Position numbers and translations under genes: made by a program. Positions 1 to 64,000 of a stretch of 64,000 bases of DNA are shown here, one piece after another (position 1 is the first letter of the stretch; every line of letters begins with the position of its first letter). A model generated the notes under the pieces. The model was given only the letters and a program-made list of their open reading frames with translations, did not search any database and had not been told where the DNA came from. Source of the DNA: Isosphaeraceae bacterium EP7 (GTDB taxonomy: Bacteria > Planctomycetota > Planctomycetia > Isosphaerales > Isosphaeraceae). The stretch is taken from NCBI GenBank assembly GCA_038400315.1, contig CP151667.1, forward strand, positions 3,297,174 to 3,361,173. The letters are read 5' to 3'.

Positions 1-2
1 AA

Positions 3-320
3 TTCGCGGAATGGTTCGAGACGCTGGATGAAGATCTTCAAGACGAGATCATCGCCCGTACCAACTTGGTCAAACAATGCGGGCCACGGCTCGGAAGGCC
101 CTATGTCGATACGGTCGAGGGCTCCGTTTTCGCCAACATGAAGGAATTGCGGGTGCAGCACCGGGGTTCTCCCTGGCGGATTCTCTTCGCGTTCGATGCC
201 GCTCGGGCCGCCATTCTGCTGGTCGGCGGCTGCAAGCGGGGCGATACGCGGTGGTACAAGACGCAGATCCCGATCGCCGACGAACGCTTCCGTCGGCACC
301 TGAAACGCCTGGAACGGTGA
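3..320 (+). CDS. HigB/RelE-like toxin, 5' end outside window
   Basis: Type II toxin of the RelE/ParE superfamily, phage Gp49-like (HigB) branch; family members are ribosome-dependent mRNA interferases. The frame is open from base 3 (F-A-E-W-F-E-T-L-D-E-D) and reads continuously, so the true start lies before the window and the TTG at 66 is only an internal codon. About 105 residues are visible, close to the full family length. Typical features are the L-G-R-P-Y-V-D-T-V segment, M-K-E-L-R, W-R-I-L-F-A-F-D and a basic C-terminus. It ends 7 bases before the XRE gene at 328, the toxin-first order usual for HigBA. Assignment is by sequence resemblance; toxicity is inference. Confidence 0.85.
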   Translation, partial: FAEWFETLDEDLQDEIIARTNLVKQCGPRLGRPYVDTVEGSVFANMKELRVQHRGSPWRILFAFDAARAAILLVGGCKRGDTRWYKTQIPIADERFRRHLKRLER

Positions 321-327
321 GACGAAC

Positions 328-663
328 ATGCCCATTCGTTTAGACGATTACATCGCCAAGCTCCCCAAGGAGAGGCAGGACGCCATCAAGGTGCGGACCG
401 CGGAATTGATTGCCGAGGAATTGACGCTGAGGCAATTGCGCGAGGTCCGCGAGCATTCGCAAGAAGCGGTTGCCCAGGAGCTGCACATCAATCAGGCCTC
501 GGTCTCCAAACTCGAACGCCGCACCGACATGTATCTCAATACGTTGCGCCGGTACATCGAGGCCATGGGCGGCAAGCTCGAGATCATCGCCCGCTTCCCC
601 GATCAGGCCGTGCGGATCAGCCAGTTCGAAGCGATTGACCCCGAACGCCAACCTCACGAGTGA
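328..663 (+). CDS. XRE-family antitoxin (HigA-like)
   Basis: A 111-residue helix-turn-helix protein, the expected antitoxin partner of the upstream toxin. An N-terminal helical region is followed by an HTH at roughly residues 35-65 (T-L-R-Q-L-R-E ... S-Q-E-A-V-A-Q-E-L-H-I-N-Q-A-S-V-S-K-L-E-R) and a C-terminal dimer segment (Y-I-E-A-M-G-G-K-L-E-I-I-A-R-F). In this family the antitoxin neutralises the toxin directly and represses the operon, usually at a palindrome before the toxin gene; that region lies outside the window. Spacing of 7 bases to the toxin stop fits a bicistronic operon. Confidence 0.88.
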   Translation: MPIRLDDYIAKLPKERQDAIKVRTAELIAEELTLRQLREVREHSQEAVAQELHINQASVSKLERRTDMYLNTLRRYIEAMGGKLEIIARFPDQAVRISQFEAIDPERQPHE

Positions 664-702
664 GCCGGCGCAGCCTTCGTCGCGCCGGGATCGTCCCGCG
701 GC

Positions 703-2055
703 TCAACCGAGCTGGATGTTGTAGCGCTTGACCTTGCGATAAACGGTGGCCTGGCCTAGACCGAGGATGCGGGCGGCCTCTCGGACGTTGCCGTTGCCCT
801 GGTGGAGGGCGTCGAGGATGGCCTGTTTCTCGATCCGGTCGAAGACCCGGAGGTCGGGAATTCCCATGGAGAGGAGGGCCGGGGCGGGGGGGGCGGCCTG
901 GATCTCGGGCGGGAGCATGGCGACGCCGATTTCGGGCTCGCGGCAGAAGATGACCATCCGCTCGATGAGGTTTTCGAGCTGGCGGACATTGCCCGGCCAG
1001 TCGTGGCGAGACAGGAGGTTGAGGGCCCCGGGGGAGATGGATTCGGCGGGCAGGCCGTGGCGGGCGGCGGCGAGGGACAGGAAGTGACGTGAGAGCGCGG
1101 GGATGTCCTCGACCCGGTCTCGCAGCGGGGGGACGGCGATGGGGACGACGTTGAGGCGGTAGTAGAGGTCTTCGCGCAGTGAGCCCCGGCGGACCTGTTC
1201 GAGGGGATCTCGGTTGGTGGCGGCGAGGATCCTGATGTCGACGGGGCGCATCTTGCTGGAGCCGACCCGGTGGAAGGCCCGGTCCTGAATGAACCGGAGG
1301 AGCTTGGCCTGGAGGGCCACGTCCATCTCGCCGATCTCGTCGAGGAAGAGGGTCCCGCCGTCGGCGGCCTCGCAGGCGCCCATCTGGACCTGGTCGGCGC
1401 CGGTGAAGGCGCCTTTCTCGTGGCCGAAGAGGGTGCTCTCGACGAGCTCGCGGGGAAGCGCGGCCATGTTCAGGGCGATGAACGGGCCGTCCCGGCGCGG
1501 GCCCAGGTCGTGCAGGCTGCGGGCGACGACCTCCTTGCCGGTGCCGCTCTCGCCCAGGATGAGGACGGTCACGTCCGTCGGCGCGACCCCCCGGATCAGG
1601 TCGCGGACGCCTCGGATGGCGAGGCTCTCGCCCAGCAGCCGGGCGGGTTCGGCGGCGAGGGCCGCCCTGCGCGGGGGCTCGGCGTGGTCGAAGCTTTGCC
1701 TGATGAGGGCCTGAAGCCGCGTGGGGTCGATGGGCCGGGTGAGATAGTCGCAGGCGCCGAGCTTGATGGCGGCGACGGCCCCTTCGATGGTCCCCGCGTC
1801 GGTCATCAGCACGACGACGCGGCCGGGGTCTCGACCGAGGATCTCGCGCATCAGCTCGACGCCGTCGGCCTCGCCGAGCCGGGTCTTCAGGAGGATGAGG
1901 CCGGGGGGTTCCTCGGCGAGCCTGGCATGCAGCTGGCGTGCGTCGGCCGCGGCGGTCGACCTCCAGCCCCATGACTGGATCTGGCCGGACAACCCCTTGA
2001 GCGAACGCTCGTCGTCGTCGGCGACGAGCACGGCGAATTTCCTGGACGCGGGCAT
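703..2055 (-). CDS. sigma-54-dependent NtrC-family regulator with atypical receiver
   Basis: Three-domain bacterial enhancer-binding protein of 450 residues from the ATG at 2055 (a TTG at 2085 would add 10). The N-terminal receiver domain keeps the acidic pair (V-A-D-D-D-E) but the phosphoacceptor position reads L-I-L-L-K-T-R-L, Lys (residue 57) where Asp is expected, and the later conserved Lys is Arg (T-R-P-I). The AAA+ domain is intact: Walker A GESGTGKE (about 168-175), sigma-54 contact loop GAFTGA (about 215-220), Walker B GTLFLDE and the WPGNVRQLENL sensor region. A Fis-type HTH (N-V-R-E-A-A-R-I-L-G-L) closes the protein. No histidine kinase gene lies alongside. It probably activates sigma-54 promoters without ordinary phosphorelay control; targets are not evident. 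Confidence 0.9.
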   Translation of the reverse strand: MPASRKFAVLVADDDERSLKGLSGQIQSWGWRSTAAADARQLHARLAEEPPGLILLKTRLGEADGVELMREILGRDPGRVVVLMTDAGTIEGAVAAIKLGACDYLTRPIDPTRLQALIRQSFDHAEPPRRAALAAEPARLLGESLAIRGVRDLIRGVAPTDVTVLILGESGTGKEVVARSLHDLGPRRDGPFIALNMAALPRELVESTLFGHEKGAFTGADQVQMGACEAADGGTLFLDEIGEMDVALQAKLLRFIQDRAFHRVGSSKMRPVDIRILAATNRDPLEQVRRGSLREDLYYRLNVVPIAVPPLRDRVEDIPALSRHFLSLAAARHGLPAESISPGALNLLSRHDWPGNVRQLENLIERMVIFCREPEIGVAMLPPEIQAAPPAPALLSMGIPDLRVFDRIEKQAILDALHQGNGNVREAARILGLGQATVYRKVKRYNIQLG

Positions 2056-2175
2056 GAAGGCAAAACGAGCCGCGAGGCCCGCCAAGACAAGGGGCGGAAC
2101 GGAGAATAACTGGCCGGGCCATGGGGATTATCCCGATTGCTCGGCGAGTCGAACACGCACCCGGCGCAATCCGCG

Positions 2176-2204
2176 TTGTGGCTCGGGGGGTATCTGGCTA
2201 AAAT
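2176..2204 (+). promoter_or_regulatory. candidate sigma-70 promoter for the SbcD/SbcC-like operon
   Basis: TTGTGG (2176-2181), a 17-base spacer and TAAAAT (2199-2204) lie about 130 bases upstream of the SbcD-like start and face it. The -10 is good and the -35 poor. This is a motif match only. Confidence 0.35.
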
Positions 2205-2335
2205 GCCACCTGTCGCAATGAACAGGTACCTGCCATCGAGTCAAGAGCAAGGCTCCGGGTAAGGCAGCATCGAGGCGGATGACGGCCCGAAGGGCGGCCC
2301 CCGCGATGCGCCGGGCCGAGGACGGATACACGCCC

Positions 2336-3631
2336 ATGTTCCGGTTCTTGCACGCCGCCGACATCCACCTGGACAGCCCCCTTCGCGGCCTCGACCGCTA
2401 CGAAGGGGCCCCCGTGGATCAGGCCCGTGAGGCCCCCCGCGGCGCACTCGGGAACCTGGTCACGCTGGCCCGAGACGAGAAGGTCGACTTCGTCGTCATC
2501 GCCGGCGACCTGTATGACGGCGACTGGCCCTGCCACAACACGGGGCTGCATTTCGTCAAGCAGATGACGACCCTGAAAGACGCGGGGATCAAGGTTTACG
2601 TCATTCAGGGGAACCACGACGCGGCCAACGTGAACACCCGCCACCTACGTCTCCCTGACAACGTGACGGTGCTGCCTACCGACTCGCCTGTCACGCTGCA
2701 CCTGGACGACTGGAAGGTGGCCCTGCACGGCCAAGGCTATGCCACCCGCGCGGTGGAGGCCGACCTGGCCGCCCGCTATCCGCAGGGGGAGCGAGGCTGG
2801 TTCAACCTGGGCCTGCTGCATACTTGCGCCGAAGACGACGGCGGCGAGCACGGCCGCTACGCCCCTTGCACGCTGGACGGGCTGCGGTCGAAGCACTACC
2901 AGTACTGGGCGCTCGGACACGTCCACGGACGACGAGGCCTGCACGCGGCGGGCGACGAGCCGGTCTGGTTTCCCGGCAACATCCAGGGCCGGCACGTGCG
3001 CGAGCCGGGGCCCAAGGGGTGCTTGCTGGTGACGGTGAACGACTCCAACCAGGCCGAGGTCGAGTTCCGCGCCCTGGACGTCCTGCGCTGGGAGACCCTG
3101 AGCGTCGACGCCGCCGACGCCGAGGACCGCGACGCGGTACTCGACCGGGTGGGGACCGAAGTCGCCCTGGCGATGGAGAATTCCGAGGGTCGCCCCCTGG
3201 CGGTACGGGTCGAGCTGAGGGGGAACTGCCGGGCGCACGCCGAGCTAACCGCCGACCCTCACGACCTGGCGCAGCAGGTCCGGTCGACAACGATCACGGC
3301 GAGTTCCAACCGGGCCTGGGTGGAGAAGGTGCGCGTGCTGACCTCGCCGCCGAGGCGTCGTGTGCCGGTTTCCGTCGGCGACGGGCCGCTGAGCGAGCTT
3401 GTCGGCCTGCTGGGTGAGCTTCGTTCGGATCCCGAGTCCCTGGCCAGGCTCGTCGCGAAGGAGCTGGGGGACCTCAAGGCGAAGCTCCCCGCGGAGCTAC
3501 GCACCGGGACGAGCGTGGATGACCCGGCCAGGCTGCGAGACGCGCTCGATGCCCTGGTTCCAGGATTGCTGGGCCAACTGGGTCTGGCCGAGGCCGATTT
3601 CTGCGAGCGCAGCCGGGGGCCCGGGCAATGA
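2336..3631 (+). CDS. SbcD/YhaO-like DNA repair nuclease
   Basis: Calcineurin-like metallophosphoesterase of 431 residues, predicted nuclease subunit of an SbcCD/Mre11-Rad50-type complex. Metal-binding motifs are in family order: D9-x-H11 (A-A-D-I-H-L-D), G-D-L-Y-D-G-D at 57-63, G-N-H-D at 92-95, then L-L-H-T and G-H-V-H. The C-terminal part is the variable capping region that contacts the ATPase. The ATG at 2336 is chosen because homology begins there at M-F-R-F-L-H-A-A-D-I-H; the open frame extends back to 2279 without family sequence. The stop overlaps the next start as ATGA (3628-3631), which implies translational coupling. The short form resembles Bacillus YhaO more than E. coli SbcD. Confidence 0.92.
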   Translation: MFRFLHAADIHLDSPLRGLDRYEGAPVDQAREAPRGALGNLVTLARDEKVDFVVIAGDLYDGDWPCHNTGLHFVKQMTTLKDAGIKVYVIQGNHDAANVNTRHLRLPDNVTVLPTDSPVTLHLDDWKVALHGQGYATRAVEADLAARYPQGERGWFNLGLLHTCAEDDGGEHGRYAPCTLDGLRSKHYQYWALGHVHGRRGLHAAGDEPVWFPGNIQGRHVREPGPKGCLLVTVNDSNQAEVEFRALDVLRWETLSVDAADAEDRDAVLDRVGTEVALAMENSEGRPLAVRVELRGNCRAHAELTADPHDLAQQVRSTTITASSNRAWVEKVRVLTSPPRRRVPVSVGDGPLSELVGLLGELRSDPESLARLVAKELGDLKAKLPAELRTGTSVDDPARLRDALDALVPGLLGQLGLAEADFCERSRGPGQ

Positions 3632-6600
3632 GGATCGACCGACTCGACCTGCAAGCGTTCGGGCCGTTCCAAGGGCGGACCCTGGACCTCTCCGCAGGGC
3701 AACACGGCCTGCACCTGATCCACGGGCCCAACGAGGCGGGCAAGTCGTCGGCGATGCGTGCCGTCCGGGCCCTCTTCTTCGGCATCCCGGTGCAGACGCC
3801 CGACAACTTCCTGCACAGCTACGATAAGCTCAGCCTGGAAGCCGACTTGCGCCTTGCCGACGGCACATCGCTGACCGTCCGCCGCCGCAAAGGGAAGAAG
3901 GACACGCTCTCGCGCATCGGGCCCGACGGCACGCAGGTACCCGACGATGACGCGCTGCGGGCCCATTTCTCGGGCGTCGACGAGGCGCAGTTCAACCAGC
4001 GGTATGGGCTGGGGCACGACGAGCTGACGCAGGGGGGCCGGGCGCTGGTCGAGGGCAGGGGGGATCTGGGCGAGGCCCTGTTCACCGCCGGCATCGGCCT
4101 GGCCGAGCTGAAGAATCTGATGTCGACGCTGACGGCACAGGCCGAGGCCCTGTTCCTTCCCCGCGGCAAGTCGGTGCCGCTGATCAACAAGGCCCTGGCC
4201 GACCTGAAGGAGAAGCGCAAGGAGTTGCAGGGGACCGAGATTGCCGGCGAGGCCTGGGCCCGCCAGGAGATGCAGGTCAAGGACTCCAGGCAGCGCGGAA
4301 GTGAGATGCTGGCGCAGCTACGCGCTCGGCGGGCCGAGCGGGGGAAGCTGGAGGCACTCACTCAGGCCAGGCCCCTGCTCTTGCGCCGCCAGGCGGCGCT
4401 CGAAGGGCTGGAGCGGCTGAGATACGCGCGATTGCTGCGACCCGAATTCGCCGCCGAGCGGAGTCAGGCGGAGCGAGACCGCGCGGCGGCCTTGACGCGG
4501 CATGAAGACGCCCGGAAGACCCAGGTCGATCTGGCCGGCCAGATCGACGCGATGGAGCCCCCCGGCCCTCTGCTCGACGCCTCCGACGCCATCGAGCACC
4601 TGCGGGAGCAGCTCGGGACGCATCGCAAGGACCTGGTCCGTCGGCCTCAGATCGCCGATCGGCTGGCCGCCGCCGAGGACGAGGCACGCGCCAGGCTCGC
4701 CGAGCTGCGCCCCGACCTGGCGCTCGACGAGGTGGGCAGCCTCCGGCCCACCAAGGCGCAGGTCGCGGCCATCAGGTCGCTCGGCCAGCGTCGCGAGGCC
4801 CTTGCCGACCGCCTGGACGCGGCCCGCAAGGCGATTGCCCACGCGCTGGATGCCCAGGCCAGGCTGGCCGGTGACGGCGGATCGGCTGAGGGCCCGGGGC
4901 GCGTCGAACTCGAATCGCTCCAGCAAGCCATCGATGCGGCGCGCCAGGCGGGCGACCTCGATACCCGCCGCGCCAGGGCGCAGGCCGACCTGAATGCCAG
5001 CTCCGCCAAGGCCCGCCGCGACCTCGATCGCCTGGCCGGCTGGAACGGCTCGCTCGACGAGCTCGAGGCCCTCTGCGTGCCCGATTCCGAGACCCTGGGC
5101 TCGCACGAAACCAGGCTTCGCGACGCCGAAGACGACCTCAAACGCCTTGGCGACGAACTCGGCGAGGCCGAGGCCGACCGCAACCGGGCAACCGTCGAGC
5201 TCGACCGATGCCGCGAGCAGGGGGACGTCCCCACCGAGGCCGACCTGCTTCGAGCCAGGGCCAGGCGCGACGCCGGCTGGCGCCTGGTGCTGGACGTCTG
5301 GAAAGGCCCGGAAACCGACGCCGTCACGCAGGCCGCGGTCGGCGTTGGGTTCGATTTCCTGGCCGATCTCCCCCCGGGCGCCGACCTCGCGTCGGCCTTC
5401 GCCGGGGCACAGGCCGAGGCCGACACCGTGGCCGATCGCCTGCGTCGGGAAGCCCAGCGATCGGCCGAGCTGGCCCACGCCCGAAGTCGGCTCGAACTGG
5501 CCGCGCATCGCGTGGGCATGCTGCGGGCCCGGGTCCGTCGGGCACGCCGGCACCTGGACGCCGCCCGCTCGGATTGGGCCTCGCGGCTCTGGGCCCGACT
5601 GGGGCTGGATCCTCTCCCCCCGCGCGAGACGCGGGCCTGGCTCCAGTCGCATCAATCCCTCTGCACCCAGGCCGAGGCCGTGCGAACGGGCGGCGCGACC
5701 CTCGCCGAGCTCGACCGCGAGATCGGCCACCATCGCGGGGCACTGGCCGCGGCCCTCGGTCGGCTCGGCCACGCCGCGGGCGCGACGGATGGTTTCACGC
5801 TGGCCGACCCGCTGACGCGGGCGCAAGCCCTGGCGAATCACCTGCGGGAGACGGATCAGGCCCGCGCCGAGCTGGCCGGCGCGAGGCGCGAAGCCGATGA
5901 GGCCGAGGCCTCCCTGGCGCGATGGAAGCTCGACTGGGAGGCCCTCGTCCGGCCGATCGGGCTCGACGCCGACGCCACGTCCGAGGACGCCTCGGCGATG
6001 CTCGGCGCCATCGATGACCTGCTCCGCAAGGTCGAGGACCGCGACAAGTGCCGGCGCGAGCTGGCCACGATCGACGGTGATGCCGATCGCTTCGAATCCC
6101 AGAGCAGGGTCCACATCGCCCAGCTTGCCCCCGACCTCGTCGGCCAGCCCGTCCATCTCGCCGTGCAGACCCTCGCCGCCCGACTCAAGCTGGCCGGCGA
6201 GGCCAAGGTCACGCGTGACGGCCTGGTTGCGCAGGGAAACGCCGCAGAGCTGAAGGCCAGGGCCGCCGAGCTGAAGATCGCCGAGGCCACGGCGCAGCTC
6301 GAAGCCCTCTGCCGCGAGGCCGGGGTCGATCACGTCGATGACCTCCCGCTGGCCGAGGAAGCGAGCCGAGAACGACGCGACCTGGAGCAGAGGCGGCGCG
6401 AGATCGACGACCAGCTGACCGACCTGGGAGGCGGCATGGATGTCGACAGCATCCGGGACCAGATCGACGCGTACGGGCTGGGGCCGAAGGAGATGGAGGA
6501 GGAGATCCAGCGCCTCGACGATGACATCAAGGTCCTCGAGGAGGCGTACGGCGAGGAACGGCAGGTCACCGGCCAGATGTCGCAGGAGCTGGACCGGATG

Positions 6601-7161
6601 GACGGCGCGCCGACGGCGGCCCGGCTGAACCAGGACGTGCAGTGCATCCTGGCGGGGATCGACACCGACGCCGACCGATACATCCGCGCCCGGCTCGCCT
6701 CGGCCGTGCTGCGGACGGCGATCGACCGCTACCGGCAGAAGAACCAGGACCCGATCCTGAACCGGGCCAGCGACCTGTTCGCGGCCCTGACTCTGGGGTC
6801 ATTCAAGGCGCTGAAGGTGGACAACGACGACCGCGACGACCGGCCCGTGCTCAGGGGAGTCCGGCCCGACGACAGGACCGTCGACGTCGCCGGCATGAGC
6901 GACGGAACCGCCGACCAGCTCTATCTCTCGCTGCGGCTGGCCAGCCTGGAGGGCCAGCTCAACCCGCGCGAGCCGCTGCCGCTGCTGGTCGACGACATCC
7001 TCATCCAGTTCGACGACGCTCGCGCCGTGGCGGCCCTGCGGGCGCTTGCGGAGCTTGCCACGCGCACCCAGGTCCTGATGTTCACGCACCACGGCCACCT
7101 ACTGCCGCTGGCCCAGGCGAAGCTCCCCAAGGGGACCGTCTTCGTGCATGAGCTGGCCTGA
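3628..7161 (+). CDS. SbcC/YhaN-like SMC-type ATPase
   Basis: Rad50/SbcC-like ATPase of 1177 residues, partner of the upstream nuclease in DNA end processing. The N-terminal half-ATPase has Walker A G-P-N-E-A-G-K-S at 33-40, followed by F-F-G-I-P. A long Ala/Arg/Glu/Leu-rich coiled-coil region fills residues about 190-1050. The C-terminal half holds the signature region G-M-S-D-G-T-A-D-Q-L-Y-L-S-L-R (from about 1088) and Walker B L-P-L-L-V-D-D-I-L-I-Q-F-D-D (from about 1117). No clear CxxC zinc hook is visible at the coil apex; absence of the hook is a known trait of the YhaN branch. Coupled to the nuclease by a 4-base overlap and followed by a hairpin at 7168. Confidence 0.92.
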   Translation: MRIDRLDLQAFGPFQGRTLDLSAGQHGLHLIHGPNEAGKSSAMRAVRALFFGIPVQTPDNFLHSYDKLSLEADLRLADGTSLTVRRRKGKKDTLSRIGPDGTQVPDDDALRAHFSGVDEAQFNQRYGLGHDELTQGGRALVEGRGDLGEALFTAGIGLAELKNLMSTLTAQAEALFLPRGKSVPLINKALADLKEKRKELQGTEIAGEAWARQEMQVKDSRQRGSEMLAQLRARRAERGKLEALTQARPLLLRRQAALEGLERLRYARLLRPEFAAERSQAERDRAAALTRHEDARKTQVDLAGQIDAMEPPGPLLDASDAIEHLREQLGTHRKDLVRRPQIADRLAAAEDEARARLAELRPDLALDEVGSLRPTKAQVAAIRSLGQRREALADRLDAARKAIAHALDAQARLAGDGGSAEGPGRVELESLQQAIDAARQAGDLDTRRARAQADLNASSAKARRDLDRLAGWNGSLDELEALCVPDSETLGSHETRLRDAEDDLKRLGDELGEAEADRNRATVELDRCREQGDVPTEADLLRARARRDAGWRLVLDVWKGPETDAVTQAAVGVGFDFLADLPPGADLASAFAGAQAEADTVADRLRREAQRSAELAHARSRLELAAHRVGMLRARVRRARRHLDAARSDWASRLWARLGLDPLPPRETRAWLQSHQSLCTQAEAVRTGGATLAELDREIGHHRGALAAALGRLGHAAGATDGFTLADPLTRAQALANHLRETDQARAELAGARREADEAEASLARWKLDWEALVRPIGLDADATSEDASAMLGAIDDLLRKVEDRDKCRRELATIDGDADRFESQSRVHIAQLAPDLVGQPVHLAVQTLAARLKLAGEAKVTRDGLVAQGNAAELKARAAELKIAEATAQLEALCREAGVDHVDDLPLAEEASRERRDLEQRRREIDDQLTDLGGGMDVDSIRDQIDAYGLGPKEMEEEIQRLDDDIKVLEEAYGEERQVTGQMSQELDRMDGAPTAARLNQDVQCILAGIDTDADRYIRARLASAVLRTAIDRYRQKNQDPILNRASDLFAALTLGSFKALKVDNDDRDDRPVLRGVRPDDRTVDVAGMSDGTADQLYLSLRLASLEGQLNPREPLPLLVDDILIQFDDARAVAALRALAELATRTQVLMFTHHGHLLPLAQAKLPKGTVFVHELA

Positions 7162-7167
7162 ATGACC

Positions 7168-7195
7168 CGGAGTTGGGGCCGGGTCCCCAACTCCG
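7168..7195. terminator. hairpin between convergent genes
   Basis: Perfect 11-bp inverted repeat (arms 7168-7178 and 7185-7195, 6-base loop) placed 6 bases after the SbcC-like stop and 12 bases past the stop of the opposing gene. No U-run follows on either strand. Position suggests a bidirectional terminator. Confidence 0.6.
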
Positions 7196-7206
7196 TCCGT
7201 GTGGGC

Positions 7207-7698
7207 TCAGTGGCCGTGGAGCCAGTCGTAGAAGGGGCGGTCCGAGAACAGGCCGGAGACCCCTCGCTCGGCGTCGAACAGGTCGTGGTTCTTGTTGTAC
7301 TGGAAGGAGCCGGGGGCGATCTGGCCCGCCTCGTCGACGGCGAAGCAGCCGACCACATCGCCGGTCGGGGGCTCGTCGGCGTCGTCGCCGCGGAATCGTG
7401 GGTCGACGATGTAGAGCCACTCGCCCGGCTGCTTGGCCGCCTCGCCCTTGATCTCGGGGGTCTTGGCGGCGACGTCGTTCATGTAGCCGATGAACTTGGC
7501 GATGAAGTCGGGGTTGAGCTCGAAGGTCTCGAGCTGGAAGTCGCCGTCGGGGCCGGGCTGGAACCGGCCGACGATCGAGGCGGTGTCGATGCCCCGGGCC
7601 CCGGCCAGCACCGGGTCGACGAAGCAGACGACGTGCGCCTGCACGCCCTCCAGGTCGATCTCGTAGACGTTCAGCAGCGGCAGGGACGAGTCGGGCAT
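7207..7698 (-). CDS. hypothetical protein
   Basis: Acidic 163-residue protein from the ATG at 7698 (M-P-D-S-S-L-P-L-L-N-V-Y-E-I-D-L-E-G). The open frame extends to 7995, but the extra part looks like ordinary non-coding GC-rich sequence, so the inner ATG is preferred. No signal peptide or membrane segment is seen. The composition is that of a soluble folded domain: an N-terminal V-Y-E-I-D-L-E-G ... H-V-V-C-F-V-D-P segment, then E-W-L-Y-I-V-D-P-R-F-R-G-D-D and a C-terminal F-Y-D-W-L-H-G-H. I do not recognise the family. It converges on the SbcC-like gene with a shared hairpin between them. Confidence 0.75.
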   Translation of the reverse strand: MPDSSLPLLNVYEIDLEGVQAHVVCFVDPVLAGARGIDTASIVGRFQPGPDGDFQLETFELNPDFIAKFIGYMNDVAAKTPEIKGEAAKQPGEWLYIVDPRFRGDDADEPPTGDVVGCFAVDEAGQIAPGSFQYNKNHDLFDAERGVSGLFSDRPFYDWLHGH

Positions 7699-8471
7699 CG
7701 TCGAAGAATCCGTGGGCGTCGGGGTCGTCGCGGGGGACGGCGAGTCTACGCGATTGCCGGCCCCCTTGCCGACCGCAACCAGGACCCTCCCCGCGCGAAC
7801 GGGGGAAATCGGCCGCCGGAGGCCGCCGCGGCCCATCGACCCGCGTTGCAGCAGCCGCCCGCTCGATGCGGAGACGCTTACGAGTGATGGCGTCCGCGCG
7901 TGACCTGCGATAATCGCCCGGATGTCGCCCGTGAGTTCTTCAGCATGGTGGCCTTGCTCGCCGAAGCCAGGGGGGCCGCCCCCGAGCCGAAGCAAGCCTT
8001 CGCCAGGTCAACGAGGGCCGAGGCCTGCGGGGCGAGCGTGCTGGCCCCGACCCGGCGCAGACAGGACCGATCAACAAATGGAAAACCACGATGAAAACAT
8101 GATTGATGGGTGACGTATAATCGCCGTTTTGGCGGTCCCGGTCGGCCGATCTCGCGAAAAAAAATCCGGCCTGGGACAGCCCGGTTGACTTGCGGATCTT
8201 GATCTTGCACTGTAGTTCGAACGTTGGGTCTCATGCTCGCAGGACGGGCCGGGGATTGATCTCGATTTCGAGATCAATCCTAAATGATACAGCCCTGAGA
8301 CATCCTCCGCTCGGCCCATCTCAATCCCGCACATCCCCTCTTCGTTCGCCCCAACCGGTTTGAGTGCCAGGGCACTGCGGCGATCGGCCAGAAATGGCCA
8401 CTCCACCTAATCGCCCCCCCAAACTCCTATTAAAGTCCGCTTTGATTGAACCCCCTTCGAGATCGCATGGA
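7699..8471. other. gene-poor intergenic stretch
   Basis: About 770 bases without a convincing gene, between a minus-strand gene starting at 7698 and a plus-strand gene starting at 8472. It is richer in A+T than its surroundings from 8080 to 8460. It holds a 28-base near-perfect palindrome (8253-8280, listed separately), a small G-C hairpin around 8122-8135 and a perfect TATAAT at 8116-8121 lacking a credible -35. The divergent layout means promoters for both genes should lie here, but none can be assigned firmly. Confidence 0.6.
8253..8280. repeat. 28-base palindrome
   Basis: Two perfect 13-base arms (8253-8265 and 8268-8280; left arm GGATTGATCTCGA) around a TT centre. It lies about 190 bases upstream of the gene at 8472. 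The arms are too close for a stable RNA tetraloop, so a dimeric protein operator is as likely as a hairpin. Function unknown. Confidence 0.7.
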
Positions 8472-8975
8472 ATGGCCGAAGTCCCGCCTCAGCCCGTGGT
8501 CGCCCCCCCCAGCCGAATGCCTCTCCTCATGCTCGGGCTCATCAATCTGGCGCTGCTGGCGGCGCTGCTGGTGACGTCAGGGAGAGTGAAGCTGCCCAGC
8601 GTGATGCCCGGCGTCGGTGCGTCGCTGGTCGTGCTCAACGAGACGCTCGCGCCGATGCTCGAGATGACCCTGACTTATCCGGGGGGTAACTTCCCGATCC
8701 CCAGGCTCGACGCCGGCAAGTCGGTCGGCTCCCCGGTGAACGTCCCGGGCGAGTGCAAGGCGACGCTGTCGTTCCGCGACGAGGATGGGAACCCCTACAC
8801 GCAGGAATTCACCATCAAGCCGGTCGGCGACTTCCTGATCCTGATCTATGTTTTGCCGGTGCTCGAGCCGTCCGAGGTCGAGCTGGCCGGCGGGTCCCGC
8901 CAGAAGGTGCTGGTCCCCTCGCGCACAAAAGCCCGCGTCCTGGTCTCCTACCAGGGTGAGAATCTGAACATCTGA
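8472..8975 (+). CDS. hypothetical membrane-anchored protein
   Basis: A 167-residue protein, unrecognised family. After a short proline-rich cytoplasmic tail (M-A-E-V-P-P-Q-P) there is one membrane segment at about residues 18-37 (L-L-M-L-G-L-I-N-L-A-L-L-A-A-L-L-V), then an extracytoplasmic beta-rich domain with N-E-T-L-A-P-M-L-E-M-T-L-T-Y-P-G-G-N and a C-terminal K-V-L-V-P-S-R-T-K-A-R-V-L-V-S-Y. The ATG at 8472 is chosen because the in-frame codons before it do not resemble coding sequence. Two tiny lipoprotein genes and a DUF1559 gene follow on the same strand, so it may share a cell-envelope role; that is inference from position. Confidence 0.72.
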   Translation: MAEVPPQPVVAPPSRMPLLMLGLINLALLAALLVTSGRVKLPSVMPGVGASLVVLNETLAPMLEMTLTYPGGNFPIPRLDAGKSVGSPVNVPGECKATLSFRDEDGNPYTQEFTIKPVGDFLILIYVLPVLEPSEVELAGGSRQKVLVPSRTKARVLVSYQGENLNI

Positions 8976-9055
8976 AGAGGCGTTTGACCGACATCCTCGC
9001 CTCGGCCGCCGGGCTCGCCCAGGTCGGCCGACCGAGGACCTCAGGAGTTCCCTCC

Positions 9056-9256
9056 ATGACGTTCCCCCTGGCCGGCCTCCGCTTCGTCCTCGTCTCGTTG
9101 CCCGCGTGTGCGTTGTTCGCCCTCGCGGGCGGCTGCGGCGAGGCACCCAAGGAGCCCGTCGCCGTCCCGCCGGTCGTGACGAAGAGCGACACGCCCTTCA
9201 ACTTCGAGAACCCGTACAACAAACCGTCCAAGTCGCCCGCCAAGGGCAAGAAATAA
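9056..9256 (+). CDS. small lipoprotein with ENPY motif
   Basis: A 66-residue predicted lipoprotein. The signal peptide is M-T-F-P-L-A-G-L-R-F-V-L-V-S-L-P, followed by a lipobox-like A-L-A-G-G-C and a short mature part ending in a basic tail (P-S-K-S-P-A-K-G-K-K). AGGAG at 9043-9047 sits 8 bases before the ATG and fixes the start. The mature part contains F-E-N-P-Y-N, echoed by I-E-N-P-Y-G in the next lipoprotein at 9381, so the two are probably paralogues. Family unknown. It stands upstream of a DUF1559 gene, an arrangement seen three times in this window. Confidence 0.78.
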   Translation: MTFPLAGLRFVLVSLPACALFALAGGCGEAPKEPVAVPPVVTKSDTPFNFENPYNKPSKSPAKGKK

Positions 9257-9380
9257 CCGAGCCGGGGAGACGTCCAGCCCCCACCTCGTCTTCGCCCCCT
9301 TCCCTCGGCCCGACCCGAATGGGACGAGCCACGATCCTCAGCTTCGTACGCCCGAGTCCCCTGAGCGGAGAATCCTCACG

Positions 9381-9575
9381 ATGAGTCGAGCCCTGACCGG
9401 TTGCCGTGTCATCCTGTGCTCGACCCTGGCTTTCGGCATCTTCGCCTTCTCCATCGCCGGCTGCGGCGGCGGCGAGAAGGAAGTCGTCTACGCCCCGTCT
9501 GGCAAGTCCAAGGATGCCCTCCAGAAGGACATCGAGAATCCCTACGGCGTCGCCCCAAAGGCCAAGAAGAAGTGA
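9381..9575 (+). CDS. small lipoprotein with ENPY motif
   Basis: A 64-residue predicted lipoprotein: hydrophobic signal (V-I-L-C-S-T-L-A-F-G-I-F-A-F), clear lipobox S-I-A-G-C at about residues 24-28, then G-G-G-E-K-E-V-V-Y-A-P-S-G-K-S-K-D-A-L and the motif I-E-N-P-Y-G-V with a Lys-rich end. It shares ENPY and the basic tail with the gene at 9056. The next gene is the DUF1559 protein at 9725. Function is not known; outer-membrane anchoring is expected from the missing retention signal but is not shown. Confidence 0.8.
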   Translation: MSRALTGCRVILCSTLAFGIFAFSIAGCGGGEKEVVYAPSGKSKDALQKDIENPYGVAPKAKKK

Positions 9576-9724
9576 CGTCGGGGGCCCCTCGCCCCCCTCT
9601 CCATCTCGACCATATCCCCCCCTCGTAGGCGATCTCCCGGGGTCGCATCACGATGCAACGAACCAGGTCGCCGCGCGCGGCCAGCTTTCAGTCCGCCCTT
9701 CACATCTCCCGAACGGAGCCTCGG

Positions 9725-10762
9725 ATGCAGAGAATTGCGTCGCGTCACCGCGCGTTCACCCTCATCGAACTGCTCGTCGTCATCTCCATCATCGCCGTCC
9801 TCATCGCCCTGCTGCTGCCGGCCGTGCAGAGCGCCCGTGAGGCCGCCCGCCGGATCCAGTGCACCAACAACATCAAGCAGCTCAGCCTCGGGTTCGCCAA
9901 CTACGAGAGCGCCACCGGCAGCTTCCCCCTCGGCGGCTTCCGCGCCCCCTCGGCCGGCGGTGCGCCCTGCAGCGGCTCGCACGAGCATAGCTTCATCCTG
10001 GCGCTGCTGCCGTACATCGAGCAGTCGCCCCTGTACAACGCCCAGAACTTCAACGTCCACTTCACCTCGGCCGACAACTCGACGGTGACCAGCACGCAGA
10101 TCAGCGCCCTGTCGTGCCCGAGCGACGGCGCCGCGGCGGTGCCCGACAAGCGCTCGCTGGGCTACAACATGTACTACACCAATTACCGCGGCTGCGCCGG
10201 CACGGCGTACCAGGTCGGCCGCTACTCCGAGCCCAACTGCGACCCCGCCTACAGCGCCAAGGCGGCCGCAGCCGACGGCATGCTCTACTTCTACAGCAAC
10301 GTCAAAATCTCCGGCATCACCGACGGCACCAGCAACACGATGATCCTGGGCGAGCTGGCCTACGGCAAGCTCCCCGTCGATGAGCGTTGGGACTGGGTCT
10401 GGTGGAACTCGGGCAACAACGCCGACACGCTGTTCAACACCCTGTTCCCGGTCAATCCCCAGAGGAAGATCAACCAGGGCTACACCAACACGGGCACGCT
10501 CGGCGCCAACGTAAGCATCGCTTACCACAGCGCCTCGAGCTTCCACCCGGGCGGGATCAACGCCGGCTTCTGCGACGGCTCGGTCCGGTTCATCAAGGAC
10601 ACGATCAACACGATGCCCTATGATGCCACGACCGGCCTGCCGATCGGCATGGCCCCCGACTCCAACGGCATCCTCCGCGTGGTGCCGCCCGCCCAGCGTG
10701 GCATCTGGCAGGCGATCTCGACCCGCAACGGCGGCGAAATCGTCAGCTCCGACGCCCTGTAA
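9725..10762 (+). CDS. DUF1559 prepilin-like protein
   Basis: A 345-residue planctomycete pseudopilin-like protein. The type IV prepilin cleavage and helix region (A-F-T-L-I-E-L-L-V-V-I-S-I-I) follows a short basic leader, and continues as P-A-V-Q-S-A-R-E-A-A-R-R. The DUF1559 core has internal Cys residues, T-D-G-T-S-N-T-M-I-L-G-E, the C-terminal H-P-G-G-I-N-A-G-F-C-D-G-S-V-R-F-I motif and the end G-G-E-I-V-S-S-D-A-L. GGAG at 9715-9718 supports the ATG at 9725 over the ATG at 9653. It is probably exported and processed by a prepilin peptidase; the role is unknown although these proteins occur in large numbers in the phylum. A strong hairpin follows at 10813. Confidence 0.92.
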   Translation: MQRIASRHRAFTLIELLVVISIIAVLIALLLPAVQSAREAARRIQCTNNIKQLSLGFANYESATGSFPLGGFRAPSAGGAPCSGSHEHSFILALLPYIEQSPLYNAQNFNVHFTSADNSTVTSTQISALSCPSDGAAAVPDKRSLGYNMYYTNYRGCAGTAYQVGRYSEPNCDPAYSAKAAAADGMLYFYSNVKISGITDGTSNTMILGELAYGKLPVDERWDWVWWNSGNNADTLFNTLFPVNPQRKINQGYTNTGTLGANVSIAYHSASSFHPGGINAGFCDGSVRFIKDTINTMPYDATTGLPIGMAPDSNGILRVVPPAQRGIWQAISTRNGGEIVSSDAL

Positions 10763-10812
10763 GGCGATGCCGGTTCGCTCCGGACCGGGATCGATCTGAC
10801 CTAGACCATCGG

Positions 10813-10855
10813 CCGAGCGGGCCAGCCCCCTTCCCGGAGTGGCTGGCCCGCTCGG
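10813..10855 (+). terminator. hairpin terminator after DUF1559 gene
   Basis: Perfect 15-bp stem (10813-10827 with 10841-10855) and a 13-base loop, 50 bases after the stop codon. It is followed by CTCGTTT rather than a true U-run. Confidence 0.65.
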
Positions 10856-10945
10856 CTCGTTTCCGCCCTTCGCGCCTGATCGCCCCATCCCGCGGGCCAC
10901 CCGCCCGAGGCCCGAACTCCGAGAACCAGGCAGGATCTTCCCTCG

Positions 10946-11986
10946 ATGAAACCGAGCTTCCACCGCCGCAACTTCCTCGCAGCGAGCGCAGCCAGCGTGG
11001 CAACCCTCGCCGTAGGTGCCTCGCCCGCCAAGCCGCTCGGACAGAAGCGGCCTCTGGTGATCAGCGGCTCGCTGGCCGTCGTTGAACTGGCCATGAAACG
11101 CGTTATGGAAGGCGCCGACCCGCTTGATGCGGCCATCGAGGGGGTGGCCATCCACGAGGCCGACCCCAATGACCACTCCGTCGGCTACGGCGGGACCCCC
11201 AACGAAGAAGGGGTCGTCGAGCTCGACGCCGCCGTGATGCACGGCCCCACCCACGGCGCAGGCGCCGTGGCCGCCCTGCGCAACATCATGCACCCGGCAG
11301 CCGTCGCCCGCGTGGTCATGCAGCGCACCAAGCATTGCCTGATCGTCGGCGACAACGCCCTGAAGTTCGCCCGCGAGCACGGCTTCCCCGAGACCAAGCT
11401 GGAGACCGAGGTCACCCGCGAGGCCTGGATCCACTGGAAGGAAAACCTGCTCCGCGGCGGTGGGGCCCGTCTCGGCACCAAGCTCAGCCAGCTCAGCCCC
11501 GACGCCCGCGAACTGGCCCAGACCTACATCCACGGCACGGTCCACTGCTCGGTGATGGACACCCACGGCGACCTGGGCTGCACCACCTCCACCTCGGGCC
11601 TCGGCTACAAGGTCCCCGGCCGCGTCGGCGACTCGCCCATCCTGGGCGCCGGGCTCTACCTGGACAACACCGTCGGCTCGTGCGGGTCGGTCGGCCTGGG
11701 CGAGGTGAACCTGATCAACTGCTCGTGCTACCTGGTCATCGAAAATATGCGTCGGGGCATGCACGTTAAGGACGCGATGATCGCCACCCTGAAGCGCATC
11801 GCCGAGACCGCCACCCGCGATCCCAGGTTCCGCAACGACGACGGCAAGCCCAACTTCGACGTCACCTTCTACGGGTTGTCGAAGGACGGCAAGTTCAGCG
11901 CCGCCAACCTGAGGGGCCCGACCTCGCTGGCCGTCCACGACGGCAAGACCGCCCGCAACGTCGACGCCGCCTCGCTGGAAGACTGA
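10946..11986 (+). CDS. Tat-exported glycosylasparaginase-like Ntn hydrolase
   Basis: A 346-residue member of the N4-(beta-N-acetylglucosaminyl)-L-asparaginase/isoaspartyl peptidase family. The family is made as a precursor that cuts itself before a Thr, which then becomes the N-terminal nucleophile. Here the nucleophile is T198 in H-G-T-V-H-C; bacterial relatives also have H-G-T where the eukaryotic enzyme has H-D-T. Downstream substrate residues fit: T-T-S-T-S-G, G-R-V-G-D-S-P-I-L-G-A-G and the G-S-C-G-S-V-G-L-G-E segment. The N-terminus has a Tat-like H-R-R-N-F-L-A-A-S-A-A-S signal, so export after folding is likely. The start at 10946 has no in-frame rival. Confidence 0.9.
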   Translation: MKPSFHRRNFLAASAASVATLAVGASPAKPLGQKRPLVISGSLAVVELAMKRVMEGADPLDAAIEGVAIHEADPNDHSVGYGGTPNEEGVVELDAAVMHGPTHGAGAVAALRNIMHPAAVARVVMQRTKHCLIVGDNALKFAREHGFPETKLETEVTREAWIHWKENLLRGGGARLGTKLSQLSPDARELAQTYIHGTVHCSVMDTHGDLGCTTSTSGLGYKVPGRVGDSPILGAGLYLDNTVGSCGSVGLGEVNLINCSCYLVIENMRRGMHVKDAMIATLKRIAETATRDPRFRNDDGKPNFDVTFYGLSKDGKFSAANLRGPTSLAVHDGKTARNVDAASLED

Positions 11987-12032
11987 GCCGGCAAAGTCAT
12001 CGGCGAACCCGCCTGTCCGCTCACAAGTCAGA

Positions 12033-12073
12033 CAATCGCTGCGTGGGGCTCGCCCAACCCCACGCAGCGATTG
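12033..12073 (+). terminator. hairpin terminator
   Basis: Perfect 16-bp inverted repeat (12033-12048 and 12058-12073, 9-base loop) 46 bases after the hydrolase stop. There is no U-run. The rest of the 312-base gap before trpC shows no gene. Confidence 0.68.
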
Positions 12074-12298
12074 CGTCCAGCGAGTGAATTAAGGAACAGC
12101 AAGCGAAGAGATGGACCCAGGCAGCGTATCGCCGCGCCTTCAGAGCGAAGATCGCCGGCGTTCGCTCTGCGAGCCTTGCCATTCGCCGCCCGATTCTCGC
12201 CGTGACTTTCGCCTTCTAACTCCGGTATCTTGGATTCCTCCGATCGCCCGAGGCAAACGAAGTCCGGGTCCCGATTGATTCCCGCCGCACCCCAGGGG

Positions 12299-13132
12299 AT
12301 GAAGCCCGTGGACGGTTCGATCCTCGACAAGATCGTCGCCACCAAGCGTCGAGAGGTGGCCGAAGCTCGTCGACGCCTCCCGCTGGACGAGGTGGAACAC
12401 CAGGCCCAGGAAGCCCCGCCGACCCGCGACTTCAGGGCCGCACTGGCCGGCTCCGGGCCGATCCGGCTCATCGCCGAGGTCAAGAAGGCGAGCCCCTCGG
12501 CCGGCATCATCCGGGCCGATTTCGAGCCGGTCAGCCTGGCTCGCACCTATCAGTCCCACGGCGCGGCCTGCCTGAGCGTGCTCACCGACGAGACCTACTT
12601 CCAGGGCCACCTCTCGTACCTGGCCAGGATCAGGGCCGCGGTCGCCATCCCGTTGCTGCGCAAAGATTTCCTGATCGACGAGTATCAGGTCGTGGAGGCT
12701 CGCCTGGCCGGCGCCGACGCCATCCTGCTCATCGCCGAGATCCTCGACGACGACCAGATCGCCGCCATGATCCGCAGGGCCAAGGGCCTGGGGATGGCCG
12801 CCCTGGTCGAGTTCCACGACGAGGCCAACCTGCCCAGGGTGCTCGCCGCGGGTGCCGACCTGGTGGGGATCAACAACCGCGACCTGCGGCACTTCACGAC
12901 CGACCTCGATCTCACGATCCGCCTGCGCGACCAGATCCCCGACGACGTCGTCCTGGTCGGCGAGAGCGGCATCCACACCAGGGCCGACGCCGAACGGCTC
13001 GAGGCCGCGGGCGTCCACGCAATGCTCGTTGGCGAGTCGCTGATGCGGGCGGACAACGTTGGCCTCGCCGTCGAGCGCCTCCTCGGGCTCAGCCCCGAGC
13101 CGATTCCGACCCTTGAGCCTTGGACTTCCTGA
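12299..13132 (+). CDS. trpC: indole-3-glycerol phosphate synthase
   Basis: Fourth step of tryptophan synthesis: ring closure of CdRP to indole-3-glycerol phosphate in the cytoplasm. The 277-residue TIM barrel carries the family motifs: I-A-E-V-K-K-A-S-P-S (E60, K62), the catalytic Lys in R-K-D-F-L-I-D (K122), A-L-V-E-F-H-D, G-I-N-N-R-D-L and V-G-E-S-G-I with the phosphate loop G-V-H-A-M-L-V-G-E-S-L-M. The ATG at 12299 gives the normal N-terminus (G-S-I-L-D-K-I-V-A-T-K-R). No other trp gene is adjacent, so the pathway is dispersed here. Its 3' end overlaps the convergent gene at 13089 by 44 bases. Confidence 0.95.
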   Translation: MKPVDGSILDKIVATKRREVAEARRRLPLDEVEHQAQEAPPTRDFRAALAGSGPIRLIAEVKKASPSAGIIRADFEPVSLARTYQSHGAACLSVLTDETYFQGHLSYLARIRAAVAIPLLRKDFLIDEYQVVEARLAGADAILLIAEILDDDQIAAMIRRAKGLGMAALVEFHDEANLPRVLAAGADLVGINNRDLRHFTTDLDLTIRLRDQIPDDVVLVGESGIHTRADAERLEAAGVHAMLVGESLMRADNVGLAVERLLGLSPEPIPTLEPWTS

Positions 13133-13475
13133 GCCGATGGGGACCGGATAGGGAAGGGGCCTGGGACTGGACGGGCGACCCCGCCTCGATCTCCCGGATG
13201 CGCCGACGCTCGGCCCGCATTCGGGCCTTCTCGATCAGCATGATATTGCGGACATAGATGAACAGCCCCATCGCCTGCCCGACGATGATGACGGGGTCCT
13301 GACGGTGGACCGCGTACGTCAGCAGCGTGAAGCCGCCCAGCAAGCTGAGCCACCAGAAGGCGACCGGGACGACCGAGTCTTTCTTCTTCTCAGACGCGGC
13401 CCACTGCACCATGAAGCGCATCGTGAAGAGCGTCTGGCCCAAAAACCCGACGATCAGCCAGCGTTCCGGGGTCAT
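13089..13475 (-). CDS. LABN-domain membrane protein
   Basis: A 128-residue protein matching the lipid-A-disaccharide synthase N-terminal (LABN) domain family. It has three predicted membrane helices: W-L-I-V-G-F-L-G-Q-T-L-F-T-M-R-F, the V-P-V-A-F-W-W-L-S-L-L-G-G segment and P-V-I-I-V-G-Q-A-M-G-L-F-I-Y. The family motif Q-W-x-x-S-E-x-x-x-x-S is present as Q-W-A-A-S-E-K-K-K-D-S. A basic, disordered tail of about 45 residues follows and overlaps the end of trpC. The glycosyltransferase gene ends 16 bases upstream, so the two form an operon. LABN proteins often accompany polyprenyl-phosphate glycosyltransferases; a shared role in envelope glycolipids is inference. Confidence 0.88.
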   Translation of the reverse strand: MTPERWLIVGFLGQTLFTMRFMVQWAASEKKKDSVVPVAFWWLSLLGGFTLLTYAVHRQDPVIIVGQAMGLFIYVRNIMLIEKARMRAERRRIREIEAGSPVQSQAPSLSGPHRLRKSKAQGSESARG

Positions 13476-13491
13476 CGCGATCGACAAGGGA

Positions 13492-14403
13492 TCAGGCCTC
13501 CTGTCCAACGGTCCGCCGCACGATCCCGAGATGGGTCGGCTGGGTCGACGCCAGGGCCGACTGGTCGGCAATCTGGCCCGCGACCGTGTAAGCCACCCCT
13601 CGACGCATCAGCCAGGCCACTCCTAGCAGGTCGACCACCACCTGGACCGACCGGTTCCAGATGTTGTAGTGCGAGTTGCCATGAGGACGCGGCCTGTGAG
13701 TCACCGGCAACTGCGCAATCCGACACCCTTCGCGGAGGAGCAGGGGCCCCATGAACCGGTGCGAGCCGCGGAACATTGGCATGCGTAAGGCCATCTCGCG
13801 TGAGAAGATGCGCACCGAACAACCCGTGTCGCGGATCGACTGCCCGAGCACCCAGTTCCGGGTTCGGTTGGCCATCTTGCTGATGATCCGCTTCGACCAG
13901 ATGTCCTCTCGCTTGACCCGCCACCCCAGCGCCGCATCATGGCCGGGCAGGGCATCCCAGAGCGTGGCCAGGTCGGCCGGATTGTTCTGGAGGTCGGCAT
14001 CCAGCACCGCAACCCAGCCCCCGCGAGCCGCCCTGAATCCGGCGGCCGTCGCGGCCGACTGGCCAACGTTGTTCGCCAGAACTAGACCCCGCAACTCGGG
14101 GTAGTCGGCCGTAAGCCGCCAGAGAACATCCTGGGTGTCGTCGGTCGATCCGTCGTCGACAATCAGGAGTTCAAATCCGGCCAGTCGATGCACCTGATCT
14201 TCGCCGCGTCTGGCCCTCAACGCGCGGAACGCCTTGGCAACTTCCTCGACGAGTTGAGGTAGGCTGGCCGATTCGTTCTTGGCCGGGACGACGATGGACA
14301 AGAAACCATCGGGCAAGCCCGGGGTCGAATCGCCGCCGTTCGTCAGCAGCCCACGGCCATTCGGGCCTGGTCGGTGCGACGGGTCGTGTCGCATCGCGGT
14401 CAT
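13492..14403 (-). CDS. family 2 glycosyltransferase (DPM1/ArnC-like)
   Basis: A 303-residue GT2 enzyme, probably transferring a sugar from a nucleotide donor to a polyprenyl phosphate at the inner membrane. After a disordered N-terminus come L-S-I-V-V-P-A-K-N-E (about 36-45), E-L-L-I-V-D-D-G-S-T-D-D-T, the V-A-V-L-D-A-D-L-Q-N-N-P DxD-type site, and G-W-R-V-K-R-E-D. A late basic segment (R-P-R-P-H-G-N-S-H-Y-N-I-W-N-R) precedes a single hydrophobic helix, V-V-V-D-L-L-G-V-A-W-L. The ATG at 14403 is the first in frame. Cotranscribed with the LABN gene 16 bases downstream. Confidence 0.9.
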   Translation of the reverse strand: MTAMRHDPSHRPGPNGRGLLTNGGDSTPGLPDGFLSIVVPAKNESASLPQLVEEVAKAFRALRARRGEDQVHRLAGFELLIVDDGSTDDTQDVLWRLTADYPELRGLVLANNVGQSAATAAGFRAARGGWVAVLDADLQNNPADLATLWDALPGHDAALGWRVKREDIWSKRIISKMANRTRNWVLGQSIRDTGCSVRIFSREMALRMPMFRGSHRFMGPLLLREGCRIAQLPVTHRPRPHGNSHYNIWNRSVQVVVDLLGVAWLMRRGVAYTVAGQIADQSALASTQPTHLGIVRRTVGQEA

Positions 14404-14653
14404 GTCGAGGGCCTCCTTGCCAACCTACCTGGGCGGGCGACGCACCGGGATCCTTCCCTGGCCCCGGGCGCCACCGTCGTGCATTCTGTTCGATTCCATC
14501 GGCGCGCCTACCCCAATTGCTTTGGTCCGAATTCCTCGGTCCGACCCGGACCAGACAGATTCTGCGCCCCAGGTCACGCTGGACAGGACAGACCGCCGCT
14601 GCTAGCCTCCGACAAATCTGACAACTCTGACGATTGAACGGGCCCAAGCCCCC

Positions 14654-16006
14654 ATGCCGAGCCCCGCAACCATCCTCGCCGAAGCCCGCCCGATTCCTGT
14701 CGCGATCCTCCGACCTAACCCCTTCAGCGTCATGGTCTACGGTGATCCCGCGTCCGAAATCGGGGGGCTCATCGACGGAGTCCGCGACCACGGGATCCTC
14801 GTCCCTCTCGTCGTTTCCCCCGCCGAACAGGGCTACGAACTCATCTCGGGGCACCGTAGGCTCGCATGTGCCCTCACTCTTGGTCTGACAGCCGTTCCGT
14901 GCGAAATCCGGGTCTATCCCGATGAGGCCGCCCGTCGCGAGGCAGTCATCGAGTACAACCGTCAACGGCGCAAATCGTTCACTCAGAAAATGCGTGAGGC
15001 CGACGCCGTCGAGATTCTCCTCGCCACCGCAGCCACCGCACGCCGCCTCTCCAACCTCAACAAAGGCAGCGAACCGAACGGTTCTCCCGATCGTCTGAAT
15101 TCCGACGGTCGAGCCGGTCGCACGGACAGCCACGTCGCGGAGCTGATCGGGCTCGGAGGCAAGGATCTTTTTCGCCAGGCACGGGCCGTCTGGAAGATGG
15201 CCGGGCAGGGGGACCCACGCGCCAGAAGCGGCGTCGCTCTCCTTGACCTGGGCGAGAAGTCGATCCACGCCGCCTACAAGGATCTCCGCCGCCGCGATCG
15301 GTTCACCTCGGATTTCCGCCCGACTCCCTACGATGTCTGGAAATTCCGCCACGACCGCGCCTACGGTGTCCCCCATCCCGGCTCCATCCCCCCCGGAATC
15401 GTGGCGCACGCGGTCCATTACTTCGCCGCCCCCGGTGCCCTGGTGGTCGACCCGATGGCCGGTGGGGGAGTCACCCCCGACGTTTGCGCCGCCATGGGAC
15501 GCCGCTGCCTGGCCTACGACCTTAATCCCGCCCGCGAAGACATCGCCGCCCATGACATCCGCCTCGGCTTCCCGGAAGAGGCACGCGACTGCGACCTGAT
15601 CTTCTGCGACCCCCCCTACCATACAATGCTTTCCGCAGCCTACGCGAAAGAGGGCGTCTCAAACTCTCCGCTCGACGCATGGACTAGCTTCCTGAAACTT
15701 CTAGCCGGCAGCGCCTACGCCGCCTTACGCCCAGGTGGCTACCTTGCCCTCCTGCTGGCCAATCAGACCGAGAAAGACCTGCCCGCTGGCCACGGCTATC
15801 TCGACCACGTTTTCCTGGGTTATCAGGCCCTGACCCAGGCCGGATTCCTGCCCGAACGGCGGATTCATTGCCCGATGGACGGGGCTTACCTGCCCCAACA
15901 CGTCCGCAGGGCGCGCGTGGAAGGACGCATGCTCGGGCAAGTCAGAGACCTGCTCGTCATGCGTAAACCCTTACCAAACCAAGCCTTACCGCCACTTAGC
16001 TCTTAA
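14654..16006 (+). CDS. ParB-like domain fused to DNA methyltransferase
   Basis: A 450-residue fusion. Residues about 10-110 form a ParB/Srx-type nuclease-like domain with the signature I-S-G-H-R-R-L-A-C-A (GHRR at 66-69). The C-terminal half is an amino-methyltransferase (N4-C/N6-A type): V-V-D-P-M-A-G-G-G-V-T-P (SAM motif I, 266-272) and F-C-D-P-P-Y-H (motif IV, DPPY 319-322). DPPY suggests adenine-N6 or cytosine-N4 modification. Such fusions occur in phages, plasmids and integrated elements. It runs tail to tail with the winged-helix gene at 16003, sharing 4 bases, and no restriction endonuclease gene is near, so it looks like an orphan methylase. Confidence 0.87.
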   Translation: MPSPATILAEARPIPVAILRPNPFSVMVYGDPASEIGGLIDGVRDHGILVPLVVSPAEQGYELISGHRRLACALTLGLTAVPCEIRVYPDEAARREAVIEYNRQRRKSFTQKMREADAVEILLATAATARRLSNLNKGSEPNGSPDRLNSDGRAGRTDSHVAELIGLGGKDLFRQARAVWKMAGQGDPRARSGVALLDLGEKSIHAAYKDLRRRDRFTSDFRPTPYDVWKFRHDRAYGVPHPGSIPPGIVAHAVHYFAAPGALVVDPMAGGGVTPDVCAAMGRRCLAYDLNPAREDIAAHDIRLGFPEEARDCDLIFCDPPYHTMLSAAYAKEGVSNSPLDAWTSFLKLLAGSAYAALRPGGYLALLLANQTEKDLPAGHGYLDHVFLGYQALTQAGFLPERRIHCPMDGAYLPQHVRRARVEGRMLGQVRDLLVMRKPLPNQALPPLSS

Positions 16007-17043
16007 GTGGCATCCGGCTCGCCGCCGGCCAGCTCGTAGACCATGTTGCGGACGAATGGATTGCTCAACGTCGGGTTGCGACGGACGATCGGCCCCGGAA
16101 GCATACCGACGGCACGTTCAACCAGTCGTTCGAGTTCGTCCGGGCTCAGCCGCTCCAGCACCAGCCCCATCGCCTCATCTTCGGACTCTCGCTCGACTTC
16201 CACCCGAATCTGTTCCTGTTTCGTGGAGACCTTGCGCAACGATTCCTCGAGTTCTCGGCGGCGGACTTCCAGTCGAGCGGCGACCTGAGGGAGCAGGTCG
16301 TATCCGTCCTCGATTCCCGCGCGGAGATATCCGGGCCCGTTCTGCAATTTGCCTTGGCTCTGGAGGTAGAACGCATTGAGCAAGACCTTGGCCACATCGC
16401 TCGGGTCTTTTTGCGCCGCAATTCGCTGAGCCAGGCGTTGCGGGATCCCTTGATCTGTTAACAAACCTTGCAAGTCCGCAGCAACAATCAGGCGACCTTC
16501 GACCGTCAGCTGGAACGGCGTTCCCGGAATCGGAATGGTGTGCGTATCTTCTCTCGTTCGTTGTTCTCGTTTGGGCCCAATCCCGGGGCCGCCCGGGCCG
16601 AGGAATGAGGCCACCGCCCCTAAGGAGATTGGGACACCTGGCGGGGTCGCCCCTAAAGAATCTGGGCCAGTGTCGAGGATGGGTGCGAAAGAATTTGGGA
16701 CAGTGCTGTGGGGGCCTTGGGGCGGTTCGCCGCCGGTCGCTCGGATCCGAGGCTTGGGCCGTTCTGGGGCCTGGCTCATCACCTTGTAGGCGGTCGACTT
16801 GCCCCTCGACTTGCTCGTCGCCAGTAACCCGCGGCTCGTCAATTCTTCGATCGCAGCCAGCACCGTCTGGCGGCTGAGCCCCCCCTGCCGCGCGATGGTC
16901 CTTATGCTGGGATACGCCCAGCCGGTGCCGAAATCCGCGTATAGGCCGATGACCAGATAGACCTTGATCGCCGATCCGCCGAGCGTCTTGAACGCCTCGG
17001 ATCGCAGCAACTCGTGCTCGACTCGGAAGAAAAACGAATCCAT
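16003..17043 (-). CDS. winged-helix replication-initiator-like protein
   Basis: A 346-residue DNA-binding protein. Residues about 1-90 form a winged helix (F-K-T-L-G-G-S-A-I-K-V-Y-L ... Y-P-S-I-R-T-I-A-R-Q-G-G-L-S-R-Q-T-V-L-A-A-I-E-E-L) like the N-terminal domains of plasmid and phage replication proteins. A Pro/Gly-rich linker (about 95-160) contains three 11-residue repeats encoded by 33-bp DNA repeats. The rest is helical, with a charged coiled-coil segment (R-R-R-E-L-E-E-S-L-R-K ... E-Q-I-R-V-E-V-E-R-E). The wing region is clearly related to the smaller gene upstream at 17134-17445. Replication or partition function is inference from fold and the ParB neighbour; transcriptional regulation is the alternative. 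Confidence 0.7.
   Translation of the reverse strand: MDSFFFRVEHELLRSEAFKTLGGSAIKVYLVIGLYADFGTGWAYPSIRTIARQGGLSRQTVLAAIEELTSRGLLATSKSRGKSTAYKVMSQAPERPKPRIRATGGEPPQGPHSTVPNSFAPILDTGPDSLGATPPGVPISLGAVASFLGPGGPGIGPKREQRTREDTHTIPIPGTPFQLTVEGRLIVAADLQGLLTDQGIPQRLAQRIAAQKDPSDVAKVLLNAFYLQSQGKLQNGPGYLRAGIEDGYDLLPQVAARLEVRRRELEESLRKVSTKQEQIRVEVERESEDEAMGLVLERLSPDELERLVERAVGMLPGPIVRRNPTLSNPFVRNMVYELAGGEPDAT
16617..16715. repeat. three 33-bp tandem repeats (iteron-like)
   Basis: Three imperfect copies starting at 16617, 16650 and 16683, with core GAAT-TGGGACAGT (variants GAGATTGGGACA, GAATCTGGGCCAGT, GAATTTGGGACAGT). They lie in frame inside the winged-helix gene and encode 11-residue repeats. An outlying copy of the 11-mer TGGGACAGTGC, also at 16696-16706, occurs at 17119-17129, next to the end of the upstream winged-helix gene. 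Confidence 0.65.
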
Positions 17044-17133
17044 GGACGGCGGCTACCTTCCCTGGGGCCGACGTAGGCACAGCCTGAGACCGGACGGTCT
17101 GATCCTCGGGCGGCGGAATGGGACAGTGCAGAT

Positions 17134-17445
17134 TCAGGCCGACATCTGTTCGGGCGGGTCCGAGACGAAATAGGTCTTCACCTTCCCCCGCTCGTTCGCG
17201 GTCGCGACGACCAGGCCGAGCGTCTCGAGACGCGTCAAGCCGTCGATGACCGTCGGGCAAGTCAGGTTCGTCCGCTTCATCAGCTGGCTGAGACTCAAGG
17301 TGACATTCTGTCCCGGTTCGCCACCACATGCTTCGAGCATCGCCAGATAGATCTTGATCGCATCTCCTTTGATACGAGCAAGATAACCGCGATCAATAAG
17401 GACGCTCTTGAGCCAGCTGGCCTGAATTGGCATGGCAACGGGCAC
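17134..17445 (-). CDS. small winged-helix protein
   Basis: A 103-residue helix-turn-helix protein, paralogous to the N-terminal domain of the gene at 16003 (shared pattern G-D-A-I-K-I-Y-L-A-M-L-E ... S-L-S-Q-L-M-K-R-T-N-L-T-C-P-T-V-I-D-G-L-T-R-L). The start is taken as GTG at 17445: a strong purine-rich Shine-Dalgarno stretch (17451-17461, GGGAGGGGGA on the minus strand) lies 5-9 bases before it, whereas the ATG at 17433 would be about 20 bases away. It is the first gene of a probable two-gene unit with the larger winged-helix protein 90 bases downstream. It may be a regulator or an accessory DNA-binding factor; function unknown. Confidence 0.72.
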   Translation of the reverse strand: MPVAMPIQASWLKSVLIDRGYLARIKGDAIKIYLAMLEACGGEPGQNVTLSLSQLMKRTNLTCPTVIDGLTRLETLGLVVATANERGKVKTYFVSDPPEQMSA

Positions 17446-17728
17446 GACGGTCCCCCTCCCTCTGATTCGGCCAGATCGAAGCCCCGGACATCAAGGCGAG
17501 CCTCTACGTGCAAGCCTCATACATCTGGCCAGTGGGCGACCGAGATCAGGCTTGCGTAATCGCGAATACCCGCTGAATCCTATCGGCCGGCCTTGGCCCG
17601 GAGCATCAGCAAAGGGCCCCCATTCGGAAGTTCCAGATAGAGTCAGTCTTCGCGCGCGTCTATAAGGAAAGTGAGGGCTATGGAGAAGAAAAGAGGAGGA
17701 AACGCGTGAAGAATCCAGGGTCAGATCG

Positions 17729-17756
17729 TTGACACTCCGCCAGACCCTGGTACTAT
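17729..17756 (+). promoter_or_regulatory. candidate rRNA promoter P1
   Basis: A perfect TTGACA -35 (17729-17734), 16-base spacer and TACTAT -10 (17751-17756), about 630 bases before 16S and pointing at it. This is the best sigma-70 type match in the leader. Confidence 0.55.
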
Positions 17757-17929
17757 CCCCTTGTCGCCAGTGACGAGACGCGGAGACGCGAAACGACACG
17801 AAGGGTGACTCAAACGTCCGGTTCACTCGAGTCCGCGGTCAGGCCTCTCGGGGCAAAGATCGCAAGACCCGACGGGTGGATCATTCAAGACGTGGCCCGG
17901 TCGAGACGACGGGGCCGAAAAAATCGGGG

Positions 17930-17965
17930 TTGACGCCTGACGGGGCCACGCGATACAGTGGCCCC
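17930..17965 (+). promoter_or_regulatory. candidate rRNA promoter P2 with palindrome over the -10
   Basis: TTGACG (17930-17935), 18-base spacer and TACAGT (17954-17959). An inverted repeat with 8-base perfect arms, GGGGCCAC (17942-17949) and GTGGCCCC (17958-17965), spans the -10 and could be an operator. Both readings rest on motif only. Confidence 0.4.
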
Positions 17966-18121
17966 TCCTGACGCGAAACGCTGCGGAAACGCGGTGACGC
18001 GGATGCGGGTGTCGAAGGTGGCCGGGGGGTTCGAGGGGCGTGCAGACGCCCGGAGACGACCCGGTCGCGACGGGCGGCGAGCGATCGCGGCCCCGGTATC
18101 GACTGTTCGGTTCGAGTCGGT

Positions 18122-18137
18122 TCTTTGACAATTCGGT
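18122..18137 (+). promoter_or_regulatory. boxA-like antitermination element in leader
   Basis: TCTTTGACAATTCGGT resembles the rrn boxA core (E. coli TGCTCTTTAACAA). Nearly the same 16-mer recurs in the 16S-23S spacer at 20194-20209, the two places where rrn boxA sites are known. Nus-factor binding is inferred from that parallel. Confidence 0.6.
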
Positions 18138-18151
18138 CGATCGAGAAGACA

Positions 18152-18167
18152 GTCCACATGAGTGGAC
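18152..18167 (+). other. small leader hairpin
   Basis: GTCCAC-ATGA-GTGGAC, a 6-bp stem with tetraloop, 14 bases after boxA. The spacer holds a counterpart TCCAC-GAAA-GTGGA at 20311-20324, so the pair is probably part of rRNA folding or processing. Confidence 0.45.
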
Positions 18168-18385
18168 CCTTGAGGGAAGCCGATGCGAGTCGTCGCACTC
18201 ATCGGGACGGGGGGCTCTTCGGAGTCGCTCGGACGGATGATGCGGGCGGACTCAGCTCCGGCCGGGGGGGTTAAAGCCCTTGGCTGGTGCGACCAAGTTT
18301 TTTTCCTCGACCCAGAGGAATGGTTCGGAGGAGGAGTGCGGGACGGGGATTTATTCCCGGACTACGCTTCTCTTATCTCGACCTC

Positions 18386-19908
<1,523 letters not shown>

Positions 19909-20471
19909 CTAAGGATGTCTCCAAGTTATCGGCACCGCCCGCAACCGCGGCGGCACGCGTCGGCTTCCCTCAGAGGTTCACACGCTGGATCTGTCTTCTC
20001 GCTCGATCGATCACCGCGCGGATAGTCGCCGGCCGGGTTCGTCCCGTCCGGCGATTGTTCACTCGGATGGTTTGGGGATTCGGTCCCCCCCCTGCTTCAC
20101 CGGGCGGGGGGCGTCGCCTGCACTTGACTGTGCGGACGTCGCCCTCCGGCCGGTGGCCGGGTCTCTCGGCGGCTTCGGCCGTCGGAGGGACACTCTTTGA
20201 CAATCCGGTGTCAGTCACGCAAGAAGTTTCTAGGACGTGATACATCTCCGCCTCCGGCGGGCGTGGGCTTCGGCCCATGAGCCTCGGAGGGGCGACTTGC
20301 ACGTTTCATCTCCACGAAAGTGGACCTTCGGAGCGATAGTGATAAGTCAGTCCTCGCCGTGAGGCGACGATTGACTTGCAGAGCAGAGAGAGGACCGCAT
20401 CGGTCCGGATGAGCCAGGCTGGATCAAGGCCGAAAGGTCGTGGGTCCGACAGGGCGGGTTCGGGTCGGCGT
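19909..20471. other. 16S-23S internal transcribed spacer
   Basis: 563 bases with no tRNA gene that I can find; neither tRNA-Ile nor tRNA-Ala signatures are present. It contains a boxA-like element (20194-20209) and the hairpin at 20311-20324. Complementary sequence around the 23S ends for RNase III cleavage is expected but was not traced. Confidence 0.75.
20194..20209 (+). promoter_or_regulatory. boxA-like element in 16S-23S spacer
   Basis: TCTTTGACAATCCGGT, 15 of 16 bases identical to the leader copy at 18122. Placement ahead of 23S matches the second boxA of other bacterial rRNA operons. Confidence 0.6.
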
Positions 20472-23289
<2,818 letters not shown>

Positions 23290-23552
23290 CCGACTCGGCC
23301 CCGCCCCACCAAGGCGGGCCACCCGAGACGAACAGGGTGAGTCCTCAACCTGCCGCGAGTGCCCGCACCCTCGACCTCCGTCGAAATGCGGAATCACCGC
23401 TCCGGCCCATCTTTCGCCACGAGACGAGGCGTCCAACGACGCCCCTCGCGGACGATCGCATCCCGCCCGAAGATTCTGATCGCGTGACTGACCGGATTGC
23501 CAGAGCAGCATCCACCGCGAACGTCGGGCCTGACCGCCCGCCGTCCGCTTTC

Positions 23553-23659
23553 CCGGCGACCATACTGGCGGGGCCACACCCGTTCCCATCCCGAACACGG
23601 CCGTTAAGCCCGCCAGGCCCATGATAGTGCGCAAGCGCGAAAGTCGGTCATCGCCGGGA
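23553..23659 (+). rRNA. rrf: 5S ribosomal RNA
   Basis: 5S rRNA of about 107 bases, recognised by CACACCCGTTCCCATCCCGA, ACACGGCCGTTAAGC and the terminal stem formed by CCCGGCGA (23553-23560) and TCGCCGGG (23651-23658). The 263-base spacer from 23S holds no tRNA or other gene. Confidence 0.95.
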
Positions 23660-23676
23660 TCCCCCAATCGCCCAAC

Positions 23677-23710
23677 GCCCCGCCGATTCCCCCCACGGAA
23701 TCGGCGGGGC
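23677..23710 (+). terminator. rRNA operon terminator
   Basis: Perfect 14-bp stem (23677-23690 with 23697-23710, 6-base loop) 18 bases after 5S, followed by ATTCGGCGTTT. Confidence 0.75.
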
Positions 23711-23785
23711 ATTCGGCGTTTCGAATGACGCGGCTTTCAATCTCCGATTACCCTCCTTCCCGGAGAGATCAGATTGAGGACGTCC

Positions 23786-24787
23786 ATGGGCTGGTCCTGG
23801 CTTTCCAGAGGCGTTCTCTTTGTCTTGGCCTTCGTTTGTTCGCTTCTTTTCGTGCTCAAATTTGCCTGGTACGATCGACCGCCTCTCGCTCTAACTCCCA
23901 CCAAATCGCTGAATCGCACAGCCACGCTTCCTGCAGGGGCTCCGATGCGAATTGATCCCAAGGATCAGGCTCGCGTCGGTCGCGAGCGGTCGGACAATGG
24001 TTTGCGCATGAGGTTCTGCTGGTGTCCCCCAGGTTCCTATCAGAGGCGTGTTGCGTCAGATCGTCAGCCTCAAGCCGGCTCTGTCAGTTTCGAGCTTGTG
24101 ATTCTGGGCCACGAATATTGGATGGGGCAATTCGAGGTCACACAGGCCCAATGGCAATCTGTCATGGGGAAGACTCTGTTGGAACAGAGGGCAATGGATC
24201 CGTCCCAGCCGCGTCCTTTGGGAGATGAGTCCATGCGGGATCATGTCGGGCTGGGGCCCGACTACCCCATTTACTTCACAAGCTATTCCGAGGCCGAGGA
24301 GTTTTGCCGCAGGCTCACCAAGGCCGAGCTTGCCGCGAGGCGTGTCGAACCGGGCTGGGAATATCGATTACCAACCGAGGCCCAATGGGAGTTTGCTTGC
24401 CGCTCAGGGACGATGACGGCGACCGCGTTTGGCGATCAACTCAGCAGTCTTCAGGCGAACTTTGACGGAACCCAGCCATTCCAGGGAGCAGCCGTCGGCC
24501 CCTATCTCCATGAAACGACTCAGGTTGGTCGATTCCCAGCCAATGGGTGGGGGTTGCATGATATGCATGGCAATGTCTGGGAATGGTGCCTCGAGGACTC
24601 CGCGGAAGAATCCGGCGGAGCGACTGGCGCGCCGGTAAAGAACTCGTCCTCACAACGGCCATATCGGGGTGGGTGCTGGCATAATCCGGGCTCCCTCTGC
24701 CTTTCGACGTCGCGTGGCCAGGGCGAGGCCGGCACTCGAGGTTCCGGTCTAGGGTTCCGGGTCGCCCTCGTCCGGAGCGAACCTTGA
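23786..24787 (+). CDS. membrane-anchored SUMF1/FGE-like domain protein
   Basis: A 333-residue protein with an N-terminal membrane anchor (L-S-R-G-V-L-F-V-L-A-F-V-C-S-L-L-F-V-L) and an extracytoplasmic formylglycine-generating-enzyme-like (SUMF1) fold: E-Y-W-M-G-Q-F-E-V-T-Q-A-Q-W, Y-R-L-P-T-E-A-Q-W-E-F-A-C-R-S-G, the G-L-H-D-M-H-G-N-V-W-E-W core and P-Y-R-G-G-C-W-H-N. The family GGSW is GGCW here, and the R-C pair of true FGEs is not obvious, so it may be a non-catalytic sugar- or protein-binding relative, common in planctomycetes. ATG at 23786 is preferred over TTG at 23774 because GAGGA lies 5 bases before it. Confidence 0.85.
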   Translation: MGWSWLSRGVLFVLAFVCSLLFVLKFAWYDRPPLALTPTKSLNRTATLPAGAPMRIDPKDQARVGRERSDNGLRMRFCWCPPGSYQRRVASDRQPQAGSVSFELVILGHEYWMGQFEVTQAQWQSVMGKTLLEQRAMDPSQPRPLGDESMRDHVGLGPDYPIYFTSYSEAEEFCRRLTKAELAARRVEPGWEYRLPTEAQWEFACRSGTMTATAFGDQLSSLQANFDGTQPFQGAAVGPYLHETTQVGRFPANGWGLHDMHGNVWEWCLEDSAEESGGATGAPVKNSSSQRPYRGGCWHNPGSLCLSTSRGQGEAGTRGSGLGFRVALVRSEP

Positions 24788-24915
24788 AGAATGAATTCCG
24801 TCGGTTGCTTTCGATTCTCGGGCTGATGACTCGTTGAGAGGCGACGTTCCGGCTAGAATTGGGTGTTGACCTGTCTTCAGATTGGGTGTTCTCCGTCCCG
24901 GAAAGATTCGTTTCC

Positions 24916-25968
24916 ATGAAGCGTCCTCTGTTGCAGGCGACGACGGCGGAGCTTGCCGGCTGGATGGCCGAGCGGGGTTATCCTGGGTATCGCGCCAAGC
25001 AGGTGATTCGCTGGGTCTTCGAGCGGCGCGGGACTCAGTTTGACGCGATGTCGGATCTGCCCAAGGGATTGCGGGCGGATCTGGAGGCGGAGTGGGTGGT
25101 CTTCCAGATGGAGATCGCCCACCAGAGTGTTGCCCCGGACGGGACCGATAAGCTGCTGCTCAGCTGTTCCGATGGGCGGCGGGTTGAGTGTGTTTTGATC
25201 CCTGAGGGGGATCGTCGGACGGTCTGCATCAGCACCCAGGTTGGCTGCGGGATGGGGTGCGTCTTCTGCGCGAGCGGGTTGAAGGGGGTCGAGCGCAACC
25301 TGACCTCGGGGGAGATTCTCGAGCAGGTGATCCAGATGCGGAACCTGTTGCCCGAAGATGGACGGCTGTCCAATATTGTGGTGATGGGGATGGGGGAGAG
25401 CCTGGCGAATCTGGACAACCTCATCGTCGCGCTGGACCGGATCTGCTCGACGGAGGGTCTGGGGATGTCCCAGCGTCGGGTGACGATCTCGACGGTCGGA
25501 TTGCCCGAGAAGATGAGGGCGCTGGCGGCCCTGGATCGGCAGTATCACCTTGCCGTGTCGCTGCATGCGCCGACGGAGCAGCTTCGCAATGAGCTGGTCC
25601 CGATTAACGACAAGATCGGGCTGACGGCCGTTGTCGAGGCGGCCGATGCCTATTTTCGGTCGTCGGGACGGCGGGTGACCTATGAATATGTCATGCTGCG
25701 TGGGATCAACGACCGGGCCGAGGATGCCTCAGCGATGGTCGGTTTGCTGAGGGCTCGCAAGGCGCACGTGAACCTGATCCCGTACAATCCGGTGGCGGGC
25801 CTGCCGTACGAGCGGCCTTCGCCTGCGTCGGTCCGCCGGTTTGAGGGGATCGTGTCGGCGGGCGGGGTGAGCGTCAGCGTGAGGAAGACGAAGGGGCAGG
25901 AGATCGACGCGGCGTGTGGGCAACTGCGCAAGCGGGTCGAAGACGCGGCGACGGCTGTGGCCGACTGA
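24916..25968 (+). CDS. rlmN: dual-specificity rRNA/tRNA m2A methyltransferase RlmN
   Basis: Radical-SAM enzyme of 350 residues that methylates C2 of A2503 in 23S rRNA and A37 of some tRNAs. The [4Fe-4S] motif is C111-G-M-G-C115-V-F-C118, followed by A-S-G-L-K-G-V-E-R-N-L. The second catalytic cysteine is C334 near the C-terminus (D-A-A-C-G-Q-L). The family segments G-M-G-E-S, R-V-T-I-S-T-V-G, H-V-N-L-I-P-Y-N-P and S-L-H-A-P are present. Length is normal. ATG at 24916 gives the expected M-K-R-P-L-L N-terminus; the open frame begins earlier at 24859 without family sequence. Confidence 0.96.
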   Translation: MKRPLLQATTAELAGWMAERGYPGYRAKQVIRWVFERRGTQFDAMSDLPKGLRADLEAEWVVFQMEIAHQSVAPDGTDKLLLSCSDGRRVECVLIPEGDRRTVCISTQVGCGMGCVFCASGLKGVERNLTSGEILEQVIQMRNLLPEDGRLSNIVVMGMGESLANLDNLIVALDRICSTEGLGMSQRRVTISTVGLPEKMRALAALDRQYHLAVSLHAPTEQLRNELVPINDKIGLTAVVEAADAYFRSSGRRVTYEYVMLRGINDRAEDASAMVGLLRARKAHVNLIPYNPVAGLPYERPSPASVRRFEGIVSAGGVSVSVRKTKGQEIDAACGQLRKRVEDAATAVAD

Positions 25969-26030
25969 CGCGGCATTATTGCACACTCGACGGCCCGACG
26001 ATGGGAAGCGGTCGTGGTGGTTGAAGGGGG

Positions 26031-26687
26031 ATGGACCTCGTGGCCGACGGCGAGACGCAGGCTCAACTCCTGGAAGCACGCGACCCCGACATCCGGCTGA
26101 TGCTCCAGGTGCGCGACGACGTGCCGGGCGCGTTCGAGGTGCTGGTGGAACGCTATCAGCACCGGCTGGTCGGGATCTTGTCGCATCTGGTCGGGCGGGT
26201 CGAGGAGGCCGAGGACCTGACCCAGGAGGTGCTCTTGCGCATCTACCGGGCCCGCAAGGGGTACACGCCCAAGGCGAAGTTCTCGACCTGGCTGTTCACG
26301 ATTGCCAACAACCTGGCACTGAACCACCTGCGGGGCAAAGGGCGGGGGACCGGCGACGCGGTCGGGGGCGTGGGGGAGACCGGCGGGACGTCGGCGATGT
26401 TGCGGCCGGCGGTCGAGCGGGTTGAAGGGCGAGAGGGAACTCCCTCGTCGTCCATGCGGCAGGCGGAGCTGTCGGACGTGATCCGCGGGGCGCTGGAGAC
26501 CCTGGGCGAAGATCAGCGGATGGCGGTGCTACTGAACAAGTTCGAAGGCATGAGCTATCAAGAGATTGCGGAGATCATGAAGCGGACCGAGCCGGCGATC
26601 AAGTCGCTGCTCTCGCGGGCCCGGATGCAGCTACGCGGGCAACTCGAGCCTTATTTGAAGGGCGACTCGCGCAGGGCGGGAACCTGA
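26031..26687 (+). CDS. ECF-type RNA polymerase sigma factor
   Basis: A 218-residue extracytoplasmic-function sigma factor. Region 2 runs about 30-100 (F-E-V-L-V-E-R-Y-Q-H-R-L, D-L-T-Q-E-V-L-L-R-I-Y-R, F-S-T-W-L-F-T-I-A-N-N) and region 4 about 150-205 (M-S-Y-Q-E-I-A-E-I-M-K-R-T-E-P-A-I-K-S-L-L-S-R-A). A Gly/Thr-rich linker joins them. A purine run touches the ATG, so GTG at 26040 is a possible alternative start. No anti-sigma gene is adjacent. The comF-like and hemC genes follow closely (gaps of 15 bases and an overlap), so the three may be cotranscribed. Confidence 0.9.
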   Translation: MDLVADGETQAQLLEARDPDIRLMLQVRDDVPGAFEVLVERYQHRLVGILSHLVGRVEEAEDLTQEVLLRIYRARKGYTPKAKFSTWLFTIANNLALNHLRGKGRGTGDAVGGVGETGGTSAMLRPAVERVEGREGTPSSSMRQAELSDVIRGALETLGEDQRMAVLLNKFEGMSYQEIAEIMKRTEPAIKSLLSRARMQLRGQLEPYLKGDSRRAGT

Positions 26688-26702
26688 GGGATGGGGGCGG
26701 GG

Positions 26703-27500
26703 ATGGCGACGCGCAACTCCTCCGGGAGGCTGGGGCGGTGGAAGGCCGCCTGTGCCGGGGTGCTCGATGCGCTGGTGTTCCCCTGGTCATGCGCCGTCTG
26801 CGAGGCGGCCTGCGACGGGCCCTTCTGCGAGCCATGCCGGGCGGAGCTGGCGGGGGCGGCGGGGCGTTGCTGCCGCAGGTGCGCCATGCCAGTCGGTCCT
26901 CATGTCGACGTGGACGGGGGTTGCTCGGATTGCCGGGGCAAGTCGCTCGGGTTCGACGCGGCGTTCGCGCTGGGGCCCTATCAGGGGCCGATCCGCAGCC
27001 TTTGCCTCGGCTTGAAGCGTGAATCGAACGCCTGGATGGGGCGACATCTGGGGGACTTGCTGGCCGAGGTTCACGGCGACGCGCTGGCGGCGGCCTGGCC
27101 GGCCCGGGTGGTGCCGGTTCCTCTGCACTGGCTCAGGCGGGTTAAGCGAGGTTACAACCAGGCGACCGGCCCGGCCGAGGCGCTGGCGCGACGACTGGGG
27201 CGGCCGATCTCGCATCCGCTCTGGCGGGCGTCGAACACGAAGGCGCTGGCCGGTGCGAGCCGGACGGAGCGTGCCTTGCGCATGAAGGGGGCATTCCGGC
27301 TGCGGCGGGGGTGGGATCTCCGGGGGGAGACGGTGGTGCTGGTCGATGATATCCTGACGTCGGGCGCCACCTGCGGCGCGGCGGCCCGCGCCTTGAAGCA
27401 GGCGGGCGCGTCGAGGGTGATCGTGGCGGTCGTCGGCCGAGCCGACGGCGTGAATCGGACGCCGGGCGCGGGCGCGAATGCGGGCGGGGGATGGTTTTGA
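26703..27500 (+). CDS. ComF-family phosphoribosyltransferase-like protein
   Basis: A 265-residue ComF/GntX-type protein. The N-terminus carries four CxxC or CxxxC knuckles (C30/C33, C42/C45, C57/C60, C74/C77) forming zinc-binding sites. The C-terminal half is a type I phosphoribosyltransferase fold with the PRPP loop V-V-L-V-D-D-I-L-T-S-G-A-T at 211-223 and the K-R-G-Y-N-Q segment. ComF supports DNA uptake or replication-fork restart in other bacteria; here only family membership is shown. ATG at 26691 is an alternative start. The stop overlaps the hemC start by one base (TGATG), indicating coupling. Confidence 0.9.
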   Translation: MATRNSSGRLGRWKAACAGVLDALVFPWSCAVCEAACDGPFCEPCRAELAGAAGRCCRRCAMPVGPHVDVDGGCSDCRGKSLGFDAAFALGPYQGPIRSLCLGLKRESNAWMGRHLGDLLAEVHGDALAAAWPARVVPVPLHWLRRVKRGYNQATGPAEALARRLGRPISHPLWRASNTKALAGASRTERALRMKGAFRLRRGWDLRGETVVLVDDILTSGATCGAAARALKQAGASRVIVAVVGRADGVNRTPGAGANAGGGWF

Positions 27501-28486
27501 TGTCGACGTCGGGCGGCGAGTACCAGCAGGCCGAGCTTTCCACCGCGTCGCACCCGCAGGTGCGGACCAGGGTCCGGATCGGCACGAGGAGCAGCCCGCT
27601 GGCACGCTGGCAATCGGGCTGGGTGGCCGATCGCCTGCGCGAGCTATATCCGGGGCTGGAAGTCGAGCTCGTCGAGATCAAAACGCACGGCGACCGCGAT
27701 CGGAACTCGCCGCTGGCGGCCATCGGCGGCATGGGCCTGTTCACCAAGGAGATCCAGCGTGCCCTGGTCGACCGCGAGGTCGAGGTGGCGGTGCACAGCC
27801 TGAAGGATCTGCCGACGACGGGCCCGAAGGAGCTGACCCTGGGGGCGATCCCGCTGCGCGAGGGTCTGGCCGACGCCCTGATCTCGCCCCGATATGGCAC
27901 GCTGCGCGACCTGCCGGCGGGTGCGAAGGTGGGGACCGGATCGCTGAGACGCAGGGCGATGCTGCTGCACGCCCGGCCCGACTTGATCATTGAGGGGGTC
28001 CGGGGCAACGTCGAGACCAGGCTGGGGTATGCGCTGGACGGGCGGCTCGACGCGGTGGTGCTGGCCGAGGCGGGTCTCAGGCGGATTGGCCTGGATAGGC
28101 ACGTCACCGAGCGGTTGGCCCCTCCCGAGTTCCTGCCGGCGGCCGGGCAGGGGGCCCTGGGAATTGAGTGCCGGGCCGACGACCGCGCGACCCTGGTGTT
28201 GCTGGCTCCGCTGGACGACGCCATCACCCGACGCTCGGTGCTGGCCGAGCGGTCGGCGCTGGCCGATCTGGAAGGGGGCTGCATGATCCCCCTGGGGGTC
28301 TGGGGCCGCGATGCCGGCGATGGTCTGGCGCTCGACGCCTATGTTTTTGACCCCGACGGGCGGACCCGCCTGTCCGCCCGCGCCGAGGGGCCTCGTTCCG
28401 ATCCCTTGGGGTTGGGCCGGCGTGTCGCCCGGCTGCTGCGTGATCAGGGGGCCGATGCCGTCCTGGGTCGCGGCCCGACGCCCTGA
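27500..28486 (+). CDS. hemC: porphobilinogen deaminase
   Basis: Condenses four porphobilinogen molecules into hydroxymethylbilane in haem/tetrapyrrole synthesis, cytoplasmic. From the ATG at 27500 it has 328 residues with about 22 extra N-terminal residues before I-G-T-R-S-S-P-L-A. Key residues are present: catalytic D103 in V-H-S-L-K-D-L-P, the G-T-G-S-L-R-R-R loop, and C261 in L-E-G-G-C-M-I-P, which anchors the dipyrromethane cofactor. ATG at 27491 is an alternative start. It overlaps the comF-like stop and is followed by two hairpins. No other hem gene is near. Confidence 0.95.
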   Translation: MSTSGGEYQQAELSTASHPQVRTRVRIGTRSSPLARWQSGWVADRLRELYPGLEVELVEIKTHGDRDRNSPLAAIGGMGLFTKEIQRALVDREVEVAVHSLKDLPTTGPKELTLGAIPLREGLADALISPRYGTLRDLPAGAKVGTGSLRRRAMLLHARPDLIIEGVRGNVETRLGYALDGRLDAVVLAEAGLRRIGLDRHVTERLAPPEFLPAAGQGALGIECRADDRATLVLLAPLDDAITRRSVLAERSALADLEGGCMIPLGVWGRDAGDGLALDAYVFDPDGRTRLSARAEGPRSDPLGLGRRVARLLRDQGADAVLGRGPTP

Positions 28487-28534
28487 ATCGACGCGCGATC
28501 GCGGGCGTCGATCCTCCGAAACGGGGGCGTTTCG
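28487..28534 (+). terminator. two tandem hairpins after hemC
   Basis: A perfect 8-bp stem (28487-28494 with 28505-28512) starting at the stop codon is followed by a perfect 7-bp stem with a GGGG loop (28517-28523 with 28528-28534). Together they may end the comF-hemC transcript, though the small gene at 28589 could be reached by read-through. Confidence 0.5.
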
Positions 28535-28588
28535 TCCCTTCGGCTCGCCCGATCCGGCCGCCATTTCCTGGAAGCGGAGGGTGCCTCG

Positions 28589-28675
28589 ATGGTCTGGGCA
28601 ACCGAGCCCTGGTTCGTGTTCATGCTGATCGGCCTGACGATCGTGGCCGTCGCCCTGACGTCTCGCAAGCGCTGA
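28589..28675 (+). CDS. 28-residue membrane protein
   Basis: ATG at 28589 with GGAGG at 28576-28580 (8-base spacing), encoding M-V-W-A-T-E-P-W-F-V-F-M-L followed by I-G-L-T-I-V-A-V-A-L-T and the basic end S-R-K-R. It reads as one membrane helix with a positive cytoplasmic tail, the usual form of bacterial small membrane proteins. Support comes from the ideal ribosome-binding site, the single clean helix and the basic stop-transfer end. Family and partner are unknown. Confidence 0.62.
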   Translation: MVWATEPWFVFMLIGLTIVAVALTSRKR

Positions 28676-28859
28676 TCGCCGGGGCCCGACGGGCGGGCAA
28701 GGGCTTGCCGGGGCGGGCCGGCGGCAAGATCATGGGCTCCGAATGCACCGAGATGGGCGCGGGGCCCGGGCGGCCCCGCGCCCTCGCACCGATCGAACCT
28801 TGCCGGGGTTTCCGGGCCAATGCCGGGCTCCCCGGCCCATCCGCCAAGGAGCCGACCGA

Positions 28860-30035
28860 ATGCGATCCCAGAGGAACTTCCGCCTGGCCGCAGGGCTAGC
28901 CGCCGCGATGCTGGCCCCGTCCGCGATGAGCCAGGCCCACGCCCAGGGGGCGAAGTCGCCCGCCTTGCGCGTTTATATCGGCACATACACCGAAGGGCCG
29001 AGCAAGGGGATCTACCTGGCCGAGTTCGACCCGTCGACGGGGACCCTGACCACCCCCAAGGCCGTCGGCGAGGTCTCCAACCCGTCGTTCCTGGCCGTCC
29101 ACCCGAGCAGGAAGTTCCTCTACTCGGTGAATGAGGATGCCTCGACGGCGGGCAAGACCGGCGGTGCCGTCAGCGCCTTCGCCGTCGACCCGAAGACGGG
29201 GGCCCTGACGCTCCTGAATCAGGAGTCGACGAAGGGGGCCGGCCCGTGCCACCTGGTCGTCGACCGGACTGGCAAGGCGGTGATCTCGGCCAACTACGGC
29301 GGCGGCAGCGTCTGCTCGATGCCGATCGGGGCCGACGGCAAGGTGGGCCCGGCCTCGACGTTCATCCAGCACAAGGGGGAGGTGGCCGACCCCGCCCGCC
29401 AGGGGGGCCCGCATGCGCATTCGGCCAACATCGACGCTTCGAACAAGTACGCGTTCGTCGCCGACCTGGGGCTCGACCGGATCTTCGTCTACAAGCTCGA
29501 CCACGAGACCGCCACGCTGGTGCCCAACGACCCGCCGGCCGCGAAGGTCGCCCCGAAGTCGGGCCCCAGGCATTTCGCCTTCCACCCGGGCGGTGAGTAC
29601 GCCTATGTCATCAACGAGATTTCCAATACCGTCACCGCCTTCAAGTACGACGCCGCGGCGGGGACGCTCCAGGAAATTCAGACCGTCACCACGCTTCCGG
29701 CCGACTTCAAGGGCACGAGCAACACCGCCGAGGTGCAGGTCCACCCCTCGGGCAAATTCGTCTACGGGTCGAACCGCGGGCATGACAGCATCGCGTCGTT
29801 TGCCGTCGACCAGGCCAGCGGCAAGCTGACCCCCACCGGGTTCCAGGCCGAGGGGATCAAGACCCCGCGCAACTTCGGCGTCGACCCCACCGGCGCGTTC
29901 GTCCTGGTGGCCAATCAAGCGGGCGATTCCATCTCGGTCTTCGCCGTCGACCAGGCTGACGGCACCCTGAAGCCGACAGGCAAGTCGGTGGCCGTGCCCA
30001 AGCCGGTCTGCATCAAGTTCGTGCCGGTCGACTGA
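28860..30035 (+). CDS. lactonase-family beta-propeller protein
   Basis: A 391-residue exported seven-bladed propeller of the lactonase (6-phosphogluconolactonase/YbhE) family. The signal peptide (M-R-S-Q-R-N-F-R-L-A-A-G-L-A-A-A-M-L) ends near A-H-A-Q. Typical repeats follow: Y-I-G-T-Y-T-E-G-P-S-K-G-I-Y, N-P-S-F-L-A-V-H-P, Y-S-V-N-E, G-P-C-H-L, A-N-Y-G-G-G-S-V, G-P-H-A-H-S and P-R-N-F. The cytosolic enzyme acts in the pentose phosphate pathway, but the signal peptide argues for a different periplasmic substrate. AAGGAG 8 bases before the ATG at 28860 fixes the start. Confidence 0.9.
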   Translation: MRSQRNFRLAAGLAAAMLAPSAMSQAHAQGAKSPALRVYIGTYTEGPSKGIYLAEFDPSTGTLTTPKAVGEVSNPSFLAVHPSRKFLYSVNEDASTAGKTGGAVSAFAVDPKTGALTLLNQESTKGAGPCHLVVDRTGKAVISANYGGGSVCSMPIGADGKVGPASTFIQHKGEVADPARQGGPHAHSANIDASNKYAFVADLGLDRIFVYKLDHETATLVPNDPPAAKVAPKSGPRHFAFHPGGEYAYVINEISNTVTAFKYDAAAGTLQEIQTVTTLPADFKGTSNTAEVQVHPSGKFVYGSNRGHDSIASFAVDQASGKLTPTGFQAEGIKTPRNFGVDPTGAFVLVANQAGDSISVFAVDQADGTLKPTGKSVAVPKPVCIKFVPVD

Positions 30036-30049
30036 GCGGAATGATCGAT

Positions 30050-30089
30050 CGGGCCCGCAGCTTCCCCGAACCGAGGGGGCGCGGGCCCG
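30050..30089 (+). terminator. hairpin after lactonase gene
   Basis: Perfect 9-bp arms CGGGCCCGC (30050-30058) and GCGGGCCCG (30081-30089) just after the stop; the loop can partly pair through CCCC and GGGG. No U-run. Confidence 0.5.
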
Positions 30090-30140
30090 CGTCCGTCTCG
30101 TTGCACGCCGATCGATTGGCTTGAAGAGGATGGGACGCCG

Positions 30141-31856
30141 ATGGAATCGACCGCGACCCAGGATCGTCCCGCGCGCCCGTCGAGGCTCGCCCGGCTCGAG
30201 ATCCCGGCCATCGCCTTGCTGGTCGTCGCGTTCATCGGCTCGCTCTGGGCCGTCCGCGGCGAGCCCGGGATGACCTGGGACGAGCCCTACTTCTTCGAAC
30301 GTTCGCAGTCCATCGGCGGCTGGTTGGGGCTTGCCGCCCGATCGCCGGCGCAGGCCTTCCGGCGTGCTGAGCTGGAGAAGGGCTGGCCCTTCTGCCGCGA
30401 GGTGCCCGATCAGCACCCGCCGGTTCCGGCGCTTCTGGGCCTGATGTCGGACCGTGCCTTCGGCGGCTGGCTCGGGCCGTTGCGCGGATACAGGCTGGCG
30501 ACGGTCGGCGTCTTCGCCGTCGCGGCCGGGGCGATGTTCCGGTTCGTGCGGATGCGGTGGGGCCTCGCCCCGGCGGCGGTGGCGCTCGGGGTTCTGGTGT
30601 CCGATCCACGGCCGTTTATCCATGCGCAATTGATCACGGCCGACTCGGACCTGGGGGCGTTCTGGTTCCTGGCGGCCCTGGCGCACCTGCGGGCCACCGA
30701 GACTGGCCGGTCTCCCTGGTGGTTCGGGGTCTGGGCGGCCCTGGCGGTGATGTGCAAGGCGACCGGGGTTCTGTTGTTGCTGGCGGCCCTCGCCTGGGCC
30801 ATCCTCTATCGGCCGCGCGGGGCCTGGCGGCCGCTGTTCTGGGCGATCTTGACGATCCCCCCGACGATGGTGCTGGTCAACCCGGCCTGGTGGCCCGACC
30901 CCGTCGGCGGAATCCTGCGCTGGGGGCGCGCGTTCCTGGCCTATCCTCAGAAGGTGCCGGTCTACTACCTGGGGACGGTGTACGACTCGGTCCGGACGTT
31001 CCTCCCCTGGCACAACACGGCGGTGCTCACCTCGACGATGGTGCCCATCGGCCTCCTGATTCTGGGCGTGCTGGGCCTGGCGGCGACGGCCTGGCGGTCG
31101 ATCCGGGACAGGCGCTCGCGGGTCGTCCGGCTGGCGGGCGAGCGGCTTCCGGACGGGGTTGTCGGCGGGTGGGCGGCCGTCCATTTTCTGACGTATCTGG
31201 TCCTGCGGATGTTCCCGTTCCTGCCCGCGCATGACGGATTGCGGCAGTTGGTCCCTGCGTTTTACTTCCTCCCCGTGCTGGCGGCCCTGGGCGCCTGCGT
31301 CCTGCTGCGGGGCGGCCGGGCCCGGGCCTGGCTGGGGCGGTGTGCGGTGGCGGCCTGCGTTCTGAGCGCCAGCTGGGAGACGGTGCGCATCCACCCCTTC
31401 GAGATGTCGTATTACAACGCGGTGATCGGCGGCCCGAGGGGTGCGAAGGCGGCCGGGATGGAGACGACCTATTTCTGGGACTCGGCCACCGACGAGGTGC
31501 TCGGTTGGATGAACGCCAACCTTCCCCGAGGCGCCACGGTCCTGATCTTCCCGCCGCCGAACGTCCTGACCTTCGGCTGGGAGCAGCGTTGGGGAAGGCT
31601 GCGGGGCGACCTGGAAATCCTGAACCTCGACGGCCGTGACTTCGGGTCGAGGCTGGCCCGGATGGGCGGGAGCCGCCCCTGCTACCTGATCTTCCAGATG
31701 CGCCAGGGCCTGTACGTCCAGCCCCCGGGAAGGCCCAACTACTTCGCCAGGCTAGCGGAAGCCCCGGCGACCTACGAGCTGGCACCCGCCCGCGTCGACG
31801 GCGTCCGGCTGCTGGCCATCTACGACCGTGCGGCGTTCCTCGGCGTTGTCCCTTGA
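30141..31856 (+). CDS. GT-C membrane glycosyltransferase (GT39/ArnT-like)
   Basis: A 571-residue integral membrane protein with about ten hydrophobic helices and a soluble C-terminal domain (from about 440). The first extracytoplasmic loop carries the acidic motif typical of GT-C enzymes (T-W-D-E-P-Y-F-F), and D-Q-H-P-P and A-D-S-D-L-G-A-F-W-F follow. Relatives transfer sugars or mannose from polyprenyl-phosphate donors on the outer face of the membrane. It could use the product of a DPM1-like enzyme such as the one at 13492, but they are 16 kb apart. A GAAGAGGA-type ribosome-binding site precedes the ATG at 30141. Confidence 0.85.
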   Translation: MESTATQDRPARPSRLARLEIPAIALLVVAFIGSLWAVRGEPGMTWDEPYFFERSQSIGGWLGLAARSPAQAFRRAELEKGWPFCREVPDQHPPVPALLGLMSDRAFGGWLGPLRGYRLATVGVFAVAAGAMFRFVRMRWGLAPAAVALGVLVSDPRPFIHAQLITADSDLGAFWFLAALAHLRATETGRSPWWFGVWAALAVMCKATGVLLLLAALAWAILYRPRGAWRPLFWAILTIPPTMVLVNPAWWPDPVGGILRWGRAFLAYPQKVPVYYLGTVYDSVRTFLPWHNTAVLTSTMVPIGLLILGVLGLAATAWRSIRDRRSRVVRLAGERLPDGVVGGWAAVHFLTYLVLRMFPFLPAHDGLRQLVPAFYFLPVLAALGACVLLRGGRARAWLGRCAVAACVLSASWETVRIHPFEMSYYNAVIGGPRGAKAAGMETTYFWDSATDEVLGWMNANLPRGATVLIFPPPNVLTFGWEQRWGRLRGDLEILNLDGRDFGSRLARMGGSRPCYLIFQMRQGLYVQPPGRPNYFARLAEAPATYELAPARVDGVRLLAIYDRAAFLGVVP

Positions 31857-32015
31857 TTCTTTAAAAACGTGGAGACAGGCCACAAACGGCGACCTAGGTT
31901 TCCTCTACAGGACCGATTCGGCGGGCGGGAAGCGACCGACCGATCCGCGACGACTCGCGACGGGGCGGGAACCGGGCGGGCATGAGATGAGGACACCTCA
32001 GGGAGAACCGTCGCG

Positions 32016-32876
32016 ATGACCCCATATGCGGGACGCCGGTCGCAGCAGAACGCCCCATCCACGCTCCAGATCTACTTGCAGGAGATCAACAGCACGCCGC
32101 TGCTGAACGCCATCGAGGAGCGCGAGCTTGCCGGCAGGGTGGCCCTGGGCGACCCATTTGCCCGCGAGCACATGGTCAAGGCCAACCTCCGCCTGGTCGT
32201 CAACATCGCCCGCGGCTACCTGAACAAAGGGCTGGGGCTGGAAGACCTGATTGAGGAGGGGAATCTCGGCCTGATGCGGGCCGTCGAGGGCTTCGACGCC
32301 ACGATGGAGACTCGCTTCAGCACCTACGCGAGCTACTGGATCAAGCAGTCGATCCGCAGGGCCCTGATGAACCAGGGACGGCCCATCCGGCTGCCCGCCT
32401 ACATGGTCAGCCTGCTGTCGAAATGGCGGCGGGCGTCCACCGTGCTGACCGAACGCCTGGGTCGGCCCCCCACCGCCGAAGAGGTGGGCAAGGCGCTCCG
32501 GCTCTCCAAGAAGAAGGTGGGCATCGTCGCCAAGGCCATCGAGGTCAACAACCTCCAGGCCCACTCCGACGGCGCCGAGGAAGACAGCCTGGTGCTCGGC
32601 GACGTGCTGACCGACGACCGGAGCAAGTCGCCCGACGCCCTGATGATCGAGAACGACGACCTCGACCGGATCTTCCGCCGCCTCGACCTCCTCGAGCCGC
32701 GTGAGGCCAGCGTTGTCCGGATGCGATTCGGCCTCGACCCTTACTCGCCGATGACCTTGCGCGAGGTGGGCGAGAACCTCGGCCTGACCCGCGAGCGCGT
32801 CCGTCAACTCGAGAACCACGCCCTGGTCAAGCTCATCGCCGAACTCGGCGAGGACGAGCTGGACGCCAGGACCTGA
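32016..32876 (+). CDS. sigma-70 family factor (group 2/3)
   Basis: A 286-residue sigma-70 factor lacking region 1.1. Region 1.2 starts with L-Q-I-Y-L-Q-E-I-N; region 2 has D-L-I-E-E-G-N-L-G-L-M-R-A-V-E-G-F-D and F-S-T-Y-A-S-Y-W-I-K-Q-S-I-R; region 3 (G-R-P-P-T-A-E-E-V-G) and region 4 (M-T-L-R-E-V-G-E-N-L-G-L-T-R-E-R-V-R-Q-L-E) follow. It should recognise promoters close to the housekeeping type and is probably an alternative factor. AGGGAGAA ends 8 bases before the ATG. A strong terminator follows at 32923. Confidence 0.93.
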   Translation: MTPYAGRRSQQNAPSTLQIYLQEINSTPLLNAIEERELAGRVALGDPFAREHMVKANLRLVVNIARGYLNKGLGLEDLIEEGNLGLMRAVEGFDATMETRFSTYASYWIKQSIRRALMNQGRPIRLPAYMVSLLSKWRRASTVLTERLGRPPTAEEVGKALRLSKKKVGIVAKAIEVNNLQAHSDGAEEDSLVLGDVLTDDRSKSPDALMIENDDLDRIFRRLDLLEPREASVVRMRFGLDPYSPMTLREVGENLGLTRERVRQLENHALVKLIAELGEDELDART

Positions 32877-32922
32877 ACCAACGGATGGGGATCGGCCAGG
32901 CCCGGCCCTACTCCGCCCGAAT

Positions 32923-32978
32923 CGCCCACCCCGGTCGTCGCGCGTGTGCCCCGCGCCTCGGCCGGGGTGGGCGTTTTT
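32923..32978 (+). terminator. intrinsic terminator
   Basis: Perfect 12-bp stem (32923-32934 with 32962-32973) directly followed by TTTTT (32974-32978). It is the most classical Rho-independent terminator in the window, 46 bases after the sigma gene. Confidence 0.85.
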
Positions 32979-33126
32979 CTTGGGATCGCTGCGCCCGCCC
33001 CCGATTCCCGCGTCTCCGACCGGGATTCCGGACCGGCCGCCGGCCGATTGTCGCTGACTTAAGGGCTCGTAGGGCCAAGCCCTTACCTCGACGGCGATTC
33101 GTCCTAGACCCGATCGGAGAGATTCG

Positions 33127-33777
33127 ATGCGCACCGCGATGCGTCCCCTCCTGGCGTTCGGCCTCATGGCCCTGATCTCGACCCCCGCCCTGGCCCAGCA
33201 GGGACGTGGCGGCTTCGGCGGCGGTTTCGGCGGCGGCGCCATGCTGCTGACCAATGAGGGAGTCCAGAAAGAACTGAAGCTGGAAGACGATCAGGTCAGC
33301 AAGGTGAAGACCCTTGCCGACGAGCTCCGGACGAAGTCACGCGACGGGTTCCAGTCGCTCCAGTCCCTCGAAGGCGAGGAACGCGGCAAGAAGATGCAGG
33401 AGCTGGCCAAGGAGAACTCCGAGGCCCTGCACAAGGGGCTCGCCGAGATCCTCAAGCCCGACCAAGTCAAGCGGTTCAAGCAGATCGAGTGGCAGCAGCA
33501 GGGGGCCAACGTCCTGGCCAACGCCCACGTGGCCGAGACCCTGAAGCTCAACGACGAGCAGAAGACCAAGGTGAAGGACCTGCTCGCCGGCCACTCGAAG
33601 CAGCAGCGCGAGCTGTTCCAGGCCGCCCAGGGCGACCGCGAGACCATTCGCGAGAAGATGACGGCGCTGCAGAAAGAGACCAAGGAGAAGGGCCTGGCCC
33701 TGCTCACCGCCGAGCAGAAGTCCTCGCTCGACAACCTGCTGGGCTCCCCCTACGAAGTCGTCCGCCAGCCCCGCTGA
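33127..33777 (+). CDS. Spy/CpxP-like periplasmic protein
   Basis: A 216-residue exported helical protein. The signal peptide (M-R-P-L-L-A-F-G-L-M-A-L-I-S-T-P-A-L-A) is followed by a Gly/Phe-rich linker (G-G-F-G-G-G-F-G-G-G) and two similar helical halves, L-K-L-E-D-D-Q-V-S-K-V-K at about 50 and L-K-L-N-D-E-Q-K-T-K-V-K at about 140, each ending near a Lys/Gln-rich helix. The pattern resembles LTxxQ (Spy/CpxP) proteins, which act as periplasmic chaperones or stress sensors. GGAGAG lies 6 bases before the ATG. The gene converges on the hairpin array. Confidence 0.75.
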   Translation: MRTAMRPLLAFGLMALISTPALAQQGRGGFGGGFGGGAMLLTNEGVQKELKLEDDQVSKVKTLADELRTKSRDGFQSLQSLEGEERGKKMQELAKENSEALHKGLAEILKPDQVKRFKQIEWQQQGANVLANAHVAETLKLNDEQKTKVKDLLAGHSKQQRELFQAAQGDRETIREKMTALQKETKEKGLALLTAEQKSSLDNLLGSPYEVVRQPR

Positions 33778-33806
33778 ACATGCCTCGAACGAATCAGATC
33801 AACACA

Positions 33807-33849
33807 GGCGGGCGGTGTCGCGGTCGAAAGGCCTCCGACGCCGCCCGCC
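33807..33849 (+). terminator. hairpin after the Spy-like gene
   Basis: A 14-bp stem (33807-33820 with 33836-33849; 13 Watson-Crick pairs and one G-T) 30 bases after the stop. The loop has no G-tract, so it is probably the gene's own terminator and distinct from the array that follows. Confidence 0.55.
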
Positions 33850-33942
33850 TTCGCGCGCCGTCGGTGAGCTCGAGTTTCCGCCCTGGTCTCGTCGGGGCCC
33901 GGCCCCGTTTCGCGGGCGAGGCATGCAGAGGGGCATGGACGC

Positions 33943-34291
33943 CGCAGGCCCCGAGCCGCCGGAGTGGGGGGGAACTCCGGTGGCTCGGGGCCTGCGAACG
34001 AGGGGGAAACCTTCGCGGCTCGCCGGCCGGGGGGGAATCCGGCGAGCCGCGAAGACCGCTCGAAGGTCGGGGGGGAAACCCTCGAATCTCGCCGGCGGGG
34101 GGGAACCGGCGAGGCGGGACGACGACGCGAGGGCGGGGGGAATCCCTCGCTGCTCATCGGAGGGGGGGGCTCCGGCGAGTCGACTCAAACTCCCGAGGGC
34201 GGGGGGATGTCCCGCGGGATGCGTCGGCCCGGGGGGAAGGCCGACGGCAGACGGAGGCGATGCGGGGGAGGGGGGGATTCCCCGCGTCGCC
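33943..34291. repeat. array of hairpins with constant G-tract loops and variable stems
   Basis: About 350 bases between two convergent genes hold consecutive inverted repeats. Stems (left/right): 33943-33965/33974-33996 (23 pairs, one G-T); 34011-34026/34039-34054 (16); 34060-34067/34078-34085 (7 of 8); 34088-34095/34106-34113 (8); 34127-34133/34144-34150 (7); 34153-34162/34170-34179 (one mismatch, one G-T); 34191-34199/34211-34219 (8 of 9); 34222-34229/34239-34246 (8); 34256-34269/34278-34291 (14, two G-T). Each loop is a run of 6-8 G with A-rich 3' flank. A weaker unit has GGGGG at 34002. Stem sequences are unrelated to each other. G-tract starts are spaced 36, 27, 40, 28, 38, 27, 39, 30, 39 bases. 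Open frames cross it on both strands, but the spacings are not multiples of three, which argues against coding. Confidence 0.9.
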
Positions 34292-34342
34292 GGGGCCCGC
34301 CGCGAACGGCGGCCCTGGTCGCTCAATGATCGGGGGGCCGGA

Positions 34343-34597
34343 TCAACGGCGGGCGGACCTGGAGAGCAAGCCCAGCATCGACAGCTCGTCGACGGCCCGT
34401 CGGAGGTCGGACTGAGGGCGCGCGACGAGGTCGGTCGGCTCGTCGATCTCGATGGTGGGATCCAGCTCGTTGTGCCCGAAGATCCAGGCCACGGGGGCGC
34501 CGAAGCGGGTAATCCGGAACTTCTCGCCCTTGGCGACCCTGTCCAGCAATTTCGGCAAGGTGGAATCGGTCTCGGGCAGATCGATGATGGTCGTCAT
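34343..34597 (-). CDS. Phd/YefM-like antitoxin (orphan)
   Basis: An 84-residue protein of the prevent-host-death family: M-T-T-I-I-D-L-P-E-T, L-P-K-L-L-D-R-V-A-K-G-E-K-F-R-I-T-R-F-G-A-P-V-A-W-I-F. In this fold the N-terminal part binds operator DNA and the C-terminal tail binds a toxin. The ATG at 34597 is chosen over 34606 because AGAGG lies 9 bases ahead of it, but abuts the other. No toxin gene follows; downstream on the same strand is the hairpin array. It may be a solitary regulator or the survivor of a toxin-antitoxin pair. Confidence 0.85.
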   Translation of the reverse strand: MTTIIDLPETDSTLPKLLDRVAKGEKFRITRFGAPVAWIFGHNELDPTIEIDEPTDLVARPQSDLRRAVDELSMLGLLSRSARR

Positions 34598-34901
34598 AAA
34601 CGTCATCCTCTCGATATGAGGGGTGAATTGAATCGTTGGAGAGGCGACGAGGCAGAGGCGGCCCTTCAAGGACTGCCCACTGGCCGCGGCACGCCGATTG
34701 AGGACGTGACGCGACGCTTGCCTCATCGTGAGGCATTGAGAGTCGTGACGAGGCCGGGGATTGGGGCCCGGACACTTGGATCTCGCACGAGCCTGAGCTG
34801 GATCGAGCCGTGAGATGTCGCCAAATCAGCGACGAGAGGGCCTAATCCGGTCCGCGGACTCGCGAGATGTGATTTCGAGCGGGGCAAGGCCCCGAAAGGG
34901 C
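34598..34901. other. intergenic region
   Basis: About 300 bases upstream of the antitoxin gene. An AT-richer patch (34590-34635) next to the start probably holds the antitoxin promoter; I see no clear hexamers or palindromic operator and no further gene. Confidence 0.4.
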
Positions 34902-35354
34902 TCAGACGCGCCGGGGTTGGTGCGCTTCGTCTGGCCCGTCGGCACCGGAGAGGTGCCTGATATAAGCGTACTCGGCCAGGCAGGGCGGGACCGCGGCCTG
35001 GAGCCGGACGCGGGCGGGGCGAGTGATCAGGCGCTCGATTTCCTCGGGCAGGGCCCGGGCGATCGAGCGTTCAAAGCCGAGCCGCTGTGCGAGCGTCGCC
35101 TCATTGGCGGAGTCGTCGACGACCTCTTCGGTGGGAGACTCGGCTTCCGCGTCTCTCTCGCCTTCGTGGTGGTCGAGTCCGCAGGCGATCCAGTCCCAGG
35201 GGCCGGACTGGGGATCGGTCTGGGCCGGGCACTGGCCATGGGACACCTCCGCCGGCTGATCCGGGGCTGCGGGCTGCGGAAACCGCGCCACGCCCAGGAT
35301 GAGCAGCGTCACCGCAATGCGGTGGAACAGGCGTCTCGGACCGATCCGATTCAT
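34902..35354 (-). CDS. hypothetical secreted protein
   Basis: A 150-residue open frame with a plausible signal peptide (R-R-L-F-H-R-I-A-V-T-L-L-I-L-G-V-A-R-F) and a mature part rich in acidic residues (H-H-E-G-E-R-D-A-E-A-E-S-P-T-E-E-V-V-D-D). I do not recognise it. A plus-strand frame of 194 codons covers the same stretch, but it has no ribosome-binding site or family features, so the minus strand is preferred. The weak Shine-Dalgarno (GGCGAG) leaves the call uncertain. Confidence 0.45.
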   Translation of the reverse strand: MNRIGPRRLFHRIAVTLLILGVARFPQPAAPDQPAEVSHGQCPAQTDPQSGPWDWIACGLDHHEGERDAEAESPTEEVVDDSANEATLAQRLGFERSIARALPEEIERLITRPARVRLQAAVPPCLAEYAYIRHLSGADGPDEAHQPRRV

Positions 35355-35480
35355 GCACGCTCGCCGATAATATCAGGTGGGGGATCTATGGAACTGTAGC
35401 GTTCACCCAAGAGATCGTCAAGCACTGATGCCCGGCTTGAACCGGGACAGGCCGAAGTTGCCCATCGTTCGGCCGTCAGG

Positions 35481-35903
35481 CTAGGCGTTCGACTCGTCGG
35501 ACAGCAGGTGGCGGCTGGACTGGAGGATCCGGTGGTGTCTGGCCTGGGTGGCGGCCGGCGGCTGCTCGGTCTTCTGGCGGAGGTCGGCCAGGTTGGCCTC
35601 GCAGTAGGCGCAGGCGATGACCTCGACGTGAAATTTGATGTATTCGGCCAGGTCGGGGTCCAGGGCGTCGAGCAGGAAGCTGCCGAGCTGCTGGCGATTC
35701 GGGCAGGTCAGCCGGGTGCGGCGCCAGATGGCCCCCAGCGTGTGCAGGCCGGCGTCTCCCCGGTTCTGTCGCGCGTCCTCGAGCTGGGCTCGCAGCTCGG
35801 AGGACTCGCGCAGGGCCTTCTCCGCGCGGGCCATTTCCTCGGGGGGGAGTGCGTCGGCCAGGTAGGCCCTCAGGAATTCCAGGTCGATCGGTCGGGCGTC
35901 CAT
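35481..35903 (-). CDS. zinc-finger-type anti-sigma factor
   Basis: A 140-residue soluble protein located 61 bases downstream of an ECF sigma gene and in the same direction. It has an L-T-C-P-N-R-Q-Q-L-G-S-F segment and a F-H-V-E-V-I-A-C-A-Y-C motif resembling, but not identical in spacing to, the H-x3-C-x2-C of zinc-binding anti-sigma factors. No membrane segment is visible, so a cytoplasmic regulator is likely. The assignment rests on the motif and on the sigma neighbour. Confidence 0.72.
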   Translation of the reverse strand: MDARPIDLEFLRAYLADALPPEEMARAEKALRESSELRAQLEDARQNRGDAGLHTLGAIWRRTRLTCPNRQQLGSFLLDALDPDLAEYIKFHVEVIACAYCEANLADLRQKTEQPPAATQARHHRILQSSRHLLSDESNA

Positions 35904-35964
35904 CGGCTTCGGCGCCTCGCTTGGGTCGTGTCGTGTTCGGGCGCGGTCCGGTCCGTCCCGATGG

Positions 35965-36594
35965 TCAGTCGGCGGCCCAGTCGTCCAGGCTCATGCCGGC
36001 CTTGCGGGCCATGTCCTTCAGGCGTGCGACGGCCTGAAACTTGTAGCTGGCCACGGCCTGCTCGGTCAGGCCCAGGTATTTGGCCACGTCTTTGTTGGCC
36101 CACCCCTTGACGATCAGGAGCTCCAGGCAGCGCAGGCGGTCGTAGTCGCCGCGGGTGATCCACTCGCGGATGAGCTGGCCCAGCGAGTCGGCGAGCTGCC
36201 GCTCCTCGGCGGCCCGGCGCTCGTCGCTGCGGGCGATGCTGGAGGCCGGGCGCACCAGGCCGGGCACCTCGTCCATCGGCCGGCCGTGGTCGTCGGAGCC
36301 GAACTGGTCGACCGGCCGCCGGCCCTGCTTGCGCAGGTGGTCGGTCAGCTTGTGCGCCGCGATCGAGAAGAGGTAGGCCTCCAGGTCGCGCTTCTCGTCG
36401 TAGTGCGGCATGCTGGTGAGGAAACCGACGAAGGTCTCCTGCACCACGTCCTCGCTGGTGGCCCGGTCGCGGAGGCGGCTGTCGACGAAGGCGAGGAGCC
36501 GCCCTTCGTACCGCTCGATCAGCTGTTTCCAGGCGCGGGAGTCGCCGGCCCTGACCTGGCGGATGAGCAGGATGTCGGCGTCGGAGTTGGCCAT
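35965..36594 (-). CDS. ECF-type RNA polymerase sigma factor
   Basis: A 209-residue ECF sigma factor. Region 2: W-K-Q-L-I-E-R-Y-E-G-R-L-L-A-F, S-E-D-V-V-Q-E-T-F-V-G-F, L-E-A-Y-L-F-S-I-A-A-H-K-L. Region 4: C-L-E-L-L-I-V-K-G-W-A-N-K-D-V-A-K-Y-L-G-L-T-E-Q-A-V-A. The ATG at 36594 is supported by GAGGGGAG just upstream; the frame extends further back to 36675 without family sequence. It forms an operon with the anti-sigma gene at 35481 and should be held inactive by it; the signal is unknown. Confidence 0.9.
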   Translation of the reverse strand: MANSDADILLIRQVRAGDSRAWKQLIERYEGRLLAFVDSRLRDRATSEDVVQETFVGFLTSMPHYDEKRDLEAYLFSIAAHKLTDHLRKQGRRPVDQFGSDDHGRPMDEVPGLVRPASSIARSDERRAAEERQLADSLGQLIREWITRGDYDRLRCLELLIVKGWANKDVAKYLGLTEQAVASYKFQAVARLKDMARKAGMSLDDWAAD

Positions 36595-36711
36595 CGCTCC
36601 CCTCGGGCACCGCGGATCGAATGGTCCGGCACGGGGCGCATCGCCGTTTCGGTTCACTGATTCGAGTGTACACATGCGGCCGCCCCCTTGCCCAGCCTGC
36701 AGGCCCGGTCT

Positions 36712-37929
36712 CTACGGCGTTGCCGTCGGAGCCGCGGGCCCGAGGCGGAAGAGGCCCTTCTGCGCCTCGGAGTCTAGCGGGTCGCGCTCGATGGCGAGCC
36801 TGTACCAGGCGCGGGCCTCCTCCAGCTTCTGCACCGCCTCGCAGGCCTTGCCAAGTCGGAGCATCAGGTCGGGGGGCTTGGGGCCCGTGCTGGAATCGGC
36901 CTCCTGGAGCAATTTGGACAGCTCCGCGTACCGCCGCATCGCGGCCAGGTAAGGTTGGGCCGCGGCGGGGTCACCGCTCATCGTCAGGGCGCGGGCGAGC
37001 CCGCCGAGGGCCTCCTGGTCGTGCGGGTCGGCTTCGTGGGCGGCCCGGAAGTGGCGGACCGCGGCCTTGGCGTCGTGGCGGAACATCGCGGCCCGCCCGC
37101 GGAACCGTTCCAGGTCGAGGCGGCCGTCGGGGATCCCGGCGATGCTGGCCTCGAGGCCCTGGCCGACGCCTCGCTCCTGGCCGATCTGGGCCCGCAACAA
37201 TTGCGCCTCGGGATCGGTCGCGGGCAGCGGGGCCAGGGCCGCCTCGGACTCGTCGAGCCGGCCCGCCAGGCGCAGGCGGGCGGCGAGGGCCAGCCTGGAG
37301 AAGCGGTCGCCGGGGTCGGCCTTGACGAATCGGGCCAGGTCGACCTCGCTCTCGGGCGTGACCCACGACTCGTCGCAGGTGATGCACCAGCGGGTCACGT
37401 CGCTGACGCCCAGCGGCGTCAGCTTCGACAGGGCGAGGAACCGTGCGTGCAGCTCGGGCCTGCGCCGCTGCATCCCGTAGATATAGATCAGCGACCGGTG
37501 CGCCTGGACCAGATTCGGATCGAGCTTCAGGGCGGCCAGCAGGGCCTCCTCGGCCGCCCTGAGGTGATGCAGCTTCAGCTCGATCTGGCCTTGCTGGAAC
37601 TTGGCCTGCGAGGTCGCCGGGTGGTCGTCGGGCACCTGCCGCAACTCGACCAGGGCCTCGGCGTACAGGTCCTTCGTCAGCGCGACCTGCGCCCTGAGCA
37701 TCCGGTCGAGCACGGTAGGCGGGCGCATCCGCCCGAGCCGCGCCAGCGCGGCCTCGGCCTGGCCGTGCCGCCCGGCCTTGAAGTCGGCCAGGGCCTGCAT
37801 CGCCAGGTGTTCGGGGTCCTCCGCCCCTCTCCGCCAGGCGATCGCGCCGGCCGCGAGACCCGCCAGCGCGACCGCGGCCAGCGTGAGGTAAATCGTCCCC
37901 GGCCACCTCGGTCGGCTCCGCATCGGCAT
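36712..37929 (-). CDS. membrane-anchored TPR protein
   Basis: A 405-residue protein with one N-terminal membrane helix (I-Y-L-T-L-A-A-V-A-L-A-G-L-A-A-G-A-I-A) and tetratricopeptide-type helical repeats through most of its length (for example A-L-A-D-F-K-A-G-R-H-G-Q-A-E-A-A-L-A-R-L, A-E-E-A-L-L-A-A-L-K-L-D-P and A-R-A-W-Y-R-L-A-I-E-R-D-P). A C-x2-C (C-I-T-C) occurs mid-protein. TPR folds serve as docking surfaces; the partner is not known. It lies upstream of the ECF sigma gene by about 120 bases in the same direction. Confidence 0.85.
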   Translation of the reverse strand: MPMRSRPRWPGTIYLTLAAVALAGLAAGAIAWRRGAEDPEHLAMQALADFKAGRHGQAEAALARLGRMRPPTVLDRMLRAQVALTKDLYAEALVELRQVPDDHPATSQAKFQQGQIELKLHHLRAAEEALLAALKLDPNLVQAHRSLIYIYGMQRRRPELHARFLALSKLTPLGVSDVTRWCITCDESWVTPESEVDLARFVKADPGDRFSRLALAARLRLAGRLDESEAALAPLPATDPEAQLLRAQIGQERGVGQGLEASIAGIPDGRLDLERFRGRAAMFRHDAKAAVRHFRAAHEADPHDQEALGGLARALTMSGDPAAAQPYLAAMRRYAELSKLLQEADSSTGPKPPDLMLRLGKACEAVQKLEEARAWYRLAIERDPLDSEAQKGLFRLGPAAPTATP

Positions 37930-38007
37930 CCCCCGCCCGTTGTCCTCGGGCCGTCGAGCCTCACGGCTGATCCCGGGGGCGACGGGAGCGGCCGGAGACG
38001 GCTCGAA

Positions 38008-39138
38008 CTAGAAACTGTCGGAGCTGAGGATCTCTCCGCCCGACCTGGTGCCCAGGCCCCACCAGGTCAGGCGGCTGATGGTGCTCTTGATGAACTTGAC
38101 GCTGCCGTCGGCGAATAGCACGTTCACCCCGCCGGGGTGCGCGCTGCTGGCGCCATAGGAAAAGCCGCTGTCGGGGTAATTGTTCGGGCCGCCGTCGAGC
38201 CGGCAGGTGCCGAAGACATCATTGGGAGTCTGGATCGTGTTGAACAGGGAGTAGCCCGTGATCCCGTGCGACCATCGGTAGCCGCGGTGGTCGCCGACCT
38301 TGTCCGTGGAAGTCTTGAAGGCGGCGGAGCACTTGTCCAGGATGCTCAGGATCAAGGGCGGGTTGGTGTTGGCGTCGAAGAGCCGGCTGCCGTTGTCGCC
38401 GGGGCTGGCGTTGTAGATCATGTTGCCTCGATACCGGCTGGGGGGGCTGGAAGTCGGGCCGAAGACGCTCGACGCCTTGCCGTCTCCGGTCAAGGCCTCG
38501 GCGTAAGCGATGGTGTTGGACGTCCCGTCAACGCAGTCACGCACGCCATACGTGACGGCCTGGGCGAACAGTCCTGTGCTGCCCGTGTACGTAAACGGAC
38601 GGGCATCCCCTCCGTTCCAGTTGGCGGACGACGAGCCGGGCGGTGTGATCATCGAGTCGGTCGTGGTGCCGATCGAGCCCGCATAGTTGTTGGTATTCAG
38701 TCGGCTCGCCGCATTCGGGTCGGAGGGGCAGAGGAAGCCGGCGACGATGGTGAGGGTCACCGTCGAGTTGCGGCCCCCTTCGAATTCGGCGGCCCAGCTG
38801 AAGTTGCAGGCGTTGAACAGGGGACCCTGCTCCAGGTAAGGCAGCAGCATCGACTGGGCGCTCTGGTTGGGCGCCCAGGTCGCGTACCAGCCGTTCGGGG
38901 TCGGGCCGCCGTCGGTCGAGTTCACCGCCGCGCCGGGCGGGAACGAGTCGGAAGCCGTGTGATAATTGTGCAGCGCCAGCCCGATCTGCTTCATGTTATT
39001 GACACATTGCATCCGCCGAGCGGCCTCGCGTGCGCTCTGCACGGCGGGCAGGAGCAGCGCGATGAGCACCGCGATGATCGAGATGACGACCAGGAGTTCG
39101 ATCAGCGTGAATCCGGCGCGTCGACGGCGTGACGACAT
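38008..39138 (-). CDS. DUF1559 prepilin-like protein
   Basis: A 376-residue DUF1559 protein. Basic leader M-S-S-R-R-R-R-A then the prepilin helix G-F-T-L-I-E-L-L-V-V-I-S-I, the S-A-R-E-A-A-R-R-M-Q-C end of the helix, D-G-T-S-N-T-I-A-Y-A-E-A, the C-terminal H-P-G-G-V-N-V-L-F-A-D-G-S-V-K-F-I motif and the ending G-G-E-I-L-S-S-D-S-F. GAAGGA lies 7 bases before the ATG. A small lipoprotein gene sits 138 bases upstream in the same direction. Confidence 0.93.
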   Translation of the reverse strand: MSSRRRRAGFTLIELLVVISIIAVLIALLLPAVQSAREAARRMQCVNNMKQIGLALHNYHTASDSFPPGAAVNSTDGGPTPNGWYATWAPNQSAQSMLLPYLEQGPLFNACNFSWAAEFEGGRNSTVTLTIVAGFLCPSDPNAASRLNTNNYAGSIGTTTDSMITPPGSSSANWNGGDARPFTYTGSTGLFAQAVTYGVRDCVDGTSNTIAYAEALTGDGKASSVFGPTSSPPSRYRGNMIYNASPGDNGSRLFDANTNPPLILSILDKCSAAFKTSTDKVGDHRGYRWSHGITGYSLFNTIQTPNDVFGTCRLDGGPNNYPDSGFSYGASSAHPGGVNVLFADGSVKFIKSTISRLTWWGLGTRSGGEILSSDSF

Positions 39139-39276
39139 GGCATTCCTTCGCGCAAAAGGGGCGGGGAGGGTCCAACATACCGCGTGACATGCAACGGCGG
39201 GCCCGTGTCGGGGGCGGTGGAGGCCCCGGATCGCGGGTCGCTAGAGGGTCGGGAAAAATGGGGACTCGGCTCCCGA

Positions 39277-39486
39277 TCAGTGGCGGGCCGACGGTCGCGC
39301 GGGCGAAGACGGGCGGCCCTTGGCCGAGGCCTTCATGCTGTCCATGATCTCCTTCTCGCGCTGCTTGTAGGTGTCCGGGAGTGCGGCCCGCGAACCGCTG
39401 GCGGGCACGTTCCCGCCGCATCCGGGGCCCGCGATCAGGGCGAACGAGAGGGCCGAGAGGCCCAGGACATGCCGTCGGTCTGACAC
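39277..39486 (-). CDS. small lipoprotein
   Basis: A 69-residue predicted lipoprotein starting at GTG 39486 (V-S-D-R-R-H-V-L-G-L-S-A-L-S-F), chosen because GGAG lies 8 bases before it; ATG at 39525 has no such site. A lipobox-like I-A-G-P-G-C is followed by a short mature part (P-D-T-Y-K-Q-R-E-K-E-I-M-D-S-M-K) and a basic tail. It stands directly ahead of the DUF1559 gene at 39138. Confidence 0.75.
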   Translation of the reverse strand: MSDRRHVLGLSALSFALIAGPGCGGNVPASGSRAALPDTYKQREKEIMDSMKASAKGRPSSPARPSARH

Positions 39487-39562
39487 GTTGCTTGCTCCTT
39501 CGTCGATCGGGCCGGTTGGACGCACTCGATGGCGGCGATCGCCGGATCGGAGGCTGCCAACC

Positions 39563-40285
39563 TCAGGGGCGATGCGCGGGACCGATGCCCGTCTCCTGGG
39601 GGGACCTCGGGGGCATCAGGTCGGCCTTGTACCGGCAGATCGAGCGGATGTGCTCGATCATGGTCCGGCGGCAGCTCGCCGGATCGCCGGACCTCTGCGC
39701 CCCGATGATTGCGACGTGCTGATGCCAGCAGACGCGGCGGATCTCGGCGGGCTCGGCCGGGTCGATCCGGCGGCCCGGGATCAGGGCGCTCTCCAGCTCG
39801 ATGTGGATCAGCATCGTCAGGTCGTGGAGCTTGCCCGCCTCGCGGGCCAGGAACGGGTTGCCCGAGCGGGCCGAGATCAGGCGGTGGAGGCCGACGTCGA
39901 AGGAGTCGAGCGCCGCGAGGTAGTCGGCCGCGTCGGAATCGCCCGACGCCCCGGCCAGGCCGTCCAGCCGGGCGAAATCGGCCTCGGTCAGCCGGCCGCA
40001 GGCCAGCTCCGCGGCCATCCCCTCCAGCGCCTCGCGCACCTGATGCAGGTGGATCAGTTCATCGCGACCCAGGCGGCGAACGACGGCATTGTGGTTGCGT
40101 CGCGTCTCGACGACGCCATATTCGGCCAGTCGGCAGAGTGCCTCGCGCACCGGCGTCCGGCTCACCCCCAGCTGAGCGGCCAGCTCCGACTCGCCCAACG
40201 GGCTCCCAGGCGTCAATTCGCCGGAGAAAATCCGCCGGAGCAGGTGCTCATACACCCGGAGTGATAACGTCTGCACTGTGAGCAT
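39563..40285 (-). CDS. GntR/FadR-family transcriptional regulator
   Basis: A 240-residue regulator. The winged helix (S-L-R-V-Y-E-H-L-L-R-R-I-F-S-G-E-L-T-P-G; L-G-V-S-R-T-P-V-R-E-A-L-C-R-L) is followed by an all-helical FCD ligand-binding domain with His residues that often bind metal (D-V-G-L-H, H-Q-H-V-A-I). Family members respond to small carboxylates. ATG at 40285 is chosen because homology starts there. The target genes are not evident; the neighbours are a lipoprotein/DUF1559 pair downstream and a thioredoxin-like gene upstream. Confidence 0.9.
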   Translation of the reverse strand: MLTVQTLSLRVYEHLLRRIFSGELTPGSPLGESELAAQLGVSRTPVREALCRLAEYGVVETRRNHNAVVRRLGRDELIHLHQVREALEGMAAELACGRLTEADFARLDGLAGASGDSDAADYLAALDSFDVGLHRLISARSGNPFLAREAGKLHDLTMLIHIELESALIPGRRIDPAEPAEIRRVCWHQHVAIIGAQRSGDPASCRRTMIEHIRSICRYKADLMPPRSPQETGIGPAHRP

Positions 40286-40397
40286 GGGAGGGGGATCTCG
40301 CCTATTTGACGTGAGGCGATGTGTAGGGTGGACTGTATGCAACCTCCCGTCAAGAAAAATCCGAAGATTACCGGATCGGGCTCGCCGCGCAAATGAA

Positions 40398-40435
40398 CGC
40401 GGCCCCCGCATCCTTTTTGGGTTGCGCGGGCCGCG
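40398..40435 (-). terminator. hairpin after thioredoxin-like gene
   Basis: 12-bp arms with one mismatch (40398-40409 and 40424-40435), 35 bases beyond the stop of the minus-strand gene at 40470; the 14-base loop is AT-rich. Confidence 0.5.
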
Positions 40436-40469
40436 TGGAGACGGTTGGGTTTCGATGTTCGAGGGTTGC

Positions 40470-41726
40470 TCAGCGGGACGCGGTGGCGTTCTCGGAGAGC
40501 AGGGCTTCGATCGTCTTGGTGAACGACTCGCGTGCCTGGGTGTGGAACTCGCCGCTGGCCGGGCTGGCGAAGCCGGAGTGGACCTTCTTGACCTTGCCGT
40601 CGCGGCCGACGAAGAAGGTGGTCGGCCACGAGTTCAGGTTGTCGGCCTGCGGCACCTTCACCCACATCTCGATCGGTGCGCCGGCGACGAGGTAGGTGTA
40701 GTTCACGCCGTACTGCTTGACGAACGCCTTGAGCCGCTTGTAGCCGGACTCCTGCTCCTCGATCTCTTCGAAGTCGAGGGCCACGATCTCGAGGCCTCGG
40801 TCGTGATACTTGCGGTCCAGCTCGACGAGGAACTGGGCCTCGTCGTGGCAATTGGGGCACCAGGTGCCCGTCACGACGGCGACGACAACCTTCCCCTTGA
40901 ACTTCTCATCGGTGCTGGAGAAGGTCTTGCCGTTGACGTCGGGGAAGCTGAAGTTGAACGGCTGGTCGGCGTCCTTGATGGTCGTGTGCTTGGCGAAGTC
41001 GGCCGGCTCGGGCAGGCCCTTCTGGCGGGCCACTTCCGGGCGGTAGGCGGTCAACTTCTTGGCGATGCCGGGGCGGCCGAACTGGACCAGGGAGAGGTTG
41101 CCGTCCTTGTCGGGGGTCACCTCCAAGCGCAATGCGCGGGAGCCCGAGAAGTGGGCCAGGACGAACTTGCCGTCCTTGTAGGTCCCGCGAAGGGTGCCGG
41201 TGTCGCCGTCGACCCGGAGGATCGAGCCGCGGACGTCGGCGCCGTCCTGCTTGACGATGAACCGCCACGACTTCTCGCCCTTGGGGCTCTCGACGGGGAT
41301 CTCCCAGAGGCCGTCGATGGAGGGGACGTCCTTGACGGCGACCTTGGTGTCGGAGTGGCGCTCGGCGTGGAACGGCTGCTCGCCGCCGGGGCCTTCGCCG
41401 CCGCGTGAGCTGGCGAACTCGCCCTTGATCTTGCCGTCCTTGACGGTCCCTTGGAGCTTGCCGAGGTAGTGGTCGAAGTTCAGGACGAACTTGCCGTCCT
41501 TGTAGGAGCCGCCCGTGGATTTGACCTTCACGTCGCCGTTGAGGAACGAGCCGGAGAAGGTGTCCCCCTCGCCCGCGAACTCGATGAGGAACGGCAGCTC
41601 GATCTTGTTGTAGGTGATCACGGCGTCCCAGCGGCCGTCGATCGACTCGGCCAGCACCGAGGCGGAGGCGCCGGGGGCGACGACCGCCACGGCGGCGGCG
41701 AGGGCGATGTTTCTGTAGCTCTGCAT
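40470..41726 (-). CDS. exported TlpA-type thioredoxin-fold protein
   Basis: A 418-residue protein. After a signal peptide (R-N-I-A-L-A-A-A-V-A-V-V-A-P-G-A-S-A) comes a beta-rich region with two similar halves (G-S-F-L-N-G-D-V-K-V-K ... Y-K-D-G-K-F-V-L-N-F and T-L-R-G-T-Y-K-D-G-K-F-V-L-A-H-F). The C-terminal domain is thioredoxin-like with the redox motif T-W-C-P-N-C at about 288-292 and the cis-Pro region W-P-T-T-F-F-V-G. It probably acts as a periplasmic thiol-disulfide reductant. A mono-haem protein is encoded 104 bases upstream in the same direction, consistent with a redox or cytochrome-maturation link. Confidence 0.88.
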   Translation of the reverse strand: MQSYRNIALAAAVAVVAPGASASVLAESIDGRWDAVITYNKIELPFLIEFAGEGDTFSGSFLNGDVKVKSTGGSYKDGKFVLNFDHYLGKLQGTVKDGKIKGEFASSRGGEGPGGEQPFHAERHSDTKVAVKDVPSIDGLWEIPVESPKGEKSWRFIVKQDGADVRGSILRVDGDTGTLRGTYKDGKFVLAHFSGSRALRLEVTPDKDGNLSLVQFGRPGIAKKLTAYRPEVARQKGLPEPADFAKHTTIKDADQPFNFSFPDVNGKTFSSTDEKFKGKVVVAVVTGTWCPNCHDEAQFLVELDRKYHDRGLEIVALDFEEIEEQESGYKRLKAFVKQYGVNYTYLVAGAPIEMWVKVPQADNLNSWPTTFFVGRDGKVKKVHSGFASPASGEFHTQARESFTKTIEALLSENATASR

Positions 41727-41830
41727 CCGGGTCTGTCTCCGCAGGAGAGTTGGGAGGAGGTCGGCCCAGGGGACGTTCGCCCCGGGGCTTGCTTCAAAGG
41801 GCCGGGCGGCGTTGTGTGGCCCGCGTCGGC

Positions 41831-43273
41831 TCAGGGGGAGGACGCCTCGGCGAGGCCCGCGGGGCGGGCGAGTTTCCAGTCGCCGGGCAAGCCGAGCTTG
41901 GTGGCCCGGAGGATCTCGAGCACCGAGGCGCGGTCCTCGTCGGAGATCCGGGCGAAGTCCGGCCCGCGTTCGCGGCCGGTGAGCACCTCCAGGAGTCGGC
42001 CGTAGACGTAGCCCTTGGCCGGCTCGGGGATCGCGTCGAACGCCTCGGAATAGATCAGGTAGCTGCACGGATATTTGAACATTCGTCGCGTCAGGTCGAA
42101 GTCGCGCAGCGACCGCCCCGCTGGGTCGCGCGGGCCGATCGCCGCGAAGTCCGCGGCGAAGGAGGTGGTGCCGGCCACGGGCTCCTCCAGCGGTGCCTCG
42201 TTGGCGAAGAGGATGTAGCGGACCAGCTCCTCGGCCGGCTCCTTGAACGCGGCGAGGACGTCCTCGGCACGCTCGGCCTCGGTCCTGGCCGGCGCGGCCT
42301 GGGGCGCCTCGACGCCCGCTTTCGGGGCCGGGGCGGGCTTGGGATGCTGGGCCAGGCGGGTCTTGTAGTTGACCAGCGTGATCAGGTTATGCATCTGCGT
42401 CTGGTGGGCCAGGACCAGCTGGGCGACGATGTCGCTGTGGCCGGTGGCGTATTCGCCCGAGGGGAACCTGGTCGAGAGGTCGACGACGTTGGACCCGTCG
42501 GCCCAGATCGCCGCCTCCTTGGCGTCGATTTTGCCCCGCCCGCCCGGGACGAACGCGTTGCCCCGGTGCGCCTGCTTGCCGTGCGTCCCGGTGACGTACC
42601 AGCCTCCGAACCGCTCCGAAAGCGGGGTCTCGTGGCCCGTCACCGTCGACCTGCTGCGCGCGGCCTGGGTGCCCGTCGCGGTGGTGGGCACCGACCTGAG
42701 GAAGACCCCGGGAATACCCCTGGTCTCGCGGGCGACGTGGCACTGGGTGCAGTCGATCGACGCCCTGAGCAGCGTCGGCGAGTCCGACCGGACCTGATCG
42801 AGCTGGTAGAAGATCGCCCCCTGCTTGGGGTCGAACGACGCGATCTCCAGCAGGTCACCGCCGCGCACCCAGCCGACGTAGACGTTGTCGTTGTAATACA
42901 ACGCCCTGGGCGTCTTGGGCGAGATCTTCTTGTATTGCAGGCTCGTCTTGGAGAAGACCAGCGTCTGGGACGACACGGGGATCTCTAGCAGTTTCAGGAC
43001 CGAATCCAAGTAGCCATGCTTCGGCTCGAAGTCGAGCGCGACCTCCCCCTTGTCGAGCCGATCCTGGAGCCTGGCCACCGGGTCGTCCACCGGCGAATCC
43101 AGGTAATTGATGGGCTCTTCGCTGTAAGGCACGAAGGCCCGGGCGGGGGCCGTCTGCGCGGTCGCATGGCCCGCACCGAAGGCCGTCGGCGCGATCGCAC
43201 AGAGTCCCATCATGAGGAGGCGGCCGAGGGGCGTCGGGCGCCGGGGCGACCGGTGGTGTTGGTGATCGGGCAT
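41831..43273 (-). CDS. exported mono-haem cytochrome-like protein
   Basis: A 480-residue protein with a long basic N-terminus, a hydrophobic signal (L-L-M-M-G-L-C-A-I-A-P-T-A-F-G) and a single haem c site D-C-T-Q-C-H at about 176-181. Further His residues (H-S-D, H-Q-T-Q-M-H) may supply the distal ligand. The rest is not recognised; the pattern is common among planctomycete secreted proteins that carry one CxxCH. ATG at 43273 is preferred to 43300 because GAAGGA is close upstream. It may be reduced by, or matured with, the neighbouring thioredoxin-fold protein. Confidence 0.75.
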   Translation of the reverse strand: MPDHQHHRSPRRPTPLGRLLMMGLCAIAPTAFGAGHATAQTAPARAFVPYSEEPINYLDSPVDDPVARLQDRLDKGEVALDFEPKHGYLDSVLKLLEIPVSSQTLVFSKTSLQYKKISPKTPRALYYNDNVYVGWVRGGDLLEIASFDPKQGAIFYQLDQVRSDSPTLLRASIDCTQCHVARETRGIPGVFLRSVPTTATGTQAARSRSTVTGHETPLSERFGGWYVTGTHGKQAHRGNAFVPGGRGKIDAKEAAIWADGSNVVDLSTRFPSGEYATGHSDIVAQLVLAHQTQMHNLITLVNYKTRLAQHPKPAPAPKAGVEAPQAAPARTEAERAEDVLAAFKEPAEELVRYILFANEAPLEEPVAGTTSFAADFAAIGPRDPAGRSLRDFDLTRRMFKYPCSYLIYSEAFDAIPEPAKGYVYGRLLEVLTGRERGPDFARISDEDRASVLEILRATKLGLPGDWKLARPAGLAEASSP

Positions 43274-43332
43274 CGTCCTTCGGCTCCTTGGACCGTCCAT
43301 GCCGGGGCCATCCTTGGACAGCTCGGCTCAAT

Positions 43333-43515
43333 GTCGACCAAATCTATCGACTAAATAATATCGAGTCAACAGGCTCGCCGGAAATTCGATCGAGTTTCGA
43401 TATGTTGGTCCCGGACCGAGGAGAAAATCGCCGTTTTCTCAGGGAAAATCGCCGTATTGAAAATTCCTCCAGGACTTCTTGACGTTCTTTCACTATGTCG
43501 ATAGATTTGGTGGAC
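43333..43515. repeat. 183-bp palindrome-rich element with 19-bp inverted ends
   Basis: AT-rich intergenic element bounded by inverted repeats 43333-43351 and 43497-43515 (18 of 19 bases match; core CCAAATCTATCGAC). Inside are an 18-base palindrome with one mismatched pair (43381-43398), a perfect hairpin GAGAAAA/TTTTCTC (43421-43440), and a 12-base direct repeat GAAAATCGCCGT (43423-43434 and 43444-43455). No open frame or target duplication is seen. It sits between divergent genes, so a regulatory region and a MITE-like element are both possible. Confidence 0.7.
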
Positions 43516-43655
43516 TTTCCAGGCGTGGTCGCCTCGGGACAGCATGTCTCGATGAATGTGCCCTCGTGACATTTCCCTCGCCTATTCCCGAGCGACGCGA
43601 CGCCCCCCGGGCTTCGGGGCGGGCCGCCTCCTCGGTCGATCGCCGGAGAGAATCC

Positions 43656-43898
43656 ATGCTGGTCTGCACGTCTCGCCCGCGGCTCCGCCTGGTCGCGGCC
43701 CTATCCCTGGCGGCCCTCGTCGCGTTTCCCGGTTGCGGCGGCGAGGAGACCAACGGCGGCGCGGTGCCGGCGAAGCCCGTCGACGAGTCGGCCGAGGTGC
43801 GGCCGCCGGACATCCCCGCCGGGATCGCCACCCGCCAGGTGCGAGGCAAGGTCAACCGACGGGTCGCCTCCCGCCCGGCCAGTCCCCTCCGCCCTTGA
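43656..43898 (+). CDS. small lipoprotein
   Basis: An 80-residue predicted lipoprotein: signal peptide L-R-L-V-A-A-L-S-L-A-A-L-V-A with lipobox F-P-G-C near residue 26, then an acidic stretch (E-E-T-N-G-G, V-D-E-S-A-E-V) and a basic Arg/Pro-rich end. GGAGAG 6 bases before the ATG supports the start. It is followed after 63 bases by a DUF1559 gene, the third such pair in the window. Family not recognised. Confidence 0.78.
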   Translation: MLVCTSRPRLRLVAALSLAALVAFPGCGGEETNGGAVPAKPVDESAEVRPPDIPAGIATRQVRGKVNRRVASRPASPLRP

Positions 43899-43961
43899 TG
43901 TTTTTGTATGTCGATTTTCAACTTCGTTCAGAGTCCATCTCTCTCTCCCAGAGGTCCCGTC

Positions 43962-44999
43962 ATGAGCCAGTCGAGTCGTCGCAGGTCGGGGTTCACTCTC
44001 ATCGAACTCCTGGTCGTCATCTCGATCATCGCCGTCCTGATCGCGCTGCTCCTGCCGGCCGTGCAGAGCGCCCGCGAGGCCGCCAGGCGGTCGCAGTGCG
44101 TCAACAACCTCAAGCAGATCGCCCTGGCGAATCACAACTATGTGAGCGTCAACGAAGTGTTCCCGATGGGCGGCTATTACAACGACTACTCGACGTCGGC
44201 CAACAAGTGGGACAAGGGCTGCCTGGTCGGCCTCTCGCAGTACCTGGAGCAGGGCAACGTCTTCAACGCCTTCAACCAGAGCCTGCGGTACAACCACGAG
44301 TCGAACACGACGGTGCTGGCCAGCCAGATCGCCACTCTGCACTGCCCCAGCGACCCCGAGAGCTCCAACAGGCCGCTCCTCTCCGGCACGCTCGACGTGG
44401 CCCGGACGAACTACCTGGCCAATGCCGGCCCGTGGAACAGCCCACCCCTGGGCCTGGTGCCCAGCGACCCCAACTACGCTGCGATGAAGGCCAATGCGTT
44501 GGGCCTGATCTACCTGTACAGCAACACCACGCTGGCCAGCATCACCGACGGCACGAGCAACACGCTGCTCTTCGGCGAGGCCGTCTACGGCCGGCTGGCC
44601 GCCACCGACAAGTCGGGCTGCCGCTGGTGGATGGCCGGCAACTACGGCGACACCATCATGAACACCATGTATCCGCCCAATCCCGGCAACAAAAATAGCG
44701 ACATTGATATCTACAACAACCGCGCCTCGGCCTTCGACATCTACCGCGTCGCGGCGTCGAGCAACCACCCGGGCGGCGTCAATGCCGCGCTCGCGGACGG
44801 CTCGGTCCGGTTCATCAAGAATACGATCGACTCGTGGCCCCTGGACCCCGGGAACAGCTACGCCCCGATCAGCGTGCTCTACAACGTCATCTCGCCGCCG
44901 TTCGGCACCTTCTCGGTGAAGCCGGGGGCCAAGCTCGGCGTGTATCAGGCCCTCTCCACCCGCGCCGGCGGCGAAGTCCTCAGCTCGGACGCCTATTGA
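43962..44999 (+). CDS. DUF1559 prepilin-like protein
   Basis: A 345-residue DUF1559 protein. Leader M-S-Q-S-S-R-R-R-S then G-F-T-L-I-E-L-L-V-V-I-S-I, T-D-G-T-S-N-T-L-L-F-G-E, H-P-G-G-V-N-A-A-L-A-D-G-S-V-R-F-I and the ending G-G-E-V-L-S-S-D-A-Y. AGAGGT lies 7 bases before the ATG at 43962, which is better than the upstream ATG at 43908. It matches the gene at 9725 closely in architecture. A strong hairpin follows. Confidence 0.93.
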   Translation: MSQSSRRRSGFTLIELLVVISIIAVLIALLLPAVQSAREAARRSQCVNNLKQIALANHNYVSVNEVFPMGGYYNDYSTSANKWDKGCLVGLSQYLEQGNVFNAFNQSLRYNHESNTTVLASQIATLHCPSDPESSNRPLLSGTLDVARTNYLANAGPWNSPPLGLVPSDPNYAAMKANALGLIYLYSNTTLASITDGTSNTLLFGEAVYGRLAATDKSGCRWWMAGNYGDTIMNTMYPPNPGNKNSDIDIYNNRASAFDIYRVAASSNHPGGVNAALADGSVRFIKNTIDSWPLDPGNSYAPISVLYNVISPPFGTFSVKPGAKLGVYQALSTRAGGEVLSSDAY

Positions 45000-45028
45000 C
45001 CCCGAACGGGCGAGCCTGGACCGAACGC

Positions 45029-45069
45029 GCGAGCGGCCGCGACCTCGAGATGAGGCCGCGGCCGCTCGC
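45029..45069 (+). terminator. hairpin after DUF1559 gene
   Basis: Perfect 13-bp stem (45029-45041 with 45057-45069), extendable by CCTC/GAGG across one mismatch to 17 pairs with a 5-base loop. No U-run. It also lies 20 bases beyond the stop of the minus-strand gene at 45089, so it may serve both. Confidence 0.65.
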
Positions 45070-45088
45070 CGTCATGTGCGCAAGGATC

Positions 45089-45457
45089 TCACGAGAAGTC
45101 GCGGTCGTCGCGGCCCGCGGTGGGCTTGGCCTCGGGCCAGCGGGCCTGGCGGAACGGCCGGAACATCAGGACCCCGGCGGGGGGCAGGACGATCAGGAGC
45201 ATCGCCCAGATCAGCTTGTCATTGCGCCCCGGGAAGGCCGCGTCGTCCAGCCGGATCAGGTGGCGGAACTCGCGGGCCCAGGCGATCGAGAACAGGTAGA
45301 GGCCCACGCCCAGGGCGACCACCAGCAGGGCGGGCATCGCGGGGACGGAGAGGATCAGCAGCAGCGCGGCCCCCAGCGCGAGTTGCCAGGTCTCGGCCCC
45401 CGCGGCCCAGCCCTTCAGGCGGACCCACTGCGCGTCGACGGTCGGATGCAGATGCAT
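45089..45457 (-). CDS. small membrane protein with PLDc_N-like motif
   Basis: A 122-residue membrane protein with about three helices. After the second helix it carries F-P-G-R-N-D-K-L-I-W-A-M-L-L-I-V-L-P-P-A-G-V-L-M-F, which occurs twice in the next gene upstream. The pattern resembles the phospholipase D N-terminal (PLDc_N) membrane motif; this is inference. The M-H-L-H-P start at 45457 is used because upstream codons do not look coding. It follows the gene at 45493 by 35 bases, so the two form an operon. Function unknown. Confidence 0.72.
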   Translation of the reverse strand: MHLHPTVDAQWVRLKGWAAGAETWQLALGAALLLILSVPAMPALLVVALGVGLYLFSIAWAREFRHLIRLDDAAFPGRNDKLIWAMLLIVLPPAGVLMFRPFRQARWPEAKPTAGRDDRDFS

Positions 45458-45492
45458 GGGGATTGGTCCAGTCGTGGGATGAAGGCTTTGGA

Positions 45493-46272
45493 TCAGAGCC
45501 CGTCGAAGGCCGCGGCGTGCGCCGGGTCCTTGGCGACGGCCGGCCAGCGGGCCTCGGAGAAGGTGCGGAAGGCCCAGACCGCCATCGGCGGGGCCAGGAC
45601 GAAGGCCAGGATCCAGGTCGTCTTGTCGTGGCGGCCGGGGAACTCGGCGTCGCGGCGCGCCATCAGGCCGAGCAGCTCGCGGCACCAGGCCCGCACGAGC
45701 GAACCGACGGCCAGGGCGATGCCCAGCCACAGCCAGGGCTCGGGGTGGTGGGAGACGGCCAAGGTCGCCACGATCAGGAGGGCGGCCGCCAGCCGAATCT
45801 TCGTCCCGACCGTGGCCCTCGACATCCAGTCTTCCACGCTGCGCCAGCTCCAGCCGGCACCGCCAGTGGGGGCCGGCGCGGGCAGGCCAAGGGACCTGCG
45901 GTGGAGGCAGAAGAGAGGGACACCCAGAGGCGCGAGGAGCAGCATCAAGATCGCCCAGGTCGACTTGTCGCGGAACCCCGGGAAGTCGGCGTCGGCCATC
46001 GCCATGAGCGTCGAGAACTCGGCGACCCAGAACCAGACCAGGGCGGCAAACGCCATCAGGCCCAGCGCGAACACGGGGCCGGGGCCGGGCGCCAGGATCA
46101 GGACGAGGAAGGCCGCCTGGAGCACCACCGCGATGGCAACCTGCCGGGCCGTCAGCGACCGGATTCCGTCAACCAGGCCCGACGGGCGTGGGGGGCCGGC
46201 GAGGGCGTTGTCCACCAGCATGACGACCAGCAGCGTCAGGGCCGAGAGGCCCGCCAGCACCAGGACTTCCAT
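45493..46272 (-). CDS. membrane protein with duplicated PLDc_N-like motif
   Basis: A 259-residue integral membrane protein with about six helices. It contains two copies of the motif seen in its neighbour: F-P-G-F-R-D-K-S-T-W-A-I-L-M-L-L-L-A-P-L-G and F-P-G-R-H-D-K-T-T-W-I-L-A-F-V-L-A-P-P, about 120 residues apart, which points to internal duplication. The ATG at 46272 is chosen over GTG at 46317 because GGAGG lies 10 bases ahead of it. Function unknown. Confidence 0.75.
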   Translation of the reverse strand: MEVLVLAGLSALTLLVVMLVDNALAGPPRPSGLVDGIRSLTARQVAIAVVLQAAFLVLILAPGPGPVFALGLMAFAALVWFWVAEFSTLMAMADADFPGFRDKSTWAILMLLLAPLGVPLFCLHRRSLGLPAPAPTGGAGWSWRSVEDWMSRATVGTKIRLAAALLIVATLAVSHHPEPWLWLGIALAVGSLVRAWCRELLGLMARRDAEFPGRHDKTTWILAFVLAPPMAVWAFRTFSEARWPAVAKDPAHAAAFDGL

Positions 46273-46347
46273 GGGCGACCGCCCTCCGGTTGAGTTCGCG
46301 TTGGAATCGGTGGGCACGATTCTGATGGATGTGGCTGGATGCGACGC

Positions 46348-46382
46348 GGCCGGGGCCCCCTTCGATGGTGGAGGCCCCGGCC
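46348..46382 (-). terminator. hairpin terminator
   Basis: Perfect 10-bp stem (46348-46357 with 46373-46382) 47 bases past the stop of the minus-strand gene at 46429; no U-run. Confidence 0.5.
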
Positions 46383-46428
46383 CGCGGGCGGTCGAGCGAT
46401 GCGTCGGCCCTTTGGCCGATCGATCGGG

Positions 46429-47478
46429 TCAGGCCATGCTGCGGTAGATGGCCATGCCGGCGGCGCCCAGGCCGGCGGCGGTGGCCAGTCGGAGGCGGTT
46501 GGTGTAGTAGCCCTTGGTCGCCTCGTCGGCCCTGATGTAGCCGACGACCGAGGCCAGGCAGACGAGGGTGAAGCCCAGGGCACCGCCCAGCTTCAGCAGC
46601 CGGCCGCCGACCTGCTCGCGCTCATACTGGCGGACGATCCTGGTCCGGTTGTCGCGGGAGAGGTCGGCCTGGAGCGTGGCCTTGTACATGGTCCCGTAGT
46701 CCTTCGTGACCGGCACGACCTGGATGTCCTGGATCAAGCGGCTGGCCTCGCGGGGCAGGCGGGCCCAGGTGCGCGGGACGTTGGGCTCCAGCCATTCGGC
46801 GACCCGGCGTTCCAGCAGGAGCTTGGCGTCCTTGCGGGCGCGGTCCTCGTCGGCCGAGATCCGGCCGGCCACGACCTGGCGGCGGCCTGCCTCGGCGACG
46901 CCTGCCTTGGCGAGCATCGAGTCGGCGACGACCTTGACCTTGGAGTTGCCGGATTTGGGCAAGACAGAGCCGACGACGACCTCGGCGGGCTCGTCGTGAT
47001 CGGCGTCGTCCTCGCCGACCTTGATGTTGATCGTGCCGAGCTTCTCGAGGCCGGCCCTGGACAGGGTCTCGCGGACCTTCTGCTCGAGCTGGCCGAGCTT
47101 CGCCTCCAGCCTCGCCAGCCCTCGGATCGGCGGCTCGGGCGGGGCGGGGGGCTCGGGGGGGGCCGGCGGGGCGAGGGCTCCGTGGTCGTCATCCCACGAG
47201 TCGTCCGAGATCGTGGTGACCGCGGAGGACTCGGTGACGCGGCGATCGTTGCGGGCAAGATGCCGGGCGAACGCCTTGCGGGGGGCCGGACTGCCATCGG
47301 GGTCGTTGGCGTGCTCGACGATGGTGACGGGCCGGCCTTCGTCGTCCTGGACGACCATGACGCGCAGGTCGGACGCGACGGGTCGCGGCGGGGGCGGCGC
47401 CGGGTGATGGTGGCGGCCACCTCGGATGGCGTGGATGGCGAGCCAGCCCATGAAGAACAGCAGGGCGAATCGTTTCAT
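46429..47478 (-). CDS. hypothetical membrane protein
   Basis: A 349-residue protein with an N-terminal hydrophobic segment (F-A-L-L-F-F-M-G-W-L-A-I-H), a Pro-rich linker (A-P-P-A-P-P-E-P-P), a central charged helical domain (L-E-A-K-L-G-Q-L-E-Q-K-V-R-E-T) and two C-terminal helices (G-A-L-G-F-T-L-V-C-L-A-S-V-V-G-Y and L-A-T-A-A-G-L-G-A-A-G-M). A stretch of acidic residues and His near the N-terminus (H-H-H) is notable. Not recognised. ATG at 47478 gives the hydrophobic N-terminus; the frame extends to 47523 without further features. Confidence 0.75.
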   Translation of the reverse strand: MKRFALLFFMGWLAIHAIRGGRHHHPAPPPPRPVASDLRVMVVQDDEGRPVTIVEHANDPDGSPAPRKAFARHLARNDRRVTESSAVTTISDDSWDDDHGALAPPAPPEPPAPPEPPIRGLARLEAKLGQLEQKVRETLSRAGLEKLGTINIKVGEDDADHDEPAEVVVGSVLPKSGNSKVKVVADSMLAKAGVAEAGRRQVVAGRISADEDRARKDAKLLLERRVAEWLEPNVPRTWARLPREASRLIQDIQVVPVTKDYGTMYKATLQADLSRDNRTRIVRQYEREQVGGRLLKLGGALGFTLVCLASVVGYIRADEATKGYYTNRLRLATAAGLGAAGMAIYRSMA

Positions 47479-47734
47479 CGAAGGTCCGTCCGATCCTTGC
47501 TCGACTCGCGTCGAGGGGCCCAACTCACGGCCCCTGGCCGTCGGTTCGGTCCCGCGTCCGTTCGCGGTCTTGACACCATGGAATTCGCCGGCCGAGGGCG
47601 ATTATTCGGCCTCTTTGCGGTCCTGGGATGCCGCCAGTTCAAGGCGGCCCAGGAGACGGAGCAAGCCCCGGTCGGGCCGATGGGCCGGATCGGGGCTCGG
47701 AGACGGATTGGGCGTTTTCGGCCGCGCGAGTCGA

Positions 47735-49828
47735 TCAGGCGACGCGGGCGGCGGTCGGGTTCTCGGCCAGGTAGCGTGCGTATCGCGCGGCGGCCTGATC
47801 CCAGGGGCTGGAAAGCTGGAGCACGACGGCCGTGACGACCAGGCTGGCCACGCCCCAGGCGCTGGGCATGTCCCAGAGGGGCGAGAGGATCAGGCCGATC
47901 AGCCCCGCCTTGACCACGGGCCAGACCCGGAACCGCTTCGGCCGGTCGCGGTCGGTCAGCTTCCACCATCCGCAGAGGGCGAAGGCCAGGGCGAAGAAGA
48001 GTCCCATGCTCAGCGACTCGGGCATGTTCATGTTGTAGGAGCCGAAGGCGTCGGTGACGACCCGGATCGACTGGCCAACAACTGGCGGGCCGACCCGCGT
48101 TGCGTCGGCCAGGGCCTGCGCGGCCATGCCGACGCCGACGCCGATGACGGCATAGCCGGCGCGTCGGCCCAGCCGGTCGATCTTGCGGCCTTCCCAGAAT
48201 TTGTTGGCGGCCATCAGGGCCCAGGCCCCGGCCAGCGAGACGCCGAAGAGGCAGGCAAGCGGCTGCGGCTGCCGGGCGAAGTCGGCGGCGAAGGCGGTCA
48301 GGCCCAGACCTCCGGCGAGCAGGGCCGTCAGCGGCGCGACCCAGATCATCGACGTGGCCAGCTCGGCCACCCTGGCCCTCGGGGGGGGCAGGGGACCGGG
48401 AGCGGGGGGCGGCGGCGGGACCTTGGCGGCGAAGGCGCGGCGGACCAGGCGGGCGGCGCTTTGGCGGGCCTCGGCGGAGTTCGCCCAGGCCCGGGCAATC
48501 GGCGCGGTCCGATCCCGCTTCCGGCCGCGTGCCAGCCGGTCCTTGGCGCTCTCCCGCCACTCCGCGGCGATCTGCATCGTGGTCTTCGGCGGCGTGGTGT
48601 CCGGCCCGATGTAGAAGACGGGCTCCTCGTCGCCGATTCGGTGGACCTGCTCGGCGGCGGGCCGGGGGGCCTGCGCCGGGGCCGGCCTGGGCGCGGGCTG
48701 GGCGGCGGGGGCCTCGGGCTGGCGGGCGGCGAACGGGTTGGGAATCCGGAATCCGCCACGCCTGGCGTCGCCGATGATCCGGACCTCGGGGGGGGCCGGG
48801 GCCGCGGCGCCCAGCATCTCCATGACGGCGGCCTGGCGGTGCGCCGGGTCCTTCGACATCGCCTTCTCGGCGATCGCGCGGTAGGGCTCCGGCAGCGCCG
48901 AGACGTCGGGCCGCGCGGTCAGGTGCTTCATCAGGATCTCGCCGACGGACTCCCCCTGGAAGGGGACGCGGCCGGTGAGCATCTCATGCAGGACGACGCC
49001 GATGGCGTAGATGTCGATGGGCGTGTGGTACCGGCCGCTGGCGATCTCGGGGGCCATGTAGTGGCAGGTGCCGACCGACTCGGACTGGCCGCCGTCCTGG
49101 CTGCCGGTGATCAGCTTGGCCAGGCCGTAGTCGCCGATCTTGACGACCCCGTCTTCCATGAACAGGTTGGCCGGCTTCAGGTCGCGGTGGACGATCCCGT
49201 GGTCGTGGAGGTAGGCGACCCCCTCGACGAGCCCCTTGAGCCAGGCGTCGACGTCGGGCAGCGGCATCCCGTCGGGGTATTGCGCCAGGACGTTGGCCAG
49301 GCTCGGGCCGTTGACGTATTCCATGATGACGAAGGTGTCGCCCTCGTCGGTGGTCTTCAGATCATAGATCGCGATCAGGTTGGGGCTCTTGAGGTTCATG
49401 CATTGCACGACCCCCCGGCGCTCGATGTCGAGGTTGCGGGTGATGAGCTTGAGGGCGACTTCCTTGCCCGAGTCGGAGGTGGCGTAGTAGACCTCGCCGA
49501 AGCCGCCCCGGCCGACGGCCCGCTTGATCGTGTAGCCTTCCAGGGGGCGGGCGCCCGAGGTGAACGTATAGCGGACTCGGTCGACCCTGGGCTTGGGCTC
49601 GGCCGCGGGCGGCGCGGGGTGGGTGGCGGGGTCGGCGACCTCGGTCGGCTTCCTGATGGGGGCCGAGCCGTCGGGTCCGACGTGGGCGACGGTCTCTTCC
49701 AGCGTGTCGCCGGGCAGGTCCTGGGCCGTTGCGTTCGTCACGGGTCTCGCTCCGCCAGCCTTGGGATCGTCGCCGGGGGTCCGCCTGGGGCCGCCGCCGG
49801 TGCGTGGGGCCTTCACCTCGATGTTCAT
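47735..49828 (-). CDS. membrane Ser/Thr protein kinase
   Basis: A 697-residue Hanks-type kinase from the ATG at 49828 (the frame starts at 49936). The kinase domain begins near residue 95: glycine loop G-R-G-G-F-G-E-V (106-113), catalytic Lys in V-A-L-K (K127), H-R-D-L-K-P-A-N (214 on) and the metal loop, here D-Y-G (233-235) instead of DFG, then M-A-P-E. A long Pro/Ala linker leads to several membrane helices (from about 490), so the kinase domain faces the cytoplasm. An FHA protein, a phosphothreonine reader, is encoded next to it. Planctomycetes carry many such kinases; substrate unknown. Confidence 0.92.
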   Translation of the reverse strand: MNIEVKAPRTGGGPRRTPGDDPKAGGARPVTNATAQDLPGDTLEETVAHVGPDGSAPIRKPTEVADPATHPAPPAAEPKPRVDRVRYTFTSGARPLEGYTIKRAVGRGGFGEVYYATSDSGKEVALKLITRNLDIERRGVVQCMNLKSPNLIAIYDLKTTDEGDTFVIMEYVNGPSLANVLAQYPDGMPLPDVDAWLKGLVEGVAYLHDHGIVHRDLKPANLFMEDGVVKIGDYGLAKLITGSQDGGQSESVGTCHYMAPEIASGRYHTPIDIYAIGVVLHEMLTGRVPFQGESVGEILMKHLTARPDVSALPEPYRAIAEKAMSKDPAHRQAAVMEMLGAAAPAPPEVRIIGDARRGGFRIPNPFAARQPEAPAAQPAPRPAPAQAPRPAAEQVHRIGDEEPVFYIGPDTTPPKTTMQIAAEWRESAKDRLARGRKRDRTAPIARAWANSAEARQSAARLVRRAFAAKVPPPPPAPGPLPPPRARVAELATSMIWVAPLTALLAGGLGLTAFAADFARQPQPLACLFGVSLAGAWALMAANKFWEGRKIDRLGRRAGYAVIGVGVGMAAQALADATRVGPPVVGQSIRVVTDAFGSYNMNMPESLSMGLFFALAFALCGWWKLTDRDRPKRFRVWPVVKAGLIGLILSPLWDMPSAWGVASLVVTAVVLQLSSPWDQAAARYARYLAENPTAARVA

Positions 49829-50074
49829 CGCCGCGGCGTTGCCGCCGGCCTGGCGGGGGCCGGCCTCGCCCCGACTTTCGCGAGAAACCCGGCGGGCCGC
49901 CCTCGCCATTGTCGCCAATCGTCCCGGAATCTTCAAACTCGCCCCCTCGGCCGGGACGTCCCGCCCGCGTCGTTCGTGTGAGTCGCCTGGGTCGTTGTCG
50001 CCTTGTCCGGTGTCATTCGCATGCCGGGGGCCTACATTCGAGGGAATGCGGGCGAGTTTGCCGGTTCGTTCGGA

Positions 50075-51574
50075 TCAGGCCAGGCCGGGTGCCGGCCGGT
50101 GTGCCAGCGGTTCGAGGCTGAACGAGAAGCCGTCGCCCAGGACGCTGGACTTGAGGGTGAGCGGGGCCCTGGCCGAGCTGGCCCGGCCGTCGACATCGAA
50201 GGCGCCCGGGGCGCGGCACCAGAGCGCCCCTCCCTGGCGGTACAAGACCACCGGCTTCTCCAGCTCGATGGACTGGATGTGCGACTGCGGGCCGGGGCCG
50301 ATGATGCAGGTCTCGGCCATGAGCAGGACGCCGTCGACGGCCAGCGGGAGGCGGTGGCGGCTGACGATCTCGAGCCTGGCGGTGGCCGACGCCGGGCTCG
50401 GCTGGTGGAATTCCAGCTCCACCGTCGAGCCCAGGCGGATCACGTCGCCGTGCCGCAGCGGGGCCGGCCCGTCGACCGCCTTGCCGTTGAGGTGGCACGA
50501 CCGGTTGGGCCGCAGGATGTACCCTTCGCCGTCGCGGACGATCCGAGCGTGGTCGCGCGACAGGTCGCCCAGAAGCGGGATGTCGGCCGTGGAGTCGGGC
50601 CCGGCGCGGCCGAGCACCACCTCATCGTCGAGGCAGACGAGGTAGCCGCCGACGGCGTCGAGCCAGAGCAGGAACCGCCCGCCGGGGCTTGCCGAGGAGG
50701 CTTTGGAGAGCGGCCTGGCGGCGCCGTTGGCGCCCGGGTTCTGGTCCGGGGCCTCGGCGGCCTGCGGCGCCTGCGGCCTGGGTTGGTCGCTGATGGTGCG
50801 GCCTCCTGGGTCGGGGGTCTGCTGGGCGACGCGCCCGCCGCGGTCGGGCCAGGCCATCGAGCCGGGGCCGATGGCGGCGATCCGCTGCCAGGCCTGGGTC
50901 CTGGCCTGGCGCGCGGCGGGATGCTCGGGGATCAGGTCGAGCACCGACTCGGCGGCGGCCAGGACCCGGGCCCACTGCTTCTGCTCGAGCGCGGCGTAGA
51001 GGGCCTCGACACGCGGTGCGGCGTCGTTGCGCCTGGATTCGACCTGGCGGCGGGCGGCGGCCAGGGGGTCGGCGGCCGACCCCTGGGCGAGCCGCTCGGC
51101 GCGGTCGAGATTCTCGTGGGCGCGGCCGAACTCGCCGCGGCGTGCGTCGCTCTCGGCGGTCGCCCAGGCCTCGGCCGCCTCTCCGAGCCGCCGAAGCGCG
51201 GGGCCGCCGACCTTGAGCCGGCCCAGTTCCTCGACGCGGTCGATCACGCGGCCGGGGTCGCCTGCCTCCAGGTCGGCCCTCGCCTCGCGGGCGGCACGGT
51301 CGGCCAGCGACAGTCGGGCGGCGGCCAGGGCGTCGGGGGGGGCGGCCAGCCGCTCGGCCAGGCCGAGGTCGCCGAGGGCGCCGGCCAGGTCGTCGGCCTC
51401 GCCGCGGCGCACCCCGCGGGCGATCAGGTCCATGGCCATCCGGCCCCGGAGCCGGACGGCCTGCTGATGGTCGACCACGTCGGGGCGGCCGGCCAGGGCC
51501 AGCGCCTCGTCATATCGACCGGCGCGGGCCGCCTCTTCCGCCTGCTTCAAGACCACTCGCCACTGTCCCAGCAT
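50075..51574 (-). CDS. FHA-domain protein
   Basis: A 499-residue protein. The N-terminal 230 residues are helical, Ala/Arg/Glu-rich, with TPR-like repeats (A-A-R-A-G-R-Y-D-E-A-L-A-L-A-G). After a Pro-rich linker the C-terminal part has an FHA domain: G-R-A-G-P-D-S-T-A-D-I-P, L-S-R-D-H-A-R-I-V, H-L-N-G-K-A-V and L-R-H-G-D-V-I-R-L-G (about 325-400). FHA domains bind phosphothreonine peptides, so it is a likely target or adaptor of the kinase encoded 250 bases downstream. ATG at 51574 is preferred because homology starts near there; 51601 is possible. Confidence 0.88.
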   Translation of the reverse strand: MLGQWRVVLKQAEEAARAGRYDEALALAGRPDVVDHQQAVRLRGRMAMDLIARGVRRGEADDLAGALGDLGLAERLAAPPDALAAARLSLADRAAREARADLEAGDPGRVIDRVEELGRLKVGGPALRRLGEAAEAWATAESDARRGEFGRAHENLDRAERLAQGSAADPLAAARRQVESRRNDAAPRVEALYAALEQKQWARVLAAAESVLDLIPEHPAARQARTQAWQRIAAIGPGSMAWPDRGGRVAQQTPDPGGRTISDQPRPQAPQAAEAPDQNPGANGAARPLSKASSASPGGRFLLWLDAVGGYLVCLDDEVVLGRAGPDSTADIPLLGDLSRDHARIVRDGEGYILRPNRSCHLNGKAVDGPAPLRHGDVIRLGSTVELEFHQPSPASATARLEIVSRHRLPLAVDGVLLMAETCIIGPGPQSHIQSIELEKPVVLYRQGGALWCRAPGAFDVDGRASSARAPLTLKSSVLGDGFSFSLEPLAHRPAPGLA

Positions 51575-51810
51575 GGTTGACTCGCCGCCCGGTAAGACCA
51601 TGGGGAGGAACCCACTCGCCGAAGGAAGGCCGCCAGGCCAGAAGGCCCCGGCCGAATCGTCCCGACCTCGCCCCGCGGCCGGCGGACTGGCCGGCCCCTC
51701 GCATCACTCATTCGTGCGATTCGTCGCCGTGGTTCGATGGATTCGATCGGATTCGCGGGATGGTTTTCCGCCCCGTTTTCCGGCCGCCCGTTCAATGGTC
51801 CGACCCCGCC

Positions 51811-51842
51811 CGGCCCCCCGACCCGGACGGTCGAGGGGGCCG
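51811..51842 (-). terminator. hairpin after coiled-coil protein gene
   Basis: 8-bp arms CGGCCCCC (51811-51818) and GGGGGCCG (51835-51842), 36 bases beyond the stop of the minus-strand gene at 51878. The 51575-51877 gap holds nothing else I can support. Confidence 0.4.
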
Positions 51843-51877
51843 GAGCGGGGCCGGGGGGCACTCGGGTTGGCCGGGGA

Positions 51878-52693
51878 TCAGAGGCTCTTCTCGGTCCCCT
51901 TCAGCTCGACCGCCTTGGCGGCGGGGCCGAACTTCACGTCCACTTCCTTGACCACGTCGCGGCTGGGGTCGATCACCACCGGGGCACCGTCAACCGGGCG
52001 GCCTTCCATCTCGGCGACGCGGGCCATGATGTTGAGCCGCTTGTCCAGGTCGGCCACCGTCTGCTTGGCGCGGGCCAGGGCGCTGTCGTCGAAGTTGAAC
52101 TCGTTGTACGTCTGGGTCGCCTCGATCTCCTTGAGCCGGGCCTCGATGCCCTCGACCTTGGCGGCGAGCACCTTCTTCGCGTCGTGCATGCCCATCAGCT
52201 TCGTGCGGGCGGCGATGACGGCCTTCTCCTTGGACTTGAGCGTCGCTTCCTTCGACGTCAGGGTCCGCTCGCAGCGGTTGTAGCCGTCCAGGCGAGCCTT
52301 CAGGCCTTCGGTCACCTCGTCGCGGGTGTAGGAGACCGACCCGGTCAGGCGGAACTCACCGGTGTCCAGGCTCTGCCTCAGGGCGAGGATCTCGGCCTTC
52401 TGGCTGCCCAGGTTGGCCGCCGTCGTGGCGATCTCCGACTTGAGGGTGTCAACTTCCTCCTCGGCCCGGGCGAGCAACTCGCGATTGTCGCGGATGGCCG
52501 GCTCGAGCTCGGAGATCATGTCGCGGGCCCGGTCGATCTCGAACGGCAGCGGCACCGAGTCCTTGGCGGTGTGGCGGACCTTGTGGAAGGCCGTCTTGAC
52601 GTAGCTGGGGGCAGACGTGCCGAAGGCCAGATACAGGGCGCCGGCGGTCAGGGCGGCCCCGGCGACACCCTTCTTCATGAGCTTGCAAACCAT
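51878..52693 (-). CDS. exported coiled-coil protein
   Basis: A 271-residue protein with an N-terminal signal or anchor (V-A-G-A-A-L-T-A-G-A-L-Y-L-A-F-G) and two long coiled-coil stretches (R-A-R-D-M-I-S-E-L-E-P-A-I ... A-E-E-E-V-D-T-L-K-S-E-I, and L-A-A-K-V-E-G-I-E-A-R-L-K-E-I-E-A-T). A PspA-like or membrane-tethering role is possible but not shown. GGGAG lies 10 bases before the ATG at 52693. Confidence 0.82.
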   Translation of the reverse strand: MVCKLMKKGVAGAALTAGALYLAFGTSAPSYVKTAFHKVRHTAKDSVPLPFEIDRARDMISELEPAIRDNRELLARAEEEVDTLKSEIATTAANLGSQKAEILALRQSLDTGEFRLTGSVSYTRDEVTEGLKARLDGYNRCERTLTSKEATLKSKEKAVIAARTKLMGMHDAKKVLAAKVEGIEARLKEIEATQTYNEFNFDDSALARAKQTVADLDKRLNIMARVAEMEGRPVDGAPVVIDPSRDVVKEVDVKFGPAAKAVELKGTEKSL

Positions 52694-54748
52694 GGTCGCG
52701 ATCTCCCTTCGTGCAGGAGGCCCGTCAAACTGGCGGCGGCCCCGGCTGCCCGGCGTTGCGTTGGCGGTGTCGTTGTCAGATTCGTTCGCTGGGCGGCCCG
52801 TCCCGGCTCGTCTCACCGGTTTCCGGCCCCACACAGAGAATTTCGGGAAGCCCCGACCATTATTGGGTCTCCATTGAAAATTCGAGGCCCGTCCCCGGAC
52901 CTCCTGGGAACTGCCTCCGACGAGCCTCGCTCCATGGACCCCTCGACCCGGACCATGCCAGCCCGGACACCTCACCGAGCGGGCCGACCGGGATTGGGTT
53001 CGTTTTTCGAAGGCGGGCGGCAAAGTCCCGAGGATGTCCGAGCGAAGTGGCGAAATTGCCAGGACTTAGGGAGAAATTGGGTTCGCTTCGTTTTGTCGAA
53101 TTGGGTTCGTTTCGTACGGCGGCTTGAATTCAATCTGGAAGCTCTGGGTCGGTCGCATTCCTGGGGAAATCAATGTAAGTGTTTCTGAATAAACGATTTC
53201 TGGGAGAAAGCGATTTGTCTTGTGTGGCCACTGCATGGCATGGTGCGACCCGCTCTCCTGCTCTTGGCGAACGTCACGCATCCCGTCGATCAGGTACCGG
53301 CTTGTCCGGCAGAGACCGTTGCGGCCGGGCATGCCTCTGGCTTTGGAAGATTCGCGTCGTCAAAGAACGGCCCGGGTCGCGGCTGGATGGCGGGCGAGGC
53401 CTCCGCACGATCGCGGAGAGCCTCCTTGAATACCATCCTTAGAAAGGTTGATTTCCTCCCTCCTATTTTGGGATGGGGCGAAAATACAACGCAGGCCCCT
53501 GTCCCCATCGGGGGGACGTCGCACGGAATCGCCGAGTTGACGCCTCTATCTTCTGGTGGTCCAATCCGGGGGATGCCCGAGATCTCAGGCGACATGCCCA
53601 TCGGCGGGGAGTCGGGCCGGACTCACCGGGGCACGAGGCAGGGCTGTGCGAACGCCCCGTTTTGGCGAATCCCGTTCGGGCCCGTTGGACTGATCCGTGG
53701 GTTGTCTGTCGGGAGGACAGCCCCGAGGAAGAGGAGGGTGGGCCTCGGGACGGAGCGGCGGTCGAGGGCCCCGGCGAGCCATGAGGACCACCGGCACGGG
53801 GCAGGTGCCAGATCAGAGGATGTCATCGTCGGGCGGCTCCTGTCGGGATCTCAGGCAGGTGTTGTCACCGCCAGCGTCCCGGTCGGGCCGGCCTTCGTCC
53901 GCCCGATCCTCGTTCGGAGCCGGCGAGCCATGCCCGACTTCCGGGCCTTGCTCCGCTCCATCGCGGGGCGTCTATCGCTGTCTTTCGGCGAGTGCTCCGT
54001 CCTCGCTGAGAGCGACGACCTCAACGGATGCTGCCACGCGTTAAGCGACCTCGGTCACATGGAGACGCCGTTCGACGGCTGGATGCGCCGGGTCGAGTGA
54101 CGCGTCCTCATTTCGCACTCCGCGTGGCGCTGGACCCGCATTCTCCTGCACGTCGATGGGAGCGACCAGGTGGCGATCGAGCGCTGCCCGACCTGCATCG
54201 AGAATTCTTGGCCGGGCGCGCCGTGATCGGCGTCGATGGGATCGAGGCGGCGATCGAGCAACGTTTCATCAAAAGGCACGGTGAACCCTGGGATGAGCCC
54301 CCCGCGACGAGCACCACGATCGTCGCCTGATTCAGGGCCGTAGGCGCCGAAGCGAACCTCGTCGCCGAGCCATCAGCTTCGCGACCAGGGCTGCAAGGCC
54401 CCGCGCACCCAGTCCGGATGCACCGGGTCGCGGGACGTGCAGCTTGAGAAGAAGGGACCATGAATAGGCGGTCCCTGACTCCTCAGCCGAATTCGCCAAC
54501 AGGATCCGGTGGTCTTCGGGACGGTTGAGCACATGACCCGAGGACCAAGCGTCCGCTCGGGAGTTGCTGAAAGGGATGGCTGATAGTGCCCTCTATTCTA
54601 TGTTGCATTCGCCGGTGAGTGTCCCGGAGGTGTCACTCCGAGCCGCCCAGCGGTTGGCCGGCGCCGCACACGCCCGGAGAGGGGGCGCCGGCCGCTTCGA
54701 CCGAACTGCGGGGCCGAGCTTACAGGGGATCGCAGCCCGGTCCCCCGA
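52694..54748. other. 2-kb gene-poor region
   Basis: No gene can be supported. Long open frames exist on both strands (for example 53222-54100), but they carry no domain, ribosome-binding site or secretion signal, and frames overlap on all strands. Base composition is less uniformly GC-rich than the neighbours. It contains repeated ATTGGGTTCG motifs (52993-53109). It may hold decayed genes or dispersed repeats. Confidence 0.55.
52993..53109. repeat. ATTGGGTTCG repeats
   Basis: Exact copies of ATTGGGTTCG at 52993-53002, 53076-53085 and 53100-53109; the last two lie in a 24-base period with similar flanks (AATTGGGTTCG-C/T-TTCG). Read on the minus strand the unit encodes E-T-N-P-I / E-A-N-P-I. 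Confidence 0.6.
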
Positions 54749-56221
54749 TTATCGCCGTCTCAACTTGAGAAGGAACATGTTGGTTCCCCTCGGGTTCGTC
54801 AGCGTGTGGGTGCCGACGGGGTCCGGGTCGAAGTCAACCGTGGCGGAGGAGTAGTTGCCGGCCAGGTAGAGGTTGCCGGCCGCGTCGACCGCGATCCCGT
54901 TTGCGTAGTCACCCCCCGTTCCACCGAACGTCACCGCCCAGTCGACCGCCCCGGTCGTCGTCAGCTTGGTCACGAAGACATCGGTCCCGCCCTGAGAAGT
55001 GACGGTGGGGAGGCCGAAGCCCGGAACGAACGGCTCGTAGAAGGTGCCCGTGGCATAGACGGCACCAGCAGCGTCGACGGCCAGACTCTTGACCGGAGCA
55101 CAGCCCAGCGGGGTCGCCCACTGGAGCGAGCCGGCGGGCGAGAGCCGGGCGACGAACCCGTCGCTGGTGAACGTCGCGAAGTTCGGCAGCCTGGTATCGA
55201 CGCTCGCGCTCGGGTTGAAGTCGACCTGGCCGATATACGTGCCGCCGACGACGATGTTGCCCGCGGCGTCGAGGGCCAGGTCGTCCGGGCCGACTGAGGA
55301 GTTCACCTGGGTCGACCGGGTGAGGAACGGCGCGACCCACCCGAATGTGCCGGCCGCCGTCAGCTTGAGGACGTAGCCGTTCGAGTTCGGCCCTCCGGTC
55401 ACGTAGTTCGCCTTCTTGGCGTCGGGGTTGAAGTCGAGGGTGCCGAAGAAGCCACCGGCGACGTAGACGTTGCCCCCCGCGTCGGTCGCCAGGCTCGAGG
55501 CCCCCCCGCCCGAATTGTCGAAGCGCTTGGACCACGTGACCGCCCCGGTCGGGCTGTACTTCCGGACCTCGAAGCCGGTGTAGGAGATGGTGTTGCCGCT
55601 CTGGGACCACGAGGTACCGGCCGTGAAGACGTTGCCGGAGGCGTCGATGGCGATATCCCCGTCGTGTTCCCCCGTGGCCGATGCTCCCCAGTTCTTGGCC
55701 CAGAGGAAGTTCCCGTTCGCATCCAGCTTGGTGACGATGGCGTCGGAGGGTCCAGCCGCCGTCAAGGACGTCGAACCGAAGGCGGCCTGCCCGGAGAATT
55801 CGCCGCTGACGTGGACGTTCCCGGCCCCGTCGACCGCGACGCTACCGGGCCCACTACTGCTATTGCTGCCGACCGGGCGGGCCCAGACGAGCGTGTTGTC
55901 GGGGGCGTACTTGGCGATGTAACCGGCCCAGGGCCCCGGCGGGGTGAGGATATCGGAGCCGTCGGGGCGGACGACGTTCGGGTCGAAATCCATCGGGCCA
56001 CTGAAGCTGCCAGTCATGTAAGTGTTACCGGCCGCGTCCACGGCGTTGGACTGCGAGGTGACTGTCGCGGTATCACTCCCGACATCAAAAACCGAGTCGA
56101 ACGCGGCGGAGAGGACGACGCGGTCCTCGAGGGATTCCAGGCGGGGCCGCGAGGCACGGCGGCGGGAGTATCGGGGCCGGCTCGAATTTGTCCGGGTCGG
56201 AGATGCGAACGGATGCCACAT
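54749..56221 (-). CDS. secreted SBBP-repeat propeller protein with LEDR motif
   Basis: A 490-residue extracytoplasmic protein. The N-terminus R-P-R-L-E-S-L-E-D-R-V-V-L-S (about 25-38) is the planctomycetal surface-protein motif in front of the export region. Seven repeats with the core V-D-A-A-G-N-x-Y-x-x-G-x-F follow (for example A-V-D-A-A-G-N-T-Y-M-T-G-S-F and G-I-A-V-D-A-A-G-N-L-Y-L-A-G), typical of SBBP beta-propeller repeats; several are followed by D-F-D-P or D-F-N-P. It is likely cell-surface or secreted and possibly adhesive. Start at 56221 gives the full motif region. Confidence 0.9.
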   Translation of the reverse strand: MWHPFASPTRTNSSRPRYSRRRASRPRLESLEDRVVLSAAFDSVFDVGSDTATVTSQSNAVDAAGNTYMTGSFSGPMDFDPNVVRPDGSDILTPPGPWAGYIAKYAPDNTLVWARPVGSNSSSGPGSVAVDGAGNVHVSGEFSGQAAFGSTSLTAAGPSDAIVTKLDANGNFLWAKNWGASATGEHDGDIAIDASGNVFTAGTSWSQSGNTISYTGFEVRKYSPTGAVTWSKRFDNSGGGASSLATDAGGNVYVAGGFFGTLDFNPDAKKANYVTGGPNSNGYVLKLTAAGTFGWVAPFLTRSTQVNSSVGPDDLALDAAGNIVVGGTYIGQVDFNPSASVDTRLPNFATFTSDGFVARLSPAGSLQWATPLGCAPVKSLAVDAAGAVYATGTFYEPFVPGFGLPTVTSQGGTDVFVTKLTTTGAVDWAVTFGGTGGDYANGIAVDAAGNLYLAGNYSSATVDFDPDPVGTHTLTNPRGTNMFLLKLRRR

Positions 56222-56379
56222 CGATCGGCTCCTTTGAAGGTCAGAGTGCTGGACAGGGACACTCGGCGCGCACCCCGGACGTCCGCGGGGCTCGCACGCC
56301 GCTCCGAAGGGGAATCAGTCGCTACTTCGAGACGCCGTCTGCGTGGCGCTTCGTGACCTGGCAATCGTTCAGTCGGCCG

Positions 56380-57360
56380 TCATTCGAGTTTCGGCCGGTC
56401 CTCGGACCGCCGCGGCTCGGGGGGCAACAGGGCCCGCAGCCGTCCTTCGCTCTCCCGGGCGAGCCGGACGAAATCCGGTTCGCCGCCCGACCAGGAACCC
56501 GGGGCTACGTCGCGGAGGAGCCGCTCGGCCCAGGCCCGGGCCTGCTCGCGATCGCCGCGTTCCAGGTGAATCAGGGCCAGAATCAGCCAGTGGTAGCGGT
56601 AGCCGTTGCTCTTCTGGATCTCGAGCGACTTGGTCGCGGCCTTCAGGGCAGCGTCAAGGTCGCCGGCGCTGTACTCGGCCAGTGCCAGGCCCTTCCAGTA
56701 GCCTGCCTCCTGCGGTTCGATGGCGACCGCCTCCAGGGCCAACTCCCGGGCACGTGTCCCATCGCGGGCCTCGCGCCCGTTGAGCGTCGCGAAATCGACG
56801 GCCGCCGAGTAGCAGATCCAGCCGAGGCTCACGCGATACCTCGTAAGATCGGGATATCCAGTGACGAGCGATTTCTGGATTTCGTAGGCACGCTCGAACG
56901 CCGCGCGGGCCCCCCCGTTCCGGCCGCGCTGCGCCTCCATGCTGCCCCGCTGGAGCGACCCCAGTGCCAGCTGATTTCGGTAGGAGGGGACGTCGGGAAA
57001 GTCGGCGACGAGCCGCTCTGCGATCTCTTGCCAGCGGCCAAGGGCGTGTTCCGCCTCGTCGAACTGAGCGAGGCGCGAGAGTTGGTCGGCCAGACGAAGG
57101 AACGTCTGCGCCAGGATCGCCCGAAACTCGGGGCGGGCCGGTTGGTCGGTGACCAGGTTCTCCGCAAGAGGCAGCGCCCTTCGGTACTCCGCCGCGGCCT
57201 TGTCGAACCGGAACGTGTGACGGTAGAAATTGCCGAGACGCTGGTACGACCCGACCAGGCCCTCCCGGTATGCTAAGTCATCCGGGTGGTTGCGCATGAC
57301 GTCGAGGCGCAGGGCGAGTGACTGCTTGTATCGGGCCTCCGCTTCGGCCTTGCGGTCGGT
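56380..57360 (-). pseudogene. C-terminal TPR part of an amber-split kinase gene
   Basis: This 326-codon frame is exactly in phase with the kinase gene upstream, separated from it only by the TAG at 57361-57363. The first codons (T-D-R-K-A-E-A-E-A-R-Y-K-Q-S-L-A-L-R-L-D-V) continue a TPR repeat begun before the stop (L-G-D-L-Y-H-R-S-G-D-K-Y-Q). Further TPR helices follow, to R-R-S-E-D-R-P-K-L-E. An internal ATG at 57297 could allow separate translation, but it has no clear ribosome-binding site. Together with the upstream part the gene would be about 1000 codons, normal for planctomycete kinase-TPR proteins. Confidence 0.75.
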
Positions 57361-59391
57361 CTATTGATACTTATCACCGCTACGGTGGTAGAGATCGCCG
57401 AGTTCCATCTCGGCCTCGGCGAGCAGGGCCTTGTACCGATCCTCGTTGGGAAACTCCGCGATCAGCCGGGAGAGCAACTCGGTCGCACGGACCTCGATCG
57501 GTTCGCCGTCCCCGGCCCTTCCGGTCGCGTCGAGCAGGGTGGCGCGGGCCAGGAGACCGCCCGCAAGGTCGGCCCGGTCTTCGGGCCTGCCGGATACCTT
57601 GGCCACTTGCTCCCACAGTGCGATCGCCTCGCGGTATGCCTGCTCGGCCTCGCGGATCTGGTCCAGCGACTCGTGAAGCCGGCCGATGCTGCCCAGGCTT
57701 TGGGCGACACCCCGCCGGTACTCTGGCTCACCGGGGAATTCGCCGGCGAGCAGCCGGAACACATCGAGGGCTCGGCGATGCGCCTCCATCGCCTCGGCGG
57801 ACAGACCCAGGTGGCTCCGGATCTCGCCGACGCGAGCGGCCGCCTGACCAACCTCGGCGCGGGCCTTCGGGTCGTCGGCCCGCTCCCGGGCGAAGGCCTC
57901 GTAAAAGGCCAACGCCTTCTCGAGGAACTCCCGCTGGAGCGGAGTCCTCGCCCCCTCGCGTGAGAGCCATTTCTGGGCGACCTGTGTGTACATCTCGTCG
58001 ACCGCCCGGCGGGCCAAGGCTCGCTGGCGCCCGGCCTCGGCAAGGCTCCCGCGGGCTTGCTCCAAAGATGATGCGGTCTGCCGCTCCGCTTCGGCCGCGC
58101 GGATCGCCATGGCAACGCTCGCGGCCACCCCGGCCAGGAGTGCCCCGCCGACCAAGGCGGTGGTCGTCAGCGCGATGCGATGACGCCTGGCGAACTTGCC
58201 GAGCCGATAGCGGGCCGTCGGCGGGCACGCCTCGACCGGCTGATCGTTCAAGTGTCGCATCACGTCGGCCGCGAAGTCGTTTGCGGTCTCGTAGCGGCGG
58301 CGTCGGTCCTTCTCCAGGGCTTTCATCACCACCCAGTCGAGCTCGCCCTTCATCGAGGTGCCCAGTCGCCGTGGGTCGGCTTTCCGCCGGGCCGAGACGG
58401 CCGAAAGGTTATCACCCAGCGAGCTCAGCCGCGTGCTCGGCCTCTGGGGCTCCTCCTCGCGGATGATCCGTCGCATCTCGTCGAAGGCGGCCCGCTTCAG
58501 CGTCTCGGAGTCGAACGGCGTCGTGCCGGTCAACAGCTCGTAGAGCAGGACGCCCAGCGAGTAGATGTCGCTTCGGGTGTCAACGTCGACCCCTGAGAGC
58601 TCGGCCTGCTCGGGGCTGACGTAGAGCGGCGTGCCCACGAACTGGTGGAACCCGGTGTAGACCGTATTGTCGGTAAGTGCCTGGCCGGCCGCCTTGGCCA
58701 CGCCGAAGTCGATCACCTTCGGCACGCCGACCCCGTCGATGACGGTTACGAGCACGTTGGAGGGCTTCAAATCGCGGTGGATGATGCCCTTCTGGTGAGC
58801 GTGCTGGACAGCCCGGCAGACGAGCACGAACAGCTCAAGCCGTTCGGCAACGGAGAGCTGCTGCCGGTCGCAGTACTCGCTGATAGGCAGGCCCCGAACC
58901 AGCTCCATCACAAAGTAGGGGTGACCGACGGGGGTCATCCCGGCGTCCAGAACCCTGGCGATGTTCGGGTGGTCCATCATCGCGAGGACCTGCCGCTCGG
59001 CCTCGAACCGGGCGACGACCTGCTTGGAGCCCATTCCCGGCTTGATGACCTTCAAGGCGACCCAGCGGCGGACCGGTATGGTCTGCTCGGCCAAGTAGAC
59101 CGTGCCCATTCCGCCCTCGCCTATCACCTCTCGCAGTTTGTAGAGGCCGATGACCGTACCAGGTCGTTCGTCGCTCAACCGGGACTCGTGGGCGGCGGTC
59201 TCCGTGGGCATTGAGGCCGGGGCTTCAAGATAATCGTTCGCCTCGGTGTCGAGAGCGAGGAGCCGCTCGACGCGACGCCGCAGCTCCGTATCCCCGCAAG
59301 TCCTATCGAGGAACGACGAGCGAGCTTCCGTGCCTTTCAATTCCAAGGCTGCAAAAAAGAGTTCCTCGACGTTTGGAACCGCTTGATACAT
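57361..59391 (-). CDS. Ser/Thr protein kinase with TPR region, ends at amber codon
   Basis: A 676-residue Hanks-type kinase. Glycine loop G-E-G-G-M-G-T-V (91-98), V-A-L-K (K114), H-R-D-L-K-P-S-N (205 on), D-F-G (228-230) and V-S-P-E are all intact, so the catalytic domain looks active. A membrane helix (T-T-A-L-V-G-G-A-L-L-A-G-V-A-A) follows near residue 405, then TPR-like helices facing outward. The frame stops at TAG 57361-57363 within a TPR repeat and continues in phase for 326 codons. ATG 59391 is preferred over GTG 59400. An ECF sigma gene lies upstream by 84 bases. Confidence 0.9.
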   Translation of the reverse strand: MYQAVPNVEELFFAALELKGTEARSSFLDRTCGDTELRRRVERLLALDTEANDYLEAPASMPTETAAHESRLSDERPGTVIGLYKLREVIGEGGMGTVYLAEQTIPVRRWVALKVIKPGMGSKQVVARFEAERQVLAMMDHPNIARVLDAGMTPVGHPYFVMELVRGLPISEYCDRQQLSVAERLELFVLVCRAVQHAHQKGIIHRDLKPSNVLVTVIDGVGVPKVIDFGVAKAAGQALTDNTVYTGFHQFVGTPLYVSPEQAELSGVDVDTRSDIYSLGVLLYELLTGTTPFDSETLKRAAFDEMRRIIREEEPQRPSTRLSSLGDNLSAVSARRKADPRRLGTSMKGELDWVVMKALEKDRRRRYETANDFAADVMRHLNDQPVEACPPTARYRLGKFARRHRIALTTTALVGGALLAGVAASVAMAIRAAEAERQTASSLEQARGSLAEAGRQRALARRAVDEMYTQVAQKWLSREGARTPLQREFLEKALAFYEAFARERADDPKARAEVGQAAARVGEIRSHLGLSAEAMEAHRRALDVFRLLAGEFPGEPEYRRGVAQSLGSIGRLHESLDQIREAEQAYREAIALWEQVAKVSGRPEDRADLAGGLLARATLLDATGRAGDGEPIEVRATELLSRLIAEFPNEDRYKALLAEAEMELGDLYHRSGDKYQ

Positions 59392-59475
59392 CGCTGACAC
59401 CCCGGTCGTCGTTTGTCTCCATCTATAGGGCAGTGCGAAATACCCAGCCCGCGAGCATCATGGACATGACCGATT

Positions 59476-60054
59476 TCAAGAATTTTCTTCGGCAACACCT
59501 GTTCCCCGGACCTCTCCGAGGAGCCAGACCTTGGCGAAACGCCAATGCCGTTGGGCAGTCGCACGGGAAATCCCGAGTACGTCTGACGCCTCGACCTCGG
59601 TCAAACCGGCAAAATAGCGGAGCTTCACGAGTTGGGCCTTGACCGGGTCCTCAGCTTCGAGTTTCGCCAGGGCCTCGTCGAGGCCGAGCAGGTCATCCAA
59701 GGGGGCCGGGGCCTCAATCTCAACCTCATCAAGGTCCCGTCTTTCAAGGTGACCGCCGTGCTTCTCGGACCGCTTGCGGCGGGCGTTCTCGACGAGGATG
59801 CGACGCATGGCCTCGGCGGCGGCGGCGAAGAAGTGGCCGCGACTGTTCCACTGTTGGGCCTCCTCGCCATCGACGAGCCGCAGGTAGGCTTCATGGACCA
59901 GGGCGGTGGCCTGGAGCGTCTGCCCCGGATTCTCTCGGGCGAGCCTCTGCTCGGCGAGCCGTCGCAGCTCTCGGTAGACGAGCGATAGGAGTCCCTCAGG
60001 CGCCTTCGGGTCGCCCTGCTCGATGGCCGAGAGGATACGGGTCACGTCGTTCAT
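59476..60054 (-). CDS. ECF-like sigma factor (TIGR02999 type)
   Basis: A 192-residue sigma factor of the type common in planctomycetes: M-N-D-V-T-R-I-L-S-A-I-E-Q-G-D, E-L-R-R-L-A-E-Q-R-L, the H-E-A-Y-L-R-L-V-D signature, R-G-H-F-F-A-A-A-A-E-A-M-R-R-I-L-V-E and region 4 L-T-E-V-E-A-S-D-V-L-G-I-S-R-A-T-A-Q-R-H-W. ATG at 60054 is the family start. It precedes a kinase-TPR gene, an arrangement repeated throughout these genomes and thought to couple kinase signalling to sigma activity. Confidence 0.92.
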   Translation of the reverse strand: MNDVTRILSAIEQGDPKAPEGLLSLVYRELRRLAEQRLARENPGQTLQATALVHEAYLRLVDGEEAQQWNSRGHFFAAAAEAMRRILVENARRKRSEKHGGHLERRDLDEVEIEAPAPLDDLLGLDEALAKLEAEDPVKAQLVKLRYFAGLTEVEASDVLGISRATAQRHWRFAKVWLLGEVRGTGVAEENS

Positions 60055-60447
60055 CGGCTTTGGCCGCATGGGCAGGAGGTTCGAGGTTGTGGCAACATCG
60101 CTCGACGCGACTCGAAGGCCGCCCCGGGAAAAGGTTCTTCCCAGATTAGCCGACATCCATGCAAGGAAATAGCGGCGGACGGAATCGACCCGCGCGATGT
60201 GATATGCGGAGGTCATTCGGCTCGGCAGGTTTTGCCGGAGAAAATTCCCTTGATCTGGGGCAAGGAGGCCGTGCCAAGACGGTCAGACTTAGTTGGGAAA
60301 TTCAACGGAGTGGTCGGAGGACGCGTTGCAACCGGGAAAAGGGGACAGGTCACTGGTTCCGGCGAAACTCCCGCTAATCCTGATTGTCGGCATAACCGAT
60401 GGTTTCTGTATCGACTTCCTGCATCGTTCACATAGTGGCCCCCGGCA
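60055..60447. other. intergenic region between divergent genes
   Basis: About 390 bases between the ECF sigma gene (minus strand) and the porin gene (plus strand). Promoters for both should be here. I see no convincing hexamer pair, repeat or RNA gene. Confidence 0.45.
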
Positions 60448-61851
60448 ATGTTGACGACACATCGAATCGTGTTGGTGATGTCTGTCATCTTGGCATGTTT
60501 AGCTGTGGGGCAACGGTGCTATGCCCAGCAGGAGAACCCGGGCGATTCCGGCGGGGACCCCGCATCGGCGACCGTTAAACCCGGTCCGGACTCCGCGACG
60601 GGGACCGAATCGACGGCTCAATCTCCCGCCGCGACTAATCCCTATGCTGGCGATCTTTCCACGCGTTATCGGCTGACCGGAGACTGGTCGGGTGCCCGGT
60701 CTACCCTTGCAGACCGTGGGCTCACGTTCGACTTCTTCGCCACCCAGTTCTACCAGGGCATCGCTAGCGGCGGCCGCCAGCGGGAATTCGAGTACGGCGG
60801 GAAGCTCGACTATCTGTTCAACCTCGACGGCGGCAAGCTCGGCCCCTTGCCGGGGTTTTTCCTCAATATGCACGCCGAGACCCGGTTCGGGACGGATGTC
60901 AACAACATCGATGGGCTGCTCGCCCCGTCCAACCTCCCGATGAGTTTCCCGGACCCCAATCGGGACATCACCTCGATTACCGGCCTGAAGTTCACGCAGG
61001 CGCTGAGCGAGAATCTTGTCGTCTACCTGGGGAAGATTAACACCCTGGACGAGTACGGATTCCGCTACGCCCCGGCACTCGGAGCCAGTAGGCCCGGCCT
61101 GGCCGGGTTCATGAACACCTCGCTGGTGTTCAACCCCATCGTCGGCCGGACCGTCCCGTATTCGGCCGCAGGGACGGGGTTTGCCTTCCTACGCGAGGGC
61201 GAGCCGTTCCTCTCCCTCTCGGTCTTCGACCCGCGTGAGCGAGCCACGACGGGCGTCGATAACCTGTTCGCGGACGGGGTGGTGCTCGTCCCGGACTTGA
61301 CGTTAAAGGCCAAGCCGTTCGGCCTGCCCGGAAAGTACAACTTCGGCGGCACCTGGAGCAGTGCCAGCTACCGGTCTTTCGACCCGGCCGCCTACCTGAG
61401 CCTCCCTCCTCAACTGATTCTCGACGAGCGATTCACCCCGAAGGAGACCGGGTCGTGGTCGCTGTACGCGAACTTCTACCAGGCCCTATGGGTGGACGAG
61501 GAGGACTCGAAGCGGAGTTGGGGAGTGTTCGGGCAGTTCGGGATTTCGGACGGGAATCCGAACCCGATTCAATTCGTCGCCAACGGCGGGGTCGGCGGGC
61601 GGAGCATGATTCCCGGGAGGACGTTCGACACGTTCGGGGTCGGTTACTTCTACCTCGGCCTCAGCGACAATTTTAAGGCGCTGGCCCGTCCCATCCTGCC
61701 CCAGCGAGATGAGTTCGGCGTGGAACTCTTCTACAACCTCAACATCACGCCGTGGGCACGGCTCACCGGAGACCTCCAGATTGCCCGTCCGAGTACGGCC
61801 GAGTACAACACGGTGATTATCCCAGGGTTACGGTTCCAGATTCTGTTCTGA
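60448..61851 (+). CDS. OprB-type carbohydrate porin
   Basis: A 467-residue outer-membrane beta-barrel protein. Signal peptide V-L-V-M-S-V-I-L-A-C-L-A-V-G ends near C-Y-A-Q-Q, then a disordered Ser/Pro/Gly linker and the OprB pattern: L-T-G-D-W-S-G-A-R-S-T-L-A-D-R-G-L, alternating strands such as F-N-F-x-G and a C-terminal L-R-F-Q-I-L-F ending in the aromatic residue used for barrel insertion. OprB porins take up sugars. The start is the first ATG; no strong ribosome-binding site is seen. Confidence 0.88.
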   Translation: MLTTHRIVLVMSVILACLAVGQRCYAQQENPGDSGGDPASATVKPGPDSATGTESTAQSPAATNPYAGDLSTRYRLTGDWSGARSTLADRGLTFDFFATQFYQGIASGGRQREFEYGGKLDYLFNLDGGKLGPLPGFFLNMHAETRFGTDVNNIDGLLAPSNLPMSFPDPNRDITSITGLKFTQALSENLVVYLGKINTLDEYGFRYAPALGASRPGLAGFMNTSLVFNPIVGRTVPYSAAGTGFAFLREGEPFLSLSVFDPRERATTGVDNLFADGVVLVPDLTLKAKPFGLPGKYNFGGTWSSASYRSFDPAAYLSLPPQLILDERFTPKETGSWSLYANFYQALWVDEEDSKRSWGVFGQFGISDGNPNPIQFVANGGVGGRSMIPGRTFDTFGVGYFYLGLSDNFKALARPILPQRDEFGVELFYNLNITPWARLTGDLQIARPSTAEYNTVIIPGLRFQILF

Positions 61852-61916
61852 CCGCATCGGAGCCGGGACCGACCTACTTATTCCCATGGCCGTTGCATCC
61901 CCTCACCGGACGAGCT

Positions 61917-63185
61917 TTACAGGCCGACCGGCAGTGTGAGGAGGGGCCCGCCCTTCTTGGGCTCGGAGAGCTGGAGGTTGAAGAGGGCCTGAATCAGGGC
62001 GAGGGTCGATTTCGACCGCTTGTCGGAGTCCGAGATGAAGTACCAATGGCCCTCGTACTCGATGGCCACGGCGGCCTCCTTCGGGCGTTTCTTCTGGGAG
62101 CAGACCTGGAACACGCCCCGCGTCACCGCCGTCCAGTCGAAGGTGAGGCCGTCGGGCCCCAGCGTCTGGGCAGCCAGGCCGCGACAGGCGTGCTCCTCGG
62201 GCACCCGCACGCCCTTGGACAGGAACGCGAGCATCTCCAGCAACGTCCGGGTGCGGATGTCGACGGAGTCGAGGGCATCGGGCAAGGGGAGGAGCCCGAT
62301 GCCGCCGGGCACGTCGACCCGCTTGACCCCATACTCGAGGCGACCCGGCGTGAGCCGCAGCAATTGCCGCAGCTCGTCGGCCTCGGGGTGACCTTGAGCG
62401 GCTGGCGAGAGCGTGAGCTTATACCCCGGTTCCGTCCGGGTGAGGATGACCTCTTCCGGCCGCTCCGACACTCGATATTCGAGCTTGTTGCTCGCAGCCT
62501 GCACGAAGTCCGACCCGTCAACACGGCCCGCCGCAATCGCGGGAGAGACGGGTTTTGACAGGTCGGCCGAGGCGAGGACGATGAGCCGCTCGCGGCGAAG
62601 GTGGCCCGCGAGGTGGGACATCTCGCCGAACGGCGTCGGCGTCGGCACGGATTCGGGGATGAGCTGCTCGGCCCCCGGGGCGTTCTCCAGGCCGTTGACG
62701 TCGGCGACCATCACGCGGAGCACGTCGTCGAGGCTCCAGCCGTTGTTGGCCATGAGCCCCAGGGCGGTGATGCCCACCGGGGCGACCATGGTCCGGGTCA
62801 GCTCGGTCGGGTCACGCGGCGTGTAGCTCAGCGTGGGGGCATCGCGGAACTGGAGCGAGGCGTCGCCGAAGAGCGACAGGTTGGGCGAGTCCCGCTCCTT
62901 GCCGCCGGTGAGGCCGCCCCGGCTCGACAGCTCGAACTGGCTGGTGATGGCCGAGACGTCCATGAAGGAGGGCAAGTCGCCGTAGCGGAGGCGGACGATG
63001 TTCCGCAGCCACTGCTGCTCGCTCGTCTCGTGGACGGCCTGGTCGTATCGGAGCCGGGTGAGTTCGAGCCCCCGAGGGCCGATGCAGCCGGGGAGTGCGG
63101 CGACGAGCAAGGCCCCCCAGAGAGCGAGGTGAGGCCCGCAACGGGTGGGGGCAACGCTCGCCTTATTGCCCTCGACACACGGCAT
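61917..63185 (-). CDS. hypothetical lipoprotein
   Basis: A 422-residue predicted lipoprotein: hydrophobic signal L-A-L-W-G-A-L-L-V-A-A and lipobox A-L-P-G-C (near residue 34). The mature protein is mixed alpha/beta with V-A-I-E-Y-E-G-H-W-Y-F-I-S-D-S-D-K-R-S-K close to the C-terminus. I do not recognise the family. It converges on the porin gene and may share an envelope role. The first ATG at 63185 is used. Confidence 0.78.
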   Translation of the reverse strand: MPCVEGNKASVAPTRCGPHLALWGALLVAALPGCIGPRGLELTRLRYDQAVHETSEQQWLRNIVRLRYGDLPSFMDVSAITSQFELSSRGGLTGGKERDSPNLSLFGDASLQFRDAPTLSYTPRDPTELTRTMVAPVGITALGLMANNGWSLDDVLRVMVADVNGLENAPGAEQLIPESVPTPTPFGEMSHLAGHLRRERLIVLASADLSKPVSPAIAAGRVDGSDFVQAASNKLEYRVSERPEEVILTRTEPGYKLTLSPAAQGHPEADELRQLLRLTPGRLEYGVKRVDVPGGIGLLPLPDALDSVDIRTRTLLEMLAFLSKGVRVPEEHACRGLAAQTLGPDGLTFDWTAVTRGVFQVCSQKKRPKEAAVAIEYEGHWYFISDSDKRSKSTLALIQALFNLQLSEPKKGGPLLTLPVGL

Positions 63186-63317
63186 GACCCGCCTTTCTTG
63201 TGGACCAGATGCGAGTGGTCCCGCTCTAGAATCTGTCAGATACAGCGGCCCGCATCTTCGGGAAAGCTCCTGCAGTCGTCAAGGTTGGTTCGCTTCATCG
63301 TTCATTCACCGCCGATT

Positions 63318-64000
63318 TCACTTCTCGGAAGGGAAGACGAGGGACCAATCTCGCTTCATATCCACGACGGTCCAGCCCCGAGCCGGTGCCTCATCCAGGG
63401 CTCGGACCAGGCGACCGATGACCGAATCGCGGTCATAGGCATACTCGCGTTCCGCGTCGGTGTGGTGGACGATGAGCCCGAACCGAGGGCCGGTCCCCGA
63501 GGTGACGTAGCGGAGCATCTCGTAATCGCCATCGGAGTTGCCGAACGCCGCGATCGGCCGCTTCCCGATGAACTTGCCGATGCCGACCGGCTTTCCGGCA
63601 TGGTCGTCGATGAAATCAACCTCGGGCAGTCGCATCAGTACCGGGGTTTCGCCACGCAACTCGTATCGCGTCTTGACCGTGCTGCCAACAACCTTGTCCG
63701 GAGGGATGCCGTAGACCGGCTCGGCCCAGACACGCATGAATTCGATGCCCCCACCCGACACGATGAACGTCTGAAATCCGTTCTCCCGGAGGTAGGCGAG
63801 CAGTTCGAGCATGGGCTGATAGACGCACCTCGTGTAGGGCCGCTCGAAACGCGGATGCTTGGCCGTCGCAATCCAGTCGCGAACGAGCAAGGCGAACTCC
63901 TCGCTCGTCATCCCGGCATGGGTGGCGGTGACGAGGTCGACCAGGCCCTTCTCCCCCAGACTGGCGAGGGTCGCACGGTCCTTTTCGAGCAGGGCCTTGA
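63318..64000 (-). CDS. HAD-superfamily hydrolase, N-terminus outside window
   Basis: HAD-fold phosphatase-like protein, open to the right edge (codons K-A-L-L-E-K-D-R-A-T at the edge), so its start lies outside. Visible parts: a cap-like helical stretch, motif II S-G-G-G (F-I-V-S-G-G-G-I-E-F-M), and motif III/IV G-N-S-D-G-D-Y-E-M-L preceded by I-G-K-R-P-I-A-A-F. The nucleophilic Asp motif I is not visible and should lie upstream. Similar to phosphoserine-phosphatase-type HADs; substrate unknown. No gene overlaps it. Confidence 0.82.
   Translation of the reverse strand, partial: KALLEKDRATLASLGEKGLVDLVTATHAGMTSEEFALLVRDWIATAKHPRFERPYTRCVYQPMLELLAYLRENGFQTFIVSGGGIEFMRVWAEPVYGIPPDKVVGSTVKTRYELRGETPVLMRLPEVDFIDDHAGKPVGIGKFIGKRPIAAFGNSDGDYEMLRYVTSGTGPRFGLIVHHTDAEREYAYDRDSVIGRLVRALDEAPARGWTVVDMKRDWSLVFPSEK

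Follow-up and report, generated by a model that had tools for sequence, protein, structure and literature searches.

A degenerate tandem array of G-run hairpins between two convergent genes of Isosphaeraceae bacterium EP7

What kind of element places ten or more hairpins, nearly alike in their loops and different in their stems, in the gap between two convergent genes? The question arose from an initial annotation, made from sequence alone, of a locus in a 64-kb window (the whole stretch of DNA analyzed here, part of a 7.0-Mb contig in a 7.2-Mb genome); positions below are those of the window unless a contig is named. The annotation took the stems to be completely variable around a constant loop, and proposed either selection on structure, as in a terminator or an RNA decoy with G-quadruplex potential, or a replication process that copies hairpins. 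We asked whether the hairpins are real, how they are related to one another, where else they occur, and which explanation fits them best.

Results

The array and its setting

Inspection of the window showed 10–11 hairpins with loops of G5–8 at 33943–34345. Upstream lies an LTXXQ-motif protein gene (PF07813, 33127–33777, + strand), itself downstream of a sigma-70 factor gene; on the other side lies the convergent gene of an 87-aa protein with no Pfam match (34343–34606, − strand), downstream of an ECF sigma factor gene. The convergent setting first described was thus correct, whereas the original count of about nine inverted repeats rises to 10–11, with two weak members (H2 and H11). A codon-usage gene caller placed no gene within the array, and we rejected a coding origin. 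The array sits between two terminator-like hairpins, both outside it, one for each flanking gene and each close to the stop codon of that gene: one at 33806–33850 (+ strand, score 14.4, ∼30 nt past the stop) and one at 34289–34319 (− strand, on which its loop reads UUCG). From the stop of the + strand gene to the start of the array is 166 nt; on the other side, H11 overlaps the stop of the − strand gene and H10 ends 52 nt beyond it. No T-run directly follows a stem anywhere in 33000–35500, as a canonical U-tract intrinsic terminator would have, and no sigma-70-type consensus promoter was found in the convergent gap.

Eleven G-tracts of 5–8 nt lie within 372 bp, all on one strand, with starts at 33966, 34002, 34029, 34069, 34097, 34135, 34162, 34201, 34231, 34270, and 34332. 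Their spacings (36/27/40/28/38/27/39/30/39, then 62) give a dimer of 63–69 bases, in agreement with the alternation of 27–30 and 36–40 bases and the unit of about 66 bases first noted; the additional tract reported at 34332 is present, in the weak H11. The proposed loop rule of 6–8 G followed by A holds in part: A directly follows 9 of the 11 tracts, C takes its place at H7 and H11, and tract lengths range from 5 to 8 G, with the reservation that G-run lengths may carry sequencing error.

A cross-pairing matrix and an alignment of the units divided ten of the hairpins into two alternating classes, A (H1, H3, H5, H7, and H9; motif ..CGCCGG/CCGGCG..) and B (H2, H4, H6, H8, and H10; motif ..CGAGGG/CCCTCG..). 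In class A, H1 (33943–33996) has a 23-bp stem (CGCAGGCCCCGAGCCGCCGGAGT - GGGGGGGA - ACTCCGGTGGCTCGGGGCCTGCG, the middle element being the loop), H3 (34011–34054) a perfect 16-bp stem with loop CCGGGGGGGAAT, H5 (34087–34114) 8 bp plus a T-G pair with loop CGGGGGGGAA, H7 (34152–34180) a stem with a T-G pair and one mismatch around a G8-rich loop, and H9 (34222–34246) a perfect 8-bp stem with loop CGGGGGGAA. In class B, H2 (33994–34016) is a weak pairing of GCGAACG with CCTTCGC around GGGGG that overlaps the ends of H1 and H3 and competes with them for the same bases; H4 (34060–34085) pairs TCGAAGG with CCCTCGA with one mismatch (loop TCGGGGGGGAAA), H6 (34127–34150) pairs GCGAGGG with CCCTCGC (loop CGGGGGGAAT), H8 (34191–34219) pairs TCCCGAGGG with CCCGCGGGA with one mismatch (loop CGGGGGGATGT), and H10 (34256–34291) has a 14-bp stem, again with loop GGGGGGGA. 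H11 (34327–34345), weak and unclassified, pairs TGATC with GATCA around GGGGGGCCG. Apart from H1, H3, H5, H9, and H10, stems are ∼6–10 bp long with at most one or two mismatches.

The hairpins are real

Each stem had been described as self-complementary, and this was borne out. The mean cognate-arm score of the array was 7.95, compared with 2.74 when right arms were shuffled (maximum 4.25 in 5000), 4.09 when arm partners were permuted among units (0 of 5000 permutations reached the observed value), and 2.39 for the flanks of the 62 other G6+ tracts of the window. Pairing is therefore far above that of shuffled sequence, a comparison that the annotation had named as able to refute it, and predicted RNA folding agrees (z = −7.0 for the + strand and −8.9 for the − strand, both beating all 100 dinucleotide shuffles). 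We conclude that the hairpin array is a real feature. In RNA of the − strand (C 46%, G 30%), nearly all C-tracts are predicted to be unpaired in the ensemble (0.56–1.0), except for a tract of five C that lies within a stem; in RNA of the + strand several G-tracts are predicted to be paired.

About five diverged copies of a double hairpin

The stems are not unrelated. Tandem Repeats Finder reported a period of 65–69 bp with 77–80% match over 34002–34179, which together with the alternation of the two classes contradicts the description of the stems as completely variable. Because classes A and B alternate, the array amounts to about five tandem dimers. The middle units are the most similar (U2–U3: 83%, z = 9.0; U3–U4: 73%, z = 8.0) and the end units the least (U4–U5: z = 0.9; U1–U5: z = 0.7); low-scoring pairs such as these cannot be called homologous when taken alone, and class was assigned mainly by alternation. 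The units thus stand head to tail with detectable homology, as in a minisatellite, and the array is a degenerate tandem repeat of about five diverged copies of a ∼66-bp double-hairpin unit. Such alternating homologous units point to an ordinary history of tandem duplication.

Mean pairwise identity in the class registers was 0.64–0.75 in the arms and 0.33–0.45 in the outer flanks; class A arms compared with class B arms gave 0.54. Every one of the ten units has a run of 5 G or more, within surroundings that are only 33–75% identical. Arms were more complementary to their own partners than to those of other members of the class (A: 0.88 vs. 0.74; B: 0.80 vs. 0.67). Shuffles reached the observed covariation in 1 of 500 cases for class B and in 120 of 500 for class A (not significant); when partners were permuted within both classes jointly, 6–12 of 14,400 permutations reached the observed pairing. 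Because the registers were chosen with pairing in view, which favors the result somewhat, we read this as moderate support for covariation of the stem arms within classes. The compensatory and G-T changes seen initially are consequently real but modest, and the proposed selection on structure survives as maintenance of structure, indicated by within-class covariation and the retained G-tracts.

Hairpins without U-tracts at gene ends

We classified gaps and genes in 864 kb of the same genome from codon-usage gene calls; both the hairpin caller and the gene caller were simple scripts with thresholds of our choosing. Per 10 kb, convergent gaps held 10.5 hairpins scoring at least 14, compared with 1.9 for tandem gaps, 0.2 for divergent gaps, and 0.14 for genes (14, 15, 1, and 10 hairpins, respectively, H1 and H3 being among the 14); the density of these strong hairpins in convergent gaps is ∼75 times that in genes. 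This is the pattern that terminators would give. The array itself consists of stable GC-rich hairpins downstream of genes, as a clustered or U-less intrinsic terminator would. One and the same U-less GC hairpin closes each of the four rRNA operons. Relatives' rRNA operons end in unrelated GC-rich hairpins, some with T-runs and some without. The copy within the window (23669–23718), after a 5S rRNA gene, has a C-run loop (GATTCC-CCCCAC-GGAATC), and its core is common to the four operons.

At least one hairpin scoring 8 or more was found in 42 of the 92 convergent gaps in the 864 kb, most of them having one and two gaps having three. The array gap has six, the most of any, the others having at most three, and no other of these gaps carries a comparable array.

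Restriction to one genome

The comparison set comprised this species, the only one of its genus in the set, and 44 other genomes of the family. As the initial annotation had suggested, we searched these relatives for G-loop arrays. The array was absent from all 44; a DNA search of the 45 family genomes returned elsewhere only short matches at chance level, and a stricter pattern scan of the same 45 matched only the genome that carries the array. Within that genome, a triple-G6 pattern occurred in the array and at one further site, C1:2124012, which showed no G-loop hairpins in the scan. Of the 45 family genomes, 43 have a match to the LTXXQ gene, with at most 50% identity in another species; the loci around the best matches in the family hold no such array, and a related-locus search with the LTXXQ protein found nothing. 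Nor was a comparable variable-stem array found in a sample of ∼391 genomes of the phylum or, among the matches listed, in scans of GTDB and viral contigs; the listed matches of these scans were simple G-rich repeats or tandem repeats whose units were identical or almost so, the exception being one viral contig (below). Plasmids and phages contained no DNA similar to the array. So far, the array has been found only in the genome of this species.

Several neighboring observations came from these searches. The nearest analogue found was on a viral contig (L257:2500–2760), where a few unrelated hairpins with C- or G-run loops stand in a row between genes. In the array's own genome, C1:161921–162113 (L103:1921–2113) is a perfect intergenic tandem array of a 25-bp unit, TGGAATGGGTTCGTTCCGCGCCGGC, whose units were flagged as self-complementary. 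The planctomycete MAG NC_groundwater_1042 has short direct repeats of TCGWAGGGGGGAAWC in several places (L162 ∼1336–1407, L189 ∼1673–1744).

Three further candidates were dropped. A dispersed family of G-loop hairpins was rejected: 3,021 G5+ tracts in 864 kb yielded 17 scattered hairpins outside the array, and those inspected were mostly intragenic or single terminator-like hairpins. A family-wide terminator loop motif, prompted by a relative's hairpin with a TTCCCCCC loop (L073), failed since GGGGGGAA sites in that genus formed no hairpins and rRNA terminators of relatives had no common loop. Sub-threshold Rfam matches (F6, Scr3202) appear to reflect long hairpins in general. In genus g14, GGGGGGAA outnumbers its reversed control by more than two to one (442 vs. 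171 in G023, 300 vs. 133 in G024), and the sites inspected there showed no association with hairpins.

Discussion

The likeliest readings of the array are an overgrown transcription terminator and a harmless palindromic repeat. The explanation we favor, with about even confidence, is that it is a terminator-type double hairpin amplified in tandem, acting as a back-up block to transcription in both directions. A double hairpin of one A and one B element (∼66 bp) would have been duplicated about five times in the convergent gap, beyond the ordinary terminator of each gene. The stems would later have drifted, each arm tracking its partner while the loop core of G6–8 was kept, either through compensatory substitution under selection for hairpins or through template switches that rewrote one arm from the sequence of its partner. 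The hairpins would stop polymerase from both directions. Leftward RNA would expose a C6–8 loop every 27–40 nt, possibly a structured loading site for Rho; the predicted unpaired C-tracts and the excess of C over G in that RNA, together with two Rho-domain genes in the genome, make a role of Rho possible. We infer transcription of the array, its termination activity, and any part played by Rho. Hairpin clusters have been reported as effective intrinsic terminators that do not require U-trails (Gupta and Pal 2021, PMC8355165), and a terminator fits the U-less hairpins at gene ends throughout this genome. On the other side, the two flanking genes are each already followed by a separate terminator-like hairpin and do not need the array to end their transcripts; the array starts 166 nt past the + strand stop, whereas most terminators in PMC8355165 lie no more than 80 nt downstream of the stop; in 864 kb, no second convergent gap carries an array of this kind; and hairpin termination alone does not account for the G-run itself.

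It is possible, though rather unlikely, that the array is instead a functionless palindromic minisatellite, duplicated by slippage or unequal exchange, with template switching in quasipalindromes keeping its stems perfect. Such switching is known to homogenize the arms of inverted repeats (PMC8604942, PMC7202029), and the long outer stems specific to H1, H3, and H10 come about more easily if one arm is copied from the other than through many paired substitutions. Restriction to one species, the greater likeness of the middle units than of the end units, and a second tandem hairpin repeat in the same genome, with identical units, also agree with neutrality. It has more difficulty with the G-tract, retained in all ten units despite flanks only 33–45% identical, and with the other G-tracts of the genome, which do not acquire hairpins. 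Compared with a terminator, a neutral repeat accounts no less well for lineage restriction and for the long outer stems, and less well for the constant loop. A replication process that copies hairpins at G-tracts in general is refuted, as only 17 of the 3,021 tracts outside the array have strongly complementary flanks. We also consider, as a doubtful reading, that the element centers on the G-run/C-run loop, which would serve either as a structured loading array for Rho or another C-run-binding protein or as the site of a local process in which polymerase doubles back at G/C runs and rewrites flanking arms; in the latter case, loops would stay while stems are remade.

Two accounts in which the array is a binding or structural element are weaker, since neither ANGGA nor canonical G-quadruplexes are enriched. 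That it encodes a noncoding RNA sponge for an RNA-binding protein such as CsrA is improbable: many hairpins sharing a loop do recall the layout of CsrB/RsmZ, and the genome has seven csrA paralogues over the Pfam cut-off, an unusually high number, but the decoy first proposed is disfavored by a single ANGGA in 403 nt (1.8 expected; GGA 16 vs. 12.7 expected), by the lack of a sigma-70-type promoter or T-run terminator in the gap, and by the predicted pairing of several + strand G-tracts. Very improbable is an element acting as DNA, in which an array of G-quadruplexes or cruciforms would block replication or keep convergent transcription apart. The tracts gathered on one strand and the 23-bp inverted repeat of H1 speak for it; against it, tracts 27–40 nt apart are far beyond canonical loops (four G3+ tracts, loops of 1–7 nt), only two loose matches with loops of up to 12 occur, which disfavors the suggested quadruplex potential in its canonical form, and other convergent gaps have no similar arrays.

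Among known systems, the array would work most like the terminator clusters of PMC8355165 and is built like organelle double-hairpin elements or palindromic repeats. With the former it shares adjacent GC-rich hairpins after genes and independence from a U-tract; those are mostly small clusters, whereas the array has at least ten hairpins, a tandem-repeat origin, a common G-run loop, and a position beyond the proximal hairpins. With the organelle elements (Volvox, PMC2670323; sponges, PMC2800124) it shares pairs of hairpins as units. Volvox elements have a common short loop (TAAA/TTTA) and stems of 4–37 nt (PMC2670323); organelle elements are dispersed and numerous, and those of sponges, the animals, have conserved stems and variable loops (PMC2670323, PMC2800124). 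The array in contrast is one local bacterial array with a G-run loop, absent from the 44 relatives, and does not belong with them because it lacks the dispersal that defines them. CsrB/RsmZ RNAs likewise have many hairpins, a shared loop, and variable stems, and the host has csrA, but the array differs in its G-run loop, in ANGGA content, and in having no visible promoter in the gap. REP/BIME are also intergenic palindromic units that occur in pairs; they have conserved stems and many genome copies, unlike the single locus with unconserved stems described here.

The array preserves, in compact natural form, about ten related hairpins whose arms have changed together around a retained homopolymer loop. 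Sequences of the array from further strains could separate selection on structure from template-switch copying, and the locus offers, in a little-studied group, a test case for whether transcription is stopped by hairpin clusters that lack U-tracts and by C-run loops.

Follow-up and report, generated by a model that had tools for sequence, protein, structure and literature searches.

Probable divergent promoter region with operator-like inverted arms between cytochrome-like and lipoprotein-like genes of a planctomycete

Locus architecture

The window, which is the whole 64-kb stretch of Isosphaeraceae bacterium EP7 DNA analysed here, contains at positions 43333-43515 a 183-bp element flanked by genes on opposite strands (Table 1). 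The preliminary description had placed it between divergent redox and lipoprotein genes. The divergence stands and the genes can be named more closely: the minus side carries a cytochrome-like gene and, behind it, a redoxin-domain gene, and the plus side a small lipoprotein-like ORF followed by a DUF1559 pilin-like gene. The cytochrome-like protein has no match in Pfam or NCBIfam, and the small lipoprotein-like ORF has no family match above cut-off. The redoxin query used for family and neighbourhood searches was translated from 41855, upstream of the likely start.

The ends of the element form inverted-repeat arms, GTCGACCAAATCTATCGAC on the left and GTCGATAGATTTGGTGGAC on the right, which match at 18 of 19 bases as the preliminary description had stated; extension yields a 22 nt inverted repeat of 91% identity. 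When the 383-bp intergenic region was resampled 400 times under a first-order Markov model, no non-overlapping 19-mer inverted repeat matched at more than 16 of 19 bases, and 4 of the 400 resamplings reached that value. The inverted ends are real and exceed chance. The inner dyad is broken in the right arm. The two inner palindromes and the 12-base direct repeat described earlier are likewise present, and the direct repeat occurs nowhere else in the window. The element is also AT-rich and unlike its surroundings, as had been claimed: its GC content is 45.4%, where the window as a whole has 67.1%, and an equally low value is found in only 2 of 6382 stretches of 183 bp taken across the window in 10-bp steps.

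Table 1. Positions of genes, promoter-like sequences and repeats in and around the element (window coordinates)
Feature	Position	Strand	Basis
Redoxin-domain gene (AhpC-TSA / Redoxin), downstream of the cytochrome-like gene	40470..41726	-	start at MQSYRN chosen by eye
Cytochrome-like gene, presumed target of the minus promoter	41831..43273	-	CXXCH by eye; start 43273 chosen for ribosome-binding-site-like AAGGA
Left arm, operator-like site GTCGATAGATTTGGTCGAC (read on minus), overlapping the -10 of the minus promoter	43333..43351	-	repeat search, matrix ranks
Promoter-like TTGACT-N17-TAGATT, towards cytochrome-like and redoxin-domain genes	43341..43369	-	consensus scan
Inner imperfect palindrome GAAATTCGATCGAGTTTC, overlapping	43381..43398	.	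repeat search
Inner palindrome GAGAAAATCGCCGTTTTCTC	43421..43440	.	by eye
Direct repeat GAAAATCGCCGT, copy 1	43423..43434	+	repeat search
Direct repeat GAAAATCGCCGT, copy 2	43444..43455	+	repeat search
Promoter-like TTGACG-N17-TAGATT, towards lipoprotein-like and DUF1559 genes	43479..43507	+	consensus scan
Right arm, operator-like site GTCGATAGATTTGGTGGAC, overlapping the -10 of the plus promoter	43497..43515	+	repeat search, matrix ranks
Small lipoprotein-like ORF (80 aa), presumed target of the plus promoter	43656..43898	+	lipobox by eye
DUF1559 / prepilin-type (pilin-like) protein gene	43938..44999	+	family match; start chosen by eye

Predicted outward promoters at the arms

A sigma-70 consensus scan of positions 43200-43960 (761 bp) returned two sites only, one per arm, compared with a mean of 0.2 (sd 0.4) in shuffled sequence. 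Both promoter-like sequences point outward and fit the consensus at 9 of 12 positions. Because both -10 hexamers sit inside the arms, the mirrored ends can be read as outward -10 regions with their flanking bases: each arm consists of the -10 region with GTCGA before it and TGGTNGAC after it, and the middle of the element is the stretch between the two -35 elements. In the window's own genome, TTGAC-N15-CGATAGATT has exactly two exact matches, both at the arms of the element; one further place matches with one mismatch and 18 with two. The arm core by itself likewise has two exact copies in that genome, both in the element.

Single copy or mobile element

An element with mirrored ends invites comparison with miniature transposons, and the preliminary description had raised a MITE-like origin. 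The likeness to a MITE lies in terminal inverted repeats, AT-richness and a length below 200 bp; the differences are the missing second copy, the missing 5-8 bp target duplication and the promoter elements at the ends. A search of the 7.2-Mb genome for other copies, as had been proposed, gave one match only. With a 401-bp query, no element-length match was found in 58 other genomes, seven of which gave matches of 21-55 bases. Nine of these 11 short matches lie beyond the element, in GC-rich sequence (query 330-390); the other two are in genomes G005 and G011. The G005 match (query 170-201) falls in coding sequence that reads as HtrA-like. No flanking duplication of 5-8 bp was detected for ends placed at 43327-43339 and 43510-43522, that is, within about 6 bp. 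The 45 family genomes searched include no second genome of the window's genus.

Conservation at homologous loci

Homologues of the cytochrome-like protein occur in 36 of the 45 family genomes and at 41 loci in named genomes, mostly of acidobacteria. At two loci from two other genera (G028 and G033:C135), the cytochrome-like gene again diverges from a DUF1559 gene across an AT-rich gap. A MAFFT alignment of these two with the window lines up outward TTGAC...TAG blocks on either side of the gap. The gap is otherwise hardly conserved among the three, and the inner repeats are not conserved. The preliminary description had held that a region present once and preserved at this promoter in distant relatives would speak for regulation over mobility: the layout and the promoter blocks are indeed kept in two other genera, and the full 183-bp sequence and its inner repeats are not.

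The pattern TTGACN{12,15}GTCGATAGAY occurs at three places in the 45 family genomes, namely both arms and the G028 promoter of the homologous gene (58% identity). Over 397 genomes it occurs at 19 places (16 outside the family) compared with 20 for the reversed pattern, which is not above control. The operator pair is not conserved as a pair: GTCGATAGAY stands on one side only in G028, and by eye CTATAGG stands on the other side in both G028 and G033:C135. Among the loci compared, the window alone has two identical sites.

The partner genes vary in position. In the window the redoxin gene follows the cytochrome-like gene, and in G033:C135 it follows the DUF1559 gene; no redoxin gene was found in G028 within the 7 kb taken. 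In G033:C90, the cytochrome-like, redoxin and DUF1559 genes all lie on one strand and are not divergent. A redoxin homologue is near the cytochrome-like gene in all eight named loci checked (L145, L149, L151, L156, L160, L164, L175 and L179, out of the 41 found). A small lipoprotein-like ORF is visible by eye in G028 and G033:C135; with the window ORF as a phmmer query, no relative was returned from the three planctomycete and the eight named loci. Such reshuffling of redoxin, DUF1559 and cytochrome-like genes is as expected of one regulon.

Other site types appear at related promoters. A palindromic GGATATC/GATATCC-like site (GGATATCC-like) was seen by eye just before another Rrf2 gene of the window's genome (L143), and similar sites lie by eye over cytochrome-like homologue promoters at L043, L044, L046, L047, L049 and L050; these might belong to a second Rrf2 regulon. 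Seven further cytochrome-like homologues adjoin an Rrf2 gene (L058, L059 and L061-L065); their promoters have in common a block like ATATGGATTCTAAATACAACTTAAAAG, which we take to resemble NsrR sites. From such comparisons, the operator of the cytochrome-like gene seems to have changed repeatedly.

Candidate regulator of the arms

An Rrf2-family protein is proposed because 24 of 25 left-end bases recur before an Rrf2 operon in G011 and similar sites precede other Rrf2 genes. The G011 sequence repeats 24 of the 25 bases of 43325-43349 (E 6.7e-4 per genome, 59 genomes searched). It has TCGACT at 17 bp as a -35 and lies 440 bp upstream of the Rrf2 gene, with a small ORF also downstream. A check for recurrence of the ends in other promoters had been proposed: recurrence is seen at the homologous G028 promoter (one side) and at the G011 Rrf2 operon promoter, and the exact TTGAC-N15-CGATAGATT sequence is found nowhere else in the window's genome.

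The best candidate in the window's genome is a CymR-like protein, G000:C1:6841722-6842129. It exceeds the PF02082 gathering score (96.5 bits against 30). Its best model is the Rrf2 superfamily (102.3 bits, cut-off 73.3) and its second-best is CymR (NF047409), at 84.4 bits far under the cut-off of 195. From its translation, the protein has a single Cys. A second CymR-like Rrf2 gene (G000:C1:5603330-5603746; L142, also L093) follows a cysH-like gene, presumably encoding a PAPS reductase-like protein.

Two known Rrf2 systems offer a comparison. RisR of Myxococcus xanthus is reported to be an Fe-S protein of the Rrf2 family that acts at the isc and suf promoters, controls Fe-S cluster genes and binds T(t/g)GAC-N7-GTCC(t/a); its site is an imperfect palindrome, GAC-N7-GTC, flanked by AT-rich sequence and close to predicted -10/-35 elements (PMC9973013). 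The corresponding bases of the left arm are GAC-N7-ATC. The systems differ in that RisR is an Fe-S protein acting on Fe-S cluster genes, whereas the candidate has a single Cys and other presumed targets. CymR, the cysteine regulator, is described as an Rrf2-family protein without a cluster (PMC9338935). It is the closest match to the candidate after the superfamily model; the low score against its own model sets the two apart, and both operator and presumed regulon differ.

Weight matrices give a graded picture. A cytochrome-promoter matrix built from seven sites, the window included, was scanned upstream of 30 Rrf2 genes and over 148 control stretches. The best scores upstream of Rrf2 genes were 24.9 (G011), 20.8 (G029), 19.3 (G007), 17.7 (G031) and 16.8 (the window's genome); the best control reached 14.5. 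The own-genome score is above those of 25 of the 30 Rrf2 loci, yet two of the 25 outscore the controls as well (15.2 each), in positions that look unrelated. The site at the regulator's own operon is strong in G011, fair in G029, G031 and G007, and a weak match in the window's genome.

A second matrix was made from 13 Rrf2-operon sites with neither the window nor G011; the sites were partly picked by resemblance, and they include G029b, which precedes a small ORF on a contig with no Rrf2 gene listed. In the window it ranks the left arm first and the right arm second, a partly circular result. Ranks from both the seven-site and the 13-site matrices are to be read in this way, since a window-based matrix or visual inspection guided the choice of sites. 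Of the 70 homologue upstream regions, four score above the highest control value, 15.2 over 216 stretches: L156 (23.7) and L179 (22.2), both acidobacterial, the window (18.5) and G033:C135 (15.4). Related promoters in G028 and G033:C90 reach only 6.9 and 6.5. Tests with less circularity gave weaker results. With column-permuted versions of the 13-site matrix, an arm came first in 3 of 300 and within the top two in 6 of 300. A matrix of eight Rrf2-operon sites from two other genera placed the right arm 14th and the left arm 17th of 127,958; its core ranks the arms 33rd and 106th.

A de novo motif search used 16 upstream regions of genes for Met/Cys-rich proteins, 12 of them facing an Rrf2 gene, with the window and G011 left out, and 2500 of 3296 seeds run. 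One of the six motifs ranks the left arm first and the right arm fourth in the window; the two strongest motifs did not find the arms. Taken together, the assignment of the arms to an Rrf2 protein, with the CymR-like protein as best candidate, is a tentative one, somewhat below an even chance. It is held there because the G028 and G033:C90 promoters fail the 13-site matrix and the L156 Rrf2 protein comes from another subgroup.

A possible wider regulon

In the window's genome, the candidate Rrf2 gene is divergent from a gene for a Met/Cys-rich protein. Relatives of this protein occur in 16 of the 45 family genomes, and in 13 of 18 loci viewed by coordinates (L096:361-843 and 17 others) an Rrf2 gene faces the Met/Cys-rich gene. 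The strongest de novo motif upstream of these genes is a conserved ATCATGACC...GATCAG block. The Met/Cys-rich proteins have no Pfam match below E 0.15; a likeness to copper storage proteins was considered and is not supported by Pfam.

Two loci bring the gene sets close together. In G033:C135, a gene for a Met/Cys-rich protein sits at a distance of 3-4 kb from the divergent region; a redoxin, a PF05995 protein resembling cysteine dioxygenase and an FAD-NAD(P)-binding protein are encoded alongside. In the acidobacterial locus L156, two ORFs separate the cytochrome-like gene from an Rrf2 gene that ends some 1.4 kb ahead of it; a Met/Cys-rich ORF diverges from this Rrf2 gene, and the cytochrome-like promoter region has a high-scoring site on the opposite strand. 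The L156 Rrf2 protein is closer to another Rrf2 protein of the window's genome (L139, 6.7e-26) than to the candidate (1.9e-15), and it has more cysteines. The acidobacterial arrangement may represent parallel wiring by a different Rrf2 subgroup.

These neighbourhoods raise the idea, itself rather doubtful, that a cluster-less, CymR-like planctomycete Rrf2 protein might run an undescribed thiol/metal-stress regulon made up of its own operon, the divergent Met/Cys-rich protein and, via the twin operators, the cytochrome-like/redoxin/lipoprotein-like/DUF1559 unit. A limited literature search (Rrf2 with copper storage protein; Planctomycet Rrf2 regulon), judged short of full texts, found no description of such a planctomycete Rrf2 regulon.

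Alternative explanations and integrated view

Positions 43333-43515 very probably form a divergent promoter/operator region, whoever the regulator is. The divergent reading follows from the promoter-like sequences at both arms, the single copy, the missing 5-8 bp duplication and the same layout in two other genera. The promoter layout is well supported; that the arms are operators and that control is by repression we infer. Each outward unit would carry a 19-bp putative operator, GTCGATAGATTTGGTNGAC, that covers the -10 hexamer. One repressor bound at both sites could block RNA polymerase on both sides, and the cytochrome-like/redoxin and lipoprotein-like/DUF1559 genes would be kept under one control. 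The preliminary description had offered a compound operator between divergent genes as its second option, and the outward promoters at both arms bear this out in the form of a divergent promoter region. Such divergent regulation is of an ordinary kind.

The rival readings differ widely in weight. As a sub-case of the divergent promoter region, twin operators bound by a regulator other than a CymR-like Rrf2 protein come very close to an even chance: the matrix controls are mixed, the Rrf2 site in the window's own genome is weak, and cytochrome-like homologues show, by eye, at least two other operator types, although the near-identity with the Rrf2 operon promoter region of G011 points the other way. 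A BlaI/CopY operator was considered within this group and then dropped, the idea being prompted by TAGACAAT-like strings seen by eye in acidobacterial promoters; by eye, none of 11 upstream regions of PF03965 genes in the window's genome matches, and own BlaI proteins as queries found no BlaI-like gene in 74 homologue loci. It is improbable that the two promoters are alike simply through consensus or through duplication of one promoter, with no specific regulator acting on them. The -10 hexamer does supply 6 of the 18 matched bases and both promoters fit the consensus at 9 of 12 positions, but identity runs through the bases on either side of the -10, and the 3' half recurs in G011.

An inserted MITE-like or other transposon remnant whose 19-bp terminal inverted repeats supply both promoters is very unlikely. 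Short length, AT-richness, imperfect terminal repeats and inner palindromes suit such an origin, and miniature elements can carry outward promoters; the region may, with low probability, be an ancient, domesticated insertion. Against an insertion stand the single copy with an arm core confined to the element, the lack of element-length matches in 58 other genomes, the absence of a 5-8 bp flanking duplication and the recurrence in two other genera of divergent promoter blocks beside these genes. The inner palindromes could suggest a riboswitch leader or other structured RNA, yet positions 43200-43960 gave no Rfam match up to E = 1 and the middle of the element lies between the predicted starts, not downstream of them; the chance of this is slight in the extreme. 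The 183-base element is most likely a switch region and not mobile DNA.

Reading the element as a divergent promoter region removes what is likely a false transposon call, and it illustrates that twin sites overlapping -10 hexamers can pass for a mobile element. If the proposed role of Rrf2 is true, a CymR-like Rrf2 protein of planctomycetes would gain a candidate operator together with a set of candidate targets, and there would be an entry point to a pair of cytochrome-like and redoxin genes that has no name.
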